Shown piece after piece: positions 1 through 64,000 of a stretch of DNA of 64,000 nt. Source of the DNA: Geodermatophilus obscurus (GTDB lineage: Bacteria; Actinomycetota; Actinomycetes; Mycobacteriales; Geodermatophilaceae); contig NZ_FOWE01000008.1 of assembly GCF_900115395.1 (NCBI RefSeq), positions 62,001 to 126,000 on the forward strand, in the 5' to 3' direction. Positions within the stretch are counted from its first letter, which is position 1; each line of letters begins with the position of its first letter. The position numbers and the translations under genes are program-made. The notes under the pieces are model-generated. The model was not told the origin of the DNA. It made no database searches and worked only from the letters and a program-made list of their open reading frames with translations.

Positions 1-847
1 CGAGCCGGACGGGGACCACCCGGCGGGCGGCGCCGGCCCCGGTGCGGGCGTAGCCGCGGGTGCCGCGCAGCCGGACCTCTGCCAGCAGCAGCACCAGGCA
101 CAGCAGGACGAGGACACCGGCGAGCATCGTGGCGGCCGGGCCGTTGAAGGTGGCGCGGTACTGGTCGTAGACCGCCGTCGTGAGGGTCGGGTAGCGCAGC
201 ATCGCCAGGGCGCCGAACTCGGCGAGCACGTGCAGCGCGACCAGCAGGGTCCCGCCGAGGACGGCCACCCGCAGCTGGGGCAGCTGCACCCGCCGGAAGA
301 CCGCCCAGGCCGACAGGCCCAGACCGCGGGCGGTCTCCTCCAGCGCGGGGTCCAGCCCCCGGAAGGCGGCGACGACGGGCAGGTAGACGAAGGGCGCGTA
401 GGCCAGCGACACGACCAGCAGGGCGCCGCCGTAGGTGTCCAGGCCGGGCAGCAGCGAGATCCACGCCGAGCTGCTGACGAAGGCGGGCAGGGCCAGCGGT
501 GCGACCAGCAGCACGTGCCAGACGCGGCGGCCGGGCACCGTGCTGCGCTCGACCAGCCAGGCCGTCCCCACGCCCAGGACCGCGGTGACCGCGACGGTGC
601 CGCCGACCAGCCGGACGGTGTTGCCGAGGAGCTCGGCCACCCGCGGGCGGAACACCAGCTCCGCGACGCCGCTCCAGCCGACCTCGGCGACGGCCACCGC
701 GATGTGCACCAGGGGCAGCAGCGCGAGCGCGGCGACGGCCGCCGCCAGCAGCACCGTCACCGGCGAGCGCCGGGCCCGGGACGCGCGGCGGCGCCGCGAC
801 GCCGGGGCGGCCGGGGTCGCGGGGCCGGGGACGGCGGTGGGGCTCAG
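1..847 (-). CDS. Ferric-iron ABC transporter permease (partial, C-terminus off window)
   Basis: Inner-membrane permease that would pass iron delivered by the adjacent binding protein. The frame is open on the minus strand from the binding-protein stop to the window edge and reads as hydrophobic helices. The permease EAA loop is visible as EETARGLGLSAWAVFRRVQL, with ALPAFVSSSAWISLLPGL upstream, typical of FbpB/ThiP-like permeases with two fused permease halves. Only about 280 residues are present. No ATG or GTG lies at the 5' end in this frame: either a CTG overlapping the upstream stop is used, or the GTG at 758-760. The tight join to the binding-protein gene indicates an operon. Family is clear, exact substrate inferred from the neighbour and the iron box. 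Confidence 0.82.
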   Translation of the reverse strand, partial: MSPTAVPGPATPAAPASRRRRASRARRSPVTVLLAAAVAALALLPLVHIAVAVAEVGWSGVAELVFRPRVAELLGNTVRLVGGTVAVTAVLGVGTAWLVERSTVPGRRVWHVLLVAPLALPAFVSSSAWISLLPGLDTYGGALLVVSLAYAPFVYLPVVAAFRGLDPALEETARGLGLSAWAVFRRVQLPQLRVAVLGGTLLVALHVLAEFGALAMLRYPTLTTAVYDQYRATFNGPAATMLAGVLVLLCLVLLLAEVRLRGTRGYARTGAGAARRVVPVRL

Positions 848-1866
848 AGCAGCCCCACCTCCTGCATGAGCTCGGTGACGCGCTCCTGGTCGAGGGAGGA
901 GGGGTCGACGGCCGGGGCGCCGAGGGTGTCCAGCGGCGGCAGCGCCCCGGCGGAGGGCACCCCGGTGCCGACGGCGTACTCGAGGGCGGTGCTCTCGGCC
1001 AGCCGCTGCTGCGCCTCCGGCGCGGTCAGCCAGGCGACCAGCCGCTGGGCGGCGTCCTGCTGGTCGGAGGAGGCCAGCACTCCGGCGCCGGAGACGCTGA
1101 GGAAGGCGCCCGGGTCGCCGTTGCCGAAGAGGTGCAGCCGCGCGTCGTCGCCCTTGAGGCCACCCTCGGCCTGGTCGCGGTACCAGTAGTAGTGGTACAT
1201 CACCCCGGCGTCGATCTCGCCCTCGTCGGCGGCGACCATCACGGCGGTGTTGCTCTGGTAGACGCCGGCGTTGCGCTCGAGGCCCTCCAGCCACGCCCGG
1301 GTGGCCTCCTCGCCCTGCGTGGCGAGGACGGCGGCGACGATGGCCTGGAAGTCCGCGCCGCCGGCGGCGATGCCGATGCGGCCCTCCCACGCCGGGTCGG
1401 CCAGGTCCATGATCGAGGCCGGCAACTGGTCCTCCGTCAGCGCAGCCGGGTCGTAGACCAGCACGGTCGAGCGGGCGGCGAAGCCGGTCCAGGTGCCCGA
1501 CGAGGGCCGGAACTGCTCCCCGACCTGGTCGAGGGTCTCCTGGTCCAGTGGCGCGAGCAGTCCCTCACGGTCGAGCACGGCGATCGAGGGGCTGTTCTCG
1601 GTGAGGAACACGTCGGCCGGCGAGGCCTCGCCCTCCTGCACGATCTGGTTGGCCAGCTCCGCGTCGTTGCCGTCGCGGAGCTCCACCTCGATGCCGGTCT
1701 CGTCGGTGAAGCCCTCGAGCATCGTGCGCACCAGGCTCTCGTGCTGGGCGCTGTACACGGTGAGCGTCTCGGGATCGGCGGCCCCCGCGCTGCCGCAGGC
1801 GGCCAGCGCCCCGGAGAGGCACACGGCGGTCAGCGCGGCAGCTGTCGCCCGGGCAGGGCTGGTCAC
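844..1866 (-). CDS. Fe(3+) ABC transporter substrate-binding lipoprotein
   Basis: Extracellular iron-binding component of a FbpA/FutA-type transporter, 340 residues. It begins with a signal peptide ending in the lipobox LAAC (Cys near residue 24). The mature protein opens with LTVYSAQHES, and it has the segment ADVFLTENSPSIAVLDREGL typical of the family. The motif MYHYYWYRDQ carries the adjacent tyrosines that bind ferric iron in FbpA-type proteins. The permease follows directly on the same strand. A DtxR/IdeR-type box lies about 45 bases upstream of the start, so repression by iron-loaded regulator is expected. Length and architecture are normal. Confidence 0.93.
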   Translation of the reverse strand: MTSPARATAAALTAVCLSGALAACGSAGAADPETLTVYSAQHESLVRTMLEGFTDETGIEVELRDGNDAELANQIVQEGEASPADVFLTENSPSIAVLDREGLLAPLDQETLDQVGEQFRPSSGTWTGFAARSTVLVYDPAALTEDQLPASIMDLADPAWEGRIGIAAGGADFQAIVAAVLATQGEEATRAWLEGLERNAGVYQSNTAVMVAADEGEIDAGVMYHYYWYRDQAEGGLKGDDARLHLFGNGDPGAFLSVSGAGVLASSDQQDAAQRLVAWLTAPEAQQRLAESTALEYAVGTGVPSAGALPPLDTLGAPAVDPSSLDQERVTELMQEVGLL

Positions 1867-1907
1867 GGGTCCTCCACGGGTCGCGGGACGACGGTCTCGT
1901 CAGCCGC

Positions 1908-1927
1908 CCAGGATAGGCACACCTAAG
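1908..1927 (-). promoter_or_regulatory. Iron box (DtxR/IdeR-type operator)
   Basis: Read on the minus strand the site is TTAGGTGTGCCTATCCTGG, matching the actinobacterial DtxR/IdeR consensus (TTAGGTTAGGCTAACCTAA) at 13 of 19 positions, including both TTAGGT and CCT arms. It sits in the leader of the iron-binding lipoprotein gene, where a repressor would block transcription. The regulator itself is not in the window. Confidence 0.75.
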
Positions 1928-2039
1928 CAGGGCACCGCCCGCCGCGGTACCGATGAGTCCCGGGACGCCGGCCCGTCTGACCGTCAGACCCGTGCGGCAC
2001 CGTGCGGGCACCCGACACGGGAGGCAGGAGGTGGAGCAC

Positions 2040-3071
2040 GTGACGGCGTACGTCGGCGACACGGTGCCGGCCGGAGGGACGGCGCCCGGGGACGACGACG
2101 TCCCGGCGATCGAGGCGACCGGGCTGGTCAAGCGGTTCGGCGCGACGACGGCGGTGGCCGGCGTCGACCTGCGCATCCCGCGCGGCGGGGTGCACGGCTT
2201 CCTGGGTCCCAACGGGGCGGGCAAGACGACGACCATCCGCATGCTGGCGACCCTCGTCCCGCCCGACGGCGGGCAGGCGCGGGTCTTCGGCCACGACGTG
2301 GTCCGCGACGCCGACGCCGTCCGCGCGCGGGTCAGCCTCACCGGCCAGTTCGCCTCCCTCGACGAGGACCTCTCCGGCGCGGAGAACCTGCTGCTGCTGG
2401 CCCGGCTGCTCGGCTACTCCCGTGCCGCGGCCCGCCAGCGCACCGACCAGCTGCTGAGCGCCTTCGGCCTCACCGAGGCGGCCGGCAAGCAGGTGAAGCA
2501 GTACTCCGGCGGCATGCGGCGGCGGGTCGACATCGCCGCGAGCATCGTCGTCCGGCCCGACCTGGTCTTCCTCGACGAGCCCACCACCGGCCTCGACCCG
2601 CGCAGCCGCAACCAGGTGTGGGACGTCGTGCGGGCGCTGGTCCGCGGCGGGACGACGGTGCTGCTGACCACCCAGTACCTCGACGAGGCCGACCAGCTCG
2701 CCGACCGCATCTCCGTCATCGACGCCGGCCGGGTCATCGCCGAGGGCACGCCCGGGCAGCTCAAGGCGTCGGTGGGCTCGGGCACGCTGCACGTGCGGGT
2801 GCTCGACCCGGCCCGCCGGGGCACGGCCCGCGAGCTGCTCCAGCGAGTGCTGGGCGTGCCGGTGACCGAGGACGGCGACCCGGCGGCGCTCACCGCGCGG
2901 GTGCTCGGGTCCGCCCCCGCCGCCCGCGCGCTGACCGCGCTCGAGGGGGCCGGGATCGACCTGGCCCAGTTCGCGCTCGGCCAGCCGAGCCTCGACGAGG
3001 TCTTCCTCGCCCTGACCGGCCGGCCCGCCGAGGACGCCGGCACCCCGACCGCCCCGGAGGCACGGCGATGA
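2040..3071 (+). CDS. DrrA-type ABC transporter ATP-binding protein
   Basis: ATPase subunit of a two-component exporter, 343 residues from the GTG at 2040, which has a GGAGG-type ribosome site just upstream; an upstream start at 1953 is less likely. Walker A is GPNGAGKTT near residue 56, the signature is [12 protein letters not shown], Walker B is [13 protein letters not shown], and the switch His follows in a Q-variant form ([11 protein letters not shown]). The C-terminal 80 residues match the DrrA extension. The permease gene starts inside its stop codon (ATGA), so the pair is co-transcribed and probably co-assembled. Family members export anthracyclines, lipids or other hydrophobic compounds; the substrate here is unknown. 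Confidence 0.93.
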
Positions 3072-3916
3072 CCGCCCTGGACAGCGCACCCATCCGGCTC
3101 GCCGCACCCGACACCGCCGCGGTGCTCGCCGCGCTGGGGTCCGGCGAGCGCCCGAGGCCGCAGGGACCGATCGCCGCGTCGGCGACCTTCGGCTGGCGGA
3201 CCCTGCTGCGGATCAAGCACGTCCCCGAGCAACTCTTCGACGTCACCGTCTTCCCGGTGATGCTCACGCTGATCTTCACGTACCTCTTCGGCGGCGCCCT
3301 GGCCGGCTCGGTCGAGGCCTACGTGCAGTTCTTCCTGCCCGGGATCCTGGTGCAGAGCATCCTGATGATCACCATGTACACCGGCGTCGCCCTGAACACC
3401 GACATCGAGAAGGGCGTCTTCGACCGGATCCGCTCGCTGCCGGTGTGGCGGCCCAGCGCGCTGGTGGGGGCCCTGCTCGGCGACGTCGTCCGGTTCACGC
3501 TGGCCTCGATCGTCGTGCTCGGCCTCGGCATGGCGCTGGGCCTGCGGCCCGGTGGCGGGGTGACCGGCGTGCTGGCCGCCGTGGGCCTGCTGCTGGTCTT
3601 CGCCTTCGCCCTCGGCTGGACCTGGACCTACCTGGCGCTCCGGCTCCGCACCCCGCAGGCGGTGATGGGCTGGTCGATGATGGTCCTGATGCCGCTGACG
3701 TTCGGCAGCAACATCTTCGTCGACCCGGCGACCATGCCCGGCTGGCTGCAGGCGGTCGTCGAGGTGAACCCGGTGAGCTCGCTCGTGAGCTCGGTGCGCG
3801 GCCTGGTGCACGGCGAGGTCGTCGGCTCCGACGTGCTGTGGGTGCTGGTCTGGGCGGTGGCCCTGGTGGCCGTCCTCGGCCCGCTGACGATGCGCCGCTA
3901 CCGCGACCGCGCGTGA
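3068..3916 (+). CDS. DrrB-type ABC-2 transporter permease
   Basis: Membrane partner of the preceding ATPase, 282 residues. The start codon overlaps the ATPase stop by four bases. An N-terminal cytosolic stretch of about 50 residues is followed by roughly six hydrophobic helices. The segment [20 protein letters not shown] is the conserved ABC-2 cytosolic loop and [13 protein letters not shown] the usual C-terminal element. Nothing suggests a biosynthetic cluster nearby, so a general drug or lipid export role is more likely than self-resistance. Substrate unknown. Confidence 0.92.
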
Positions 3917-3941
3917 GACGCCTCCGAGCTCCCGGCGGGCG

Positions 3942-4397
3942 GTGCGCTACAACGGGCGGGTGACCCCCGTCCTGCGCACCGCCCGCTTCGCCGAACTCAC
4001 CCCGTTCGAGGTCTACGCCCTGTGCCGGCTGCGGGTCGACGTGTTCGTCGTCGAGCAGGAGTGCCCCTACCCCGAGCTCGACGGCCGCGACGTCGAGCCG
4101 GCCACCTGGCACCTGTGGTTCGACGACGGCGGCGACGTCCTGGCCACCATCCGGGTGCTCGACGACGGCGCGACGCGCGCGATCGGCCGGGTGGCCACCG
4201 CCGCGGGCGCCCGGGGACGCGGGCTGGCCGCCCGGCTGGTGGAGGCCGGCATCGCGCTGTGCGAGGGCGTGCCCGTCACGCTCGGCGCGCAGGCGCACCT
4301 GCAGGGCTGGTACGAGCGGTTCGGATTCCGGCTCAGCGGCCCCGGCTACGTCGAGGACGGCATCCCGCACGTGCCGATGCGGCGCGAGCCCGCCTGA
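3942..4397 (+). CDS. ElaA-family GNAT acetyltransferase
   Basis: Small acetyl-CoA-dependent N-acetyltransferase, about 145-151 residues. The signature RVDVFVVEQECPYPELDGRD near the N-terminus and the acetyl-CoA loop RVATAAGARGRGLAARLV identify the ElaA group. LGAQAHLQGWYERFGF is the usual C-terminal block. Start could be the ATG at 3942 or the GTG at 3960; the latter matches the family N-terminus better. Substrate is unknown for the family. It stands alone, downstream of the exporter and convergent with the DM13 gene. Confidence 0.88.
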   Translation: MRYNGRVTPVLRTARFAELTPFEVYALCRLRVDVFVVEQECPYPELDGRDVEPATWHLWFDDGGDVLATIRVLDDGATRAIGRVATAAGARGRGLAARLVEAGIALCEGVPVTLGAQAHLQGWYERFGFRLSGPGYVEDGIPHVPMRREPA

Positions 4398-4425
4398 GCG
4401 CGGCTCACGACAGCGCGGCTCACGA
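4396..4425 (+). repeat. 15-bp tandem direct repeat
   Basis: AGCGCGGCTCACGAC occurs twice in immediate succession (4396-4410 and 4411-4425). It begins inside the stop codon of the acetyltransferase gene and duplicates the stop region of the convergent DM13 gene. It looks like a local slippage duplication. Confidence 0.8.
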
Positions 4426-4959
4426 CATCGCCACCGCCTGCAGGTCGGCGGCCCCGAACGCGGCGTCGAACCGGTCGCACCAGATGACGACGCTGACCCA
4501 GCCGGTGGCCTCGACGCCCGCGGGGACCGGGTAGTTCTGGTCACCCACGTTGCCCTTGAGCACGCCCAGGTCGACGAACTCGTCGTCGAACGCGCCCTCC
4601 TCGCCGGCCGCGGGGTTCTGCGACAGGTAGACGTGGAGCGCCGGGCCGTTGGACGTCTCGAACCCCTCCAGCCGCACGACCGTCTGCCCGTCCGGCAGCC
4701 GGACGACCCGCGCGGTGCCGACGGTCCCGTGCTCGCGGGACACGAACGTCCCCGCGGCGAGGTCGACCGGCCCGGGTGGCGCGGCGGTGACCACGCCACC
4801 GTCGGCGGTCGGGGGCGCGGCCCCGGCCGAGGGCAGGCCCTCGTCGACCCGGTCGTCGTAGAAGAGCTTCTGCGGCTGGAACCAGACCAGGGTGACCACC
4901 CCGAGCACCACCACGACCGCCGCCACGAGCCCGACCCAGGTCCTCCGCCGCACCGACAC
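4420..4959 (-). CDS. Membrane-anchored DM13-domain protein
   Basis: About 179 residues from the GTG at 4959. A short basic N-terminus is followed by one membrane helix (VGLVAAVVVVLGVVTLVW), so the rest is probably outside the membrane. The C-terminal 110 residues form a DM13 domain: AGTFVSREHGTVGTARVVRL, then GPALHVYLSQNPAAGEEGAF and VSVVIWCDRFDAAFGAADL with the single conserved Cys. DM13 domains are proposed to serve in redox or electron transfer, but no partner is adjacent. Longer frames upstream overlap the thioesterase gene and are unlikely. Convergent with the acetyltransferase gene. Confidence 0.85.
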   Translation of the reverse strand: MSVRRRTWVGLVAAVVVVLGVVTLVWFQPQKLFYDDRVDEGLPSAGAAPPTADGGVVTAAPPGPVDLAAGTFVSREHGTVGTARVVRLPDGQTVVRLEGFETSNGPALHVYLSQNPAAGEEGAFDDEFVDLGVLKGNVGDQNYPVPAGVEATGWVSVVIWCDRFDAAFGAADLQAVAMS

Positions 4960-5053
4960 GGCGGCGGACCCTAGCCGCGCGCCGTCGGTCCGGGAGTGGT
5001 CCCGCGCGCGGCGTCCGGGCGTGGGCCCCGGCCGGCGGGGGTACCGCCCAGGC

Positions 5054-5440
5054 ATGGCGGACGACGGCGACGTGGGCGGCTTCGCGGGGCGGATCGGCGC
5101 CCGGCTCGACGAGGGCGAGGACGGCACGGCCACGCTCGTCTTCGAGGTCCGCGACGAGCACCTCAACCCCGCGGGGACGCTGCACGGTGGCGTCGTCGCG
5201 ACGCTGGTCGACACCGCCATGGGTCAGGCGGTGCGCACGACCACCGAGGACGGCGAGGTGCCGGCGACCAGCCAGCTGACGGTGACCTACCTGCGCCCCG
5301 GCGAGCCAGGACCGCTGCAGGTGCGGGGCCGGGTGCGCACCCGCGGCCGGCACCTGACCATCTGCGAGGCCGACGTCGAGCAGGACGGCCGCTCGGTGGC
5401 GCACGCGGTGGCCACCTTCGCCATCCTCGACCGCCGCTGA
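5054..5440 (+). CDS. PaaI-type hotdog-fold thioesterase
   Basis: 128-residue acyl-CoA thioesterase from the ATG at 5054. The segment NPAGTLHGGVVATLVDTAMG is the hotdog helix with the usual Asn/His-Gly-Gly and Asp active-site positions, followed by TSQLTVTYLRPGEPG and the C-terminal strand. Members hydrolyse aromatic or medium-chain acyl-CoAs. The neighbours give no pathway, so the substrate cannot be assigned. Confidence 0.88.
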   Translation: MADDGDVGGFAGRIGARLDEGEDGTATLVFEVRDEHLNPAGTLHGGVVATLVDTAMGQAVRTTTEDGEVPATSQLTVTYLRPGEPGPLQVRGRVRTRGRHLTICEADVEQDGRSVAHAVATFAILDRR

Positions 5441-5466
5441 CCCCGGGGCCCGGCCTCCCCGAGGGC

Positions 5467-5703
5467 TCAGGCGGCGGGCAGCAGGGACGCGACGTCGACG
5501 ACCAGGGCGCTGCCCTGCGGGTCGTCGTCGTAGACCTCGTCGTCGTCGCCGGTGCCGCACTGGCTGACGAGGGTGATGAAGAGGAACACGAACACGATCA
5601 GGCCGAAGAAGATGCCGAGCATCAGCGCGCGCCCCCGCTTGGGCCGGGGCGTCATCCCGCGGCGCTGGTCGTCGGGGTCGGGCGTGCGGGCGGCTCCGGA
5701 CAC
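5467..5703 (-). CDS. Small single-span membrane protein, unknown
   Basis: 78 residues from the GTG at 5703, preceded by AGGAG at good spacing. A basic region (MTPRPKRGRA) leads into one hydrophobic helix (LMLGIFFGLIVFVFLFI), then a single Cys and an acidic tail rich in Asp. The layout is a basic cytosolic end, one span and an acidic outer segment. No known family is recognised. Convergent with the thioesterase gene. Confidence 0.65.
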   Translation of the reverse strand: MSGAARTPDPDDQRRGMTPRPKRGRALMLGIFFGLIVFVFLFITLVSQCGTGDDDEVYDDDPQGSALVVDVASLLPAA

Positions 5704-5871
5704 GGGCGGGCTCCTCGTCGTCGGGGGTGGGGTGGCAGCGGGGTGCCGGGGAGGCGCCGGTCTGCGCTCCCCCGACACATGCCCACCCCACCCGGCGGTA
5801 CTCCTGCGGTGGACCCCCGGATCACGCACGACGGGGTGCCGCGGGACACCGGCGGGGAGGACGATCGGGCC

Positions 5872-6153
5872 ATGACCACAGCGACCTGGCACGGCACCGT
5901 CATCGCCGAGTCCGACGACATCGTCACCGTCGAGGGCAACGCCTACTTCCCGCGGGAGGCGGTGCGCGCGGACGTCCTGCGCCCCTCCTCGACCCAGACC
6001 ACGTGCCCGTGGAAGGGCGAGGCGTCCTACTTCAGCCTCGAGGTCGACGGGCGGACCAACCCCGACGCCGCCTGGTACTACCCCGAGCCGAAGGACGCGG
6101 CGAAGGAGATCACCGGCCGGGTGGCCTTCTGGCGCGGCGTCGAGGTCCGCTGA
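5872..6153 (+). CDS. DUF427 (NTP_transf_9-like) protein
   Basis: 93-residue protein of the DUF427 family. Conserved features seen are the VEGNAYFPREAV segment, the invariant STQTTCPWKGEASYFSL block and the AAWYYPEPKDAAKEITGRVAFW ending (broken here at FW for brevity of the family motif). The family has a compact beta fold of unknown function, common in actinobacteria, usually as a lone gene as here. Length is normal. Confidence 0.9.
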   Translation: MTTATWHGTVIAESDDIVTVEGNAYFPREAVRADVLRPSSTQTTCPWKGEASYFSLEVDGRTNPDAAWYYPEPKDAAKEITGRVAFWRGVEVR

Positions 6154-6201
6154 CCCCCGGCGAGGTGCTGGAACGGCCTCCCCGCAGGGGGGCCGGAACC
6201 G

Positions 6202-6624
6202 CTAGGAGGGCCGGTCCCCGGCGAGCTCGCGTGCCTCCGCGGCCTCCTGCGGGCCGAGGACGGCGGCGCGCTCCTGGCGCTCGATGGCCCGGTGGTAGGA
6301 GGTCCACGCCTCCGCCGGCGCGACGTCGAGGGCGGCGGCGATCTGCTCCCAGCTCGCCCCGCCGCGGAGCGCGGCGCGGAAGCCGATCAGCTGGCTGTCG
6401 TGGGCCTTGCGGGCGATGACCTCGCCGAGGGCGAGCACCTCGAGGGACTCCGCCACGTCGAGGGAGGTCTGCTGGGCGAGCAGGGAGGTCCAGTCGTCCT
6501 CGTCGCGCTCCGGTGCGGAGGTGCCGGACCCGGCACCGGAGTCCCGTCGGCTGAGGAAGTCCAGGCGGGTGGCGGCGGTCTGGAGCGAGAACTCCTGCTC
6601 CAGGACCTGGGGTGTGATCTGCAT
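6202..6624 (-). CDS. Hypothetical protein with helix-turn-helix-like segment
   Basis: 140 residues, no recognised family. The central part (LIGFRAALRGGASWEQIAAA) continues into LDVAPAEAWTSYHRAI, which reads like a sigma-type helix-turn-helix and suggests DNA binding. The rest is charged and helical, without membrane segments or cysteines. Transcribed alone, convergent with the DUF427 gene. DNA binding is inference only. Confidence 0.62.
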   Translation of the reverse strand: MQITPQVLEQEFSLQTAATRLDFLSRRDSGAGSGTSAPERDEDDWTSLLAQQTSLDVAESLEVLALGEVIARKAHDSQLIGFRAALRGGASWEQIAAALDVAPAEAWTSYHRAIERQERAAVLGPQEAAEARELAGDRPS

Positions 6625-6687
6625 GCCCCGAGCATGCCCGGGGCCCGTTCCCGGTGAACGGGGAGCGACGGGGATCTCCCCGGACGG

Positions 6688-6724
6688 CGGAGGGCCCGCA
6701 CCCGGTCGGGGTGCGGGCCCTCCG
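6688..6724 (-). terminator. Intrinsic terminator hairpin
   Basis: Perfect GC-rich stem of about 16 bp (GGAGGGCCCGCACCC with its complement) and a 5-base loop, 17 bases after the stop of the ferritin-like gene on the minus strand. No clear T-run, as is usual at this GC content. Confidence 0.75.
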
Positions 6725-6740
6725 GAGAGTGGCGGAGACG

Positions 6741-7712
6741 TCAGCTGTCGACGCCCACGGCCTCCTTGGCCACCGCGGCGAGGGCGACCTGGGCGGCGCT
6801 GATGACGCTCGACCGGTTCTTGTGGGTCTCCTCGTAGCGGATGACCACGCGGATGTCGTGCGGCTCACGCAGCTTCTTGGCGGCCTCGGCGGCGGCCGAC
6901 GTCGACAGCGAGTCGAAGCCCTTGATGGGCAGCTCGTCGGCGGAGACGTCGCCGAGCTCCTCGCGGGCGGCCTTGGCGGCCTCGGCGGCGTCGCGGTTGC
7001 CCTCGCGGCGGGCGATGCGCTCGGCCCGGCGCAGCGCGGCGGCCCGGCTGGCGGCGAGCGTCTCGCGGACGGCGTCGGTGAGCGTGCCGGCCTTGTCGGC
7101 CGCCTCACCGAGCCCGCCCTCGACCTGCGAGCGGCGCTGCGCCGCGGAGTCGAGCACCTCGTTGACCCGGTTGGCGACGAAGCGGTAGGGCGCGTTGGCG
7201 GCGCGGGTCGCGACACCGGCGACCTGCTGGAACGGCGTCGGCTGCAGCGCGGCCGGGCCGCCCAGGGCCTCCTCGGCCAGCACGACGGTCAGCCACTCGA
7301 TGGTGGCCGCGTGGGCCTTCTCCAGCCCCTCGGCCAGGCGCTCGACCTTGGCCATGCCGGCCTTCTTGCCGAGGACCTTCAGGTAGGTGGCGCGGTCGTG
7401 CAGCTGGTGCTCGAGGGTGAGGTCCTGCAGGAGGGCCTCCTCGATCGGCGCGGCCTGCTCGACGGTGGCCTTGAGGACGGCCGACAGCCGGCCCACGAGC
7501 GGGGTGACGACGTCGGGCACGCCGCCGAGCTCGCGCAGCTCGGCGGTGATGAGGCGGGTGCGCTCGGCGGCGTTGTCGGCGTTCTGGGTGAGCTCACGAC
7601 GCACGGCGTCGGTACGCGCCTGCGACACGCGGGTGCGGGCGATCTGCTCCTCGGTCTGGGTGAGCAGGACCAGCGCACGGAGCTGGTTGACGATCTTTGC
7701 GTGGTCGGTCAC
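6741..7712 (-). CDS. Ferritin-like domain protein with conserved C-terminal tail
   Basis: 323 residues from the GTG at 7712, which has GGAG nine bases upstream; a TTG at 7727 is an alternative. The N-terminal 160 residues are long helices resembling the ferritin-like four-helix arrangement (QLRALVLLTQTEEQ, TAELRELGGVPDVV, LQDLTLEHQLHDRATYLKVL). The final 50 residues hold ELPIKGFDSLS and RYEETHKNR, a short motif I associate with other small actinobacterial proteins, including lipid-droplet-associated ones. No clear di-iron ligand set can be confirmed by eye. A strong hairpin follows. Role unknown. Confidence 0.72.
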   Translation of the reverse strand: MTDHAKIVNQLRALVLLTQTEEQIARTRVSQARTDAVRRELTQNADNAAERTRLITAELRELGGVPDVVTPLVGRLSAVLKATVEQAAPIEEALLQDLTLEHQLHDRATYLKVLGKKAGMAKVERLAEGLEKAHAATIEWLTVVLAEEALGGPAALQPTPFQQVAGVATRAANAPYRFVANRVNEVLDSAAQRRSQVEGGLGEAADKAGTLTDAVRETLAASRAAALRRAERIARREGNRDAAEAAKAAREELGDVSADELPIKGFDSLSTSAAAEAAKKLREPHDIRVVIRYEETHKNRSSVISAAQVALAAVAKEAVGVDS

Positions 7713-7814
7713 GACGGAGGACTCCAACGATCGGGGGAAAGCCTGACGCAGGAGTCATGCCCCGCCCTCCCGGACTGCTAACTCCTGCAAGCGTATTGCT
7801 AGCGGTGAGGTCGG

Positions 7815-8549
7815 TCACGCCCGTGGCGGTACCCACTCGTCCACGATGCCCAGCCGCTTCCCCAGCGCGCGCATCTCCGCCTCGAACAGCGGGGCGGCGT
7901 CGGTGAGGGCGAAGCGCAGGTGGCCGAACACCTCCATGCACACCAGCCCGTAGAGCCTGACCCAGCACGAGAGGAACACCGACATCACGCCCAGGGGCAG
8001 CTCGACGGGCAGCTCGGCGCACCACGCCCGCAACTGGTCGCGGTAGCCGGGGTCGAGGTCGTCGTCGGCGGGCACCGGGAAGGGCCGCCGGAGGTGGATC
8101 TCGGCGAAGAGGGTGGCGAAGACCCCGCCGAACCGGCGGCCGGCGACGGCCGCGGGCCCCTCGCCGCCCGGGGACTCCGGGACGACGCCGTCGGCGGCGC
8201 TGCCGAACAGCAGGCCGAACTCCGCCGGGTGGGTGGTGGCCCAGGTGCGGAACGCCCGCGCGGTGACCAGCAGCCGGGTGCCCGGGGCCCTCGGGTCGAC
8301 GGCGTCGCGCGCGGCCTCCATGACCTCGCAGAGCTCGCCGTAGAGGTCGGCCACCACCTGCTCGACCAGGTCCTCGCGGCTGGCGAAGTAGCGGTAGAGC
8401 GCCGGTGCGGTCAGCCCCACCTCGCGGGCGATGGCCCGCAGCGCCAGGCCGTCGACCCCGCGGTCGACCAGCACCGCACGCGCCGCACTGCGGATGTCGC
8501 GCAGCGTGTCGGCGCGCGCCCGCTCCCGACGGCTCGCCGGCTGCGCCAT
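7815..8549 (-). CDS. TetR-family regulator
   Basis: 244 residues. The N-terminal helix-turn-helix is IRSAARAVLVDRGVDGLALR, then AIAREVGLTAPALYRYFASR, a standard TetR DNA-binding domain. The C-terminal half resembles the WHG/TetR_C_33 ligand domain (AFRTWATTHPAEFGLLFGSA). It is divergent from an MMPL transporter with a palindrome in between, so it very likely represses the transporter and itself. The ligand is unknown. Confidence 0.93.
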   Translation of the reverse strand: MAQPASRRERARADTLRDIRSAARAVLVDRGVDGLALRAIAREVGLTAPALYRYFASREDLVEQVVADLYGELCEVMEAARDAVDPRAPGTRLLVTARAFRTWATTHPAEFGLLFGSAADGVVPESPGGEGPAAVAGRRFGGVFATLFAEIHLRRPFPVPADDDLDPGYRDQLRAWCAELPVELPLGVMSVFLSCWVRLYGLVCMEVFGHLRFALTDAAPLFEAEMRALGKRLGIVDEWVPPRA

Positions 8550-8600
8550 CCCCTCTCCCCTCCGTCGGTTGACACCCGTGAACGGTGTATGCAGAGTTAC

Positions 8601-8618
8601 CGCCGTTAGCTAACGGCG
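8601..8618. promoter_or_regulatory. Candidate TetR operator palindrome
   Basis: CGCCGTTAGCTAACGGCG is an exact 18-bp palindrome between the divergent TetR and MMPL genes, 35 bases before the likely MMPL start. Position and symmetry fit binding of a TetR dimer that would control both genes. A weaker ACACC-GGTGT inverted pair lies about 20 bases away. Confidence 0.65.
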
Positions 8619-8652
8619 TTCACAATAGTACCGGGACAGAGTGGAGGCTGCC

Positions 8653-10854
8653 GTGTTCGAGACCCTCGGACGAGTGGTGTACCGGCGACGGCGGGCGGTA
8701 CTGGCGGTCGGCGCCCTGCTCGTCGTCCTCGCGGGCGTGTTCGGCACCGGCCTGTTCGGCCGGCTCACCGGCGCCGGCTTCGAGGACCCGGCCAGCGAGA
8801 GCTCCCGGGCGGCGGAGCTGGCGGTCCGGGAGCTCGGCCGCGACAGCGCCGACGTCGTCGTCCTCTACCGCAGCGAGGACCTCCTCGTCGACGACCCGGC
8901 CTACCGCGAGGTGGTCACCGCCTCGCTCGCCCGGCTGCCCGGCGACCTCGTCGAGCGGACGACGACCTGGTTCGACACCGGGGCGGAGTCCCTGGTGAGC
9001 AGGGACCGGCGGTCGACCTACGCGGTGCTGCAGCTGGCCGGGGACGCCGACGAGCGGACCGACGCGCTCGAGGCCGTCGAGGCGGAGCTGTCCGCACCCG
9101 GGCTGGAGACGGCGATCGGCGGCGCCACCACCGTGGAGCGCGACATCAACGAGCGCGTCGGCGACGACATCGCGCGGGCCGAGATGATCTCGCTGCCGGT
9201 GCTCGCGGTGCTGCTGGTGGTGGTCTTCGGCAGCCTCACCGCCGCGAGCCTGCCGCTGGCCATCGGCATCACCTCGATCCTCGGCTCGTTCGCGGCGCTG
9301 CGGGCGGCCAGCGCGTTCACCGACGTCTCGGTGTTCGCCGTCAACGTGGTGACGATCCTGGGCCTGGGGCTGGCCATCGACTACGGGCTGTTCGTGGTGA
9401 GCCGGTTCCGCGAGGAGGTCCGGCAGCGGGCGACGGTCGAGGAGGCGCTGGCCCGCACGATGGCCACGGCCGGCCGGACGGTCGCCGTCTCGGGGGTCAC
9501 GGTCGCGCTGTCGCTGGCCGGGCTGCTGATCTTCCCGCAGGTGTTCCTGCGCTCCATGGGGATCGGCGGGATGAGCGCCGTCCTGGTCGCGATGCTCGCC
9601 GCCCTTACCCTGCTCCCGGCGCTGCTGGCCGTGCTCGGTCCGCGGGTCGACGCACTGTCGGTGCGGCCGTGGCTGAGCCGGGTGAGCCGGCGTCCCCGGC
9701 ACGCGGCGACCTCCGGCCCCGGCGGCTGGGAGCGGCTCGCCCGCGCGGTCATGCGCCGGCCGGTCGTGGTGACCGTCGCCGTCGTCGGCCTCCTGCTGGC
9801 GCTGGCCCTGCCCTTCCTGCGCGTCGAGTTCGGGGCGATCGACGTCCGGGCGCTGCCGGCGGGGACGGAGAGCCGGGTGGTGGCCGAGACGATCGACCGC
9901 GACTTCCCCGCCTCGCCGTCCGGCCCGGTGACGGCGGTGGTGACCCTCGCCGACCCCGTCGCCTCCCCCGAGGGCGCGGTGGCGCTGCAGCGCTACGTGG
10001 GGGACCTCGCCGCCGTCGAGGGCGTCGAGGGCGCCACGGTGACCGGCGCGGCCGGGAGCACGGCCCGGGTGTCGCTGGCCTACGCCGGGGACCCGGTCGA
10101 CGCCGCCGCCCGCGACCTGGTCGCCGCGGTGCGCGACGTCCCCGCTCCCCCCGGCGGCGCGGTGCTCGTGGGCGGGGAGAGCGCGGCGATGACCGACCTG
10201 CTCGCCAGCCTGGCCTCGCTGCTGCCGTGGATGGCGCTGCTCGTGGTGGGGACGACGCTGGTGCTGCTGTTCCTGGCCTTCGGCTCGGTCGTGCTGCCGG
10301 TCAAGGCCGTGCTGATGAACGTGCTGTCTCTGGGGGCCTCGTTCGGCGCCCTCGTGTGGATCTTCCAGGACGGCAACCTCTCCGGCGTCCTGGACTTCAC
10401 CCCGACCGGCTTCATCGAGGCGACCCAGCCGATCCTCGTGCTGGCCATCGTCTTCGGCCTGTCGATGGACTACGAGGTGTTCCTGCTGTCGCGGATCCGG
10501 GAGCAGTACGACCTCACCGGCGACAACACCACCGCGGTGGCCACCGGGCTGCAGCGCACCGGCGGCATCATCACCAGCGCCGCCCTGCTGCTGCTGGTGG
10601 TGATCGGCGCGTTCTCGCTGTCGGGGATCACGTTCATCAAGATGATCGGCGTGGCGATGGCCATCGCGATCGTCGTCGACGCGACCGTCGTCCGGCTCCT
10701 GCTCGTGCCGGCGTCGATGCGGCTGCTGGGCCGGGCCAACTGGTGGGCGCCCGGGCCGCTGCGCCGGGTCTACGCCCGGTACGGCATCCGGGAGTCCGAC
10801 GGCGGGCAGCCGGCGGCCGCGCCCCGCGACCCGGAGCCGGCCCTCGCCGGCTGA
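8653..10854 (+). CDS. MMPL/RND-family membrane transporter
   Basis: 733 residues from the GTG at 8653, preceded by GGAG at 6 bases; the GTG at 8641 is an alternative. The two-fold RND layout is visible: a membrane helix, an extracellular domain (about 40-180), five helices, then a second copy from about residue 360. Characteristic segments are GLGLAIDYGLFVVSRFREEV in the first half and FGLSMDYEVFLLSRIREQYD in the second, each with the Asp-Tyr pair used in proton coupling. Such transporters export lipids, siderophores or drugs. Its divergent TetR neighbour probably regulates it. Confidence 0.94.
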   Translation: MFETLGRVVYRRRRAVLAVGALLVVLAGVFGTGLFGRLTGAGFEDPASESSRAAELAVRELGRDSADVVVLYRSEDLLVDDPAYREVVTASLARLPGDLVERTTTWFDTGAESLVSRDRRSTYAVLQLAGDADERTDALEAVEAELSAPGLETAIGGATTVERDINERVGDDIARAEMISLPVLAVLLVVVFGSLTAASLPLAIGITSILGSFAALRAASAFTDVSVFAVNVVTILGLGLAIDYGLFVVSRFREEVRQRATVEEALARTMATAGRTVAVSGVTVALSLAGLLIFPQVFLRSMGIGGMSAVLVAMLAALTLLPALLAVLGPRVDALSVRPWLSRVSRRPRHAATSGPGGWERLARAVMRRPVVVTVAVVGLLLALALPFLRVEFGAIDVRALPAGTESRVVAETIDRDFPASPSGPVTAVVTLADPVASPEGAVALQRYVGDLAAVEGVEGATVTGAAGSTARVSLAYAGDPVDAAARDLVAAVRDVPAPPGGAVLVGGESAAMTDLLASLASLLPWMALLVVGTTLVLLFLAFGSVVLPVKAVLMNVLSLGASFGALVWIFQDGNLSGVLDFTPTGFIEATQPILVLAIVFGLSMDYEVFLLSRIREQYDLTGDNTTAVATGLQRTGGIITSAALLLLVVIGAFSLSGITFIKMIGVAMAIAIVVDATVVRLLLVPASMRLLGRANWWAPGPLRRVYARYGIRESDGGQPAAAPRDPEPALAG

Positions 10855-10863
10855 CGACGCCCC

Positions 10864-10898
10864 GGCGCCGGCTCCGCGATCACCGCGGAGCCGGCGCC
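10864..10898. terminator. Bidirectional terminator hairpin
   Basis: GGCGCCGGCTCCGCG pairs perfectly with its complement around a 5-base loop. It lies between the ends of the convergent MMPL gene and the small zinc-ribbon gene and could serve both. Confidence 0.78.
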
Positions 10899-10904
10899 CG
10901 GGGG

Positions 10905-11045
10905 TCAGCGGGCCGGAGCCTGGGGCACCGGCGGGCGGCGGCGGGTCCGCAGCCGCAGCACCGGCTGGGTCAGCTGCGCCAGCGCGGCGCAGCGCGCGCA
11001 CACCGGGCCGGGACGGGTCTCGGCGGCGCAGGTGTCACAGGGCAC
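10905..11045 (-). CDS. Small zinc-ribbon-like protein
   Basis: 46 residues starting at the GTG at 11045. Two CxxC knuckles, CDTC and CARC, are separated by ten residues (AAETRPGPV plus flanks), followed by a basic Arg/Pro-rich tail. This is the layout of a minimal zinc ribbon. A hairpin terminator follows. Longer upstream frames look like shadows. No function can be assigned. Confidence 0.55.
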   Translation of the reverse strand: MPCDTCAAETRPGPVCARCAALAQLTQPVLRLRTRRRPPVPQAPAR

Positions 11046-11160
11046 GCGGGTCTCCTCGAACGCGGGAGTCCGACCGGACTCGGGGAGACACCGACCCTGC
11101 CACCTGAGACCGGCGGCGCCGTGCCGCGTGGGGCGGGTGGGACGACTCGTCAGCGATCCG

Positions 11161-11277
11161 TCACCTGGCGGCGGGCTCGGCGATCCAGCGGGGCCGGCGG
11201 CGCACGACGGCGGTGGCGACCGGGCGGGGCGGAGGGGTGTCGGCGCGGACGGGGACACAGGGGTGCGGGGTGCTCAC
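11161..11277 (-). CDS. Possible 38-residue Arg/Pro-rich peptide
   Basis: A short frame starting with GTG at 11277, with GGGAGG well placed upstream. It reads STPHPCVPVRADTPPPRP near the start and ends RRRPRWIAEPAAR. It is too short to test by composition, and support rests on the ribosome site and the absence of any other gene between 11046 and 11556. Could be a chance frame. Confidence 0.35.
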   Translation of the reverse strand: MSTPHPCVPVRADTPPPRPVATAVVRRRPRWIAEPAAR

Positions 11278-11556
11278 GGTGACCTCCCGGGGACGGTGGC
11301 CGCAGAGCGTGGCACCCACCGCCGCGCCGTGGGGGTGCCGACGCCCCCGGAGGACGACATGTCACGCGAACGCCCCACCCCGTTCCCCCGGACGGTGCCG
11401 CTGCGTCGCGCCGGGGACCCCGCGAGTGGTCGGTCGTCGAGTGATCGGTGGTCGTGGTCCCCGGGCGCTGATGGTCACGGTGCCCGACCACTCGGCGCCG
11501 GGTGTCGGCCTGCGGTCGCCTCGCACCGCCGAAGACAGCAGCAGGCCGACACGCGG
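11278..11556. other. Intergenic stretch without supported gene
   Basis: Only overlapping shadow frames are seen. AGTGGTCGG near 11422 and CCGACCACT near 11488 form a 9-bp inverted pair, with related GGTCGTGGTC words between them. No promoter or RNA gene is recognised. Confidence 0.5.
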
Positions 11557-12015
11557 TCAGGTCTCGAGCAGGGCGCGCAGCCGGTCGAGGTAGGGCACCT
11601 GCCCCGTCACCAGCTTGGACCGCGCCTCGTCGAGGCCGAACCAGGCCGCGCGGTCGACCTCCGGGAAGTGCTGCACCCGGCCCGACCGCGGCGGCCACTC
11701 CAGCGGGAAGGTGCCGCTGACCACCGCGTCGGCGTCCAGGTCGCCCTCGGCGGCCCACACGGTGAGCACCTTGGCGCCGGCCCGCAGCTCGCCGAGCGGC
11801 ACCAGCGCCGTCGACGGGACCGGGCTGCCGAGCTCCTCCTCGAACTCCCGGCGCGCCGCGGCGAGAGGCTCCTCGCCGTCGCCGTACTCGCCCTTCGGGA
11901 TCGACCAGGCGCCCTCGTCCCTGCGCGACCAGAACGGCCCGCCCATGTGCCCGAGCAGCACCTGCAGGCCGGGGGTGCGCCGGTACAGCAGGACCCCCGC
12001 GCTCCGTCTCGGCAC
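11557..12015 (-). CDS. NUDIX hydrolase
   Basis: 152-residue single-domain NUDIX protein. The catalytic box is GEYGDGEEPLAAARREFEEE followed by LG, meeting the Gx5Ex7REUxEExGU pattern. The N-terminus (RRSAGVLLYRRTPGLQVLLG) and WSIPKGE match the group of NTP/NDP-sugar pyrophosphohydrolases common in actinobacteria. The substrate is a nucleoside diphosphate linked to an unknown group. The start is the GTG at 12015. A hairpin separates it from the amidase gene upstream. Confidence 0.92.
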   Translation of the reverse strand: MPRRSAGVLLYRRTPGLQVLLGHMGGPFWSRRDEGAWSIPKGEYGDGEEPLAAARREFEEELGSPVPSTALVPLGELRAGAKVLTVWAAEGDLDADAVVSGTFPLEWPPRSGRVQHFPEVDRAAWFGLDEARSKLVTGQVPYLDRLRALLET

Positions 12016-12059
12016 CGGCCCAGCCTGGCACGCGGTGACCAGGCGGGACGTCGTGGACG

Positions 12060-12092
12060 GCGCCTCCCGAGGGGGGACACTCGGGAGGCGCC
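12060..12092 (-). terminator. Intrinsic terminator hairpin
   Basis: GGCGCCTCCCGAG and its exact complement flank a 7-base loop, six bases after the stop of the isochorismatase-family gene. Confidence 0.78.
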
Positions 12093-12097
12093 GCCGT

Positions 12098-12721
12098 CTA
12101 CGCGGGGCGCTGCAGGTGGGTCAGCGCCCCGGACAGGTCGACGACGTCGGCGTACTTGGCGTCGAGGTCGGCCAGGTTGTTCTCGTGCAGGGCCGGGCTC
12201 CGGTCGGCGCAGGCCTGGCGCACCACCTGCGGGCGGAAGCCGGAGTTGAGCGCGTCCGTGGCCGAGGCCCGGATGCAGCCGGACGTGGAGACGCCGGCGA
12301 GCACCACGGTGTCCACGCCCAGGCCGACGAGGGTCGGCGCCAGTGTCGTGCCGAAGAACGCCGAGGCGTACTGCTTGACCACCACCGGCTCCCCGGGATC
12401 GGGCTCCAGCGTGAGCTCGCCCCACTCCCCCGGCGCGTCCTCGGCGAAGGCGGCCAGCGCCGGCACCTTGCGCACGAACAGCCCGCCGTCGGCCAGCCCC
12501 CGGGCGTAACGGACCGCCGTCCACACCACCGGGTGCCCGCCGGACCGGGCGGCGTCGACCAGCGCGGCGGCCGCCTCGACGGCCGAGGCGGGGTCGGGCA
12601 GCGCGAACGGCCCGTCCGGCTCGGTGTAGGCCCGGCACAGGTCGACGACGAGCACGGCCGGCTGGCTCCCCCAGCCCACCCGGCCGGAGAACGCCGGGCC
12701 GTGCGGCCCGGCGGCGCTCAT
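12098..12721 (-). CDS. Isochorismatase-family amidase (N-carbamoylsarcosine amidase-like)
   Basis: 207 residues from the ATG at 12721. The catalytic triad of the cysteine hydrolase family is present: Asp in LVVDLCRAYTEPDGP, Lys in VVVKQYASAFFGT and Cys in VSTSGCIRASATDALN. The long loop after the Asp and the FFGT segment resemble N-carbamoylsarcosine amidase and maleamate amidase more than true isochorismatases. It follows hyuB on the same strand. Acting on the N-carbamoyl product of HyuAB would release ammonia and CO2 and give an amino acid such as sarcosine. That pathway is inferred from gene order. Confidence 0.85.
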   Translation of the reverse strand: MSAAGPHGPAFSGRVGWGSQPAVLVVDLCRAYTEPDGPFALPDPASAVEAAAALVDAARSGGHPVVWTAVRYARGLADGGLFVRKVPALAAFAEDAPGEWGELTLEPDPGEPVVVKQYASAFFGTTLAPTLVGLGVDTVVLAGVSTSGCIRASATDALNSGFRPQVVRQACADRSPALHENNLADLDAKYADVVDLSGALTHLQRPA

Positions 12722-12734
12722 CCCGCCCCCCGGT

Positions 12735-12798
12735 GTCGAGATCGCGCGATCTCGCACGTTTGGAGCCCGCCGAGCGTGCGAGATCGCGCGATCTCGAC
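12735..12798. repeat. 24-bp perfect inverted repeat with internal palindromes
   Basis: GTCGAGATCGCGCGATCTCG plus CACG is followed after 16 bases by its exact reverse complement. Each arm itself contains the palindrome CGAGATCGCGCGATCTCG, so cruciform or alternative hairpins are possible. It lies just past the hyuB stop and just before the amidase start, so it could terminate or attenuate within the operon. Confidence 0.85.
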
Positions 12799-12821
12799 GG
12801 AGGAGGAGGGCAGCACCGCGT

Positions 12822-14699
12822 TCACCTCGCGGCCCACACCGGACGGCGCGGCGCGGGGAGGCCGGTCTCCTCCTCGCAGCGGGCCAGCAGCTCCTCGATC
12901 GGCGGCCCCATGTCGAACACCGGCAGCTCGGCGGGGCGGTCGGCGCGCAGCTGGTCGCGCAGGGTGTCGGTCGCCCCGGGGTCCACCTCGCCGCCGTCGC
13001 ACACGACCACGCCGTAGCGCCGGGCGCCGTCCTGGGTGACCAGCCCGCGGCGGACCTCCCGCGCCACCAGCTCCGGGTCGCGCGCCAGCGGGTCGCCCCA
13101 CCCGCCCCCGCCCCAGGTGACGAAGTGCAGGACGTCGCCCGGCCGCACCGGCACCCCGTGGCACTTGCTGGGCAGCATCTCGCGGGTGCCGTCGGTGCGG
13201 TCGATCCACTTGCGGCCCCGGGCGCCGGGCGTGCCGCCGTTGACGCCCCACGGGTAGGTCAGCCAGCGGTCGTCGTGGATGGCGATCTCGCCGGGCTCCT
13301 CGAAGACGTAGGCGACGTCGACGCCGTTGCCGCCGCGGTGCAGCCCGGCGCCGCCGGTGTCGGCGACGGTCTCCCACTTCTCGATCCGCAGCGGGTAGTA
13401 GGACTCGAGGTACTCGCAGGGGATGTTGACGAAGCTCGGCCACAGCGAGTGCCCGTCGGGCCCGTCGCCGAGCGGCCGGCCCGGGATGCCGCCGAACCCG
13501 ATCGAGTAGAGCTGGAACCACTCCCCCGTGCGCTCCCCGGACGAGTAGTGCCCGGAGTACATGAAGTGCGGCGAGGACGAGAAGCCGGCCGCGTTGAGCA
13601 GCGCTGGGTTGGTCTGCCCGAGCAGCCCGCCGAAGAGGTCGAACACCCGCCCGATGCCGTGGTTGCGGCCCGACAACGCCGCCGGGAACTTCGGCTTCCA
13701 GTAGGAGCCCTCGGGGATCGTGACGTCGACCAGCGGGTAGAAGCCGTCGTTCCAGAGGATCTGCGGGTCGGCGACGGTGATCATGTAGATCCCGAAGAAC
13801 ATCCGGGTCAGGTTCTCGTTGATGTAGTAGTTGATCGGCCCGACCGCCTGCGGCGAGGAGCCGGTGAAGTCGATGTGCACCTTGTCCCCGGTGCGGGTCA
13901 GCGACATCTTCAGCTCGTAGGGGCCGTTGCCGACGCCGTCGTCGCAGATGTAGTCGGTGAAGGAGAGGGTGCGGCCCTCCTCGAACACCATCGACAGCAG
14001 CACCTTCATCGCGTCGTGGTTGCGCTGCAGCAGCGCGTCGAGCGCCGACAGGTAGGTGCCCGTGCCGAACCGGTCGCACATCTCGACCACCCGCCGGGAG
14101 GCGGTGCGGCAGGCGGCGACCAGGCCGTTGAGGTCGGCGCGGTTCCAGTCGGGCTTGCGGACCTGGTTGAGGATGATCCGCAGCGCGTCCTCGTTCGGCA
14201 CGCCCCGCCGGTAGAGCTTGAAGGGCGGGATGACCACGCCCTCCTCGTAGATGGTGGTGGCGTCGGTCGGCATGGACGACGGCGTCTTGCCGCCCACGTC
14301 GGACATGTGCCCGAACATCGACGCCCAGCCGACGATCCGGCCCTCGTGGAAGACCGGGACGACGACCAGCCAGTCGTTGGCGTGGCTGATCGCGGCGCCG
14401 CAGGAGTAGGGGTCCGACGTCAGCAGGACGTCGCCCTCCTCGACGGTGCCGTCGAAGCCGTCGAGGAAGTCGGGGATGGACAGGCCGAACTGGCCGACGA
14501 CCATCTTCCCGTCGCGGTCGGCGATGAGCGGGAACTCGTCGTGCTGCTCGCGGATGCCCGGGGAGAGCGCGGTGCGGAAGAGCACCTCGTCCATCTCGTA
14601 GCGGGCGTTGCGCAGCCCGTTCTCGATGAGGTCGAGGGTCACCGGGTCGACGTCGACCCGCTCCACCTCGCCGGTCGCGGTCTCGATGATCCGTGCCAT
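12822..14699 (-). CDS. hyuB: Hydantoinase B / oxoprolinase family subunit
   Basis: 625-residue subunit of an ATP-dependent hydantoinase/acetone-carboxylase-type enzyme. The N-terminus has VDPVTLDLIENGLRNARYEM and TALSPGIREQHDEFPLIADR, then LLTSDPYSCGAAISHANDWL and MFGHMSDVGGKTPSS, all characteristic HyuB blocks with metal-binding residues. It starts two bases after the hyuA stop. With HyuA it would open a hydantoin, N-methylhydantoin, oxoproline or related lactam ring using ATP. The substrate cannot be fixed from sequence. Confidence 0.92.
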   Translation of the reverse strand: MARIIETATGEVERVDVDPVTLDLIENGLRNARYEMDEVLFRTALSPGIREQHDEFPLIADRDGKMVVGQFGLSIPDFLDGFDGTVEEGDVLLTSDPYSCGAAISHANDWLVVVPVFHEGRIVGWASMFGHMSDVGGKTPSSMPTDATTIYEEGVVIPPFKLYRRGVPNEDALRIILNQVRKPDWNRADLNGLVAACRTASRRVVEMCDRFGTGTYLSALDALLQRNHDAMKVLLSMVFEEGRTLSFTDYICDDGVGNGPYELKMSLTRTGDKVHIDFTGSSPQAVGPINYYINENLTRMFFGIYMITVADPQILWNDGFYPLVDVTIPEGSYWKPKFPAALSGRNHGIGRVFDLFGGLLGQTNPALLNAAGFSSSPHFMYSGHYSSGERTGEWFQLYSIGFGGIPGRPLGDGPDGHSLWPSFVNIPCEYLESYYPLRIEKWETVADTGGAGLHRGGNGVDVAYVFEEPGEIAIHDDRWLTYPWGVNGGTPGARGRKWIDRTDGTREMLPSKCHGVPVRPGDVLHFVTWGGGGWGDPLARDPELVAREVRRGLVTQDGARRYGVVVCDGGEVDPGATDTLRDQLRADRPAELPVFDMGPPIEELLARCEEETGLPAPRRPVWAAR

Positions 14700-14700
14700 G

Positions 14701-16781
<2,081 letters not shown>

Positions 16782-16785
<4 letters not shown>

Positions 16786-17468
16786 GCGGTCTCCTCCTGG
16801 GGGTGGGCGGTCGCCTGCAGGCGGGCCGCCCGGACCATGACGGCCCGGGCGTTGGCGATGTGGCTGGTCATGACGGCGCGCGCCCACGCGGGGTCCCCGG
16901 CGCGGACGGCGGCGACGATCTCGGTGTGGTGGGCCAGGCTGCGGCGCAGCGACTCCTCGTCGTAGGTGAGGAAGTTGCGCCGCACGATCGGCGGGTGGAT
17001 CGCGGCGGCGAGGGCGGCGGCCAGGGTCGGGTGCGCGGCGAGGGTCACCAGCCGGTCGTGGAAGGCGCGGTTGAGCGGCACGAGGGCGTCGAGGTCCTGG
17101 GCCGGCCCGGGGGCGCCGACCTCGTGCATCCGGCGGGCCAGGGCGTCGAGCTCGTCGACGTCGCCGGGCCCGGCGTTCGGGACGGCGTGCGCGGTGAGCT
17201 GCGGCTCCAGCACCGACCGCAGGTCGAACACGCCCTCGAGCTCGGCGACGGTCCAGGTGGCCACCCGGGCGCCGCGGTTGGCCACGACCTCCACCAGCCC
17301 CTCGGCGGCCAGCCGGGAGAGCGCCTCGCGGACCGGGGTCCGGCTCACGCCCAGCCGGTCGGCGAGCTCGACCTCGCCGAGTCGCGCGCCCGGGGCCAGC
17401 TCGCCGCCCATGATCAGCTCGCGCAGCGTTCCGAGGGCGCGCTCCGCGGACGTCGGCGGACGTGTCAA
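16782..17468 (-). CDS. GntR/FadR-family regulator (FCD domain)
   Basis: 228 residues, first gene of the hydantoinase operon. The winged helix is MGGELAPGARLGEVELADRL, then GVSRTPVREALSRLAAEGLV. The FCD ligand domain follows with the metal-binding His/Asp residues (LNRAFHDRL, AHHTEIVAAVRAGD). The likely start is the TTG at 17468, with GGGGAGG eight bases upstream. Two TTGCATGCAA-like sites lie in the divergent region, one next to this gene and one towards the SnoaL gene. It probably represses both directions and is relieved by a pathway intermediate. Confidence 0.92.
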
Positions 17469-17488
17469 CGGTCACACCTCCCCGGTGA

Positions 17489-17498
17489 TTGCATGCAA
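17489..17498. promoter_or_regulatory. Candidate GntR operator, proximal
   Basis: TTGCATGCAA is an exact 10-bp palindrome 21 bases upstream of the GntR start. It resembles the short TTG-type palindromes bound by FCD-type GntR proteins. Confidence 0.55.
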
Positions 17499-17623
17499 GT
17501 TAGGGGTCGAGGTGGCCCGCCACAAGAGGAGCGCGGAAGACTCCCCGGTCTCGATTCCGCCGTTGCACTGCAGGTCGTGGCGGGTGCAGACTCCCCATCA
17601 CCCCGGACACCGCGCTCCGGAGC

Positions 17624-17633
17624 CTGTATGCAA
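17624..17633. promoter_or_regulatory. Candidate GntR operator, distal
   Basis: CTGTATGCAA matches the proximal palindrome at 8 of 10 positions and lies 80 bases upstream of the divergent SnoaL gene. Two similar sites on either side of the divergent region suggest joint control of both operons. Confidence 0.45.
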
Positions 17634-17713
17634 CCGAGCGTGTCGGGATCCGTGCAGGAACGGCGCGCCCGGCGGGGTCGACCGAGCCCACCCGCGAGGA
17701 AGCGAGGACCGAC

Positions 17714-18136
17714 ATGGTCACGGCGACGATCACGCGCCCGGCCGGCGACGCACCGACGTACGGCTACCTGGTCAACCTGGTCGAGCGGTACTTCTCCTGC
17801 GTCGACGCCAACGACCTCAGCGGTGTCCTCGACTGCTTCACCGAGGACGCGGTGTTCACCATCCAGTCGGCGCACTCCACACACAGCGGGCGCGACGGCC
17901 TGCGGGCGATGTACGAGGACCTCTTCGCCACCTACACGCCGCGGATGCGGCACGTGCACTTCACCCACGTCGCCGACCCGGAGAACAACCGGATCGCCTC
18001 GCAGTTCACCGTCGAGCTCACCGACACCGGGGGCACCGAGACGACGCTGACCAACTGCAACTTCTTCTACCTGGACGGCCTGCGGTTCCACCGGGTGTTC
18101 GTCTACATGAGCGACGGCGTCAACGTCCTGCACTGA
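17714..18136 (+). CDS. SnoaL-like / NTF2-fold protein
   Basis: 140 residues with an alpha-beta barrel signature: LVNLVERYFSCVDANDLSGV, LDCFTEDAVFTIQSAHSTHS and GRDGLRAMYEDLFATY. The family includes cyclases, isomerases and dehydratases that bind small hydrophobic ligands. It precedes a carbon-carbon lyase-family gene by 48 bases and diverges from the hydantoinase operon. A role in the same catabolic locus is plausible. Exact chemistry unknown. Confidence 0.85.
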   Translation: MVTATITRPAGDAPTYGYLVNLVERYFSCVDANDLSGVLDCFTEDAVFTIQSAHSTHSGRDGLRAMYEDLFATYTPRMRHVHFTHVADPENNRIASQFTVELTDTGGTETTLTNCNFFYLDGLRFHRVFVYMSDGVNVLH

Positions 18137-18184
18137 CGGTCCTGCACGGGCGGCGGTACGGGTACCGGACACACGGAGGTCGGC

Positions 18185-19072
18185 GTGGGAGAGATGCTGG
18201 GGAGCGACCGGACCCCCCGTGCCCGGCTGCGCGAGCTGCTCGCCGGGCGCGGGCCGCTGCTGGCGCCGGGCGCCTACGACGCCCTGTCGGCGCGGCTGGT
18301 GGAGCAGGCCGGGTTCGACGCCGTCTACATGACCGGCTTCGGGACGACGGCGTCGCTCATCGGCCGGCCGGACGTCGGGCTGCTCACCGGCGCGGAGATG
18401 GTCGACAACGCCCGGCGCATCGCCGCCGCCGTCGACGTCCCGGTGATCGCCGACGCCGACACCGGCTACGGCAACGCGCTCAACGTCGTCCGGACCGTGC
18501 AGCTCTACGAGCAGGCCGGGGTGGCCGGGATCCAGCTCGAGGACCAGGTCATGCCCAAGCGGTGCGGGCACATGAGCGGCAAGGCCCTCGTGGCCGCCGA
18601 CGAGATGACCGGCAAGGTCCGGGCCGCCGTGGCCGCCCGCCGCGACCCCGACCTGGTGGTCATCGCCCGCACCGATGCGGTGGCCGTCACCGGCGTCGGC
18701 GACGCCCTCGAGCGCGCGCGGGCCTACGCCGACGCCGGCGCGGACCTGCTCTTCGTCGAGGCGCCCACCACCGAGGGCGACGTCGAGGCGGTGGCGACGG
18801 CGCTCGACGGCGTCGCGCCGCTGGTCTTCAACTGGGCCGAGGGCGGCCGCACCCCTCCCCTGTCCCTGGAGCGGATGCGCGAGCTCGGGTTCGCGCTGGT
18901 CATCTACCCGATCGGCACCCTGCTGGCCGCCACGGCCGGTATCCGCTCCCTGCTCGCGGCGCTGCGCGCCCAGGGCGTCCCGCCGCTGGAGGGGCTGCCC
19001 TCCTTCGACCAGTTCACCGACCTCGTCGGCCTGCCCGAGGTGCAGGACCTGGAGCAGCGCTTCGCGCGCTGA
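18185..19072 (+). CDS. Isocitrate lyase / PEP mutase family enzyme
   Basis: 295 residues from the GTG at 18185, with GGAGG five bases upstream. A TIM-barrel enzyme with VIADADTGYGNALNVVRTVQ and QLEDQVMPKRCGHMSGK, the metal-binding Asp/Glu positions and the K-R-C-G-H loop with the catalytic Cys. Family members cleave or form C-C bonds in 2-hydroxy or oxo acids (2-methylisocitrate, oxaloacetate, 2,3-dimethylmalate). The KRCGH form resembles lyases rather than phosphomutases. It probably acts downstream in the locus controlled by the GntR regulator. Confidence 0.88.
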   Translation: MGEMLGSDRTPRARLRELLAGRGPLLAPGAYDALSARLVEQAGFDAVYMTGFGTTASLIGRPDVGLLTGAEMVDNARRIAAAVDVPVIADADTGYGNALNVVRTVQLYEQAGVAGIQLEDQVMPKRCGHMSGKALVAADEMTGKVRAAVAARRDPDLVVIARTDAVAVTGVGDALERARAYADAGADLLFVEAPTTEGDVEAVATALDGVAPLVFNWAEGGRTPPLSLERMRELGFALVIYPIGTLLAATAGIRSLLAALRAQGVPPLEGLPSFDQFTDLVGLPEVQDLEQRFAR

Positions 19073-19221
19073 CCGGGCCGCGCTGTCGGGCCACGCCGGC
19101 CGGGCCGCGCTGTCTGCCTGCGCCCCCGGCGGCCGACCCTCATCGGCAGCCGGGACGGGCCGCTGGGCACGTTCTCGGCCCTCCCGTCACACCCGTCCCA
19201 GACGCTCGCGGCGATGACCGG

Positions 19222-19241
19222 ACCGGTCCGTCCGGACCGGT
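19222..19241. promoter_or_regulatory. 9-bp inverted repeat before the DUF4011 helicase gene
   Basis: ACCGGTCCG and CGGACCGGT are separated by two bases, 11 bases before the helicase start. This could be an autoregulatory operator or a terminator of the preceding gene. No regulator is adjacent. Confidence 0.4.
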
Positions 19242-19252
19242 AGACAGGATCC

Positions 19253-22200
19253 GTGAGCACCACCGACAGCCGGCCGCAGCCGCACGACGGCGCCCCGCGG
19301 GTGGCCGTGGCGGTCGCCGCGACGTGCACGCCGGTGCTGTCCCACGCCCTCGCCGCCCACCGCGTCCCGGTCGTCTCCCGCCTGGCGTTCACCACCCACG
19401 GCCCCGCGGTGCACGGCGCGGTCGTCCGGCTCGGCGTCCGCGACGCCGAGGGCCCGATCGGCAGCCCCGTGGAGCTCACCGTCGACCTCGACGCCGACGC
19501 CACGACCGTCCTCAGCGACGTGGGCCTGGTCGTCGACGCCGCCGCGGTGCTGCACATCGAGGAGCAGCGGCCCGGGGTCGTCGAGGTCGACGTCACCGTC
19601 GACGGCGCCGACGTCGGCGGCACCGCCGTCCCCGTGCAGGTGCTGGCCGCCGGGCAGTGGCTGGCCTCCCCCGTGCCGCTCGCGCTGGAGATGCTCGCCG
19701 CGCACGTCATGCCGAACCACCCGGCGGTGACCGCGCTGCTGACCGAGGCCGCCGCGCTGCTCGACGCGCGCACCGGGGACGCCTCCCTGTCGGCGGCGGA
19801 CCCCGCGCGGGTCGACCAGGTCGTCTCCGCGGTCGCCGCCGCGATGCGCGCCCGCGGCATCCGCCACAGCGAGGCGGCCGCGGACCGTGCCCAGATCGCG
19901 CAGAAGGTGCGCACGCCCGGCGACGTCCTCGACGGCCGGGTCGGCACCGCCCTCGACACCACCGTCGCGCTCGCCGCCGTCCTGGAGGCCGCCGGCGTCC
20001 GGACGCTGCTGTGGCTCGCGGACGGTCACGCGTTCCTCGGCTACTGGCGGGATGAGCTCAGCGCCGAGAGCGCCGCCACCACCGACGTCGGCCCGCTGGC
20101 CGACCTGGTCGGCGCCGGGCTGGTCCGGCTGGTGGAGACGACGCTGCTCACCACCCGGGGGCCCGAGGAGCCCGACGCCGGGCACCTGCACCGCGCGGCC
20201 GCCGACGCGTGGCTGACCGGCGGCACCGACCGGCTGCTCGGCGTCACCGACGTCCACCGGGCCCGCCGCGAGGGCATCCTGCCGCTGCCGGCCCGCCTGC
20301 GCGGGCCCGACGGCGCGCTGCAGGTGGTCGAGTACCGCGCGCCCGCGCACGGCACCGGCGACCCCGCCGGACGGCACGCCGCCCCGGCGCCCGGCGGCCG
20401 CGACGACGTGCCCCCGCGGGTGCGGCAGTGGCTGGACGGGCTGCTCGACCCGAGCCCGCGCAACCGGCTCCTGCACCTCCCCGACGGCACCGGCCTGCCG
20501 CTGGTCGTCCCCGGCCTCTACCTGGCCACCCTCACCGAGCTGCTCGGCGGCGACGGCGCGGTCACCGTGCTGCCCGGCGACGAGCTCGGCGCCGCCGACG
20601 CCGCACAGGTGCTGGGCTCGGCGCGCGAGCTGCCGGTCGGGGTGCTCGGCGAGGTCCTCCACGACCGCGCGGCCGTGCACGCCGACGTCCCCGCCGACGG
20701 CTACGACGACCGGCTGGGCACGCTGGCGCACCGAGCGCGCACCGCCCGCGAGGGGACCGGCGCCGAGGAACTCCACCTCGCCGTCGGCACCCTGGCGTGG
20801 GAGCTCGACGGCCGGCCGCTGCGCTCACCGCTGTTCCTGCTGCCGGTGTCGCTCTCCCCCGCTCCCGGCGGCTACCGGCTGACCGCCGCCGACCCCGCCG
20901 GCGCCGGGCCGAACCGGTGCCTGCTGGAGGTGCTGCGCCGGGTGCACGGCCTGGAGGCCCGCGGGCTCGGCGAGGACGGCGACGGGGTCGACGTCGACAC
21001 GGTGCTCGGCGCGGTGCGCCAGGCGGTGACCGAGGCCGGCCTGCCGTTCCGGGTCGAGGCCACCGCCGAGCTGGCCCTGCTGCGCCCCGCCGCGTACCGG
21101 ACCTGGCGCGACCTCGACCGGTCGTGGGGCGACCTGGTCACCCACCCGCTGGTCCGCGCCCTCGTGCCCGCGCCCGACGGGTCCTTCGCCGACCCGGTGC
21201 CGGCCCCGCCCCGGCCCGACCTCGACGAGCTGGCGGCGGCGTGCCCGCTGCCCGCCGACTCCGCGCAGCTGCGGGCCGTCGCGGAGGCCGGCGCCGGCCG
21301 CACGTTCATGTTGGAGGGCCCGCCGGGGACCGGCAAGTCGCAGACCATCACCAACCTGGTCGCCCGCGCGGTCGCCGACGGCCGGCGGGTGCTGGTGGTC
21401 GCCGCCCGCCGGACCGCGCTCGACGTCGTCGCCCGCCGGCTCGAGGGGGTGGGCCTGGGCCCGCTCACCCTCGACCTGCGCGCCCGCCCGGCCGCGGTGC
21501 GCGCCCGGGTCGGCGCGGCGCTGGAGCACACGGCCGCCGACGGCGGACGCCCGCCCGCCGGGGAGCACCCGTCCGCCGACGCCGGGGAGCTGCGCGCCGC
21601 CCGCCGGGCGCTGGCCCGCTACGCCGAGCTGCTGCACGCCCCCAACGCCGCCGGGCTGTCGTACTCCTCCGCGTGCACCGCGCGACCCGCTCCCGGTACC
21701 GACGCGCTGCCGCTGCCGCCGTCGTTCGTGGCCGGCGCGTCCCCGGCGACGCTGGCCGCGGTGCGCCGCGCCCTGGCGCTGCTGCCCGACGTCGCCGACC
21801 TGGTGCGCCCCTCCCCGCGGCACCCGTGGGCCTTCGTCGACACCGCCGGCGTCGACCTGCCCGCCGCGCACCGGGCGGCCGCCGCCGTCGACGCCGCGAT
21901 GCGCGCCCTGCCCGCCGAGGAGCACCTCGCGCGGGCGCTGCGCGAGGTCTGCACCCCCGGCGACCTCGACGACCTCGCCCACCTGCTGTCCGGCCCGGCC
22001 GTCGGGCTGGACGTCCTCGACGAGGTGCCCACGGCCCGCTGGTCGGCGGCGACGACGGCCCTGCTCGCCGAGGTCGCCGCGTTCGCCTCGACCGTCCACC
22101 CGGGCCTGGAGGTGGCGACGCCGGAGGCGCTGGCGCTGCCGCTGGCCGACCTCTACGTCGCCGCGCAGACCGCCCAGGCCGCCCGCACCTGGACCCGCCG

Positions 22201-25150
22201 GCAGGGCCTGGTCGCGGTGCGCGACCGGCTCGCGCCGGTGCTGCGGCCGGGGGTGGCCGTGCGGCTGCGCGACGTCCCGGAGCTCACCGCGTCGCTGTGG
22301 CGGCTGCAGACCGCCGCGGCCGCGCTCGCCGCCCGCGCCTCGGTCGTCCCCGGGCTGGCGGTGCCGGCCAGCTGGAACCCGCTGCTGCAGCCGACGCTGC
22401 TCGACGGGCAGGTGGCCTGGCTGCGCCGGGCCGGCGCGGTCGTCGACAGCGCCCGCGGCTTCGCCGTCGCGCTGCGCCGCTACGTCGTCGCCGGGCCCGG
22501 CCCCTCCCCCGCCGCCGCGGCGGCGGTCGCCCGGCTGCGCGACGAGCTCGACACGCTGCTGCGGGTGTGCCGCAGCACGCCCGCCCGGCTGGCCGCCTGG
22601 TGCGGCACCGACGGCGTGCTGCTGCGCTGGGCGATGACCCGCCCGGAGCGCGGCCTGGAGCACAGCGGGCTCATCTCGCTGCGCCGGTGGGCGGAGTTCC
22701 TCGACACCGTCGAGCCCCTGCGGGCGGCGGGGCTCACCGAGGCCCGCGCCGCGCTGGTCAGCGGCCGGCTGCGCGCCGACCTCGCCCCGCGCGCCCTGCA
22801 GGCCGGCCTGGCCGCCGCCTCGGCCGTCGAGCGGCGCGCCGCCACCGGCCTCGACGACGTCGACGCGGCCGACCAGGACACCGCGCTCGCCCGCCTGACC
22901 GCCGCCTCCCGCGCGGTGCGGCGGCAGCTGACCACCGCGCTGCCCGCCGCGGCGCTGGCCGCCCGCCGCCTCGACGGCGACCGGCTCGCCGCCCTGCGGG
23001 ACGAGCTCGCCGCACCCGGCGCCGACGCGGGCGTGCACGCCCTGCTCACCGCGCACGGGGACACGGTCGCGGCGCTGCTGCCCTGCGTGCTGGCCGACCC
23101 GGACTCCGTCGCCCGCCTGCTCCCCGCGCGCGCCGGCCTGTTCGACCTCGTGGTGGTCGACGAGGCCTCGCAGTTGCGCGTCGCCGATGCCGTCGGCGCG
23201 CTGGGCCGGGCCCGGTCGGCGGTGGTGGCCGGCGACAGCCGGCAGCTGCCGCCCGCCGCTCCCGACGCCCTGCCGGGCACCGCGGCGGACGAGGAGGAGT
23301 CGCTGCTGTCGGCGTGCCTGCGGGCGGGGGTGCCGGCGCACCGGCTGACCTGGCACCACCGCAGCCGCGACGAGTCGCTGATCGCCTTCAGCAACGCCCA
23401 CCACTACGGCGGCCGGCTGTCCTCCTTCCCCGCGCCGCCGCGCGCGGACACCGGCATCTCGCTGGTGCGCGTGCCGGGCACCTTCCACCGCACGGGCGGC
23501 GGGCGGCTGCGGCGCACGAACCCGATCGAGGCCAAGGCTGTCGTCGCCGAGGTGCGCCGGCGCTTCGACGCCGAGCCGGGCCGGACGCCGTCGATCGCCG
23601 TCCTCACCGTGCACGCCCGGCAGCGGGCGCACGTCGAGTCGCTGCTGCGCGAGGCCGGCGACGAGCGGCTGACCGCGGCCCTGGACCGCGCCGACGGCGA
23701 GGGCCTGCTCGTCCGCACCCTGCAGGAGGTGCAGGGCGAGGAGCGCGACGTCGTGCTGATCTCGCTCGGCGCCGGCCTGGACCCCCGCGGCGCGCTGCCG
23801 CTGGACTTCGGCCCGCTCAACCGGGTCGGCGGCGAGCGGTGGCTGAACGTGGCGATCACCCGGGCGCGCCGGCAGGTCGTCGTCTTCTGCTCCTTCGACC
23901 CCGCGGCGCTGCGGGCCGAGGAGACGTCGTCGGTAGGCATCAAGCACCTGCGCGCCTACCTCGACCTGGCCGCGCTGGGCACCGAGGCGCTGCCGCGCGA
24001 GGCCCGTCGGCCCGGCGTCCCCGACCCGCACCGCGAGGAGGTCGCGGCCGCGTTGCGCGAGCGGGGACTGGTGGTGCGCACCGACGTCGGCCTCTCCGAC
24101 CTGCGCATCGACCTGACGCTGGCCCGGCCCGAGGCGCCGGGGACCCCGCTGGTCGCCGTGCTGCTCGACGGTCCGGCGTGGGCGCGGCGGCGCACGGTCG
24201 GCGACCGCGACGGCCTGCCCGCCGAGGTCCTCCCCGCCCTCGGCTGGCCCGCGGTGGAGCGGGTGTGGCTGCCGGCGTGGCTGCGCGACCGCGACGCCGT
24301 GCTGGACCGCCTCGTCGCCGCCGTCGCCGCGGCCGCCCCCGTCGCGCCTGCCGTCCCGGCCCCTACCCCGGTCCTGTCCGTGGTGGACGACGGTCCTGCC
24401 ACACCGGCGCCCTCCCCGGTGCCGGTGCTGCGTTCCGTGACGTCGGCCGCCCTCGCGCCGCTCCCCCGCCCGCTGCCCGGGGAGGCCGCCGAGCCGCAGC
24501 CGGTGGGCCCGCCGGCGCTGAGCGTCGTCCCGCCCGTCCCGGAGGAGACCCCCGCCGCCGAGGAGGACCCCGCCGCCGAGGAGGTGCCGGCCGCCGAGGA
24601 GGTGCCGGCCACCGAGCTGCGCTTCCGTGCGTGGTCGCCGAAGCCGGCCGGTGACCGCAAGGTCCTCGACGCCCTCACCGACCCGCGCAACGCCCGCCTC
24701 GTCACCCGCGTGCTCACCGCCGGCCTGAAGGCGGAGGGCCCGGTGCACCGCGACCGCCTGGCCCGGCTGGCCGCCGGCGCCTTCGGGCTCTCGCGGGTGG
24801 GCGAGGCCCGCCGCGACGCGCTGCTCGCGCTGCTGCCGGCGCACACGCTCGACGGCGAGGTCGTGTGGCCGGCGTCGCTGGACCCGGCGACGTGGACCGC
24901 CTACCGCCGCCAGTCCGCGAGCACCGTGCGCCCGCTGGAGCACGTGCCGCCGCAGGAGGTCGGGAACGCGATGGTGGCCCTGTGCCGCCACGGCGGCCTG
25001 CCGCGGGACGAGCTGTTCGTGCGCACCGCCGAGGTGTTCGGCTACCGCCGCCGCACGCCGTCGCTGACCCCGCTGCTCACCGCGGCGCTCGACCGCGCGG
25101 CCGCCACCGGCCGGCTCACCGTGCACGACGACGGCCGGGTCACCGCCTGA
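19253..25150 (+). CDS. Giant DUF4011 superfamily-1 helicase with DUF3320 tail
   Basis: 1965 residues. About the first 550 residues form a DUF4011-like region. Walker A (LEGPPGTGKSQTITNLVARA) lies near residue 686 and Walker B (LVVVDEASQL) near 1300, followed by VVAGDSRQLPP, HHRSRDESLIAFSN and EVQGEERDVVLISLG, the Upf1/Dna2-like motifs III-VI. Around 1590-1690 is an endonuclease-like region (LRERGLVVRTDVGLSDLRID), then an Ala/Pro/Glu linker and the C-terminal DUF3320 block (SLTPLLTAALDRAAATGRLT). Such proteins are linked to DNA or RNA processing and often lie near restriction systems. It stands alone here. The endonuclease motif is not confirmed by eye. Confidence 0.88.
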   Translation: MSTTDSRPQPHDGAPRVAVAVAATCTPVLSHALAAHRVPVVSRLAFTTHGPAVHGAVVRLGVRDAEGPIGSPVELTVDLDADATTVLSDVGLVVDAAAVLHIEEQRPGVVEVDVTVDGADVGGTAVPVQVLAAGQWLASPVPLALEMLAAHVMPNHPAVTALLTEAAALLDARTGDASLSAADPARVDQVVSAVAAAMRARGIRHSEAAADRAQIAQKVRTPGDVLDGRVGTALDTTVALAAVLEAAGVRTLLWLADGHAFLGYWRDELSAESAATTDVGPLADLVGAGLVRLVETTLLTTRGPEEPDAGHLHRAAADAWLTGGTDRLLGVTDVHRARREGILPLPARLRGPDGALQVVEYRAPAHGTGDPAGRHAAPAPGGRDDVPPRVRQWLDGLLDPSPRNRLLHLPDGTGLPLVVPGLYLATLTELLGGDGAVTVLPGDELGAADAAQVLGSARELPVGVLGEVLHDRAAVHADVPADGYDDRLGTLAHRARTAREGTGAEELHLAVGTLAWELDGRPLRSPLFLLPVSLSPAPGGYRLTAADPAGAGPNRCLLEVLRRVHGLEARGLGEDGDGVDVDTVLGAVRQAVTEAGLPFRVEATAELALLRPAAYRTWRDLDRSWGDLVTHPLVRALVPAPDGSFADPVPAPPRPDLDELAAACPLPADSAQLRAVAEAGAGRTFMLEGPPGTGKSQTITNLVARAVADGRRVLVVAARRTALDVVARRLEGVGLGPLTLDLRARPAAVRARVGAALEHTAADGGRPPAGEHPSADAGELRAARRALARYAELLHAPNAAGLSYSSACTARPAPGTDALPLPPSFVAGASPATLAAVRRALALLPDVADLVRPSPRHPWAFVDTAGVDLPAAHRAAAAVDAAMRALPAEEHLARALREVCTPGDLDDLAHLLSGPAVGLDVLDEVPTARWSAATTALLAEVAAFASTVHPGLEVATPEALALPLADLYVAAQTAQAARTWTRRQGLVAVRDRLAPVLRPGVAVRLRDVPELTASLWRLQTAAAALAARASVVPGLAVPASWNPLLQPTLLDGQVAWLRRAGAVVDSARGFAVALRRYVVAGPGPSPAAAAAVARLRDELDTLLRVCRSTPARLAAWCGTDGVLLRWAMTRPERGLEHSGLISLRRWAEFLDTVEPLRAAGLTEARAALVSGRLRADLAPRALQAGLAAASAVERRAATGLDDVDAADQDTALARLTAASRAVRRQLTTALPAAALAARRLDGDRLAALRDELAAPGADAGVHALLTAHGDTVAALLPCVLADPDSVARLLPARAGLFDLVVVDEASQLRVADAVGALGRARSAVVAGDSRQLPPAAPDALPGTAADEEESLLSACLRAGVPAHRLTWHHRSRDESLIAFSNAHHYGGRLSSFPAPPRADTGISLVRVPGTFHRTGGGRLRRTNPIEAKAVVAEVRRRFDAEPGRTPSIAVLTVHARQRAHVESLLREAGDERLTAALDRADGEGLLVRTLQEVQGEERDVVLISLGAGLDPRGALPLDFGPLNRVGGERWLNVAITRARRQVVVFCSFDPAALRAEETSSVGIKHLRAYLDLAALGTEALPREARRPGVPDPHREEVAAALRERGLVVRTDVGLSDLRIDLTLARPEAPGTPLVAVLLDGPAWARRRTVGDRDGLPAEVLPALGWPAVERVWLPAWLRDRDAVLDRLVAAVAAAAPVAPAVPAPTPVLSVVDDGPATPAPSPVPVLRSVTSAALAPLPRPLPGEAAEPQPVGPPALSVVPPVPEETPAAEEDPAAEEVPAAEEVPATELRFRAWSPKPAGDRKVLDALTDPRNARLVTRVLTAGLKAEGPVHRDRLARLAAGAFGLSRVGEARRDALLALLPAHTLDGEVVWPASLDPATWTAYRRQSASTVRPLEHVPPQEVGNAMVALCRHGGLPRDELFVRTAEVFGYRRRTPSLTPLLTAALDRAAATGRLTVHDDGRVTA

Positions 25151-25176
25151 AGGAGACCTCCCGCACCTCCGCCGGG

Positions 25177-25210
25177 TCGTGCTCTGCACGCAGGTGTGTG
25201 CAGAGCACGA
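25177..25210. repeat. Hairpin repeat, GTGCTCTG core (copy 1)
   Basis: TCGTGCTCTGCAC pairs exactly with GTGCAGAGCACGA across 8 bases, 27 bases after the helicase stop. It shares the CGTGCTCTG arm with two other hairpins in the window. It probably acts as terminator, but belongs to a dispersed family. Confidence 0.8.
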
Positions 25211-25242
25211 GCGTCCGCAGGAGCACCTATTCCTCCCGCCGA

Positions 25243-25279
25243 CTCGTGCTCTGAGTCCGCCACGGACTCAGAGCACGAG
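25243..25279. repeat. Hairpin repeat, GTGCTCTG core (copy 2)
   Basis: CTCGTGCTCTGAGTCCG and its exact complement enclose 3 bases. Copies 1 and 2 are both followed by GAGCACGAGCGTCCGC, an 18-bp direct repeat when CA is included, so the element including its flank was duplicated in tandem before ilvA. Confidence 0.82.
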
Positions 25280-25321
25280 CGTCCGCGGGAGGACCCCGGC
25301 CGGCAGGGAGGATGGGACACC

Positions 25322-26611
25322 GTGAGCACCGCCGTGGCGCCGGACCTGACCCGCTTCCCCGCCGACGTGCGCGACGCCGTCGGCCGCCTCGCCGGCGTCG
25401 CCGAGCGCACGCCGCTCCAGCGCAACGAGCGGCTGTCGCGGGCCACCGGCGCCGACGTGTGGCTCAAGCGCGAGGACCTGCAGGTCGGCCGCTCCTACAA
25501 GGTCCGCGGCGCCTACAACACGATCAGCCGCCTCGACGCCGCCGCCCGCGCCGCCGGGGTGGTGTGCGCCAGCGCCGGCAACCACGGGCAGGGCGTCGCG
25601 CACGCCTGCCGGGTGCTCGGCGTCCGCGGCGCGGTGTTCGTCCCGGGCACCACGCCGCGGCAGAAGCGCGCCCGCATCCGCGCGCTCGGCGGGGACGTGG
25701 TGGAGCTGGTCGTCACCGGCGACACCTACGACGACGCCGCCGCGGCCGCCAGGGCACACGCCGACGCCACCGGCGCCACGCTGGTGCCGGCGTTCGACGC
25801 GTGGCCGGTCGTGGTCGGGCAGGCGACGGTCGCCGTCGAGGTGCTCGAACAGTTGGGCTCCGCGCCCGACGTCGTCGTGCTGCCGCTGGGCGGCGGTGGG
25901 CTGGTCGCCGGCTGCGGAACCTGGCTGGCGCAGGCCAGCCCGGGCACCCGGCTGGTCGGCGTGGAGCCCGCCGGGGCGGCGGGCATGGCGGCGGCGCTGG
26001 CGGCCGGGCGGCCGGTGGAGCTGCCGGCCATCGACACCTTCGTCGACGGCGCCGCGGTGCGCCGGGCCGGCGACGTCACCTTCCCGCTGGTGCGCGACTG
26101 CGGCGCCGAGGTGGTCGCCGTGCCCGAGGGGCAGATCTGCACCGAGATGCTCGACCTCTACCAGGTCGACGGGATCATCGCCGAGCCCGCCGGGGCGCTG
26201 GCCGCCGCAGCGCTCACCGGTGGGACCGTGCGCGTCGAGCCCGGCTCGACGGTGGTCTGCCTGCTCTCGGGCGGCAACAACGACGTCAGCCGCTACGCCG
26301 AGGTCATCGAGCGCTCGCTGGTGCACCAGGGCCTCAAGCACTACTTCCTCGTCGAGTTCCCGCAGGAGCCCGGGGCGCTGCGCCGCTTCCTCGACGACGT
26401 CCTCGGCGCCGACGACGACATCGTGCTGTTCGAGTACGTCAAGCGCGACAACCGGGAGACCGGCGCCGCGCTCACCGGCATCGAGCTCGGCAGCGCCGAC
26501 ACCCTGCCCGGCCTGCTCGCGCGGATCGCGGCCAGCCCGCTGCGCATCCAGCACCTCGACCCCGGCTCACCGGCCTACCGCTACCTCGTCCGCGGCGGCG
26601 TCCCCGGCTAG
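25322..26611 (+). CDS. ilvA: Threonine ammonia-lyase (threonine dehydratase)
   Basis: 429 residues from the GTG at 25322. PLP enzyme converting threonine to 2-oxobutanoate, first step of isoleucine synthesis. The PLP lysine is in VGRSYKVRGAYN, the phosphate loop in CASAGNHGQG and the glycine-rich loop in VLPLGGGGLVAG. The C-terminal 90 residues form one ACT-like domain (HYFLVEFPQEPGALRRFLDD), matching the shorter IlvA form of Gram-positives with feedback control. Its stop overlaps that of the convergent phosphatase gene. Confidence 0.93.
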   Translation: MSTAVAPDLTRFPADVRDAVGRLAGVAERTPLQRNERLSRATGADVWLKREDLQVGRSYKVRGAYNTISRLDAAARAAGVVCASAGNHGQGVAHACRVLGVRGAVFVPGTTPRQKRARIRALGGDVVELVVTGDTYDDAAAAARAHADATGATLVPAFDAWPVVVGQATVAVEVLEQLGSAPDVVVLPLGGGGLVAGCGTWLAQASPGTRLVGVEPAGAAGMAAALAAGRPVELPAIDTFVDGAAVRRAGDVTFPLVRDCGAEVVAVPEGQICTEMLDLYQVDGIIAEPAGALAAAALTGGTVRVEPGSTVVCLLSGGNNDVSRYAEVIERSLVHQGLKHYFLVEFPQEPGALRRFLDDVLGADDDIVLFEYVKRDNRETGAALTGIELGSADTLPGLLARIAASPLRIQHLDPGSPAYRYLVRGGVPG

Positions 26612-28830
26612 ACCCGCGCCAGCCCCACCACGGTGACGTCGTCGGTGCCGGGCGGGTCGAGCGCGCCGACCACCGCGTCGACCACCTCCTGCGGCTCCCC
26701 CGCGGCCGCGGCCACCGCGCGGCGCACCGCCTCGATGCCCTCGGGCAGCGGCCGGTCGCGGCGCTCGACCAGGCCGTCGCTGTAGAGCAGCAGCCGGTCG
26801 CCGGCCCCCAGCCGCAGCGTCACCTGCGGGTAGGCGACGTCGTCGAGCAGGCCGAGCGCCGGTCCGCGGCCGTCGGAGACCAACGCGGCGGCGCCGCCGG
26901 CGACGTGCACGGCCGGCAGGTGCCCGGCGCTGGCCAGCGCCAGCTCCCCGGTCCCCGGGTCGAGCTGGGCGACGACGACGGTCGCCATCTCCCCCGGCAG
27001 CAGGGCGGCGACCAGCCGGTTCAGCGCGGCGAGCGCGGCGGCCGGGCCCTCGTCGCGCAGCAGCGCCGCGCGCAGGGCGTGCCGCAGCTGGGCGGTCACC
27101 GCGGCTGCGCCCAGCCCGTGCCCGGCGCCGTCGCCGAGGACCACGGCCAGCTCCCCGCCGGGCAGCGGCACCAGGTCGTACCAGTCGCCGCCGACGACGT
27201 CGGCCTCGCTGGGCCGGTACCGGGCGCCCAGCGCGACGCCGGGGACCTCGGGCAGCTCCTCGAGCAGCAGGGTGCGCTGCAGCGCGGCCGACAGGCGGTC
27301 GTCCTCGGCGGCGCGGGCCAGCACCGCCTCGCCGAGGTGGGCGGCCAGCGCGCGGGCGGCGGCGACCTCGTGCGCCCGCCACGGGCGGGCGGTGCCGCGG
27401 ACGGTCTCGGTCCAGCGGGCGAAGGAGCGGCGCGGCGACAGCCGCCCGTCGGTCACCTCCGACGTCGAGGGGTCCCCGCCCCAGCTGACCTCGCGCGGGG
27501 TCTCAGGGCGGAACCAGGCGAGGAAGTCCCCGCGCCCGCCGCCGACCTCCACGGCGAGGACGCCGCTGGCGTCGGCGGCGAGGTCGTCGAGGCCGGGCAG
27601 GTCGAGGGGTAGCCGGTCGGTGCCCCCGCCGGCGCGCAGCACCGCGGGGACGAGCGCGGCGACGCGGTCGGCCGGCGGCGTCGTCCCGAGCAGGTGCAGC
27701 CGGCCGCCGAGGCGCACCGCGGCGCCGGCCGCCGGGAGCAGGTCCAGCGCGGTCACGTCGCCGTCGACCAGCGCCGCGGCAGGCGCCCGGGGGCTGCGCC
27801 CGACGGCGGCGGCCAGGTCGGCCTCCCGCCGGGACACCGCCACCACCGCCTCGCGGTCGCCGGCCTCGACGGTGGTGTGCAGCAGCAGCGAGGCGGTCCG
27901 GCCGAGGAACTCCGCCGCGGTGCGGTCGGCGACCGAGGGCCGGTGCGGGCCGCTGTAGGAGTGGCAGGCGACCAGGCCCCACAGCTGCCCGCGGTCGATC
28001 AGCGACACCGACATCGAGGCGGTGACGCCCATGTTGGCCAGGTACTCCAGGTGCACCGGCGAGACGCTGCGCAGCATTGCGCCGGACAGGTCCAGCGGCG
28101 CGCCCGTCCCCGGCAGCAGCGGCGGGTCGAGCGGCACCGGGGCGTAGGAGGCGTCGGGGATCAGCCGCAGCCAGTTGGTCGCGTACAGCGCGCGGGCCTG
28201 GGCGGGGATGTCGCCGGCCGGGTAGTGCAGGCCGAGGAACGGCTCGAGGTCTGGACGCCGGTCCTCGGCGACCACCTCGCCGTTCCACCCGGCGTCGAAG
28301 CGGTAGACCATCACCCGGTCGAAGCCGGTCAGCGCCCGCACCTCGCGGGCGAGCACGGCGGTCAGCCCCTCGAGCGTCGTCGGCGCGGACAGCCGCTGCA
28401 GCACCCGGGGCAGCCGCCGGTGCCACGCCGCGCCGGCCTCCCCGGCGCCGGCGACGGGCTCCCACTCGGTGACCAGCAGGCCGCCGCTGCGGCTGAGCAC
28501 CAGGTCGGCCTCCCGGCCGCCGGGCGCGACCCGCAGCGGGTCGGCCTCGGCGAGGTCGCCGTCGAGCGCGGCCCGCAGCCGGTCGAGGTCGGCGGTGCCG
28601 AGCACGTCGGCGAGCGTGGCGGGGGTGGCGCCGAGGACCTCGGCGGCGTTCGCCGAGGCGACGACGACGGCCAGGTCGGGCTCGGTGACGGCGAGCAGCG
28701 CGCCGTGAGGCTGGATCGCGCCGGGGACGGCGATCGGCTCCTCCGCGCAGCGGGCCAGCGCCTCGGCCTGCGAACGGGCGTCGACCAGGCGGCCGACGGG
28801 GTCGGGAGCTGCCGCCGGGGGCCGGATCAC
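26608..28830 (-). CDS. Bacteriophytochrome with C-terminal SpoIIE/PP2C phosphatase
   Basis: 740 residues from the GTG at 28830. Domain order: PAS (1-135), GAF (about 140-300), PHY (about 310-500) and SpoIIE-type PP2C phosphatase (about 520-740). RCAEEPIAVPGAIQPHGALL places Cys28 where bacteriophytochromes attach biliverdin. The GAF has FDRVMVYRFDAGWNGEVVAE, a PAGDIPAQAR variant of PASDIP, and the pyrrole-contacting His in ACHSYS. The PHY tongue has PRRSF. The phosphatase has GGDWYDL, LGDGAGHGLGAA and GTDDVTVV metal-binding blocks. It should dephosphorylate the STAS protein encoded 10 bases upstream in response to red/far-red light. Light control is inferred from domains. Confidence 0.93.
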   Translation of the reverse strand: MIRPPAAAPDPVGRLVDARSQAEALARCAEEPIAVPGAIQPHGALLAVTEPDLAVVVASANAAEVLGATPATLADVLGTADLDRLRAALDGDLAEADPLRVAPGGREADLVLSRSGGLLVTEWEPVAGAGEAGAAWHRRLPRVLQRLSAPTTLEGLTAVLAREVRALTGFDRVMVYRFDAGWNGEVVAEDRRPDLEPFLGLHYPAGDIPAQARALYATNWLRLIPDASYAPVPLDPPLLPGTGAPLDLSGAMLRSVSPVHLEYLANMGVTASMSVSLIDRGQLWGLVACHSYSGPHRPSVADRTAAEFLGRTASLLLHTTVEAGDREAVVAVSRREADLAAAVGRSPRAPAAALVDGDVTALDLLPAAGAAVRLGGRLHLLGTTPPADRVAALVPAVLRAGGGTDRLPLDLPGLDDLAADASGVLAVEVGGGRGDFLAWFRPETPREVSWGGDPSTSEVTDGRLSPRRSFARWTETVRGTARPWRAHEVAAARALAAHLGEAVLARAAEDDRLSAALQRTLLLEELPEVPGVALGARYRPSEADVVGGDWYDLVPLPGGELAVVLGDGAGHGLGAAAVTAQLRHALRAALLRDEGPAAALAALNRLVAALLPGEMATVVVAQLDPGTGELALASAGHLPAVHVAGGAAALVSDGRGPALGLLDDVAYPQVTLRLGAGDRLLLYSDGLVERRDRPLPEGIEAVRRAVAAAAGEPQEVVDAVVGALDPPGTDDVTVVGLARV

Positions 28831-28840
28831 CCGCTCGACC

Positions 28841-29191
28841 CTACGACCCCACCTCGCCGTCGGTGAGGGCTGCCGACTCCACGACGGGCACGAGCAGGTG
28901 CAGTTCGAGCAGGTCGATGACCAGGCGCACCGGTGTGTTGCCCCGCGGGCAGACCACCTGCACCGAGGTGCCGACGTCGGCGGCCCGGCGTGCGGCGCGG
29001 ACCAGCTCGCGCGCACCCGAGGAGTCCAGGAACGTGGTGTCGGTCAGGTCGACGACCAGCGACCGCGGCTTCGCCGCCAGCTCGGACGCGACGCTCTCGG
29101 CCAGCCGGGGAGCCGTCGCGACGTCGAGCTCACCACGTACGCTCAGCGCCGGTCGCCCGTGAGCCGCTCCGCGGTGGACGACGAACAGCAC
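28841..29191 (-). CDS. STAS-domain anti-sigma-factor antagonist
   Basis: 116 residues from the GTG at 29191, with GGGAG upstream. A single STAS domain: ALSVRGELDVATAPRLAES, then VVDLTDTTFLDSSGARELVR, which carries the serine phosphorylated by RsbW-type kinases. It lies 10 bases upstream of the phytochrome-phosphatase gene and divergent from an RsbW-like kinase gene. When dephosphorylated it would bind the kinase and free a sigma factor, which is not in the window. Confidence 0.92.
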   Translation of the reverse strand: MLFVVHRGAAHGRPALSVRGELDVATAPRLAESVASELAAKPRSLVVDLTDTTFLDSSGARELVRAARRAADVGTSVQVVCPRGNTPVRLVIDLLELHLLVPVVESAALTDGEVGS

Positions 29192-29257
29192 GATCGGGCT
29201 CCCTCGCTCGGCCTGGACCGCAGGAGCGTAGTACGGCGTCACGGAGGGAGGCTCGGC

Positions 29258-29686
29258 GTGGACATCTCGTTCACCGTCCGGCTGCCCGTCGACGTCGACA
29301 GCGTCCCGTTCGTCCGCGGCCTGTGCCGGCAGGCCCTCGACCACCTGCGGGTGGACCGGCCGGTGGTCGAGGAGACGACGCTGGCGCTGACCGAGGCCTG
29401 CGCGAACGTCGTCCAGCACGCCGGCGAGCACGCGGAGTACGAGGTGTCGGTCGCCATCGGCGACGGCCTGTGCCGGATCACCGTGGTCGACGACGGGTCC
29501 GGGTTCGACCGGGCCGAGGCCGAGGGCCGGGCGGGGCTCGACGTCGACGGCGGCGCGGGCGTGCGGCTGATGGAGGCGCTGGTCGACTCCCTCGACTTCC
29601 GCCGCGACGCCGAGGGCCGGCACCGGGTCAGCCTGGAGAAGCGGCTGTCCTCCCGTCCGCCGCTGCGCCTGCTCGACCGCGCGTAG
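29258..29686 (+). CDS. RsbW-type anti-sigma kinase (HATPase)
   Basis: 142 residues from the GTG at 29258, with GGAGGGAG eight bases upstream. GHKL ATPase fold: N-box ALTEACANVVQHAGEHAEY, G1-box VVDDGSGFDRAE, and a later GAGVRLMEALVD lid. Serine kinase and anti-sigma factor of partner-switching systems. It is divergent from its likely target, the STAS protein, with 66 bases between them. The three genes make a complete switch apart from the sigma factor. Confidence 0.9.
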   Translation: MDISFTVRLPVDVDSVPFVRGLCRQALDHLRVDRPVVEETTLALTEACANVVQHAGEHAEYEVSVAIGDGLCRITVVDDGSGFDRAEAEGRAGLDVDGGAGVRLMEALVDSLDFRRDAEGRHRVSLEKRLSSRPPLRLLDRA

Positions 29687-29696
29687 TCCCGCCCCG

Positions 29697-30053
29697 TCAG
29701 GCGGGTGGTGCGTCGCGGTCCTGCTGCTGTGCGGGCGGGGACGTCGCCTCCACAGCGGTGAACGGCTCGACGATCTCGTAGGTGTGGGCCACCCCGGCCG
29801 GGACCACCCAGGAGTCGCCCGGGCCCAGCTCCAGCGTCTGGCTGCCCGCGCGCAGCCGGGCCTGCCCGGCGACGACGTAGCCCACCGTCTCGTAGTCCCG
29901 CGCGGTCTCCGGCTTGCCCTCGCTCTCGGGCTGCTCGTCCCACAGCCGCATGGCCACCCGGGACCCCGCGGCCAGGTGGTGCTGACCCATCCGGCCGGTG
30001 CCCGCGTCCGGGGCGTCGACCTTGCCGACCTGGCCGTTCGTCGTCTCACTCAT
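29697..30053 (-). CDS. Single-domain cupin protein
   Basis: 118 residues. Cupin motif 1 (ARDYETVGYVVAGQARLRAG) and motif 2 (LGPGDSWVVPAGVAHTYEIV) are visible, but motif 1 lacks the usual HxH metal pair, with only the motif 2 His clear, so metal binding is uncertain. No partner gene. Convergent with the anti-sigma kinase gene. Confidence 0.85.
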   Translation of the reverse strand: MSETTNGQVGKVDAPDAGTGRMGQHHLAAGSRVAMRLWDEQPESEGKPETARDYETVGYVVAGQARLRAGSQTLELGPGDSWVVPAGVAHTYEIVEPFTAVEATSPPAQQQDRDAPPA

Positions 30054-30106
30054 CGACCGGGGCTACCCGGGCCGGTGGTGGTCACGCGTCCACCGCCGGG
30101 GCACGG

Positions 30107-31075
30107 TCAGGACGACGGGGTCAGCCCCCGCACCCGCTCGATGAGGCCGCCGGCGCAGGCGTCGATGAACCCGTCGGGGTCGGGCCCGACGTTCTGCAGC
30201 ACCAGGTGGTCGAAGCCGGCGTCGACGTAGGGCTGGGCCTGCGCGACGTGCACGTCGGGGTCGGGGCCGACGGAGAACTGCTGCCGGATGTCGTCCTCCT
30301 TCACCGTCTGGCTGGCGGCGTCGAAGTTGACCGGGTTGGGCAGCTCGCTCATCACCTTCCAGCCGGTCAGCGCCCAGCGGCTCTTCTCCAGGGCCTCCGC
30401 GACGGCGGACTCCTCGTCCTGCGCCCAGGCCATCGGCACCTCCGCGTAGAGCGGCCCGGAGCCGCCGGTGTCGCGGAAGGCGGCGACCAGGTCCTCGCGC
30501 GGCTCGGTGGCGAACAGGCCGTCGCCGAACTCGGCGGCCAACCTCGAGGCGTGCGGGCCGCCGCTGGCGACCGCGATCACCGGCAGCTGCTCGGGCAGGT
30601 CGAAGACGCGGGCGTCCTCCAGCTGCAGGTACTTGCCCTCGAAGGTCTGGTAGCCGCCCTGCCACAGCTGCCGGATGATCTGCAGCGCCTCGCGGAGCAT
30701 CTCGTGGCGCACGTGCACGGCCGGCCAGCCGGTGCCGACGACGTGCTCGTTGAGCCGCTCGCCGGCCCCGATGCCGAGGGTGAAACGGCCGCCGGAGAGC
30801 AGCGCGACGGTCGCGGCGGCCTGGGCGATGATCGCCGGGTGGTACCGGATGATCGGGCAGGTCACGCCGGTGACCAGGCCGATGCGCTCGGTCCTGGCGG
30901 CCATCGCGCCGAGCATCGACCAGGTGAAGCCGCTGTGGCCCTGGGCGTCCAGCCACGGGTGGAAGTGGTCGCTCATCTCGACGAAGTCGAAACCCGCCTC
31001 CTCGGCGCGCACCGTCTGGCGGACGACCTCCTCGGGCGGGAACGCCTCGGTGGCGAGCTTCAGTCCGACCTGCAT
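30107..31075 (-). CDS. F420-dependent LLM-class oxidoreductase (TIGR03557-like)
   Basis: 322 residues from the ATG at 31075. Luciferase-like TIM barrel: FDFVEMSDHFHPWLDAQGHS, IGLVTGVTCPIIRYHPAIIA and LSGGRFTLGIGAGERLNEHV closely resemble F420-dependent glucose-6-phosphate dehydrogenase and the TIGR03557 group. The C-terminal part (FDHLVLQNVGPDPDGFIDAC) also matches. Expected to transfer hydride from or to coenzyme F420, substrate unknown. Divergent from rtcB. Confidence 0.9.
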   Translation of the reverse strand: MQVGLKLATEAFPPEEVVRQTVRAEEAGFDFVEMSDHFHPWLDAQGHSGFTWSMLGAMAARTERIGLVTGVTCPIIRYHPAIIAQAAATVALLSGGRFTLGIGAGERLNEHVVGTGWPAVHVRHEMLREALQIIRQLWQGGYQTFEGKYLQLEDARVFDLPEQLPVIAVASGGPHASRLAAEFGDGLFATEPREDLVAAFRDTGGSGPLYAEVPMAWAQDEESAVAEALEKSRWALTGWKVMSELPNPVNFDAASQTVKEDDIRQQFSVGPDPDVHVAQAQPYVDAGFDHLVLQNVGPDPDGFIDACAGGLIERVRGLTPSS

Positions 31076-31269
31076 CGCGGGGTCCTCACTGCTCGGTGTC
31101 CGGTCGGAGCGGGAGCTGCCCGGGGTCCGCGGAACGGAAACGGCACGCCGGGGTCCGCCGGCCGGCCGTCCGGGTAATGCGGTCGCGCCGCGTGAGCCCA
31201 GCGCGTTGACTGCCCCGGCCCACCGAAGCACCGCGGGGACCGGGCCCCGCGCCGGAGAGAGAAAGGACC

Positions 31270-32433
31270 ATGGAGCAGATCACCGAACGCCTGCTCAGCT
31301 GGGCGTCGATCCTGGAGCCCGCCACCCGGGAGCAGGCCGAGCGCACCGCCTCGATGCCCTTCGTCCACCCGCACCTGGCGCTCATGCCCGACGCGCACCT
31401 GGGCCTGGGCGCGACCGTCGGCTCCGTCATCCCGACCGACGGCGCCATCATCCCGGCCGCGGTCGGGGTGGACATCGGCTGCGGGATGATGGCCGTCCGC
31501 ACCCAGTTCACCGGCGACGACCTCCGCGGCCGCAACCTCGCGACCCTGCACGAGCAGGTCTCCCGGTCGATCCCGCTGTCGGCCGGCGGCCGCAACCGCA
31601 GGGTGCGCGACACCGCCGCCCCCCGGGTCGAGGAGCTGCGTGGCATGCCGGGCGCCGACCAGGCCGACGGCGTCGCCGACTCGTGGCCGCTGCAGCTGGG
31701 CTCGCTCGGCTCCGGCAACCACTTCATCGAGGTGTCCCTCGACGAGGCCGACCGGGTGTGGCTGTTCCTGCACTCGGGCTCGCGCGGCGTCGGCAACAAG
31801 CTGGCGTCGAAGCACATCCGGGTCGCGCAGGAGCGCACGCGGGCCCGCGGTGTCGAGGTCCCCGACCGCGACCTCGCCTACCTGGAGGAGGGCGAGCCGG
31901 AGTTCGACACCTACATCGAGGCGCTGCGCTGGGCACAGCGGTTCGCCGCGCTCAACCGCGAGGAGATGATGGACCGCGTCGCCGACCAGCTGTCGAGGTT
32001 CCTCACCGAGGAGGTGCGGCGCGAGCAGGTGGTCCAGTGCCACCACAACTACACCGAGCGGGAGATCCACTCCGGGCGGGAGGTGTGGCTGTCGCGCAAG
32101 GGCGCCATCTCGGCGCGCGCCGGTCAGTGGGGGCTCATCCCCGGCTCGATGGGCGCGGCGTCCTACGTCGTCGTCGGGAAGGGCGACCCCGCGTCGCTCA
32201 TGTCGGCGCCGCACGGCGCCGGCCGGGCGTTCTCCCGGACGGCGGCGCGCAAGCGGTTCAGCCGGGCCGACCTCGACCGGAGGATGGCGGGCATCGCGTG
32301 GGGCCGCTCGGACGCGTTCCTCGACGAGCACCCCGACGCCTACAAGGACATCGACGTCGTCATGGCCGACGCCGCCGACCTCGTCGAGATCCGGCACACG
32401 CTGCGCCAGGTGGTGAACGTCAAGGGCGACTGA
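31270..32433 (+). CDS. rtcB: RNA-splicing ligase RtcB
   Basis: 387 residues. GTP- and Mn-dependent ligase joining RNA ends with 3'-phosphate or 2',3'-cyclic phosphate to 5'-OH. Metal ligands are visible in GVDIGCGM (Cys71), LGSGNHFIEV, LHSGSRGVG and QCHHNYTE, and the guanylylated His315 is in APHGAGRAF. Length fits the compact bacterial form. No rtcA, archease or RtcR-type activator gene is nearby. GGAGAGAGAAAGGACC provides the ribosome site. A 19-bp hairpin repeat lies downstream. Confidence 0.96.
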   Translation: MEQITERLLSWASILEPATREQAERTASMPFVHPHLALMPDAHLGLGATVGSVIPTDGAIIPAAVGVDIGCGMMAVRTQFTGDDLRGRNLATLHEQVSRSIPLSAGGRNRRVRDTAAPRVEELRGMPGADQADGVADSWPLQLGSLGSGNHFIEVSLDEADRVWLFLHSGSRGVGNKLASKHIRVAQERTRARGVEVPDRDLAYLEEGEPEFDTYIEALRWAQRFAALNREEMMDRVADQLSRFLTEEVRREQVVQCHHNYTEREIHSGREVWLSRKGAISARAGQWGLIPGSMGAASYVVVGKGDPASLMSAPHGAGRAFSRTAARKRFSRADLDRRMAGIAWGRSDAFLDEHPDAYKDIDVVMADAADLVEIRHTLRQVVNVKGD

Positions 32434-32480
32434 CGTGGCCTCCTCCCTGCCCACGGTCTGCCAGCCACCGCGTCCCGCGG

Positions 32481-32522
32481 ACGGTCGTGCTCTGCACACA
32501 CCGGTGTGCAGAGCACGACCGT
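32481..32522. repeat. Hairpin repeat, GTGCTCTG core (copy 3)
   Basis: ACGGTCGTGCTCTGCACAC and its exact complement enclose a 4-base loop. The arm shares TCGTGCTCTGCAC with copy 1 at 25177. It lies 48 bases after rtcB and may be its terminator. Confidence 0.82.
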
Positions 32523-32659
32523 GCCGGACAGGACAGTGGGCCGGCGGACGGCGAGGGGACCGGCCCGCCGTCGCCGGAGGTGGGCGGTGGACGTCGGGTC
32601 CCTGCGCTCCGCCGTCGGCCATGGGGTGACGGCAGTCACGACCTCCTAGGGTCCGCGGC

Positions 32660-33559
32660 ATGGCAGAGCGCGAGATCAGGACGGTGCTGACCGGCGGCGG
32701 GTTCTTCGAGGGCCCGCGCTGGCACGAGGGCACGTGGTGGGTGTCGGACTTCTACCGGCACACGGTGAGCCGGGTGACCGCCGACGGGCAGGAGACGGTG
32801 CAGTTCGAGGTGCCCGGGCAGCCGTCGGGACTGGGCTGGCTGCCCGACGGGTCGCTCGTCGTCGTCTCGATGAAGACCCACGAGGTGCTGCGCTGGGACG
32901 GCTCCTCGCTGTCGACCCACGCGGACCTGTCGGAGCACTGCGGCGGGCACCTGAACGACCTGGCGGTGTCCGCGACCGGTCACGTCTTCGCCGGCGACTT
33001 CGGCTTCGACCTGATGGGCGGCGGCGATGCCGCGACCGCGTCGCTGAAGCGGATCGACCCCGACGGCACGGTGTCGGAGGCCGCCGACGGGCTGCAATTC
33101 CCCAACGGCTCGGTCATCACGCCGGACGGCGGCACGCTCGTGGTCGGCGAGACCCTCGGCAACCGCTACACCGCGTTCGACCTGGCGCCCGACGGGTCGC
33201 TGTCGAACCGGCGGGTGTGGGCGTCGCTCGGTCCGGAGGTCACCGGCCGCACCGTCGACGAGGTGCTCGGCCAGCTCGCCGTCGCACCGGACGGCTGCAC
33301 GCTCGACGCCGACGGCTGCATCTGGGCGGCCGACGCCGTGGGCGGCCGCGTGGTGCGGGTGGCCGAGGGCGGGGAGATCGTCGACGCCGTGGCCGCGCCC
33401 GAGGGGCTCGGTGTCTATGCGTGCATGCTCGGCGGCGAGGACGGCCGCACGCTGCTCATGTGCGCCGCGCCGGACTTCTACGAGCACAACCGGGCGCCGG
33501 TGCGCGAGGCGGTCCTGCTGGCGACGGAGGTCGACGTCCCCCACGCCGGCCGGCCGTGA
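32660..33559 (+). CDS. SMP-30/gluconolactonase-family protein
   Basis: 299 residues, six-bladed propeller of the SMP-30 family. GFFEGPRWHEGTWWVSDFYR opens the propeller with the metal-binding Glu. HLNDLAVSATGHVFAGDFGF gives the central Asn-Asp pair, LQFPNGSVITPDGGTLVVGE a second Asn, and CTLDADGCIWAADAVG the conserved Asp. Expected to be a metal-dependent lactonase. No sugar genes flank it, so the substrate is open. A strong hairpin follows. Confidence 0.9.
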   Translation: MAEREIRTVLTGGGFFEGPRWHEGTWWVSDFYRHTVSRVTADGQETVQFEVPGQPSGLGWLPDGSLVVVSMKTHEVLRWDGSSLSTHADLSEHCGGHLNDLAVSATGHVFAGDFGFDLMGGGDAATASLKRIDPDGTVSEAADGLQFPNGSVITPDGGTLVVGETLGNRYTAFDLAPDGSLSNRRVWASLGPEVTGRTVDEVLGQLAVAPDGCTLDADGCIWAADAVGGRVVRVAEGGEIVDAVAAPEGLGVYACMLGGEDGRTLLMCAAPDFYEHNRAPVREAVLLATEVDVPHAGRP

Positions 33560-33562
33560 GAC

Positions 33563-33597
33563 GAGCGCCGTCCCCCCGCGCGGCGGGGACGGCGCTC
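33563..33597 (+). terminator. Intrinsic terminator hairpin
   Basis: GAGCGCCGTCCCC and its exact complement flank a 9-base loop, starting 4 bases after the SMP-30 stop. Confidence 0.8.
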
Positions 33598-33725
33598 ACA
33601 CCCGGGTCAGGGGCAGGCCTCCTCGAGGTCCACGGCACCGAGGTCGCTGGCCCCCTCGGACGGGCAGCAGCCCGCCCGGGAGGGGCGCCGCTGCCGCGAC
33701 ACGCCGCCCCAGTAGCCCCGGACGC

Positions 33726-33764
33726 ACCGCGCCCCCCGTCCCGGTGCGGGACGGGGGGCGCGGT
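33726..33764 (-). terminator. Intrinsic terminator hairpin
   Basis: ACCGCGCCCCCCGTCCC pairs exactly with its complement across a 5-base loop (17-bp stem), 15 bases after the stop of the 50-residue gene on the minus strand. Confidence 0.78.
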
Positions 33765-33778
33765 CAGGCGTCAAACCC

Positions 33779-33931
33779 TCAGTAGGCGCGGCCTCCCGGG
33801 CCGCCCTTCTTGTTCTTGGCCTGGTAGTTGCGGATGGCCTGCTTGATCTTGGCCTGGTTCTGCGGCTTCTGCAGCTCCCGGATCACCTTGGCGGCGACGC
33901 CGGAGGCGAGCAGGTTCCTCAACATGCCCAT
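33779..33931 (-). CDS. Small basic protein, 50 residues
   Basis: Starts at the ATG at 33931 with GGAG seven bases upstream, reads MGMLRNLLASGVAAKVIREL and continues with a Gln/Lys/Asn-rich helix ending KNKKGGPGGRAY. A following 17-bp hairpin and the good ribosome site support a real gene. It has an amphipathic N-terminal helix and a positively charged tail, which suggests binding to nucleic acid or membrane. No family recognised. Confidence 0.7.
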   Translation of the reverse strand: MGMLRNLLASGVAAKVIRELQKPQNQAKIKQAIRNYQAKNKKGGPGGRAY

Positions 33932-34190
33932 GGGTGCTCTCCTCTCGTTCCGTACTCCGGTTCCCCGCCGACGACCGGGGCAACCGTCCGTCTCGCCGCA
34001 AGGTCGTCGTCACTCCCCGTACGGACGCACCGCGCCGTCCTTTCTTCTCGACCTCGGCGTGTCGTCCTCGGCGCGTCCTCGGTCTCCTGTCCCCCGTACC
34101 GATGTCCGCGCTGGTCAGCGAGGCGATTCGAGTCCGCGCCGCCGGTCAAGTCGACGACGGCGCGTCGGGCGTGGCGGGCGGTCGGCACGG
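33932..34190. other. Intergenic region upstream of nlpC promoter
   Basis: About 260 bases with only shadow frames and no recognised RNA or repeat. It is slightly less GC-rich than its surroundings, fitting a non-coding control region between divergent genes. Confidence 0.5.
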
Positions 34191-34219
34191 TTGAGGCCGG
34201 GTGGGGCCCTCCCTACCGT
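34191..34219 (+). promoter_or_regulatory. Candidate sigma-70-type promoter for riboswitch/NlpC gene
   Basis: TTGAGG (34191-34196) and TACCGT (34214-34219) are 17 bases apart and would start a transcript near 34226, just before the c-di-AMP riboswitch. Confidence 0.5.
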
Positions 34220-34261
34220 TCCTCGCGGTCCGGCCGGGGTCCTCTCGTCACCCATCACGTG

Positions 34262-34405
34262 ACACCCGCCGGGCACGCCGAACCAGGTGCCACGACTCAG
34301 CCGGCACCCGGACCGGGGACCCAGAGCAGCACTGGGGTGAAGCGCGATCCGTCGCGCCGGGCGACTCCTCCGTCCGAACCCGTCAGCTAACCCGGTAGGC
34401 GATCG
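34262..34405 (+). ncRNA. ydaO-type c-di-AMP riboswitch
   Basis: The 3' part contains CCGAACCCGTCAGCTAACCC then GGTAGGCG, the hallmark of the ydaO/yuaA aptamer, preceded by GGGGTGAAGCGC and, at the 5' side, CACGCCGAACCAGGTGCC. In actinobacteria this element commonly precedes cell-wall hydrolase genes and lowers expression when c-di-AMP is high. It ends 24 bases before the NlpC/P60 start. The 5' boundary is approximate. Confidence 0.88.
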
Positions 34406-34429
34406 CGGAGAACAGGAGAACCGTCGTCC

Positions 34430-34948
34430 ATGACGACTACACGCACGTCCATCGCCCGCCGCTCGTTCCGCGGGATCGCCGTCGCGGCCATCGCCGGCGC
34501 CACCGTCACCCTCTCGCCCGCGGTCGCCTCGGCCGACGCGGGTGGTGGCGGCGGGACTACGACCACCGTGGCCGCCGCGCCGGCCGCCGCGCCCAACGGC
34601 GCGGCACAGGTCGCCGTCGACACCGCGCTGGCCCAGCGCGGTGACATGTACCTGTACGGCGCGACCGGTCCCGACCGGTTCGACTGCTCGGGCCTGACCA
34701 GCTACGCCTACAAGGCCGCGGGCGTCACCATCCCGCGCACCTCGAAGCTGCAGTCGACGTTCGGCACCGCGGTCGCGAAGGCCGACCTCAAGCCCGGTGA
34801 CCTGGTGTTCTTCTACAGCCCGGTCTCGCACGTCGGCATGTACATCGGCAACGGCCAGATGGTGCACGCCTCCTCCGCCGGCAAGCCGGTGGCGGTCGTG
34901 AACCTCAGCTCGATGCCGGGCTACGCGGGCGCACGCCGCGTCGTCTGA
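34430..34948 (+). CDS. Secreted NlpC/P60 cell-wall hydrolase
   Basis: 172 residues. An N-terminal signal peptide (basic start, hydrophobic core, AVASADA cleavage region) and a Gly/Thr/Ala linker lead to an NlpC/P60 domain. The catalytic Cys86 is in RFDCSGLTSYAYKAAG, His134 in PVSHVGMYIG and a third polar residue near His146 in QMVHAS. Expected to cleave D-Glu-diaminopimelate bonds in peptidoglycan. The upstream c-di-AMP riboswitch links it to cell-wall and osmotic control. No separate wall-binding domain. Confidence 0.94.
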   Translation: MTTTRTSIARRSFRGIAVAAIAGATVTLSPAVASADAGGGGGTTTTVAAAPAAAPNGAAQVAVDTALAQRGDMYLYGATGPDRFDCSGLTSYAYKAAGVTIPRTSKLQSTFGTAVAKADLKPGDLVFFYSPVSHVGMYIGNGQMVHASSAGKPVAVVNLSSMPGYAGARRVV

Positions 34949-34955
34949 CGCACCT

Positions 34956-35000
34956 CCGCGACGGCACCCCCGTCCTCCCCGGACCGGGGTGCCGTCGCGG
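34956..35000. terminator. Intrinsic terminator hairpin
   Basis: CCGCGACGGCACCCC and its exact complement flank a 15-base loop between the convergent NlpC/P60 and GIY-YIG genes. Confidence 0.78.
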
Positions 35001-35519
35001 TCAGACGGGCAGTGCCGACCGGCGGCGGCTGATCGCACGCCGCAGGTCGGTGCGGGCGACGTCGCGCAGGTCGAGCGGCGGGTCGGCCAGGCCCAGCAGC
35101 CACCCCTCGCCGGGGACGACGTCCTCGACCGCCAGCGGCAGGACGGCGACCCGCAGGTGCCGGTGCATCCACCCCGTCAGCTCGGCTCCGTCGACCGCCG
35201 GCCCGCCGACCGGTGACAGGCAGGCCGAGAGGGTCGTCCGGAAGGTCGAGAACCGCCGGCGCCCGCCGAGGTGCATGGTGGCGATGCGGCCCCACAGCGT
35301 GTTGGTCGACCGCACCCCGCTCGGCCGCACTCCCCCGGCCCGTCCGGCGTAGACGAGCCCTGCGGCCAGGCGGTGACCGAGCCCGGCGGTGAGGTCGGCG
35401 GCCCCTGCAGCGTCGGCCCACCGCACGACTTCGCGCTGTTGGCGGCCGGCCGTCCTGGCCGCCTCCCGCCACGGTACGACGCCGAGCCCCGGTACCGCCG
35501 TCAGGCCTCTGAGCTGCAC
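35001..35519 (-). CDS. GIY-YIG-type nuclease-family protein
   Basis: About 172 residues from the GTG at 35519; an ATG at 35555 in the same frame is an alternative start and no clear ribosome site decides. The core GLVYAGRAGGVRPSGVRSTN, then LWGRIATMHLGGRRRFSTF, matches a small actinobacterial GIY-YIG-like group, with VY-AGR in the place of the GIY/YIG motifs. TGWMHRHLRVAVLPL and LADPPLDLRDVARTDLRR follow. Predicted nuclease of unknown target, divergent from a broken HNH gene. Confidence 0.72.
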   Translation of the reverse strand: MQLRGLTAVPGLGVVPWREAARTAGRQQREVVRWADAAGAADLTAGLGHRLAAGLVYAGRAGGVRPSGVRSTNTLWGRIATMHLGGRRRFSTFRTTLSACLSPVGGPAVDGAELTGWMHRHLRVAVLPLAVEDVVPGEGWLLGLADPPLDLRDVARTDLRRAISRRRSALPV

Positions 35520-35537
35520 TTTCGAGTTGATCAGCCC

Positions 35538-36727
35538 ATGACCGCCCAGTATCATTCGTACATGTGTTCGAGCGACTGGCAGACGGGTGACGTACTCGAC
35601 GACGTCGCCGCGCTGGTCGCCGAGCGCAACCGGATCGACGCCGCGCTGGCCCGCCGTGTGCGGGCGGCGGAGCTGGCGCAGGCGCCGGAGCGGGACGGGC
35701 AGAAGTCGATGGCGTCGTGGTTGCGGGGGCACGGCCGGCTGTCGGGGTCGGAGGCCCTGCGGGTGGTGGCCAACGGGCGGGCGCTGGAGCACCTGCCCGT
35801 CCTGCCGAGGCGGCCGAGGCGGGGCTGGTGTCGGCGGTGCAGGTGGCCGAGGCCGCCCGGGCGGTGACGCCGCGGCGGCTGGCCGTCGCCGCCGAACAGG
35901 GCGTGGACCTGGCGGTGGTCGACGCGGTGTTCACCGGCGTCGCCACCGAGCAGCCGCACGCCGACCTGGTGGCGGTGGTGGCGCGCTACCTGCTCGGTCT
36001 GGAGCCCGACGGGCCCGAGCCGGACCCCACCGAGGGGCGGCGGTTGGTGTTCACCCGGCACGCGGATGGGTCGGTGTCCTTCTCCAGGCACCTCGACGCG
36101 GTGGGTGGGGAGAAGGTCCAGGCCGCGGTGGAGGCCCACGTGCAGGCCGACCGGCCGGCCGGTGACGAGCGCACCCGCGCCCAGCGGCAGGGCGACGCAC
36201 TGGTGCAGATCGCCGACAACGCCCTCGCCACCGGCCAGGTGCCGGTGCTGCGCACGGTCCGACCCCACGTGGCCGTGCGCATCGACCTCGACGACCTCGC
36301 CACGGGTGAGGGCGCCGCGACCATGGGCTTCGGTGCGGTCATCTCCGCCGCCCGCGCCCGCTGGCTGGCCTGCGACGGCCGCATCGCCCGGGTCGTGTTC
36401 GGCCCCGACGGCGTGCCCCTGGACGTGGGCCGCGAGCACCGGCTGGTCTCCGGAGCGCTGCGGCGGGCGGTCGAGGCCCGCGACGGCGGCTGCGTGTTCA
36501 CCGGCTGCCACGCACCCAGTCACTGGGCCGACGTGCACCACCTCGTCCACTGGATCGACGGCGGCGACACCAGCCTCGACAACTCAGCCCTTCTCTGCGA
36601 ACGCCACCACACGAAGGTCCACCACGGCTTCCGGGTCGAACGACAACCGAGCGGGCGATGGCGAACCTGGCGACCCGACGGCACCGAGATCACCACTCCT
36701 GAGCCGCTCCTCTCCCCCGCCGCCTGA
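35538..36727 (+). pseudogene. DUF222/HNH endonuclease (13E12 family), frameshifted
   Basis: The N-terminal part (DVLDDVAALVAERNRIDAAL, ALRVVANGRALEHLPVL) reads in one frame from the ATG at 35538 or 35562. The rest (AGLVSAVQVAEAARAVTPRR through the HNH core CVFTGCHAPSHWADVHHLVH and LLCERHHTKVHHG) continues in another. Restoring one G near 35803-35805 gives an uninterrupted LEHLPVLAEAAEAGLVSAV, so a single-base deletion explains the break. This family is repeated in many actinobacterial genomes and its role is unclear. True decay or a consensus error are both possible. Confidence 0.85.
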
Positions 36728-36729
36728 CC

Positions 36730-37668
36730 TCAGGGCAGGTAGCGGCGGCGGAACGACGCCACCCACTCCCCCATCCCCGGCACCGCAACGGCGGCGTCGG
36801 CCAGGTCGCCGTGCCCGCGGAAGAGGACGCGCGTCGGCATCGCTGCGCGGTCGGCGGTGAGGCGCTCCACGGCGGCCCGCGCACCGTCATCGGCGTCGCG
36901 CGCCAGCACGAGGGCGACAGCGCGGTCGAACGCCGGTCCGTCGTCGGAGCGGCCACGGCGCACGCTCTCGGTCAGCAGGGTGTTCCGCAGCAGTTGCCGG
37001 GTCGGGTACTCGCCCAGCCGGCCGAAGGCACCGGGAGCCATGCCGAACGACTCGCACGCGCGCCGGTACCGGTCGTCCTTCTCCAGCCGCCGCCTGTCCC
37101 TCTCCGGGCCCGGGTCGCGGCTGAAGCTGTCGACGTACTTCGTCTCGACGGCGACCAGCAGGCTCGCCCCGTCGGCCAGCCGGGCCGCCACCACTGCGTC
37201 GAAGGCAGACCCGTCCTGCAGGTGCTCACGCGGCTCCGGCGCCCACTCGCACTCGATGCCGTCGATGACCCGGCGCCCGACGGCGACCCGGTCGAGACCG
37301 GTCACCGGCAGCCCGAGCAGCCGCGACACCACCTGCGCCGCCGCCACCCGGTGCGCCCGCAGGTGACCGAAGACGCTGAACGCCAGCGGCATCGAGCTGA
37401 GCATGTTGGTGAACAGCCGTGAGCGGTCGAGCTGACCCCCCTCACGCCCCACGACCCCGGCCCGCGCCTTTGCGTACCGCGCCGCCTCCGGGGACAGCAG
37501 GTTGCGGTCGCCGTCCTCCTCGTCGAGGAGACTGCCCAGCACCCGGCCGCCCTTGTCGCGGCCGGCCGGGAGCCCGAGGACCCGTTCACGGAAGTCCGAC
37601 TGACGCCGGCGCTCCCGCAGGGTGACCGGGTCGTCGGAGGCGGGCCAGGTCAGATCCCAGGGCCCCAC
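36730..37668 (-). CDS. PGN_0703-type putative restriction endonuclease
   Basis: 312 residues. The PD-(D/E)xK-like core is seen around SAFDAVVAARLADGASLLVA followed by VETKYVDSFSRD, with Asp and E-x-K ligands. The preceding CEWAPEPREHLQDG and the helical C-terminus fit the PGN_0703 family. The start (MGPWDLTWPASDDPVT) lies 12 bases after the stop of the zinc-ribbon gene, which in turn overlaps the helicase-nuclease gene, so this is the last gene of a three-gene operon. No methyltransferase accompanies it, so ordinary restriction-modification is unlikely. Confidence 0.78.
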   Translation of the reverse strand: MGPWDLTWPASDDPVTLRERRRQSDFRERVLGLPAGRDKGGRVLGSLLDEEDGDRNLLSPEAARYAKARAGVVGREGGQLDRSRLFTNMLSSMPLAFSVFGHLRAHRVAAAQVVSRLLGLPVTGLDRVAVGRRVIDGIECEWAPEPREHLQDGSAFDAVVAARLADGASLLVAVETKYVDSFSRDPGPERDRRRLEKDDRYRRACESFGMAPGAFGRLGEYPTRQLLRNTLLTESVRRGRSDDGPAFDRAVALVLARDADDGARAAVERLTADRAAMPTRVLFRGHGDLADAAVAVPGMGEWVASFRRRYLP

Positions 37669-37680
37669 GGCGTCTCCTCC

Positions 37681-38103
37681 TCAGTACACGACGCCGAGGT
37701 GGCGCTCGGCGCAGGGCATGCACAGACCGGTGTTGTCGTGCACGTGCTCACGCGCGTTGACCCTGCGGCACACCGGGCACCAGCGGAAGGTCCGCCGTCG
37801 CTTGCGGGCGACCTCCTCGGCCGCCTCGGCGAGGGTCGCGCGCTCGTAGAGCACCTCATCGGAGGAGAACCGGCGGTCGGGCAGGAACTCCCACACGAGC
37901 CGGTGCCCCTCCCACCGCGGCTCCGGACGGGCCAGCGTGAAGCCGAAGCCGTCCCAGCCCACCGCCACCTGCGCCGGCTCGCCGCTCACGAACCACCGCT
38001 CGTGCGGCGGGCCGGCGACCTCGAACCAGGCGTCGCCCAGCGCCCGCACCAGCACGTCCGGGGCGACGCCCGCCAACTCGGCCAGCGATGCGGTGTCAGA
38101 CAC
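37681..38103 (-). CDS. Zinc-ribbon protein of unknown function
   Basis: 140 residues. The N-terminal 95 residues are a mixed fold with WFVSGEPAQVAVGWDGFGFT, unlike any family I recognise. The C-terminus has CPVCRRVNAREHVHDNTG then LCMPCAERHLG, a four-Cys zinc ribbon, preceded by a basic RKRRRTFRW segment. The start lies inside the end of the nuclease-helicase gene (8-base overlap), a sign of translational coupling. It probably binds nucleic acid or bridges the flanking nucleases. Confidence 0.7.
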   Translation of the reverse strand: MSDTASLAELAGVAPDVLVRALGDAWFEVAGPPHERWFVSGEPAQVAVGWDGFGFTLARPEPRWEGHRLVWEFLPDRRFSSDEVLYERATLAEAAEEVARKRRRTFRWCPVCRRVNAREHVHDNTGLCMPCAERHLGVVY

Positions 38104-41100
38104 CGGCCATCTCGGCCAGTCGGCACATCGCGTTGACCTGCCGCAGCTGCTCCGGCGTGCGCACCGCGGCGTCGAGCAGCAGCGGGCTCATCACCACCAC
38201 CGCCAGCGCCTTCGCCCGCGACACCGCCACGTTGAGCCGGTTGAGGTCGTACAGGAACGACACCCCGCGCGGCGCCTCCTCGGCCGACGTCGACGTCGTC
38301 GAGTAGACGACGACCGGCGCCTCCTGCCCCTGGAACCGGTCCACCGTCCCCACCCGCGCGCCGTCGGGCAGCAACGAGCGGATCAGCGCCACCTGGTTGT
38401 TGTACGGCGCGACCACGAGCACGTCGTCGGGCCCGATCGGCCGCTGCGCGCCCTCGTAGTCGACCCACCCCACGCCCTGCAGCGACCTCCAGACGGCGGC
38501 CACCTCGCGCGCCTCCTCCACCGACGACGCCGACGCCGGGGTCGTGTGGGACACGAACCGCACCGCCGGCCCGGAGCCCGACACGAGCCCGCCCGGCCGC
38601 ACCGTGATCCGCTCCCGCAGCGGCGCCGACTCCAGCCGGCCCTCGTACGCCAGGTCGGAGACGAACGCGGTCAGCGCGGGGTGCATCCGGTAGGTGCGGT
38701 CGAGGAAGACCCCCCGGCCCTCGGGGACCGTCGGGTGGCCCTCGAGCAGGTGCTCCAGCGCCGAGAGCCCCGACTCGCCGGGGTGGACGCCCTGCGTCGG
38801 CTGGGCGAGCTGCTGCGGGTCGCCGAGCAGCACCAGCGAGCGGGCCGACCGCGCCACGGCCAGCGCGTTGGCCAGCGAGAACTGCCCCGCCTCGTCGACG
38901 ACGAGGACGTCCACGGCCCCGGCCAGGTCGGGCTGCGTCCAGAACCACGCCGTCCCGCCGACCAGCGACACGTCGCCCCCGAGCAGCCGGCGCGCCACCT
39001 CCTTGCCGTCCTTCGACCACTCGACGTCCGGCGCCCCGCACGCCTGGTTCTCGTCGCACTTCTGCAGCGCCGGCCGCCGGACCGCCGACAGCACGTTGCC
39101 GATGACGGCGTGCGAGGTCGCCGTGACGCCGACCTTCTTGCCCGCGTCGAGCAGCGCCCGGATCAGCCGCGACGCCGCCCGCGTCTTGCCGCTGCCGGGC
39201 GGGCCCTGCACGGCCAGCACCTCGCCGTCCAGCCTCAGCCCCAGCCGGACGACGGCGTCACCGGCCTCCTCCCCCGGCTGCCGCCGGCAGTCCGCCGGCA
39301 CCCGGCGCGCCAGCAGCGCCGACCCGAGGCAGTCGCGGTCGGCCAGCACGTCGTCGGCGGTGGCGGCGATCGCCGCGCGCATGCCCTTGTCGTCCAGCGG
39401 CCCGCTCGGCCCGAGCCCCCGGGCGGCCACCGGCGGCTTCGCCGTCTTGACGACGACCCGCCCCGCGGCGGCGTCCAGCGCGACGACGGTGCCGATGCTG
39501 ACGTGCCGGTCGACGTCGACCGCCGTCGACCCCTTGGCCAGCTTCGTGTCCTGCGTCGGGAACCGGTACTCGTAGAGCTTCGACCGCTTCTCCTGGCCGA
39601 CCTCCACCGGCTCTGTCAGCCGGCCGAGCGCGGTGCCGTCCTCGACGAGCGCGTCGTCGTCCATGTCCTTCCGGGCGAAGAACTCCCACCAGCCGGGGCG
39701 GGCCTCGCGGCGGTGCCACTGCACGAGGTCGCCGATCAGGTCGTGCCCGGCCTCCTTGAGCCGCTCGACCAGCGCCAGCTCGGCGAGGTCGGCGTCGGTC
39801 CGCTCCACCGGGCCGGTGGTCTCCGACACCAGCGGGCGGTCCTGGCCGCCGAACTCCCGCTCGAGCTCCTCGCGCTGCGTCTCCAGCCAGTCGTGGAGCT
39901 CGCGGGTGGAGTCGACGTCGTCCTTGTTGTAGTCCTCGATGGCCTGCAGCCGGGCGGGGTCGCGGTCGGCGAGCCACTGCTCGTAGGCGATGACGCTGCC
40001 CATCGCGTCGGCGACGTCCCCGGTGTGCTCGCGGCCGTAGAACGCCTCGACCTTCTTGATCGAGTACGAGCCCTTGCTGATCCGCATCGACTGCTTGACG
40101 ACCGGATAGAGGTCGACGAACCGCCCGGCGCGCAGCAGCTCGTCGAGCTCGGCCTCGCGGACGCCGTAGCGGCCGGTCAGGCGCTTGAGCGCGCTGACCT
40201 CGTAGGCGGCGTAGTGGTAGACGTGCATGCCGGGGTCGGCGCGCCAGGCGTCGAGGACGAGGTCGACGAGGTCGGCGACCATCTGCCGCTCGGCGGCGGG
40301 GTCGTGCGCCCACAGCGCGGTGAACGAGCCGTCGCGCCGCCCGACGCCGGCGAGGTACTCCAGACCCGCGCCGTCGGCGGAGAGCGGGTCGCCCTCGAAG
40401 TCGAGGTAGAGGTCGCCGGGGCTGGGCTCGGGCAGCCGGAGCAGGCCGAGGCCCTTGACGGGTGCGAGCAGCGTGCGGGTGGGCGCACCGGTGGACCGCT
40501 CGCGCAGCTGCTCGCGGGCCTGCTCCTGCACGCGGGCGCGGGTGGCGGCGCCGATGCGCGCCGCCTTCAGCGTCTCGGGGTCGGCGCCGGCGAGCTGCTC
40601 GAGCGTGGTGATGCCGGCGGCGCGCAGGGCCTCGCGGGTGTCGGTGCGCATGCCGGCGACGAGGGAGAGGTCGTCGGCGGCGAGCAGCTCCGCGTCGCAG
40701 CGCGCCTTCCACGTGCACTGGCTGCAGTAGTTGGTCGGGACAGGCCCGGTGACCGGCGGGTCGGCGAGGAAGCCGGTGAGCCGGGCGCGGGCGCGGCGGG
40801 CGTAGGCGGCGACGTCGACCAGCCGCCACGGGTGGGTGACGCCGTCGCCGGTGACGACGCAGATCCGGTCGGGCTGCCGGCCCTGCAGGACGGCGAGCCG
40901 CTCGGCGTAGGTGGCCATCTGCAGCAGCGCGGGCACCTTGACGCGGCGGGCGAGCTTGGCGTCGGCGACCTCGTAGGACCAGCCACCCAGGGCCGACGGG
41001 GTCTCCACGCGGAGCAGGAAGTCGGCCGCGCCGCCCCACGTGCCGTCGAAGAAGGACGCCTGCGCGATGACGTCGACGCCGGCGCGCATCGCCTGCAGCG

Positions 41101-41371
41101 TGAGCGCCTCGGCCTCGCGGCGGCCGGCGACGTCGAAGCGCGCCGGGATGCGGACGACCGACCGCCCCTCGGCCTCGAGCGCGTCGAGGTAGGCCAGCTC
41201 GTGCTCGATGCCGAGGTCGGCGATGAGCGCGGCGTGGTCGTCGGGGCCCTCGGCGGGCGGACGCAACCGGCCGTCGGCGACGGCGAGGTCGAGCGTCGTG
41301 GCGTGCGCGCAGGCCTGGTGGCGGGTGAGGTCGGTGGGGCTCAGGACCAGAGAGCCGTCGGTGCGGTACAT
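38096..41371 (-). CDS. TM0106-type RecB-like nuclease fused to Dna2/Upf1-type helicase
   Basis: 1091 residues. The N-terminal nuclease has Cys21 (RHQACAHATTL), an ExxDAK-like catalytic segment (GGWSYEVADAKLARR) and three further Cys in NYCSQCTWKARC, matching an iron-sulphur-bound Cas4/AddB-like nuclease. A central RNase H-like region follows (DLYLDFEGDPLS, IEDYNKDDVDSTRELHDWL). The superfamily-1 helicase has Walker A VQGPPGSGKTRAAS near residue 720, VLVVDEAGQFS near 822, LLGDPQQLAQP and VDRFQGQEAPVVVYS. Members are of unknown role, often suspected in repair or defence. First gene of the operon and divergent from an ADP-ribosylglycohydrolase fusion. Confidence 0.9.
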   Translation of the reverse strand: MYRTDGSLVLSPTDLTRHQACAHATTLDLAVADGRLRPPAEGPDDHAALIADLGIEHELAYLDALEAEGRSVVRIPARFDVAGRREAEALTLQAMRAGVDVIAQASFFDGTWGGAADFLLRVETPSALGGWSYEVADAKLARRVKVPALLQMATYAERLAVLQGRQPDRICVVTGDGVTHPWRLVDVAAYARRARARLTGFLADPPVTGPVPTNYCSQCTWKARCDAELLAADDLSLVAGMRTDTREALRAAGITTLEQLAGADPETLKAARIGAATRARVQEQAREQLRERSTGAPTRTLLAPVKGLGLLRLPEPSPGDLYLDFEGDPLSADGAGLEYLAGVGRRDGSFTALWAHDPAAERQMVADLVDLVLDAWRADPGMHVYHYAAYEVSALKRLTGRYGVREAELDELLRAGRFVDLYPVVKQSMRISKGSYSIKKVEAFYGREHTGDVADAMGSVIAYEQWLADRDPARLQAIEDYNKDDVDSTRELHDWLETQREELEREFGGQDRPLVSETTGPVERTDADLAELALVERLKEAGHDLIGDLVQWHRREARPGWWEFFARKDMDDDALVEDGTALGRLTEPVEVGQEKRSKLYEYRFPTQDTKLAKGSTAVDVDRHVSIGTVVALDAAAGRVVVKTAKPPVAARGLGPSGPLDDKGMRAAIAATADDVLADRDCLGSALLARRVPADCRRQPGEEAGDAVVRLGLRLDGEVLAVQGPPGSGKTRAASRLIRALLDAGKKVGVTATSHAVIGNVLSAVRRPALQKCDENQACGAPDVEWSKDGKEVARRLLGGDVSLVGGTAWFWTQPDLAGAVDVLVVDEAGQFSLANALAVARSARSLVLLGDPQQLAQPTQGVHPGESGLSALEHLLEGHPTVPEGRGVFLDRTYRMHPALTAFVSDLAYEGRLESAPLRERITVRPGGLVSGSGPAVRFVSHTTPASASSVEEAREVAAVWRSLQGVGWVDYEGAQRPIGPDDVLVVAPYNNQVALIRSLLPDGARVGTVDRFQGQEAPVVVYSTTSTSAEEAPRGVSFLYDLNRLNVAVSRAKALAVVVMSPLLLDAAVRTPEQLRQVNAMCRLAEMAGV

Positions 41372-41455
41372 CGGGACGGGACGGTCTCACGCGCCGTCCA
41401 TGATCGGCGTCTCCCCCGCCGGTAGCGTCGGCGCGCCGAGGCCGAGGAGGCGCAC

Positions 41456-42859
41456 GTGACACGGGGACTGCACCGCTCGCACCGGGTGGCGGGTGCGCTG
41501 GTCGGGTCGGCGGTGGGTGACGCGCTGGGCGCGCCGTTCGAGTTCGGCCCGCCGGGCGCGTTCTCGGCCCGGTTCCCCGTGCCCGCGCGGGGTTCGGCGA
41601 CGGAGATGTGCGGCGGCGGGTCGCTGGGCTGGGAGCCGGGCGAGTTCACCGACGACACGCAGATGGCGCTGCTGCTGGCCGGCTCCCTCGTCGAGCGCGG
41701 CGGGCTCGACGAGGCGGATCTCTTCGAGCGGTTCGTGGCCTGGGCGGCGGCGGATCCGCCGGACATCGGCAACCAGACGCGGGCGGTGCTGTCGTCGGGG
41801 CTGCCGTGGGATCGCGCGGCTGAGGAGCACTTCGCGCGGTCGGGGCACGCGGCGGGGAACGGCTCGCTGATGCGGACCACCCCGGCGGCGATCTGGTTCT
41901 CGCGCTCCGGCACGGAGGCGACCGTCGACGCCGCGCGCCGGATCTCGGCGCTGACCCACGGCGACCCGTCCGCCGGCGAGGGCTGCGCCGTCTTCCACGA
42001 GCTGCTGCGGGTGGCGCTCGACGGCGGGGACCCGCTGGCCGCCGTCGCCTCGGCACTGTCACTGGTGGCGCCCGAGCACCGGGACCGGTGGGCGACCGTG
42101 CTGGCCGAGGACTGGTCGCCCGACCAGGCCACCGAGTCCAACGGCGCGGTGTGGCCGACGCTCGGGCAGGCGGTGTGGGCGCTGCGGCACGGGCGCGACT
42201 TCGCCGAGGTGCTGCGGCTCGTCGTCGACCTCGGCGGCGACACCGACACGGTCGCCTGCGTGGCCGGCGGGCTGGCCGGGGCGGTGTACGGGATGGGCGG
42301 CATCCCGATGCGGTGGTCCTCGCCGGTGCACGGACGGATCCCCGGGCACGGCGACCGGGTGTGGCGGCTGGCCGACCTGCAGCAGCTCGCGGCGGCGCTG
42401 GACGGCAAGCCGGTGCCGTCGTACGACCCCGGCGTCATCCCGCGGATCGGTCCGGTGGAGGTGCTGCCGGGGATCTGGGCGGGCAACCTCGACGGCGCGC
42501 GGTTCTCCGACGAGGACTTCGCCGTCATCTCGCTGTGCCGGCTGGGCGAGCCGTTCCCGCACACCAACCACCGCATGGCCTACATCGCGGACAACGAGTA
42601 CAACGTCGACCTCGACGTGATGCTGGCCGACGTCCTCGACGACCTCACCGCGCTGCACGCCGAGGGCCACCGGGTGCTCGTGCACTGCCACGGTGGGGCG
42701 TCGCGGACGGGGCTGGTGCTTCGCGGCTGGCTGGTGCGCGAGCAGGGGATGTCGGTGGAGGAGGCGACGACGCACGTCGCCGAGCGCTGGTCGCACCTCG
42801 GGCTCTGGAACGCCAGCTTCACCGCCGCGCTGGAGCGGCTGACGAAGCCGAACCGCTGA
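41456..42859 (+). CDS. ADP-ribosylglycohydrolase fused to a cysteine phosphatase
   Basis: 467 residues from the GTG at 41456, with GGAGG six bases upstream. Residues 1-290 are a DraG-type ADP-ribosylglycohydrolase: VGSAVGDALGAPFEF, EFTDDTQMALLLAGSL and VVDLGGDTDTVACVAGGLAG supply the Mg-binding Asp/Thr residues. After a linker, residues 330-467 form a dual-specificity phosphatase-like domain with the CX5R loop HCHGGASRTGLVLRG near residue 400. The protein could remove ADP-ribose and phosphate from one substrate or signal. Target unknown; it lies between a nuclease-helicase and an AbiE-like pair. Confidence 0.9.
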   Translation: MTRGLHRSHRVAGALVGSAVGDALGAPFEFGPPGAFSARFPVPARGSATEMCGGGSLGWEPGEFTDDTQMALLLAGSLVERGGLDEADLFERFVAWAAADPPDIGNQTRAVLSSGLPWDRAAEEHFARSGHAAGNGSLMRTTPAAIWFSRSGTEATVDAARRISALTHGDPSAGEGCAVFHELLRVALDGGDPLAAVASALSLVAPEHRDRWATVLAEDWSPDQATESNGAVWPTLGQAVWALRHGRDFAEVLRLVVDLGGDTDTVACVAGGLAGAVYGMGGIPMRWSSPVHGRIPGHGDRVWRLADLQQLAAALDGKPVPSYDPGVIPRIGPVEVLPGIWAGNLDGARFSDEDFAVISLCRLGEPFPHTNHRMAYIADNEYNVDLDVMLADVLDDLTALHAEGHRVLVHCHGGASRTGLVLRGWLVREQGMSVEEATTHVAERWSHLGLWNASFTAALERLTKPNR

Positions 42860-42888
42860 GCGTGTCGCGGACGCATCAGGAGTCCACG

Positions 42889-42916
42889 TTGCAGAATTGA
42901 TGCGCTAGCGCATTAT
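42889..42916 (+). promoter_or_regulatory. Promoter with embedded palindromic operator
   Basis: TTGCAG (42889-42894) and CATTAT (42911-42916) are 16 bases apart. The exact palindrome ATGCGCTAGCGCAT (42900-42913) fills the spacer and enters the -10 box, so a bound repressor would block polymerase. The first gene downstream encodes a helix-turn-helix protein, the likely autorepressor. Confidence 0.6.
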
Positions 42917-42935
42917 TTCCGCAACGGAGGTCGCC

Positions 42936-43616
42936 GTGCTGACAGTCGACCAGGCAGCGACCCGTCTGGGTGTGAGTGCCCAGGAGGTCCGGCGACTCGT
43001 GCGCGCCGGCACGCTACCCGCCGAGCGGGTGGGGCGGACGCTCGTCCTCGCCGAGGACGCGGTCGACGAGCGAGCCCGGATGCCGGTCGGTCCAGGTCGC
43101 GTCCTGTCCGCACCGGCCGCGTGGGCGACGTTGTGGGAGCTGTCGGGCGAGCGGGCCGACTGGCTCGACCGGCCGGCCAGGTCCCGGCTCACCACCCGCC
43201 TGCGGAGCTCCGACGCCGAGCAGGTCGTGGCGGCCGTCCGGGACCGCGCCGAGCGGCACGAACTCCGTGTCCTGCCGGCCTACCGGGACCGCGTCCTGGG
43301 TGCCGACGGCGTCGTCCTCTCCGGGATCACCGCCGCGGAGACGGTGGGCGCGGACATCGTCGCCGCCGAGGCCGCCGCTGATCTCTACTGCACCGCCGAC
43401 ACGCTCGATCGACTCCGGCGGGAGCTCGGCCTGACGGACCGTGGCGAGGCGAACCTCGTCATCCGGGTCCCGCACTTCGGCAACCTGCCCCTGACCGGCC
43501 GGCAGCACATGCCGGCGGCCGTGGTCGCCGTCGACCTGGCCGAGTCGGCCGACGTGCGCACTCGTCGCGCGGGGATCGACCTGCTCGCCGCTGCGCTGGA
43601 CACCGCCCGTCGGTGA
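42936..43616 (+). CDS. Helix-turn-helix protein, AbiEi-like antitoxin candidate
   Basis: 226 residues from the GTG at 42936, with GGAGG five bases upstream. The N-terminus (LTVDQAATRLGVSAQEVRRL, VRAGTLPAERVGRTLVLAED) is an excisionase/MerR-type helix-turn-helix. The remainder, with LWELSGERADWLDRPARSRL, resembles the C-terminal parts of AbiEi-like or transcriptional-regulator antitoxins. Its stop overlaps the next start by four bases (GTGA), and that gene encodes a nucleotidyltransferase-like protein. The pair fits a type IV toxin-antitoxin module. Assignment is by architecture. Confidence 0.65.
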   Translation: MLTVDQAATRLGVSAQEVRRLVRAGTLPAERVGRTLVLAEDAVDERARMPVGPGRVLSAPAAWATLWELSGERADWLDRPARSRLTTRLRSSDAEQVVAAVRDRAERHELRVLPAYRDRVLGADGVVLSGITAAETVGADIVAAEAAADLYCTADTLDRLRRELGLTDRGEANLVIRVPHFGNLPLTGRQHMPAAVVAVDLAESADVRTRRAGIDLLAAALDTARR

Positions 43617-44353
43617 GCGGACCGGAACCCGTCGTCCTGCCGCCGCTCACCGGGGCGCTCGACCGGCTGTGGGACCTGGTCCTGGACCTGGCCGACCAGC
43701 TGGAACCGGCCGGCTGGGTGCTCGTCGGCGGTCAGATGGTGATGCTGCACGGACTGGCCGCGGGACGAACGGCCACGCGGGCGAGCCAGGACGTCGACGT
43801 GCTCGCGGATCTCCTCACCGACCGCGCCAGCCTGAGCCGGTGCGTACAGGCGGTACGCCGGCTGGACCTGGCGCCGCAGCCGGACAGCGCCGGCAAGGTC
43901 TACCGCTTCCGCCGCGCGGCAGACGGCGCCGTGGTCGACGTGCTGGCCCCTGACCACTCCCCACCCCGCTGGTCACTCCGCACCGCGGCCGGCGGCCAGA
44001 CGATCCAGGTCGACGGCGGTCACCAGGCACTGCAGCGAGCCACCCGGCTGACCGTCGTCAAGGGCGACCGGTCCGCGGTCGTCCCGGTACCGGACCTCCT
44101 GGGCGCTCTGGTGCTGAAGGCCGCCGCGTGGACGGCGGACAACCGCGACCGGGCCCGGCACAGCGGAGACGCCGCCTTCCTCGCCAGCCTGGTGACCGAC
44201 CCGCTCGCCGAGCGCATCCGCTTCGCCGGCAGTGACCGCAAGCGGCTCCGGCGACTGGACGCCGTCCTGGGTGACCCGGACGCGGCCGAGTGGCGGCGGC
44301 TGGGCGATCGGGCCGACGACGGCCACGCCACCTGGCGGCTACTGCTGGCCTGA
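43613..44353 (+). CDS. Nucleotidyltransferase-like protein, AbiEii-like toxin candidate
   Basis: 246 residues. The nucleotidyltransferase core is WVLVGGQMVMLHGLAAGR followed by ATRASQDVDVLADLL, giving the G-x-x-x-x-x-x-x-x-DxD-like metal site. A further Asp is in GAVVDVLAPD. A helical C-terminus (VLKAAAWTADNRDRARHSGD) completes the fold of AbiEii-like and related NTase toxins, which modify tRNA ends or nucleotides. Translation is coupled to the preceding helix-turn-helix gene. Toxic activity is not shown by sequence alone. Confidence 0.7.
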   Translation: MSGPEPVVLPPLTGALDRLWDLVLDLADQLEPAGWVLVGGQMVMLHGLAAGRTATRASQDVDVLADLLTDRASLSRCVQAVRRLDLAPQPDSAGKVYRFRRAADGAVVDVLAPDHSPPRWSLRTAAGGQTIQVDGGHQALQRATRLTVVKGDRSAVVPVPDLLGALVLKAAAWTADNRDRARHSGDAAFLASLVTDPLAERIRFAGSDRKRLRRLDAVLGDPDAAEWRRLGDRADDGHATWRLLLA

Positions 44354-44431
44354 GCGACCGACTGGTCGACAACCTGGCGACCCGACCGCTCTCCGTCACC
44401 GAGGCGTCGCACTGCGCCGGCACGCAGGACG

Positions 44432-45361
44432 ATGCAGTCTGCTGGTGTGAGTGACGCCGTCCCCGAGGAGCACGTGCGGGCCGCGGCGCTCCAGTGGCTC
44501 ACTGAAGTCACCTTCGACGGCACTGTCACGGTGACCCGCGACCAGTTGACCAACGACTTCTCCGTCGAAGGTGTCCGCTTCCCCTTGGTCGACGCCGGGC
44601 GCGGCATCCGACGACCACGGGGCTGGTCGACGGCGCTGAGCATCCTGACGGCGGTGCCCAAAGGTTCCCGCGGCCCCGTGTACGACGACGCCGAGGGTCC
44701 CGACGGGTACCACCGCTACAAGCTCCGGCGGGACGCCCGCGGCGCCGCCGAGAACGACGGCCTGCGTGCGGCGATGGCCAAGCAGACGCCGCTCATCTGG
44801 TTCTACGGCCTGGCACCGAGCGTGTACCAGGCGATCTTCCCCGTCTACCTCATGGCCGAGGAGCACGAGCTGTCGCAGTTCGTCATGGCGGTCACCGAGG
44901 AGCAGCGCCGGCTGTGGCCGACCGAGAGCCGCTTCGAGGAGGCCCTCCGCCGTTACCTGCTGACGACGACCCGGCGCCGCCTCCACCAACCGGTCTTCGC
45001 CTACCAGGTCATGCAGGCGTACAGCACGCGGTGCGCGGTGTGCTCCCTCGGGCACCGGGAGCTGCTCGACGCTGCACACATCACCCCGGACGCCGACGAG
45101 GCTGGTGCCGCCGTCGTCACCAACGGCCTGGCGCTGTGCAAGATCCACCACGCCGCGTACGACCGACACATCCTCGGCATCCGGCCCGACTACACGGTCG
45201 AGATCCACCACCGACTGCTGGAGGAGATCGACGGCCCGATGCTGCGCCACGGGTTGCAGGACCACCATGGCCGCCCGCTGATGACCATCCCGACCGCCCG
45301 CACGGAACGCCCTGACCCTGACCGTCTGCGACAGCGGTACGCGCTCTTCCGCGCGACCTGA
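44432..45361 (+). CDS. HNH restriction-type endonuclease (COG3440-like)
   Basis: 309 residues. The N-terminal 190 residues include FPLVDAGRGIRRPRGW, DGYHRYKLRRDA and TPLIWFYGLAPSVYQAIFPV, a target-recognition region seen in COG3440-type predicted restriction enzymes. The HNH nuclease is CAVCSLGHRELLDAAHITPD, then VVTNGLALCKIHHAAYDRH. No methyltransferase is adjacent, which suggests a modification-dependent (type IV) nuclease, perhaps with an SRA-like sensor domain. That last step is inference. Confidence 0.82.
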   Translation: MQSAGVSDAVPEEHVRAAALQWLTEVTFDGTVTVTRDQLTNDFSVEGVRFPLVDAGRGIRRPRGWSTALSILTAVPKGSRGPVYDDAEGPDGYHRYKLRRDARGAAENDGLRAAMAKQTPLIWFYGLAPSVYQAIFPVYLMAEEHELSQFVMAVTEEQRRLWPTESRFEEALRRYLLTTTRRRLHQPVFAYQVMQAYSTRCAVCSLGHRELLDAAHITPDADEAGAAVVTNGLALCKIHHAAYDRHILGIRPDYTVEIHHRLLEEIDGPMLRHGLQDHHGRPLMTIPTARTERPDPDRLRQRYALFRAT

Positions 45362-45699
45362 CGGCGGTGGCGAGCGGCGGTCTCGGGAGGTGCCACTCGA
45401 CTGCGTCTGCAGCGATGCGCTGACGCTCCAGCTCTGCAACGAGCCCTCTGTTGCGCTGACGGTCAGCGAGGCGCACCGAGGACCTCGGCCCCTACTCGAC
45501 GGACGGGACCGTCACTAGCTTCGCGCCCACGGAGCCATGGCGCACGGCATCGCCGGGGGATGTGCAGGAGGGCGGTCGCGAGCCTGGACTGCCGACAGGC
45601 AGGGCCCCCGATCCACGCGACGTCCCCCGGTAGCGGTTGCCGAAGGCGGGTGCCTCTGGAGAGTGCAGGTCGATCACGCCGCCGGAAGGGGATGCTGCG
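45362..45699. other. 338-base gap without supported gene
   Basis: Frames here are short or shadowed and none shows a family motif. A CGAGGACCTCG palindrome near 45477 is the only small symmetry noticed. It may be a degenerate region between accessory genes. Confidence 0.45.
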
Positions 45700-46083
45700 A
45701 TGTCTGGATCGGATGTGGCCGCGCTTCGGGACGCCTACGAGGCGTTCAGCCGGGGGGACTTCGCTGTCGCCAGCAAGATCCTGGCCCCCGATGTCGAGTG
45801 GGTGGAGCACGGTCGGGGCATGCCGTACAGCGGGACCTGGCACGGTCCCGACAGCGTCGTGAACGACGTCTGGACCCAGTTCGCGCAGTACTGGGGAGGC
45901 CCTGGTGTGGTGGGCCTCGAGACGGACGAGTTCCTGGAAGCCGGTGACCGCATCGTGGTGACCGGCCGCTTCGTCGGCAGGGACAGCGAGGGCCGTGTCC
46001 TCGACGCGCCGTGCGCGCACGTCTGGCGCATGTCCGACGGCGCCGCCACGCACTTCGCCGACTACGTCGACTGGAGTGTCTAG
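45700..46083 (+). CDS. SnoaL-like / NTF2-fold protein
   Basis: 127 residues from the ATG at 45700, with AAGGGG upstream. VAALRDAYEAFSRGDFAVAS, DVEWVEHGRGMPYSGTWHGP and DRIVVTGRFVGRDSEGRVLD follow the SnoaL-2 pattern of strands around a polar pocket. Often a small-molecule isomerase or binding protein. Isolated, with no pathway context. Confidence 0.85.
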   Translation: MSGSDVAALRDAYEAFSRGDFAVASKILAPDVEWVEHGRGMPYSGTWHGPDSVVNDVWTQFAQYWGGPGVVGLETDEFLEAGDRIVVTGRFVGRDSEGRVLDAPCAHVWRMSDGAATHFADYVDWSV

Positions 46084-46277
46084 TCGACCCCTCGTGTGGC
46101 TCGCGGACGCCCGGAGGCGACGTCCGGCGGGCCTCGAGCACGGGTGGTCGCGCGCCTGAGCAGCCCTGCCGGCGGGTGCGTGGGGAGGGATGTCGGTCGA
46201 GGAGGCGACAGCGCCACCGCACCCCGGGTGAGCCTGGCCGGACGCCGACGCGCCACCCGCGTCGTCAGCGTCCCCGC

Positions 46278-46648
46278 ATGGCCGTGGATCCCCGTGGTGT
46301 CGACCTCAAGCGCTTCCTCCAGGAGGACCCGGGCGGTCCCGTGGTGATGCTGAACCTGCTCCGGTTCGCCGAGGGCGGCCGCGAGTCCTACGCGCGGTAC
46401 TCGAAGGCCCTCTCGGAGACTTCCTGCCCCGGTACGGCGGCGAGGTCCTCTACGCCGGCGACGGCCACGCCCCGCTCGTCGCCGAGCCGGGGCAGGAGTG
46501 GGACGCGGTGCTGCCCGTCCGCTATCCCTTACGCGAGGCGTCGAGCCGCATGGTCGCCGACCCCGAGTACCAGCAGTTCACGCACTTCCGGACCGAGGCA
46601 CTGACCGAGGCCGTTCTGCAGTGGACGAGCCCCTGGGTCGGCGGCTGA
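46278..46648 (+). pseudogene. DUF1330-like protein, frameshifted
   Basis: The start (AVDPRGVDLKRFLQEDPGGP, VVMLNLLRFAEGGRESYARY, SKALSE) and the end (DFLPRYGGEVLYAGDGHAPL, VAEPGQEWDAVLPVRYPLRE, MVADPEYQQFTHFRTEAL) read in different frames. One missing G near 46415-46420 would join them as ALSEDFLPRYGG. The whole then matches DUF1330, a small ferredoxin-like-fold family of about 120 residues. Decay or a sequencing error are both possible. Confidence 0.82.
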
Positions 46649-46665
46649 GCCGGCAACCCAGGGGT

Positions 46666-46717
46666 GATGTGCGTCGGCGGCGCATCCGCCGCCACGGATG
46701 CGCCGCCGACGCACATC
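46666..46717. repeat. 23-bp perfect hairpin
   Basis: GATGTGCGTCGGCGGCGCAT plus CCG pairs exactly with its complement around a 6-base loop, 17 bases after the DUF1330 stop. The arm length is well beyond a normal terminator. Confidence 0.85.
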
Positions 46718-46781
46718 GCTCCGCCGCTCGCGTCGCACCGAGGCACTGCCGTGGGAGCCGAGCCGGGAATACGGTCGGGCC

Positions 46782-47390
46782 ATGCGGAGGCCGCGCACGC
46801 AGGACGATCTCGATGCCGCCTACGCCCTCCGCCAGACGCCCGAGCAGAGCCGTGCCGTGTCGCGCCAGTTGGAGACGTGGGCGGCGGAGGGCACCCGTGC
46901 CGGCGACGAGGTCAACGCCGCGGAGTTGCTGGTCTGCGCCGGAGAGGGGCTCGCCCGCATCGGCGACACCCATGAGGCCGTGCGGCTGTTCCGCCGGGCC
47001 GTCGCGACCGGCGAACCTGTCGTGCCCGACGTCCGCTGCTACCTGCACCACGGCCTGCTGGCGATCGGCGACACCGATGCCGCCCGCGAGCTGGCCGACG
47101 GCATCCGCCGTGAGCGCCCGGCCGACGCAGACGTCTACCTCTTCATCGGCGAGGACCACGAGATCCACGGCGACCTGCGGGAGGCCCACCGGTGGCTGAC
47201 CTTGGGGGCGCGGGTGGCCCTGGGTGACGTCGACGACGCCGACGAGCCGGAAGCGCTCGACGCGGCGACCGGTGCGGCCTTCCTGCTGACTGCCCGACGG
47301 CGGGTCCGCCGGCGCCTGGACATGCCGCCCGACGACTGGGACGGGCTGGTACCCGAGCCACCGACCCTGGACGAGGACCGCTTCGAGTGA
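46782..47390 (+). CDS. TPR-like repeat protein
   Basis: 202 residues from the ATG at 46782. Helix pairs such as AAELLVCAGEGLARIGDTHE, AVRLFRRAVATGEPVVPDVR and HHGLLAIGDTDAARELADGI follow the tetratricopeptide spacing. The C-terminal 60 residues are charged and probably unstructured. No partner identified. Convergent with the ExK-type gene. Confidence 0.72.
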   Translation: MRRPRTQDDLDAAYALRQTPEQSRAVSRQLETWAAEGTRAGDEVNAAELLVCAGEGLARIGDTHEAVRLFRRAVATGEPVVPDVRCYLHHGLLAIGDTDAARELADGIRRERPADADVYLFIGEDHEIHGDLREAHRWLTLGARVALGDVDDADEPEALDAATGAAFLLTARRRVRRRLDMPPDDWDGLVPEPPTLDEDRFE

Positions 47391-47391
47391 G

Positions 47392-47976
47392 TCAGGCCGC
47401 GGGGACGACGACCTCGCGGATGCGCTGAGCCAGATCCGCGTACCGCACCAGCGGGCCGGCCATCTCCTCGACGACGGACAGCCGGATGCTGCGCTGTCCG
47501 GTCGCCGCGACCCTGGCCGCCGGCAGCACCCAGAAGGACCACTGGTCCAGGTCGAGGGCGTCGTAGGCGGCGTGCTCGGTCGCCGTCTGGACCGCGAAGA
47601 CGTACCCGTCGGCGTTGTACGAGCCCGCCTCGCTGTAGCCGTCGGTCGCCGACCAGGTGCGCGCACGCAGGCCGCCGAAGGTGATCGACGAGAGCCGGGC
47701 CTGCTCCCACGCCTGCAGGTAGGCGCCCGACTTGACCTCGAGGCGCAGTCCCTCGGGGGTCAGGACGTCGTGGCTGTCCCACTCGACCCGCGGCCGCCGG
47801 TCGGCACCCACCGCCCGGGCGACGAGGTACTCGGCGAGCATCGGGCGGACCGTGTTGGCGCGCAGGTCGGAGTACGCCCAGGCCCAGAAGTCCCCCAGCC
47901 TCGCGTCGGCGCCGTCGATCGGCTCGTCGCCGCTGAGGATCGCGGCCTGCGGCAGCGGACCCCACGTCGTCGTCAT
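47392..47976 (-). CDS. PD-(D/E)xK-like protein, unknown role
   Basis: 194 residues from the ATG at 47976. The segment VEWDSHDVLTPEGLRLEVKS followed by GAYLQAW gives the Asp...E-x-K arrangement of the restriction-endonuclease-like fold. Upstream, FWAWAYSDLRANTVRPMLAE forms the usual first helix. It starts five bases after the DUF4407 stop, so the two genes are probably co-transcribed. Nuclease activity is an inference from the motif. Confidence 0.68.
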   Translation of the reverse strand: MTTTWGPLPQAAILSGDEPIDGADARLGDFWAWAYSDLRANTVRPMLAEYLVARAVGADRRPRVEWDSHDVLTPEGLRLEVKSGAYLQAWEQARLSSITFGGLRARTWSATDGYSEAGSYNADGYVFAVQTATEHAAYDALDLDQWSFWVLPAARVAATGQRSIRLSVVEEMAGPLVRYADLAQRIREVVVPAA

Positions 47977-47980
47977 GCCG

Positions 47981-49375
47981 TCAGACCCCGGCGGCGACGC
48001 GGTTGCCCAGCCGGCGCGAGGGCCGGATGGTGCGGGCGGCCGTGCGGGCCAGGCGGATCGGGCCGGTGTCCCAGAGCTTCTGCGCGGGCTCCTCGACGGC
48101 GGGCGCCGGCTGCGGCGCCGGGCGGGCGGCCTCCTCGGCCTGCATCTGGACCTGCGCCATGGCGGCGAGGTGGCGGGCGCGGATGACGGCCTTCTGCCGG
48201 TCAAGGCGCTCCTGCTCGGCCATCACCAGCAGCTCCTCCTTCGCCTCGGCCACGGTGCGCCGCGACTGCTGCTGCAGCTCCTCGATCTCGACGTCGCCGC
48301 GGTCGCGCAGCGCCGCGAGCTCGTCGTACACGGTCGGCGGACCGAAGTTGAGCAGCACCTTCATGAGGACGGGGAGGATCTCCACGCACATGAACAGCAG
48401 CGAGAGCATGGCCTTGGCCAGAGCCAGCGTGGCGTTGCGGTCGCTGAGCCGGTCGAGCGCCTCCAGCCGCAGCAGGATGCCGCCGGAGCCCTCGTTGGTG
48501 GCGTCGAACGCCGACTGCAGCCGGTCCAGCTCGCCGGTCAGCCGGGTCAGCTCGGCCTGGTCGGTGGCCAGCGCGGCGGCAGCGAGGTCGGCACTGCGCG
48601 ACTCGGCACCGGCAGCGGCGTCGGTCGCGTCGTCTAGCTCGCCGCGGGCCGAGGCGACGACGGCGGCCTGCGCGTCCGCGGCGGCGCGGGCCTGCACGTA
48701 GGCCTCGCCGGTGCCGGCGTCGCCGGTGCCACAGGTGCCGTCGAGCTCGCACTGGGCGCGCGCCTCGAGCTCGCGCTGGGTGGCGAGGGCGGCGTCGTAG
48801 GCGGCCTGCCTGGCGGTCAGCTCGGCCTGCACGGCGAGCAGCGCGGGGTCGGCCTGCCCGCCGGTCGCGACGACGTCCTGGTTGAGCGCGACCCGCTCCT
48901 GCAGCTCCGCCAGGCCGGCGAAGCGCGCGTCGGCCTCGAGCGACTGCCGGTAGGCGTCGGCGGCCTCGGCCTGCATGACGGTGATCTCGGCGTCGATCTC
49001 CTTGTGGAACACCTGCAGCGTCAGCGGGGTCGCGACGACGACGCCCAGCACCAGCGCCAGCCCGACCCGCGGGACGGCGAGGGCGAGGTTGCGCTTGAGC
49101 GAGGCGTCGTGCGCCATGCCGACCAGCAGCATCCGGTCGAGGTTGACCACGACGGCGCCCCAGCCCAGGCCGAGGACGAGCGCGAACGGCCACCAGACGC
49201 CGAGCGCCATGTGCAGCGCGAACGCCGCCGACGCGACGGCGAGGCCGCCGGTGCTGAGCAGGACGCCGCCGAGCGCGGCGAAGCGCGGCCGCGCGCCGGG
49301 CGCCGCCTCGAGCAGGTCGGGCCGCGCGCCACCGAGGACCGCGAGGCGGTCCTGGAGCCGTCGTCGTCCAGCCAT
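47981..49375 (-). CDS. DUF4407 membrane coiled-coil protein
   Basis: 464 residues. Three hydrophobic helices lie in the first 125 residues (GGVLLSTGGLAVASAAFALH, WWPFALVLGLGWGAVVVNLD, RVGLALVLGVVVATPLTLQV). A long Ala/Glu-rich coiled coil with CELDGTCG follows, then a fourth helix (AMLSLLFMCVEILPVLMKVL) and a cytosolic helical tail. NLDRM after helix 2 is typical of DUF4407. Function unknown. It probably forms a scaffold in the membrane and is co-transcribed with the ExK-type gene. Confidence 0.85.
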   Translation of the reverse strand: MAGRRRLQDRLAVLGGARPDLLEAAPGARPRFAALGGVLLSTGGLAVASAAFALHMALGVWWPFALVLGLGWGAVVVNLDRMLLVGMAHDASLKRNLALAVPRVGLALVLGVVVATPLTLQVFHKEIDAEITVMQAEAADAYRQSLEADARFAGLAELQERVALNQDVVATGGQADPALLAVQAELTARQAAYDAALATQRELEARAQCELDGTCGTGDAGTGEAYVQARAAADAQAAVVASARGELDDATDAAAGAESRSADLAAAALATDQAELTRLTGELDRLQSAFDATNEGSGGILLRLEALDRLSDRNATLALAKAMLSLLFMCVEILPVLMKVLLNFGPPTVYDELAALRDRGDVEIEELQQQSRRTVAEAKEELLVMAEQERLDRQKAVIRARHLAAMAQVQMQAEEAARPAPQPAPAVEEPAQKLWDTGPIRLARTAARTIRPSRRLGNRVAAGV

Positions 49376-49434
49376 GCGCAGAGCACTCCCCGGCGACGGG
49401 GGTCGAACCGCCGCTCACTGCCCCATCGGCAGTC

Positions 49435-50100
49435 GTGCCGTCCGTCAGGACGTCGGAGCGGTCGGTCTCGTCACATCCGCCCCACGCCCGACACGACTTC
49501 AGACAGGACGTGGCCGCGAAGGCACCGGGCTACCCGACGACGGGCGGCGTCGTCTCGACGGCGATCTACGACTACGGCTACCGGGGCCTCGACGAGATCC
49601 CCGAGTCCAAGGACGCCGGCGTGCTCGTGCTCGACCAGTCGGTGGAGGACGTCTACGACATCGAGCGGTACGCCTCGCTGGCCGACGTCGGCGCGCTCGA
49701 CGACTACAAGGCCGACAACCCGGGGAACTCGGCCACGACGACGGTGTCGGGCTACGGCGTGCAGGAGAGCAACGGCAGCCAGACCGAGCAGGTCGCCTAC
49801 CGGGAGCGGCTCACCGCTGAGAGCTTCATCATCGGCCTGGACGGCACCAACGCCGGCGGCTACAACGTGAAGCTGTCGACCAACCCGGGCAACGGCCGCG
49901 GCGGCACGTGCTTCGGCGACTCCGGCGGCCCGGTGCTCGTCGGCGACACGGTGACCGCGGTGAACTCGTTCGTGATGAACGGCGCCTGCGCCGGTACGGG
50001 CTTCGGCTACCGGGTGGACCAAAGGGCGGTCATCGACTTCGTCCTCGCGAGCGCAGCCCAGTATGGCGAGGACGACGAGATCACCGTCACCGAGCTCTGA
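49435..50100 (+). pseudogene. Trypsin-like serine protease, 5'-truncated
   Basis: The catalytic Ser block GRGGTCFGDSGGPVLVGDTV and the Asp block DAGVLVLDQSVEDV are intact, as is the C-terminal strand region. The signal peptide and the TAAHC histidine block expected in the first 80 residues are missing. The nominal N-terminus (49435-49500) has neither and no good ribosome site. It looks like the 3' part of a secreted S1 protease gene. Confidence 0.72.
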
Positions 50101-50173
50101 CGCACTCCTGACGGGGCCGTCCCGTCGCGGCGGGGCGGCCTCCGTCGTATCCGGGCCGACGACCCGTCCTCGG

Positions 50174-50572
50174 TCACCCCTCCGGTGTGCGGAACGAGCA
50201 CCGTGGACCCGACGCGGCGGCGAGCCGGCGGTCGAGGGTCCACAGCGGCGCGGCCAGCTCCTCGGCCAGCGCCACGAAGGCGGCGTCGTAGGCGGTGACA
50301 GCAGGGTGCAGCTTCCACACACGGTCGCCCAGCGGCTCGAAGGGGAAAGTCGTCAGTGGCAGCTGGACGAGGTCGCGGATGGCCAGCGCTGCGGCGTCGC
50401 GGCCGAGACGCCCGGCGAGGACCGCACGCCGGAGCACGTTCGACACCTCGACGAAGACGTGAGCCGGCGCCGCCAGGTCGTTCACCCGCATGCCGGCCCG
50501 GGCCCACGTCCCGTCGGACCCGTCGTCGACGAGTGCGGCGACCACCGCGGAGGAGTCGACGACGATCGTCAC
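50174..50572 (-). CDS. vapC: PIN-domain toxin VapC
   Basis: 132 residues from the GTG at 50572. PIN-domain acidic residues are present: Asp in IVVDSSAVVAALVDDG, Glu in HVFVEVSNVLRR, and Asps in TAYDAAFVALAEEL and LWTLDRRL. Expected to be a Mg-dependent RNase. The start overlaps the antitoxin stop by four bases, the normal VapBC arrangement. RNA target unknown. Confidence 0.92.
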   Translation of the reverse strand: MTIVVDSSAVVAALVDDGSDGTWARAGMRVNDLAAPAHVFVEVSNVLRRAVLAGRLGRDAAALAIRDLVQLPLTTFPFEPLGDRVWKLHPAVTAYDAAFVALAEELAAPLWTLDRRLAAASGPRCSFRTPEG

Positions 50573-50805
50573 GTCCGGTCGTGCTCGCGCAGCTCCAGGA
50601 TCTCCGCCGCCGGGAGCCGGGTGCCCGTGGCACGGACCCGGTGCTGCACGCGGTCCCACAGGTCCTCGGGGCTCGGCCGGCTCGCCAGCTCGGTGAGCCG
50701 GGCCCGGACGTACTCCTGCAACGACTGCCCGGCCCGTGCGGCCCGGGCCGCGAGCTCGTCGCGCGTCTCGTCGGGGACGTCGCGGATGGTCATCGACACG
50801 GGCAT
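50569..50805 (-). CDS. vapB: Ribbon-helix-helix antitoxin VapB (FitA-like)
   Basis: 78 residues. MTIRDVPDETRDELAARAAR and AGQSLQEYVRARLTEL form the ribbon-helix-helix DNA-binding domain, and the C-terminal tail should wrap VapC. First gene of the pair, likely repressing its own promoter. The start could be the ATG at 50805 or the one four codons later. Confidence 0.9.
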   Translation of the reverse strand: MPVSMTIRDVPDETRDELAARAARAGQSLQEYVRARLTELASRPSPEDLWDRVQHRVRATGTRLPAAEILELREHDRT

Positions 50806-50909
50806 GCATGCAGATTAGCAGCATCGCAGGCACGTTGCAGGTGGTGGCGGTGTGCCCGGCCGGGTAGGACGAGCGGTGGTCGACCCGGACACGAGGCAGA
50901 GGACGCCCC

Positions 50910-51950
50910 ATGCGCGCAGTGCAGTACCGGACCATCGGCAGCGGCCCCGAGGTGGTGGACGTCCCGACGCCGGAGCCCGGGCCGGGGGAGGTCCGGCTGC
51001 GGGTGACCGCGGCCGGCCTGTGCCACTCCGACTGGTTCGTCATGGACCTGCCCGAGGAGCAGTACGCCTACGGGCTGCCGCTCACCCTCGGGCACGAGGG
51101 CGCCGGTGTGGTCGACGCGCTGGGCGACGGGGTCTCCGGCGTGGCCGTGGGCGATGCGGTCGCCGTCTACGGCCCGTGGGGGTGCGGGCTGTGCCACGCC
51201 TGCGCCCGGGGTGCGGAGAACTACTGCCCGCGGGCGGCCGGGCTGGGCATCGCGCCGCCCGGGCTCGGGGCGCCGGGCGCGCTGGCCGAGTACCTGATCG
51301 TCGACGACGTCCGGCACCTGGTACCGCTCGGCGACCTCGACCCGGTGGCCAGCGTGTCGCTGACCGACGCCGGGCTGACGCCCTACCACGCGATCGTGTC
51401 CAGTCTGGACGCACTGCCGGCCGGGAGCACCGCCGTCGTCATCGGTGCCGGCGGCCTCGGGCACGTGGGCATCCAGGTGCTGCGCGCGATCACCGGGGCG
51501 CGGGTGGTCGCGCTCGACATCAGCGACGAAAAGCTGGACCTGGCGCGCGAGGTGGGCGCGCACGAGGTGCTGCGGTCGGATGAGTCGGCCGTGGAGGCGA
51601 TCCGGTCGATGACCGGCGGGGTGGGCGCCCAGGCGGTGTTCGACTTCGTCGGCGCCCCGCCCACCTTGGAGATCTCCCGGCGGACCGTCGCGCTCGACGG
51701 CGTCGTGCAGATCGTCGGGATCGGCGGCGGCGTGCTGCCGACCGGTTTCTTCTCCACCCCGTTCGGGGCGTCGGTGCGGGCGCCGTACTGGGGCACGCGC
51801 ACCGAGTTCATGGAGGTGCTCGACCTGGCGCGCACCGGGGCGGTGCACGTGGAGGTCGAGCGGTACGGCATGGACCAGGCGGTCGAGGCCTACCGCCGGC
51901 TGCACGCCGGCGAGGTGCGCGGCCGCGCCGTCGTCGTCCCCGGGGAGTAG
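50910..51950 (+). CDS. Zinc-dependent alcohol dehydrogenase (MDR family)
   Basis: 346 residues. The catalytic zinc site is AAGLCHSDWF plus LTLGHEGAG. The structural zinc knot is CGLCHACARGAENYC. The NAD(P) fold is VIGAGGLGHVGIQVLRA with Asp in ALDIS, suggesting NAD. Oxidises an unknown alcohol or reduces an aldehyde. Standing alone between VapBC and the lipoprotein array. Confidence 0.93.
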   Translation: MRAVQYRTIGSGPEVVDVPTPEPGPGEVRLRVTAAGLCHSDWFVMDLPEEQYAYGLPLTLGHEGAGVVDALGDGVSGVAVGDAVAVYGPWGCGLCHACARGAENYCPRAAGLGIAPPGLGAPGALAEYLIVDDVRHLVPLGDLDPVASVSLTDAGLTPYHAIVSSLDALPAGSTAVVIGAGGLGHVGIQVLRAITGARVVALDISDEKLDLAREVGAHEVLRSDESAVEAIRSMTGGVGAQAVFDFVGAPPTLEISRRTVALDGVVQIVGIGGGVLPTGFFSTPFGASVRAPYWGTRTEFMEVLDLARTGAVHVEVERYGMDQAVEAYRRLHAGEVRGRAVVVPGE

Positions 51951-52024
51951 CCGCCTCCGGACCCGGCCCTGGCTGTCGTGCCCCGGGCCGTGGACGAGGC
52001 GACGTCCGGACGACCTGGCGCGTC

Positions 52025-52040
52025 GCCGTTCCGGAACGGC
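52025..52040. promoter_or_regulatory. 16-bp perfect palindrome
   Basis: GCCGTTCCGGAACGGC lies in the gap upstream of the three lipoprotein genes, about 116 bases before the first ATG. Possible operator. Confidence 0.4.
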
Positions 52041-52155
52041 GGCATCACGCGGACGGTGGTCCTCGTCGGGTCCAGGTGGGGGTCAAGAGGAGCCGCCCAC
52101 AGTGCGAGCAGGAGCCGCCGGATCCGGCGCTCCCCCGCACCCAGGAGCTCCTGCC

Positions 52156-53397
52156 ATGCGCTAGTCCCGGCTCGCCGCCGCCTTCCTCGGCACCGCCGTC
52201 CTCGCGGCCGGCTGCGCGTCCACGGTCACCGGCACCGCCACCTCGGCGGCGGGTCCGCCCGTCACCACACCGCCCACCGAGTACGTCCCCGCCCCTGCAG
52301 CGGTCGACCTGCACACCGGCGACCTCCTGCGCCTGGCCGACGTCGCGGCGACGCCCGACGGCGGCTTCCTCGCCCTCCTCGTCGCCGACCCCGGCTCCCA
52401 CGCCCGCACCACCGTCGTGCGGCTGACCCCCGCCGACGGCGGCCTGACCGCCAGTGCGGTGGCCGAGGCCCCGCTCGTCGACCACCCGGGCGAGCTGCTC
52501 CTGGCACCCGACGGCTCGGTCGTCACCCTCGGCACCGTCCCGCCCGAGGCCGGCGACCCCAGCGGCGACCTCTCCGACGGGCCGGACCTCGTGCTCGCCG
52601 TCCTGCCGCTCGGCGGCACCCAGGCGGAGGTGCGCGCCGTCGGGGCCGACCCGGAGCTGGGCCCGCCCGAGACCGGCAGCGGCGTCCTCTCCGCCGACGG
52701 CGCGACGGTGTACGCAGCCCTGCGCTGGACCGTCGACGGCGAGACGGTCACCCGGCTGGCCACCGTCGACGTCGCCACCGGCGAGATCACCGCCACCGCG
52801 CCGCTGGGCGTGGAGACGCCCGGGCTGGCGTGCGCCTACGACGTGACGCTTCTCCCCGACGGCGGGGTCGCGGTGCTGGTGACCGCCCACCGCGACGCCG
52901 AGCGGACGGTCGACCACACCCTCGTCGTGCGGCTCGACGCGGACCTGCGGCCGGTCGGGGCGCCCGTGGAGCTGGTCCCGGACGAGCCGAACGCCGGCTA
53001 CGCGCTGGTCCCGCTGCCCGACGGGACCCTCGTCGCGACGGTCTCGGTGGGGGTGGACGACGGAGGCGAGGACGACGACACGCGGCTGGTCACCGTCCGG
53101 GACGGCGCAGTGCAGGTGACCGCCGACCTGCCGGGCACGGCCCTGGGGATGGCCGTCTCCCCCGCCGGGGACCGGGCGTTCCTCACCTACCACGGCGACG
53201 CTGAGCGCGGCGAGGACGTCGCCGCGACGGCGACGGTCGACCTCGCGAGCGGGACGGTGGTCGACGACGTGTTCCTCTGCCCGAACGGCACCGCGTACGA
53301 GAACGCCGTCTCCGCCGACGGGCGGGCGGTGGTCGTCACCGCGGCCTGCTACGAGGACGGCGTCCCGCACGTCCGCGCCTTCCTCCTCGCCGGCTGA
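52156..53397 (+). pseudogene. Propeller lipoprotein paralogue 1, amber at codon 3
   Basis: ATG at 52156 follows AGGAG at good spacing, then CGC, TAG, and an otherwise open frame. After the TAG comes SRLAAAFLGTAVLAAGC, a lipoprotein signal with lipobox LAAGC, then a beta-propeller-like repeat body (TRLATVDVATGEITATA) like the next two genes. No in-frame ATG, GTG or TTG restores the signal before 52417. About 413 codons in all. Either the gene is silent, the amber is suppressed, or there is a base error. Confidence 0.78.
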
Positions 53398-53452
53398 GGA
53401 CCGCACGTCGCCCGCAAGTGCCCGGCAAGCGGCGGAACCGAGGGTGCCTCCC

Positions 53453-54661
53453 ATGCGCCCGGCCCCCGTCCTCGTCGCCACCGCCCTGCTCACCGCGGCC
53501 TGCTCGTCGTCCGTCGTCGGGGACGCCGGCCCGGTCCTGGCGAGCAGCGCCGGCCCGCTCACCGAGGCGCTCGCCACCGTCGAGGCCGACGCCGGGGTGG
53601 AGGGGCAGGTGCGCATCGCCGACGTCGCCCCGACCGCCGACGGCCGCTTCGTCGTCCTGCTGACCGGCGACCTCGGCTCGAACCACCGCGGCGTGCTCGT
53701 CGAGCTCGTCCCCGACGACGGCGGCCTGACCGTGGGCACCGTGACCGAGGGCCCCGCGTTCGCCGACACCGGCGAGGTGCACGTGGCCGACGACGGCACC
53801 GTCGTCGCCCTCGCCCCCGTGCTGCCGGAGGCCGGCGACCCGGGCAGCGGCGACGGCGGCCGCGAGCAGGACCTGGCGCTGGCCGTCCTCGCGCCCGGAG
53901 CCGGGGAGCCGGAGCTGGTGCGCATCGCCCCCGACGCCGAGCTGGGCACGCCCGACCTCGGCACCGGCGTCCTGTCCCCCGACGGCGCGACGCTGTACGC
54001 GAGCCTGCGGTGGACCGTCGGCGACGGCACGGTCAACCGGCTGGCAGAGGTCGACGTCGCCAGCGGGGAGGTCCGCGCGACCGGCGAGCTGGGCGTCCCG
54101 ACGCCGGGGCAGGCCGTCGTGCGCGCCCTCGCGCTGCACCCGGACGGCGGGCTGGCGGCGCTGGTGGGCGCCGACCGCGACGTCGAGGGCGAGGTCGAGG
54201 GCGTCGTCCTGGCGCAGTACGACGCCGGCCTGCGGCCGCTCGGGGACCCGGTCGAGCTGGTCGGGGCGGAGGAGAGCCGCGGCTACGCGCTGGAGGTGCT
54301 GCCCGACGGCGCCGTGCTGGCCTCCGTCCTGGAGGGGGACCTCGACACCGGCCGGGCGCTGCTGGTGACCGTCCGGGACGGCGCGGTGGCGGTCACCGCG
54401 AAACTGACCGGCCCCGCCGGCATCGACCTCGCCGTCGCACCGGGCGGGGAGCACGTCTACGTGACCTCCGGGTCCCAGGGCCGTGGGCCCGCCGTCGCCA
54501 CGGTCGACCTGGGGACCGGCGGGACCGTCGCCGACGTGCCGCTGTGCGCCGACGGCTACCCGGTGGGCCTCGCGCCCGCCGCGGACGGCCGCACCGTGCT
54601 CGCCGGCGCCCTCTGCACCGACGACCGCACCGCCCGCGACCTCGCCGTCCTCGTCGGCTGA
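53453..54661 (+). CDS. Propeller-like lipoprotein, paralogue 2
   Basis: 402 residues from the ATG at 53453. Signal LVATALLTAACSSS has lipobox LTAAC. The body shows repeated blade-like segments: VHVADDGTVVALAPVLPEAG, LSPDGATLYASLRWTVGDGT, VNRLAEVDVASGEVRATG and ALHPDGGLAALVGADRD. The same blocks occur in the genes before and after it, so they arose by tandem duplication. Surface-anchored beta-propeller of unknown ligand. Confidence 0.8.
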   Translation: MRPAPVLVATALLTAACSSSVVGDAGPVLASSAGPLTEALATVEADAGVEGQVRIADVAPTADGRFVVLLTGDLGSNHRGVLVELVPDDGGLTVGTVTEGPAFADTGEVHVADDGTVVALAPVLPEAGDPGSGDGGREQDLALAVLAPGAGEPELVRIAPDAELGTPDLGTGVLSPDGATLYASLRWTVGDGTVNRLAEVDVASGEVRATGELGVPTPGQAVVRALALHPDGGLAALVGADRDVEGEVEGVVLAQYDAGLRPLGDPVELVGAEESRGYALEVLPDGAVLASVLEGDLDTGRALLVTVRDGAVAVTAKLTGPAGIDLAVAPGGEHVYVTSGSQGRGPAVATVDLGTGGTVADVPLCADGYPVGLAPAADGRTVLAGALCTDDRTARDLAVLVG

Positions 54662-54672
54662 CGGAGCCCGTC

Positions 54673-55833
54673 ATGCGTTCCTCCGTCCTCGCCGCCGCCG
54701 TCCTCGTGCTGACCGGCTGCACGTCCGCCGTCGCCGGCACCGCCACGGCGCCGGCCGCCCCCTCCCCCGGGCTGCTCGGCAGCGTCGACCTCGCCGCCGT
54801 CGACGACGAGCTGACCCCCCGCGACGTCGTCGCGCTCGACGACGGCTCGTTCCTCGTGCTGCTGACCGGCGACTCCTACTACGGCAGGGAGGCGGGCAGC
54901 GCCCTGGTCGAGCTGGTGCCCGGCGCGGACGGACCGACCGTCGGCACGGTGACCGCGGGCGCGCCGTACGTCGGTGGCAGCGAGGTGCACGTCGCCGACG
55001 ACGGCACGGTGGTCGCCGTCGGTTCCGTTCCGGTCGGGGACGGCGACGACGAGCAGCTCGACGTCGCCCTCACCGTCCTCGCACCGGGCGCGGAGCGGAC
55101 CGAGGTCCGGGTGCTCCCCGCCGACCCGGAGCTGGGCACCGCCGACCGCGCGACCGCTGCCCTCGCCCCCCACGGGCGGACCCTGTACGCCGCGCTGCGG
55201 TGGTACGTCGTCGGCGGGGACGAGGTGACCCGCCTGGTGACGGTCGACGTCGCGACCGGCGCGGTGACCGCGGGCGCCGACCTGCAGGTGACGGCGCCCG
55301 GCGGTGCGGACGTCGCCGACCTGGCGCTGCGGCCGGACGGCGGGCTGACCGCGCTGGTCACCACCTACCGCGTGCCCGGGGAGGGCGACTCCGACGCCGT
55401 GCTGGTGGGGTACGACGCCGGCCTGCGGCTCGCCGGCGGGCCGGTCGACGTCATCGGCGACGGCAGCGAGGGCCACGGGCACGCGCTGCGGGTGCTCGAC
55501 GACGGGACCGCCGTCGTCTCCCTCAGCACCAGCGGGACCGACCACCGGCTGGTGACCGTCCGGGACGGCGCGGTGGAGGAGTCGCACGCGCTCCCCTTCA
55601 TCGCTGCCGAGGTCGACGTCGCACCCGGTTCGCGGCGGGTGTGGCTGAACCTGGGCTCGGCCGAGGTGCACACCGTCGCCCCGCTCGACGTCGACACCGG
55701 GGAGCTGGGGCGGCAGGTGCCGCTGTGCTCGGAGGGCGGCGCACCCCTGGACCTCGCCGTCTCGGCCGACGGCGGCACGCTGGTCGCCTCCGGGGTCTGC
55801 GCCGGTGGGGACGTCGCCCACCTGGTCGGCTGA
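54673..55833 (+). CDS. Propeller-like lipoprotein, paralogue 3
   Basis: 386 residues. Signal LAAAVLVLTGCTSAVAGTAT has lipobox LTGC. Blade segments VHVADDGTVVAVGSVPVGDG, LAPHGRTLYAALRWYVVGGD and TRLVTVDVATGAVTAGADL align with the two upstream genes. It starts 11 bases after paralogue 2, so the three form one transcription unit. Function unknown. Confidence 0.8.
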   Translation: MRSSVLAAAVLVLTGCTSAVAGTATAPAAPSPGLLGSVDLAAVDDELTPRDVVALDDGSFLVLLTGDSYYGREAGSALVELVPGADGPTVGTVTAGAPYVGGSEVHVADDGTVVAVGSVPVGDGDDEQLDVALTVLAPGAERTEVRVLPADPELGTADRATAALAPHGRTLYAALRWYVVGGDEVTRLVTVDVATGAVTAGADLQVTAPGGADVADLALRPDGGLTALVTTYRVPGEGDSDAVLVGYDAGLRLAGGPVDVIGDGSEGHGHALRVLDDGTAVVSLSTSGTDHRLVTVRDGAVEESHALPFIAAEVDVAPGSRRVWLNLGSAEVHTVAPLDVDTGELGRQVPLCSEGGAPLDLAVSADGGTLVASGVCAGGDVAHLVG

Positions 55834-55861
55834 GCCCGGCCCGAGCGGGTAGGGGGTGGGC

Positions 55862-56374
55862 ATGGGGAACCCGCCGATCCTGCTGCTGGACGTCGACGGC
55901 GTCCTCAACTCGCCCCGCCGGGACCTGCCGGAGGGGTGGCGGCAGGGGTCGTTCAACGGTTACCGACTGTCGTGGGACCCGGGCATCACCGCGCGGCTGC
56001 GGGAGCTGCACGAGTCGGGCCGGGTGGAGATCCAGTGGCTGACAACCTGGACCACCGACGCCGACCGGCTGCTGGCCGAGCCGATGGGCCTGCCGCGGGG
56101 GCTGAAGACGCACGCCCGTGCCGACGCCGCGCCGACCGGGTTCCTCGGGGTGTTCGGCGGCTCGTCGGGCTGGTGGAAGCTGACCGCCGCGAAGGAGGTC
56201 GCCGAGGCCGAGCCGGACCGGCGGATCGTGTGGATCGACGACGACCTCGCCGCTCAGGCCGACGACACCGGTAACTGGCTGGCCGCCCATCCGCACGTGC
56301 TTGTGGTCGCGCCGGACCTGCACGTGGGGCTCACCCACGAGCAGCTCGACCGGGTCGAGGAGTGGCTCGGGTAG
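55862..56374 (+). CDS. HAD-like hydrolase (SAK_2 type)
   Basis: 170 residues from the ATG at 55862. The HAD nucleophile motif is LLLDVDGVLNSPR (Asp10 and Asp12), motif II lies at IQWLTTWTTDADRL (Thr), and the acidic motif at RIVWIDDDLAAQ. No cap domain. It resembles the HAD domains found in RNA-repair proteins and small phosphatases. Substrate unknown. Confidence 0.85.
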   Translation: MGNPPILLLDVDGVLNSPRRDLPEGWRQGSFNGYRLSWDPGITARLRELHESGRVEIQWLTTWTTDADRLLAEPMGLPRGLKTHARADAAPTGFLGVFGGSSGWWKLTAAKEVAEAEPDRRIVWIDDDLAAQADDTGNWLAAHPHVLVVAPDLHVGLTHEQLDRVEEWLG

Positions 56375-56383
56375 AACAGCCCG

Positions 56384-57310
56384 GTGCCGCCCCTTCCCGA
56401 TCGCGTGCTGGCCGTCTGCGAGCGGATCGACCGGGAGATCCGCACCCGCCCGGATTTCGCCCACACCAGCCACCTGCGCGTCGACGTCGGCGGGGAGGTC
56501 GTGTTCGACCACCACTACCGGGGACCGGCGGTCGCGGACGTGTTCTCGGTGACCAAGTCGGTGCTGGCGGCGGTGGCGGGGATCGCCGCGCGGGACGGGC
56601 ACCTGCGCGACCTGGACCTGCCGGTGGGCCCGGTGCTGGACCTGCCGCTGCCCGGCCAGACGGTGCGGCACCTGCTGACGATGACGCGCGGCTGCGAGAC
56701 CGGGGGCCCGTACGACATCGACGAGGTCTGCGCCCTCCCCAGCGGGTGGCTGGAGCGCATCGCGGCGGCGCCAGCGCTGGAGCCGCCCGGCACGCGGTTC
56801 CGCTACGACAACGGCGCCGCGCACCTGCTGGCCGCCGTCCTCGACCGGCTGCTGCCCGGCGGCCTGGCCTCCTTCGCCGAGCGGGAGCTGTTCGGGCCGC
56901 TCGGCATCACCGGGTGGCGGTGGCACCGCGACCCCGACGGCGTGCCCACCGGGCACGCGCACCTGGAGCTCGACGCCGCCGGGCTGGCGGCGCTGGGCCG
57001 GCTGTGGCTGTCCGGGACGCTGCTCGACCCGGGGTTCGCGCGGGACATGCTCACCGCGCACACGCGCGGCGGCCCGCCGGAGGAGCGGCCCTACGGCTAC
57101 CTCGTCTGGATCGACGACGCCGGCCCGCTGGCCGGCGGCTGGGCCGGGCAGCACGTGCACGCGGTACCGGCCGCGGACGCGGTGGTGGTGACTACCGGCG
57201 ACCCGGAGTTCTCCTTCGGCCCGCCGCCCCGCGACCGGCTGCAGGACGGGTGGCGGCCGGCGCACGACCTGGTGGCCGAGCACCTGCTGCCGGTCCTGGT
57301 GGGCGGCTGA
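56384..57310 (+). CDS. Serine hydrolase of the class C beta-lactamase family
   Basis: 308 residues from the GTG at 56384. SxxK is SVTK (Ser55, Lys58), YxN is YDN (141-143), with GWAGQHVHAVPAADAVVVTT for the third motif region. No signal peptide, so it is probably cytosolic and an esterase or peptidase rather than a beta-lactamase. Its stop overlaps the next ATG by one base (TGATG), coupling it to a class A beta-lactamase gene. Confidence 0.87.
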   Translation: MPPLPDRVLAVCERIDREIRTRPDFAHTSHLRVDVGGEVVFDHHYRGPAVADVFSVTKSVLAAVAGIAARDGHLRDLDLPVGPVLDLPLPGQTVRHLLTMTRGCETGGPYDIDEVCALPSGWLERIAAAPALEPPGTRFRYDNGAAHLLAAVLDRLLPGGLASFAERELFGPLGITGWRWHRDPDGVPTGHAHLELDAAGLAALGRLWLSGTLLDPGFARDMLTAHTRGGPPEERPYGYLVWIDDAGPLAGGWAGQHVHAVPAADAVVVTTGDPEFSFGPPPRDRLQDGWRPAHDLVAEHLLPVLVGG

Positions 57311-58203
57311 TGGCCCGCCGCGCCCTGCTCGTGTGCCTCCTGCTCGCAGGGTGCACGTCGCCGCAGGCCGCCGCTCCCTCGGTGACCACCAGCTCCCCGC
57401 CGGCGACCGTGTCCGCCGTCCCGGACGTCTCCGGTGAGTTCGCCACGCTGGAGGAGCGGTTCGACGCGCGGCTGGGTGTGTTCGCCGTCGACACCGGCTC
57501 TGGCGCGACGATCGAGCACCGGGCCGACGAGCGGTTCGCCTACGCCAGCACGATCAAGGCGCTGGCCGCCGGGGCGCTGCTGGCGCAGACGTCGCCGGCG
57601 GACCTGGCGCGGGCCGTGCCGATCGCCGCCGCCGACCTGGCGCCGGCGTACTCGCCGGTCACAGAGACGCGGGTGGGCGGCAGCATGACGCTGGCCGAGC
57701 TCTGCGACGCCGCCGTCCGGTTCAGCGACAACAGCGCGCTCAACCTGCTGCTGCGCGAGCTCGGCGGCCCGGCGGGGCTCGACGCGGCGCTGGAGCGGGT
57801 GGGCGACACGGTGACCGAGGTGGTGCGCGACGAGCCGGGGCTCAACAGCGCCGTCCCCGGCGATCCCCGCGACACGACGACGCCGCGGGCGCTGGCCGGG
57901 TCGCTGCGGGCGTACGCCCTGGACGCGGCCGCTCCCGAGGACCGCGAGCAGCTCGTGGACTGGCTGCGCCGCAACACCACCGGCGACGCGCTCATCCGCG
58001 CCGGCGTCCCCGACGACTGGGACGTCGGGGACAAGACCGGCACCGGCGCCTACGGCACCCGCAACGACGTCGCCGTGGTCATCCCACCCGGCCGGTCACC
58101 GATCGTGTTGGCGGTGATGTCGAGCCGGGACGAGCCGGACGCCGAGCACGACGACGCGCTGATCGCCGAGACCACGCGGGTGGTCGCCGCGGGGCTGATG
58201 TGA
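57310..58203 (+). CDS. Class A beta-lactamase, lipoprotein type
   Basis: 297 residues. Lipobox LLLAGC is near residue 15, so the enzyme is membrane-anchored outside. All class A motifs are present: STIK (Ser80, Lys83), SDN (140-142), ExxLN in DEPGLN (Glu176, Asn180) and KTG (243-245). It should hydrolyse penicillins or cephalosporins. Translation is coupled to the preceding class C-type serine hydrolase. Convergent with the OmpA lipoprotein gene. Confidence 0.93.
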   Translation: MARRALLVCLLLAGCTSPQAAAPSVTTSSPPATVSAVPDVSGEFATLEERFDARLGVFAVDTGSGATIEHRADERFAYASTIKALAAGALLAQTSPADLARAVPIAAADLAPAYSPVTETRVGGSMTLAELCDAAVRFSDNSALNLLLRELGGPAGLDAALERVGDTVTEVVRDEPGLNSAVPGDPRDTTTPRALAGSLRAYALDAAAPEDREQLVDWLRRNTTGDALIRAGVPDDWDVGDKTGTGAYGTRNDVAVVIPPGRSPIVLAVMSSRDEPDAEHDDALIAETTRVVAAGLM

Positions 58204-58206
58204 GTG

Positions 58207-59379
58207 TCAGCCGCAGGTCAGGCCAGCGCCGCCGACGAGCTGGACGACGACCCTGCGGTTCTGCGCCGCCTTGTCCTCGTCCAGTTCGCCGTCAGGTCCA
58301 TGGTCCTCGACATACTCCGGGAAATCACTGCCGAGTCCGATGGCTGCCATGGCGTCCGATGGGCTTTCGAACTCATCAGTCAGGAGAGACCGGACGGCCT
58401 CAGCCCGGCTCAGGCTGAGCTCGACCTGCCCGGCCATGTCACCGACCCTCGCCGTCGTGCCGGTCAGCGTTGCGGAGACGCCCGGCTGTGTCAGCTGCGC
58501 GGCAAGCGGCGCCAAGACCTCGAGCGTCGCAGCCCGATCAAGGAACTCCGCGCTGTCCGGCTTGAAGCGGACCAGATCGCTGGTCAACGTGACGGTGCAC
58601 GCGGCGCCGTCTGGGACCTCGACCGGCGTCACCTTGGGGAGGACGCCGACCGGAGGCACAAGCAGCCGGGATTCCTCGACGACGACGTCCGCGGCCCCGG
58701 CCCTCTCAGCGATCGCGGCCCAGATGTCAATGAGGTCCTGCCGCTGCGGCCGCCCGAGCGGCATCTGAGGGGAGAAGGTGTCGCCCAGCCCCTGGAAGAC
58801 GACCGTGCTGCCCTTGAGGTCTGGCAGCTCGTCGTCAGCCGCCAGCTGATCGGCCAGTGCCTTCGGATCCGCGCTCAGCACATCCCGTGCGCGGAAGTCG
58901 AGAGCGCCTGCGGTGGACAGGCCCGAGTCGACCACGACCACGGTGTGAGGGCCGGGTGCTGAGGAGATACTCCGCACTGCCTCGTCGAGCGCCCCGAGGA
59001 GGTCCGTCTCCTTGTCTTCGGCCCGGGCGGAGACGAGGCCGTCGAGCACGAGCTGCCGGTTCTCCACGCGGCTGGCATCCCGGGCCTGGCTCGTTGCCCC
59101 CTCGATGAGCAAGTCGATGGCTCCGGGTTCCACGAGCGACGGCTCGCCGTCGGCCACCGTGATCGACACTCGGGACTGGTCGTCGACTGCGGCGTCGAGG
59201 ACCTCCAGCGCCCCGCCGTCGAGCTGTGGTGCCGGCATGTTGCTGCGGGCACCCACCACGAAGGCGACGCCGCCCGTCGGCTCGGCGACGTCGTCACTGC
59301 CACAGCCGGTAAGGCCGGCGACCAGGGCAGCCGAGACGGCGACTGTCAGCAGACGACGCACAGGGCGAGAGGTCGACAC
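58207..59379 (-). CDS. OmpA-domain lipoprotein with possible vWA-like domain
   Basis: 390 residues from the GTG at 59379. Signal RRLLTVAVSAALVAGLTGC ends in a lipobox. The central region (AFVVGARSNMPAPQL, TDLLGALDEAVRSISS, HTVVVVDSGLSTAGALDF) resembles a von Willebrand A-like fold. The C-terminus is OmpA-like (RFKPDSAEFLDRAATLEVLA, LSLSRAEAVRSLL, AQNRRVVVQLV) and should bind peptidoglycan. Last gene of a three-gene operon with a membrane protein and a coiled-coil protein. The vWA reading is tentative. Confidence 0.8.
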   Translation of the reverse strand: MSTSRPVRRLLTVAVSAALVAGLTGCGSDDVAEPTGGVAFVVGARSNMPAPQLDGGALEVLDAAVDDQSRVSITVADGEPSLVEPGAIDLLIEGATSQARDASRVENRQLVLDGLVSARAEDKETDLLGALDEAVRSISSAPGPHTVVVVDSGLSTAGALDFRARDVLSADPKALADQLAADDELPDLKGSTVVFQGLGDTFSPQMPLGRPQRQDLIDIWAAIAERAGAADVVVEESRLLVPPVGVLPKVTPVEVPDGAACTVTLTSDLVRFKPDSAEFLDRAATLEVLAPLAAQLTQPGVSATLTGTTARVGDMAGQVELSLSRAEAVRSLLTDEFESPSDAMAAIGLGSDFPEYVEDHGPDGELDEDKAAQNRRVVVQLVGGAGLTCG

Positions 59380-59413
59380 GGTCGGTTTTCCGTTCTCGAG
59401 ATGCGGGGAGTGG

Positions 59414-60577
59414 TCAGGACGCCGGGCCGCGACCGGTGACGAGGCCGGTCGTCGCCTCGGGGAGGCCGAGGTGGGCCGCGACCTCGACGCGCACGAGCTC
59501 CTTGAGCTCGTCAATTTCGGCGTCGATGCGGTCGATGTCGGCGCGGGTCCGCAGCGCAGCGCGCTCGGCATCACCGCGGGCGAGGTCGAGCGCCTGCCGG
59601 GCTTCGTTGAGGAGGCGAGTCTCGGTGGCAACAGCCTGGCCCTGCTCCGGCAGTCGCTTGCGCAGAGCCAGGTAGGTCTTCATGCGCGGGTGGTGCTCGG
59701 AGAAGCCGGCGTAATAGGCGAGCAGACCCGAGGCGAGGAAGAGCCCGGCCAGGAGCACAGCCGACAGCAGCGGATCGGTGCCGGTACTCGTCGTCGTGGC
59801 GGTCCCGAAGCCGGTGGCCCCGGTGCCGCCGTCCTCGGACTCCAGGCGGAAGGCGAACGCGACACCGCCGAGCACCAGCCAGCCCGCCGTCATCAGCGCG
59901 ATGGCCACCCGGCCGATGCCGCCGCGCGCCTCGCGGAGGTCCTTCACCGCCCGGCCGATGCCGTGCATCAGCCCCACCGACGCGGCAGCGAAGGCCGCGG
60001 TCAGCGCACCGATGATCAGGGGGCCGGCCTCACGGTAGGCCGTGGCGAGGACGATGTAGAAGGTCGCGAGGTCACCGGCCGCCGCCAGGAGCAGCAGCAC
60101 GATCACGATGCCGCTGTGCCAAGGACGCCGGACCAGGCCCTCGAGCGGGTCGAGGGTGGGGCGGGGACGGCGGCGGCGTTCGCGGGACTCGACCGGCGGC
60201 TGCTCGGCGGGCCCGAGGAGTTGCGCCTCGAGGATGCCGATCACGCGCTCGGTGTGCGCGACCTCTGCCGTCGCGGACGCCAGCCGCTGATCGGCCGCGA
60301 GCACTTCTGCCTCGAGCCGGGCGACCTCGCGCTCTGCGGCGGCCGCGGCCCGGGTGCGGTCCGCCTCGGCATCAGCCCGCCGCGTGCGGCGGGTGCCCTC
60401 GAGCCAGGCGTCGAGGACGTCGCCATTGGCGGCGTCGAGCGAGCCGGCGGAGGCGAGCTGGGCGACCCGGGCTCGGACGTCCTCATGCGCGTCGCGACGG
60501 CCGGTGTTCGGCCACGCGAGGTCGACGGTCACGACGGGCGTGCTGTTCTCCACGGAGCGGGACCACGGACGGCTCAC
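59414..60577 (-). CDS. Coiled-coil membrane protein, four spans
   Basis: 387 residues from the GTG at 60577, with GGGAG upstream; longer frames overlap the previous gene. An N-terminal charged coiled coil (EREVARLEAEVLAADQRLAS) is followed by four hydrophobic helices (SGIVIVLLLLAAAGDLATFY, AGPLIIGALTAAFAAASVGL, VAIALMTAGWLVLGGVAFAF, LLSAVLLAGLFLASGLLAYY), then a second coiled coil to the end. The first codon overlaps the preceding stop. No family recognised. The layout suggests a cytosolic assembly anchored in the membrane and linked to the OmpA lipoprotein outside. Confidence 0.75.
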   Translation of the reverse strand: MSRPWSRSVENSTPVVTVDLAWPNTGRRDAHEDVRARVAQLASAGSLDAANGDVLDAWLEGTRRTRRADAEADRTRAAAAAEREVARLEAEVLAADQRLASATAEVAHTERVIGILEAQLLGPAEQPPVESRERRRRPRPTLDPLEGLVRRPWHSGIVIVLLLLAAAGDLATFYIVLATAYREAGPLIIGALTAAFAAASVGLMHGIGRAVKDLREARGGIGRVAIALMTAGWLVLGGVAFAFRLESEDGGTGATGFGTATTTSTGTDPLLSAVLLAGLFLASGLLAYYAGFSEHHPRMKTYLALRKRLPEQGQAVATETRLLNEARQALDLARGDAERAALRTRADIDRIDAEIDELKELVRVEVAAHLGLPEATTGLVTGRGPAS

Positions 60578-61293
60578 GCTGGTACTCCCGAGGGCTCGGT
60601 GGTCGGCAGGATCGGATCGGTCGCAGCCCAGGCCGGCGGCCGGGCGAGGTCGGTGCTCCACCGGCGCACAAGCTCCTCGCGCTCGGGGTGGCGGCGGATG
60701 AGGGCACGGCGGTAGATGGCGGCCTGACGGTTGGTGAACTGGCTGAGGCGGACGACGCGAGAACGGGCGACGTCTGCCTTCGCACGCAGGCGCGCCCGCA
60801 GGTCGGCCTGCTCGGCCAGCGCCTGGTCCAGTTGCTCCTGCAGCTCGGCCTGCGCGGCTCGAGCGCGGTCGAGCTGGCGGCGGTGAGCGACGGCCCGGCG
60901 CTCCCGGGTGGCCGACGGGGACATGGCGTCCTCGTTGGGGTAGCGCATGGCCAGCCACTCCTCGCCCGGAGGCTGGGCGCAGCGCCGGACCTCGTCGGCC
61001 TGACGCACCAGTGCGCCCTCCAGGGAGGACAGCCGCGCCTCGAGCTGCCCGAGACGGACGACCAAGTTGTCCACGTCGGCGAGGTACCGGGTGCGCTCGC
61101 GCTCGCAGGCATCACCGAACTGGACGACGAGCTCATGGAGCACAGGCGTGCTGCCTGCGTCCAAGCCCACCGGCAGGCCGGCCCGCCGGTCGGCACGGGC
61201 GTACCAGCGCAGACGCCACCTCTGGCGCCAGGTGACGCGCAAGGTGCGGTAGCCGAGATCGACCTGATCGGTGATGGGCCCGGCCACAGTCAC
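60574..61293 (-). CDS. Coiled-coil cytosolic protein, unknown
   Basis: 239 residues, first gene of the operon, with a four-base GTGA overlap to the next gene. Central helices (RYLADVDNLVVRLGQLEARL, AQAELQEQLDQALAEQADLR) form a coiled coil, and the C-terminus has RLSQFTNRQAAIYRRALIRR and a Pro-rich tail. No catalytic motif seen. Probably a partner of the membrane coiled-coil protein. Confidence 0.72.
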   Translation of the reverse strand: MTVAGPITDQVDLGYRTLRVTWRQRWRLRWYARADRRAGLPVGLDAGSTPVLHELVVQFGDACERERTRYLADVDNLVVRLGQLEARLSSLEGALVRQADEVRRCAQPPGEEWLAMRYPNEDAMSPSATRERRAVAHRRQLDRARAAQAELQEQLDQALAEQADLRARLRAKADVARSRVVRLSQFTNRQAAIYRRALIRRHPEREELVRRWSTDLARPPAWAATDPILPTTEPSGVPA

Positions 61294-61462
61294 TCCCGTC
61301 TCAGGCGCATCGCCCGCGAATCAACCAGTTGGATGACGCGGGGAAGGTCGAGAACGACGACTCCCCCGGTCGACCGTCCGCGTCGCAAAGGGACGGCGCA
61401 GACGAACGCTCAACGGAACCTATTCGTGTCGTAAGCGCGGGGACCGCTTGACGAAGAGCCCG

Positions 61463-61940
61463 TCATCCCAAGTGGGGAGGGCCGACGGGCACCCACCAAG
61501 TCCCATTGCGGATGACCGCGGTCGACACTCCAGACGGGAAGTAGGCCTCCCGCCGTCGGGCGAGCCGATCGAGCTCCCAGGTCCAGAGCACCCGGTTGGC
61601 CTTCCGCGTGTTGTGACGAGGACACAACGCCTGCCCGCTTGCGACCGTGGTGGACCCGCCTCGACTGTGCGGGTGTACGTGGTCGGCCTGCAGGTTCTCC
61701 GTGGCTCGGCATCGACGGCCGAGCCAGGAATCGCTCGCAGCGCTGTCCCGCCCTCTCCAGCAGGATCCGCTTGTCCGTCCGGATGAAGCAGCGCTGCGGA
61801 TCTCGCGCACGCCGCCCGTGGAGCAGGCCAGGGATCCTCCGGACCACGGCGTTGGCCAGCCGGAGGGCGAGCAGGGCGCCGGGCCAGGGCTCTGCCGCTA
61901 TTTGCTGTAGGCCGCCGAGTACGCCCCGACGACCTCTGCC
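61463..61940 (-). pseudogene. HNH endonuclease, frameshifted remnant
   Basis: The 5' part (PWPGALLALRLANAVVRRIP, RTDKRILLERAGQRCE) and the HNH core (TENLQADHVHPHSRGGSTTV, ALCPRHNTRKANRVLW) lie in different frames, with the break near 61700-61740. A one-base insertion or two-base deletion would explain it. The C-terminal part is otherwise normal for small actinobacterial HNH proteins. The start codon is lost or unclear, so the 5' boundary is approximate. Confidence 0.65.
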
Positions 61941-62009
61941 GGACCGAGGGTAGACGCCTGAAGGCGAAACGCGGTCACGCTTTGCTCGTCGGGAAGACGG
62001 ACGGCAGCC

Positions 62010-62455
62010 TTGAGCGACTCGCCGCAGGTGCACTCGGCCGGGGAGTTCGGACTCCCGTCGTGGACCGGCCGGGCGCAGAGCGACGCCTATCCCTTCACCC
62101 GATTGCGGTCCGACGGCGTCTGGACGCTCGGCTGCAACATGCCCATGGACAACGTCGGACCGTTGCGAGCCGACGTCACCGGGCGGCCCGAGGCTTCGCT
62201 GGAGGCTGCGCTGCGGTCACGTCCGGAGCTCGTCGGTGAGGTTGCGCGGGGCTCCTTGAGGTGCACTTCCCTGCCACCGTGGCGCCGGACGTCCTGGTCG
62301 CCGTCGGCCTGGACCCCGAGCTGCTGCATGGCGGAGCGCACGACCCGACGGTGAGGCGCAAGCGCAGCAGCAAGTGGCCGGCGCAGGTGTTCGAGGTGTG
62401 GGACCGGCAGTGCGCGTTCTTCGGCTTCGAGCGTGACATGAAGACAGGCTTCACC
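62010..62455 (+). pseudogene. Phosphorothioate-dependent (SBD-HNH) restriction gene, remnant
   Basis: EFGLPSWTGRAQSDAYPFTR and LRSDGVWTL, then PELVGEVARG in one frame, continue as LLEVHFPATVAPDVLVAVGL, KWPAQVFEVWDRQCAF in another. One G missing near 62250 in GCGCGGGGCTCC would restore it. The order of segments matches the sulphur-binding domain and the linker of SprMcrA/ScoMcrA-type enzymes that cut phosphorothioated DNA. The first 60-80 residues and the HNH nuclease are gone, the latter exactly where the lower-GC restriction island starts. Confidence 0.65.
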
Positions 62456-62533
62456 CAAAGATCACCTTACGATCGAGAACTCCGCTCCTGGTGGCACCCA
62501 CTTGATTTGGAACCGATTGCATACGGTAGGGCT

Positions 62534-63402
62534 ATGGAGACGGGCGACCCGATCATGACGGAGGAGCGGCGGCGCCTCCACGCCAGCTTGCTGACTGATC
62601 AAGCCTTTCGGTTAGCGAGTTGCGCGTCCCCAGCGACGCGGACAAGGACAACCGTGCGAGCGTCGCCTACGCCACTCACATCGCGACAGCCTTACGGGCG
62701 GAGACAGGGTTGCGCCTCGCTAGCCAATCCTCGGGCGGGAGATTCGAGCAAGCCTGCGCGAACTTCCTCAGCACGACCTTTCCCCGCCTCAGCCACCTGC
62801 GCCCGGGCGATTTGGGAATCACAAAGGTTGGAAGTCGCAACGCGGATTCCGGCGCCTCCCGCTTCGAGCAATACTCACACCTGGTAGAGCTGTCGGCCGC
62901 GGTCGAGGCAAACCCCTCGCTTCGCGCGGCACTAGGCAATGCCTATGCGATTGCCCCTGACGTAACCATCGCCCGTGCCCCCGTCGGCGATGAGGAGATT
63001 AATGCACACGACTGGCTGATAGATGATTCGGTGGCCACCCGCGCTACGATCCGCGCCCCAGTGCAGCCGCTGCCCATCTTGCATGCGGTTGTGTCATGCA
63101 AATGGACTCTCCGCCCGGACCGCGCTCAGAACGTCCGCAGTGAGGCACTCAACCTCGTCCGGAACCGCAAGGGCAGGCTCCCCCACGTCGTGGTGGTCAC
63201 CGGCGAGCCGACACCCACACGAATCTCATCACTCGCCCTCGGCACAGGCGACATTAACTGCGTATACCACTTCGCCCTACCAGAACTCATCGAAGCCGTG
63301 AAGACCTACGGCGCCGATGACGCCATTGAGCTGCTGGATATAATGATCCAGGGCAAGCGGCTCAAGGACATCGCCGACTTGCCCTTCGACCTCGCCGTCT
63401 AG
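62534..63402 (+). pseudogene. NgoMIV-like type II restriction endonuclease, frameshifted
   Basis: The body (SCKWTLRPDRAQNVRSEALN, LVRNRKGRLPHVVVVTGEPT, LALGTGDINCVYHFALPELI, GKRLKDIADLPFDLAV) closely resembles NgoMIV, which cuts GCCGGC; the catalytic SCK and Glu are present. The N-terminus METGDPIMTEERRRLHASLL reads in another frame, joined near 62605-62620 by a one-base deletion. With the frame restored the protein is about 289 residues, the family length. A TTG start at 62620 would give 260 residues without the first helix, of doubtful activity. Base composition is lower in GC than the flanks, indicating transfer. Confidence 0.85.
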
Positions 63403-63416
63403 CGAGTCAGCTTTGG

Positions 63417-64000
63417 TCAGCTGATGCGGGAGCGAGCCGAGCGTGTCGCAAAGGCAGCGTGCCGTTCGTGGTCATCCTGGCCGGTGAAGGCCCTAAAACT
63501 TCCGAGGCGGATCTCCACGCCCCCTTGAGCCGGGTAGATGAAGTCGATGTGGAAATCCTTGCTCAGGTTGGCAACGTGCTGCTCAAGCTTCGCGGGATCA
63601 AGTGCTGGCTTGACGCGGTTCCGCAGCGCCTCGAATGAGACGTAGCCGTCAGCTTCCCGCAACGCCCTGTAGACCCCGTCATGCTCTACTTTGAGGAGCC
63701 CGAGGTCCGTCTTCTCTTCCTTCTGACTCAGAGCGTCGTGGATAGCGCGACCAACCGCCTCGGCCATCGGCGGCGGGAAGGCGTTACCCACTTGGCGGTA
63801 CTGAGCAGTCTTCCGACCCGCCAGCTCCCACTTGTCAGCCGGATCCCACCCTTGGAGGCGCTTGACCATCTCCACGGTGAGCTTCGGCTTCTTTTCCTCG
63901 GGATGCGGGTCCTTCATGGCCGGCGCCTCGTTGGCGATGCCCAAGCCATCGACGAACATGTCTGCCCATGCACGCTTGGCCCGGGTAGGGCCAAGATCAG
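63417..64000 (-). CDS. DNA (cytosine-5) methyltransferase, C-terminal part
   Basis: The frame is open to the window end. The motif IX region VEMVKRLQGWDPADKWEL and motif X YRQVGNAFPPPMAEAVGRAI identify a C5-cytosine methyltransferase. A C-terminal extension of about 95 residues (GVYRALREADGYVSFEALRN, RLGSFRAF) follows. It is convergent with the NgoMIV-like nuclease gene, stops 14 bases apart, and is presumably its protecting enzyme. The catalytic PC motif lies outside the window. Confidence 0.88.
   Translation of the reverse strand, partial: DLGPTRAKRAWADMFVDGLGIANEAPAMKDPHPEEKKPKLTVEMVKRLQGWDPADKWELAGRKTAQYRQVGNAFPPPMAEAVGRAIHDALSQKEEKTDLGLLKVEHDGVYRALREADGYVSFEALRNRVKPALDPAKLEQHVANLSKDFHIDFIYPAQGGVEIRLGSFRAFTGQDDHERHAAFATRSARSRIS

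Follow-up and report, generated by a model that had tools for sequence, protein, structure and literature searches.

The question raised by this locus is whether three neighbouring genes of Geodermatophilus obscurus, lying within the 64,000-nucleotide stretch of DNA analysed here (the window), could carry a red/far-red light signal to a regulatory target. A first-pass annotation had placed at positions 26608-29686 a complete partner switch made up of a phytochrome-phosphatase, a STAS protein and a kinase, which together were expected to release a sigma factor in response to light. Open reading frame and Pfam checks bore out this location, and the elements of the locus are as follows:

26608..28830, minus strand: BphP1, a PAS-GAF-PHY-SpoIIE/PPM phosphatase of 740 aa, with a GTG start at 28830 and its stop at 26608
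28841..29191, minus strand: STAS protein of the anti-anti-sigma type with a DSSG motif, 116 aa counted from GTG
29225..29230, minus strand: TACGCT, a putative -10 element for the STAS-BphP1 operon, lying in the 66 bases between the two divergent genes
29258..29686, plus strand: GHKL anti-sigma-type serine kinase of 142 aa, divergent from STAS-BphP1

As the annotation had stated, a gap of 10 bases separates the STAS stop from the BphP1 start, and the kinase gene lies opposite. We regard the trio as a well-supported candidate for a red/far-red partner switch, and we think it likely that light indeed acts through it in the order BphP1, STAS protein, kinase and target.

The sensor and effector parts of BphP1 were recognized by Pfam with scores far over the cut-offs (SpoIIE 146 bits, PHY 143.3, PAS_2 67.3 and GAF 57.2), and residues 21-508 match bacteriophytochromes in the PDB with an E value of 2.6e-101. 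Cys28, the position that we take to be the biliverdin attachment site, aligns with a Cys of these structures and is a Cys in 54 of 55 orthologues, the single exception having Ser. D207 (the Asp of the DIP motif), H260 and Y263 are each retained in 54/55 orthologues, the remaining one being a gap in a broken copy, while the residues of the tongue motif PRxSF, which reads PRRSF in the window protein, are each kept in 53-54 of 55. The aspartates D549, D567, D685 and D731, which presumably bind the metal ions of the PPM fold, are present in the window protein and in 52-53 of the 55 orthologues, and the best solved relative of this domain is Rv1364c (E 5.2e-25). Pfam scores and motif alignment thus agree with the proposed PAS-GAF-PHY sensor with Cys28, PRRSF and an intact PP2C domain. 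An AF2 model of the protein (mean pLDDT 80.8, pTM 0.54) predicts helices at 300-345 and 486-521. Three of the orthologues are frame-broken, which an assembly error may explain. The sequence PAGDIP in place of PASDIP, also remarked upon earlier, is truly present in BphP1. We ruled out that it represents a defect, given that this position beside the conserved Asp has three lineage variants among the 55 orthologues: 18 have Gly, 34 Ser and two Ala, with one gap.

Biliverdin would have to be supplied from elsewhere in the genome, where a haem oxygenase is encoded on contig C17 (PF01126, 33.1 bits against a cut-off of 23). This gene is normally found beside BphP2, a second phytochrome-phosphatase of the same architecture as BphP1. 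A Pfam search of 28 genomes detected the enzyme in no more than 11, scoring close to the cut-off; this search was too insensitive (G055, for example, was negative) and was therefore repeated with the genome's own protein as query, which matched 85 of the 112 genomes of the family Geodermatophilaceae at E values up to 1e-8, with 7 of the 27 genomes lacking a match assigned by elimination rather than by name. A haem oxygenase orthologue occurs in all 55 genomes with BphP1, including the 13 that have no BphP2 match. BphP2 presence, read from matches down to an E value of about 1e-36, extends to 77 genomes at approximately 41-48% identity (one of them partial), and one of the genomes counted as lacking BphP2 retains a remnant of it next to the haem oxygenase. 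Of the 22 genomes that lack both phytochromes, one has the enzyme (G098, 80% complete), and none of the seven with a completeness of 90% or more does. The potential supply of biliverdin thus follows BphP1. Counter to a simple pattern, no haem oxygenase match was obtained in six genomes that have BphP2 alone.

The connection between the PHY domain and the phosphatase is of constant length. From the tongue Trp to the GGD of the phosphatase, the spacing amounts to 75 residues in 85/85 actinobacterial proteins sampled, although between groups the sequence identity of this stretch reaches only about 35-47%. Such a fixed length is not unique to the joint within the protein, as 108 of 635 segments of 75 residues are length-constant in all 85 proteins, comprising the joint and two blocks in the GAF region. 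In PadC diguanylate cyclases a helical linker likewise joins PHY to the effector; there, in contrast to the single length of the BphP1-type joint, the effector is a GGDEF domain and the available text of PMC9587094 describes linker classes of -7, -4, 0, +2, +7 and +14. The same text suggests that phytochrome-linked cyclase homologues with the +2 linker are poorly light-controlled, which would agree with light not being the main input, so that BphP1 would sense temperature, act as an apoprotein sensor or carry a constitutive phosphatase. Given the conservation of all chromophore and tongue motifs, the haem oxygenase accompanying every BphP1 and the invariant joint, we consider this very improbable.

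The two partners have the properties expected from known switches. In the STAS protein the Pfam STAS domain was found with 48.6 bits, well over the cut-off, whereas NCBIfam ant_ant_sig (TIGR00377) narrowly missed its threshold (51.4 bits vs 53.45). PDB matches of this protein include anti-sigma factor antagonists, RsfB and SpoIIAA, and Ser57 occupies the position of SpoIIAA Ser58. The phosphorylatable Ser claimed for it is confirmed by the DSSG motif in the window and by conservation of this Ser in 55/55 orthologues. The kinase matches HATPase_c_2 with 69.9 bits, and its N-box residues E46 and N50 are retained in all 53 orthologues. Its AF2 model (pLDDT 84.1) was compared by VIA-align with chains ranked high by Foldseek, and the predicted fold resembles RsbW (Z 18.0, rmsd 1.5, 112 aligned), UsfX (Z 17.9, rmsd 2.0, 119 aligned) and SpoIIAB (Z 17.4, rmsd 2.6, 127 aligned), while histidine kinases begin only at Z 9.8. 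Pfam match and predicted fold together uphold an anti-sigma kinase of the RsbW kind. Given that its scores with the NCBIfam RsbW/SpoIIAB equivalog models (35, 27.3 and 21.4 bits) lie far below the respective cut-offs of 145, 155 and 135 bits, the protein belongs to the same superfamily and is not an orthologous RsbW or SpoIIAB.

Which protein the kinase may hold is a question of its own. The completeness initially attributed to the switch applies to phosphatase, STAS protein and kinase; for a sigma factor as the target it is only presumptive. There is no sigma gene within the 64-kb window, and two of 55 loci are without the kinase. Genome-wide, 23 Sigma70_r2 matches were counted. It is conceivable that the core of light, phosphatase, STAS protein and kinase is real and that the kinase holds and releases some protein other than a sigma factor. 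Besides the window without a sigma gene and the distance of the kinase from the equivalog cut-offs, this would fit the sigma gene at C8:19654-20091, which already has HATPase and SpoIIE-HATPase neighbours of its own, and the structures LvrC (Z 15.5) and SiaB (Z 13.5), which directly follow the sigma-binding ones in the fold comparison and, to our knowledge, do not act on sigma factors. However, the ten best matches to the kinase fold are all kinases of sigma systems (RsbW, UsfX, SpoIIAB and Rv1364c structures, Z 16.4-18.0), and Arg20, which we take to correspond to the docking residue of SpoIIAB, is invariant among 36 aligned sequences. A non-sigma target therefore appears rather unlikely to us, and a sigma factor encoded elsewhere is the preferred candidate.

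BphP1 was found in 55 of the 112 genomes of the family. The STAS gene adjoins it at all 55 loci. In 50 of them the kinase gene is divergent, with 57-89 bases separating the aligned starts, and in three it lies 3.3-7.7 kb away, beyond inserted genes; in the remaining two genomes, both with full-length BphP1, no kinase orthologue was found. The kinase orthologue is thus present in 53/55 BphP1-bearing genomes (E values of 9.1e-42 or lower) and in 0/57 without BphP1 (best E there 1.1e-9), counts that are not independent of each other phylogenetically and include many incomplete phytochrome-less genomes. Since the whole arrangement is conserved, a chance grouping is very unlikely, and the STAS linkage together with the co-occurrence of the kinase led us to reject chance clustering. 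As a base rate, the 24 SpoIIE loci of the genome (L002-L025) were scanned in 1.5 kb flanks with HMMs built from the trio kinase and STAS protein; kinase-like matches (E up to 0.01) lay beside five loci and STAS matches beside two of these five, a rate that is only rough because such flanks missed the trio's own partners from L012. Ten BphP1-less genomes were also searched for the threonine dehydratase gene that neighbours the trio. Seven gave a match (E up to 1e-60), five of them an orthologue of 80-83% identity, and within 1.5 kb of these five no trio gene was found apart from a 37-residue kinase match at one locus (E 0.002) and two BphP matches with E over 0.4. Among 20 BphP-PPM loci sampled from other families, the trio-derived HMMs detected a STAS gene in five and a kinase gene in two within about 5 kb, and the DSSG motif is absent from the STAS proteins of both loci with a kinase (PSLA in L160, SCSS in L170).

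The possibility that the trio has no private STAS-kinase pair, BphP1 and BphP2 instead feeding a shared STAS pool of which the trio would be one input arm, gains some plausibility from the genome-wide numbers of SpoIIE matches (24) and HATPase_c_2 matches (35), the latter including ordinary histidine-kinase ATPases and some matches below the curated cut-off. It would also agree with the two loci devoid of the kinase and with the position, near the C8 sigma gene, of the closest STAS paralogue among the own-genome loci compared (42% over 64 aa). Thirteen of the 77 BphP2 loci were examined directly; in the 10-12 kb around them the trio-STAS HMM found no match, and kinase-like matches lay 2-4 kb from BphP2 at three. 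At these 13 loci BphP2 thus does not appear to belong to the same cassette, and its lack of a nearby trio-like STAS, like its shared architecture with BphP1, would be expected if both phytochromes fed one pool. Since the linkage of STAS to BphP1 is complete and the kinase follows BphP1 so closely among genomes, pointing to a dedicated pair, we hold a shared pool to be unlikely.

For the dedicated light-responsive switch that we prefer, the following course of events is proposed. BphP1 would bind biliverdin at Cys28, and photoconversion would refold the PHY tongue and shift helix 486-521, which, being joined to the PPM phosphatase at constant length, may alter phosphatase activity, whichever sign this light control has. 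The phosphatase would dephosphorylate the neighbouring STAS protein at Ser57, and the STAS protein in this form would bind the divergent kinase and pull it off its target, for which an alternative sigma factor is the most likely candidate. In the absence of the signal, the kinase would rephosphorylate the STAS protein and keep hold of the target. More tentatively, and somewhat short of an even chance in our estimation, the locus would be a dedicated phytochrome-driven sigma switch that responds to red/far-red sunlight, involves neither a two-component system nor a second messenger and serves desiccation or UV readiness in a rock- and desert-dwelling lineage, with two phytochrome phosphatases sharing one haem oxygenase and a single-register joint in 85 proteins.

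A PPM phosphatase, a Ser-bearing STAS protein and a GHKL kinase likewise constitute the sigma-B switch of B. subtilis (RsbU or RsbP, RsbV and RsbW) and the SpoIIE/SpoIIAA/SpoIIAB system, from which the trio differs by its full bacteriophytochrome input, by the missing adjoining sigma gene and by the divergent orientation of the kinase gene relative to the STAS-phosphatase operon. In actinobacteria, a kinase, a STAS protein and a PPM domain are also known from UsfX/RsfB and Rv1364c of M. tuberculosis; in contrast to the three genes and phytochrome sensor described here, Rv1364c is a single fusion protein whose sensor is a PAS domain, according to the available text of PMC12143880. A published effector tree gives bacteriophytochromes with SpoIIE/PPM effectors a colour of their own (PMC9587094), and this PAS-GAF-PHY-SpoIIE class has the architecture of BphP1, with neither biochemistry nor neighbouring STAS or kinase genes described in the accessible part of that publication. 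For SasPcob, a bilin/B12 photocobilin of Saccharothrix, predicted networks suggest interactions with STAS, SpoIIE and PP2C-like proteins (PMC10979010, as far as accessible); this is another kind of photoreceptor with a predicted interaction, whereas BphP1 is a fused sensor-phosphatase. Fusions of bacteriophytochromes with PPM phosphatases are already published, and our literature searches found no description of a module of phytochrome-phosphatase, STAS protein and kinase.

Many partner switches sense their stimulus via additional upstream proteins, while in the trio the phosphatase itself would be the sensor and the stimulus could be switched by a lamp. If the proposed function is correct, the trio would offer a clean light-addressable system for studying how N-terminal sensors turn on PPM phosphatases, and the fixed 75-residue joint predicts that insertions in it should uncouple or invert the light response. 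It would also link red light to a stress-type response by means of a phytochrome; in B. subtilis, by contrast, red light activates sigma-B via the RsbP branch of the partner switch (available text of PMC12627116 and PMC3019169), a route with no known phytochrome. Ecologically, we hypothesize that sunlight may act as a signal that warns of drying, a role that has been reported in Pseudomonas syringae (review PMC12627116, in its accessible part).

Two minor observations concern the intergenic region and the chromophore pocket. In 49 of 50 intergenic regions the hexamer TANNCT precedes STAS, compared to a mean of 6.0 and a maximum of 15 of 50 in mononucleotide shuffles, and TACCCT is also present upstream of STAS at the two kinase-less loci. 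TACGCT is accordingly listed as a putative promoter element, on the basis of the consensus in related sequences. A sigma-B-like GGGTA promoter on the kinase strand was considered and rejected, as a TANNCT -10 element on the STAS strand fits the conserved hexamer better. Residue 201 of BphP1 is Leu, while Gln at the corresponding position is presumably the signature of bathy-phytochromes.

The three genes at 26608-29686 form a module of known parts with a new input and a target that is only putative. The architecture 'bacteriophytochrome plus SpoIIE/PPM' has already been published as a class (PMC9587094). No description of the three-gene module was found in searches of open-licence PMC papers that paired phytochromes with partner-switch terms or with Geodermatophilaceae.

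Genes of the trio (window coordinates)
26608-28830, minus strand: BphP1, 740 aa with a GTG start; PAS_2, GAF, PHY and SpoIIE domains over the Pfam cut-offs
28841-29191, minus strand: STAS gene, its stop 10 bases ahead of the BphP1 start
29258-29686, plus strand: kinase gene with a HATPase_c_2 domain, divergent from STAS-BphP1

Residues 21-508 of BphP1 matched solved bacteriophytochromes (E 2.6e-101). The threonine dehydratase gene that converges on BphP1, with the stop codons of both overlapping, is outside the trio unit. Of 50 intergenic regions, 49 carried a TANNCT hexamer upstream of STAS, a plausible -10 element; mononucleotide shuffles gave 6.0 on average and 15 at most. An RtcB RNA ligase gene lies about 1.6 kb from the trio (31270-32433, plus strand).

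Our family survey covered 112 genomes, and all 55 BphP1 loci found were examined. BphP1 orthologues occurred in 55 genomes belonging to 5 of 12 genera, with 64-100% identity in the longest aligned piece. STAS and BphP1 adjoin on one strand in every locus (55/55), and the kinase is divergent in 50/55, with aligned starts 57-89 bases apart. Three loci of a single genus (L101, L102 and L103, from genomes G108-G110) retain all three genes with the divergent kinase 3.3-7.7 kb off, separated from STAS by inserted genes resembling those of cytochrome P450, a label resting on sequence reading and not on a family search. A kinase orthologue was detected in 53 of the 55 genomes with BphP1, being absent from G022 and G027, and in none of the 57 family genomes without BphP1, where the best match reached E 1.1e-9. 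We relied on this pattern and not on a p-value, because significance is inflated by kinship among the genomes and by those that are incomplete.

The roles presumed for the following residues of the trio proteins are those described for DrBphP, SpoIIAA and SpoIIAB. Counted over the 55 orthologous loci, the Cys at the biliverdin position of BphP1 was found in 54, as were D207, H260 and Y263 (a broken copy accounts for the one gap); the individual PRxSF residues were found in 53-54, the PPM aspartates in 52-53 and the DSSG Ser of STAS in all 55. H290 of BphP1 was unchanged in all 44 sequences of alignment A1. The N-box residues Glu46 and Asn50 of the kinase were present in 53/53 orthologues, and its Arg20 in 36/36 aligned sequences. 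BphP1 is frame-broken in L106, L107 and L108 (genomes G012, G005 and G030), with STAS and kinase present; these copies may be true pseudogenes or artefacts of assembly.

The AF2 model of the kinase (pLDDT 84.1) is tied between RsbW (Z 18.0, rmsd 1.5, 112 aligned), UsfX (17.9, 2.0, 119) and SpoIIAB (17.4, 2.6, 127) as closest folds, followed by LvrC (Z 15.5) and SiaB (13.5), with histidine kinases from 9.8 down. The kinase scored below the RsbW and SpoIIAB equivalog cut-offs of NCBIfam, and STAS came just short of the ant_ant_sig cut-off (51.4 vs 53.45 bits); both therefore look like classical partner-switch proteins without being their orthologues. Since the ten best fold matches are sigma-system kinases, a sigma factor would be the likeliest kinase target, other targets being possible. 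No sigma gene was found in the 64-kb window; genome-wide there were 23 Sigma70_r2 and 5 Sigma70_r3 matches, and the nearest of these, also on the window's contig, precedes the window start by about 59 kb.

Two genomic tests bore on whether BphP1 senses light: the length of its PHY-phosphatase joint and the supply of biliverdin. The joint between PHY domain and phosphatase has a single length: from tongue Trp473 to phosphatase Gly548 there are 75 residues in 85/85 proteins (52 BphP1, excluding the three frame-broken copies, 13 copies of the second phytochrome phosphatase BphP2 and 20 proteins from other families of the class), a constancy not unique to the joint, as 108 of 635 windows of 75 residues were constant in all 85. 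Of the three blocks that these windows make up, two surround the GAF domain and the helix leaving it; the third is at the joint, where the groups share only about 35-47% identity. Length varies between many other anchor pairs, such as C28-E124, L362-R441 and H637-D685. PadC phytochrome cyclases, in contrast, possess several linker length classes, and length alters their light response (PMC9587094). In the AF2 model of BphP1, helix 486-521 runs into the phosphatase; confidence drops over the final 20 residues of the helix (pLDDT block means 77 and 66). The published activation mechanism of RsbU is dimerisation of the PPM domain through a coiled-coil linker (PMC12143880).

The haem oxygenase gene adjoins BphP2.

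Haem oxygenase locus
L093 3829-6863 (contig C17, outside the window): haem oxygenase, then BphP2 (identity with BphP1 about 44-48%)

A BphP2-like match was obtained in 77/112 family genomes, and a trio-like STAS was not found near the 13 BphP2 copies examined. Haem oxygenase orthologues accompanied BphP1 in 55/55 of these 112 genomes and BphP2 alone in 29/35, and occurred in 1/22 genomes with neither phytochrome (0/7 among those at least 90% complete). The informative group for the biliverdin question is the 13 genomes (4 genera) with BphP1 but without a BphP2 match, all of which have a haem oxygenase; the match in G027 contains one TGA. In all six neighbourhoods viewed of these 13, it lies near a gene whose final residues match those of a gene found beside BphP2 elsewhere. 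In G058 a BphP2 remnant still adjoins it (L193 1028-1405); the remnant covers residues 1-101 and 729-748 of the query (748 residues), the pattern that an internal deletion would leave. The simplest reading is that BphP1 uses up the biliverdin.

Across the class, 39/394 sampled genomes gave a BphP1 match at E ≤1e-60, the family members G000 and G023 among them. The outside-family set comprised 20 loci in 18 genomes, out of 40 matches. The trio-derived HMMs, whose sensitivity to divergent partners may be limited, placed a STAS within about 5 kb in 5/20 loci and a kinase too in two of these five; association of phytochrome phosphatases with partner-switch parts thus recurs outside the family without being the rule among the loci sampled. 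The order in L160 is phosphatase-STAS-kinase on a single strand, and the arrangement in L170 is convergent; DSSG is absent from both STAS proteins, replaced by PSLA (Ser kept) and SCSS, respectively.

Elsewhere in the window, an NgoMIV-type restriction enzyme gene (351 bits, 62620-63959) converges on a gene for a C-5 cytosine methylase, which seems to extend past the window end; the two are likely a restriction-modification pair. A 1091-aa protein (38099-41371) combines an RNase_H_2 nuclease domain with AAA helicase-type domains, and a 467-aa protein (41456-42856) an ADP-ribosylglycohydrolase with a dual-specificity phosphatase-like domain.
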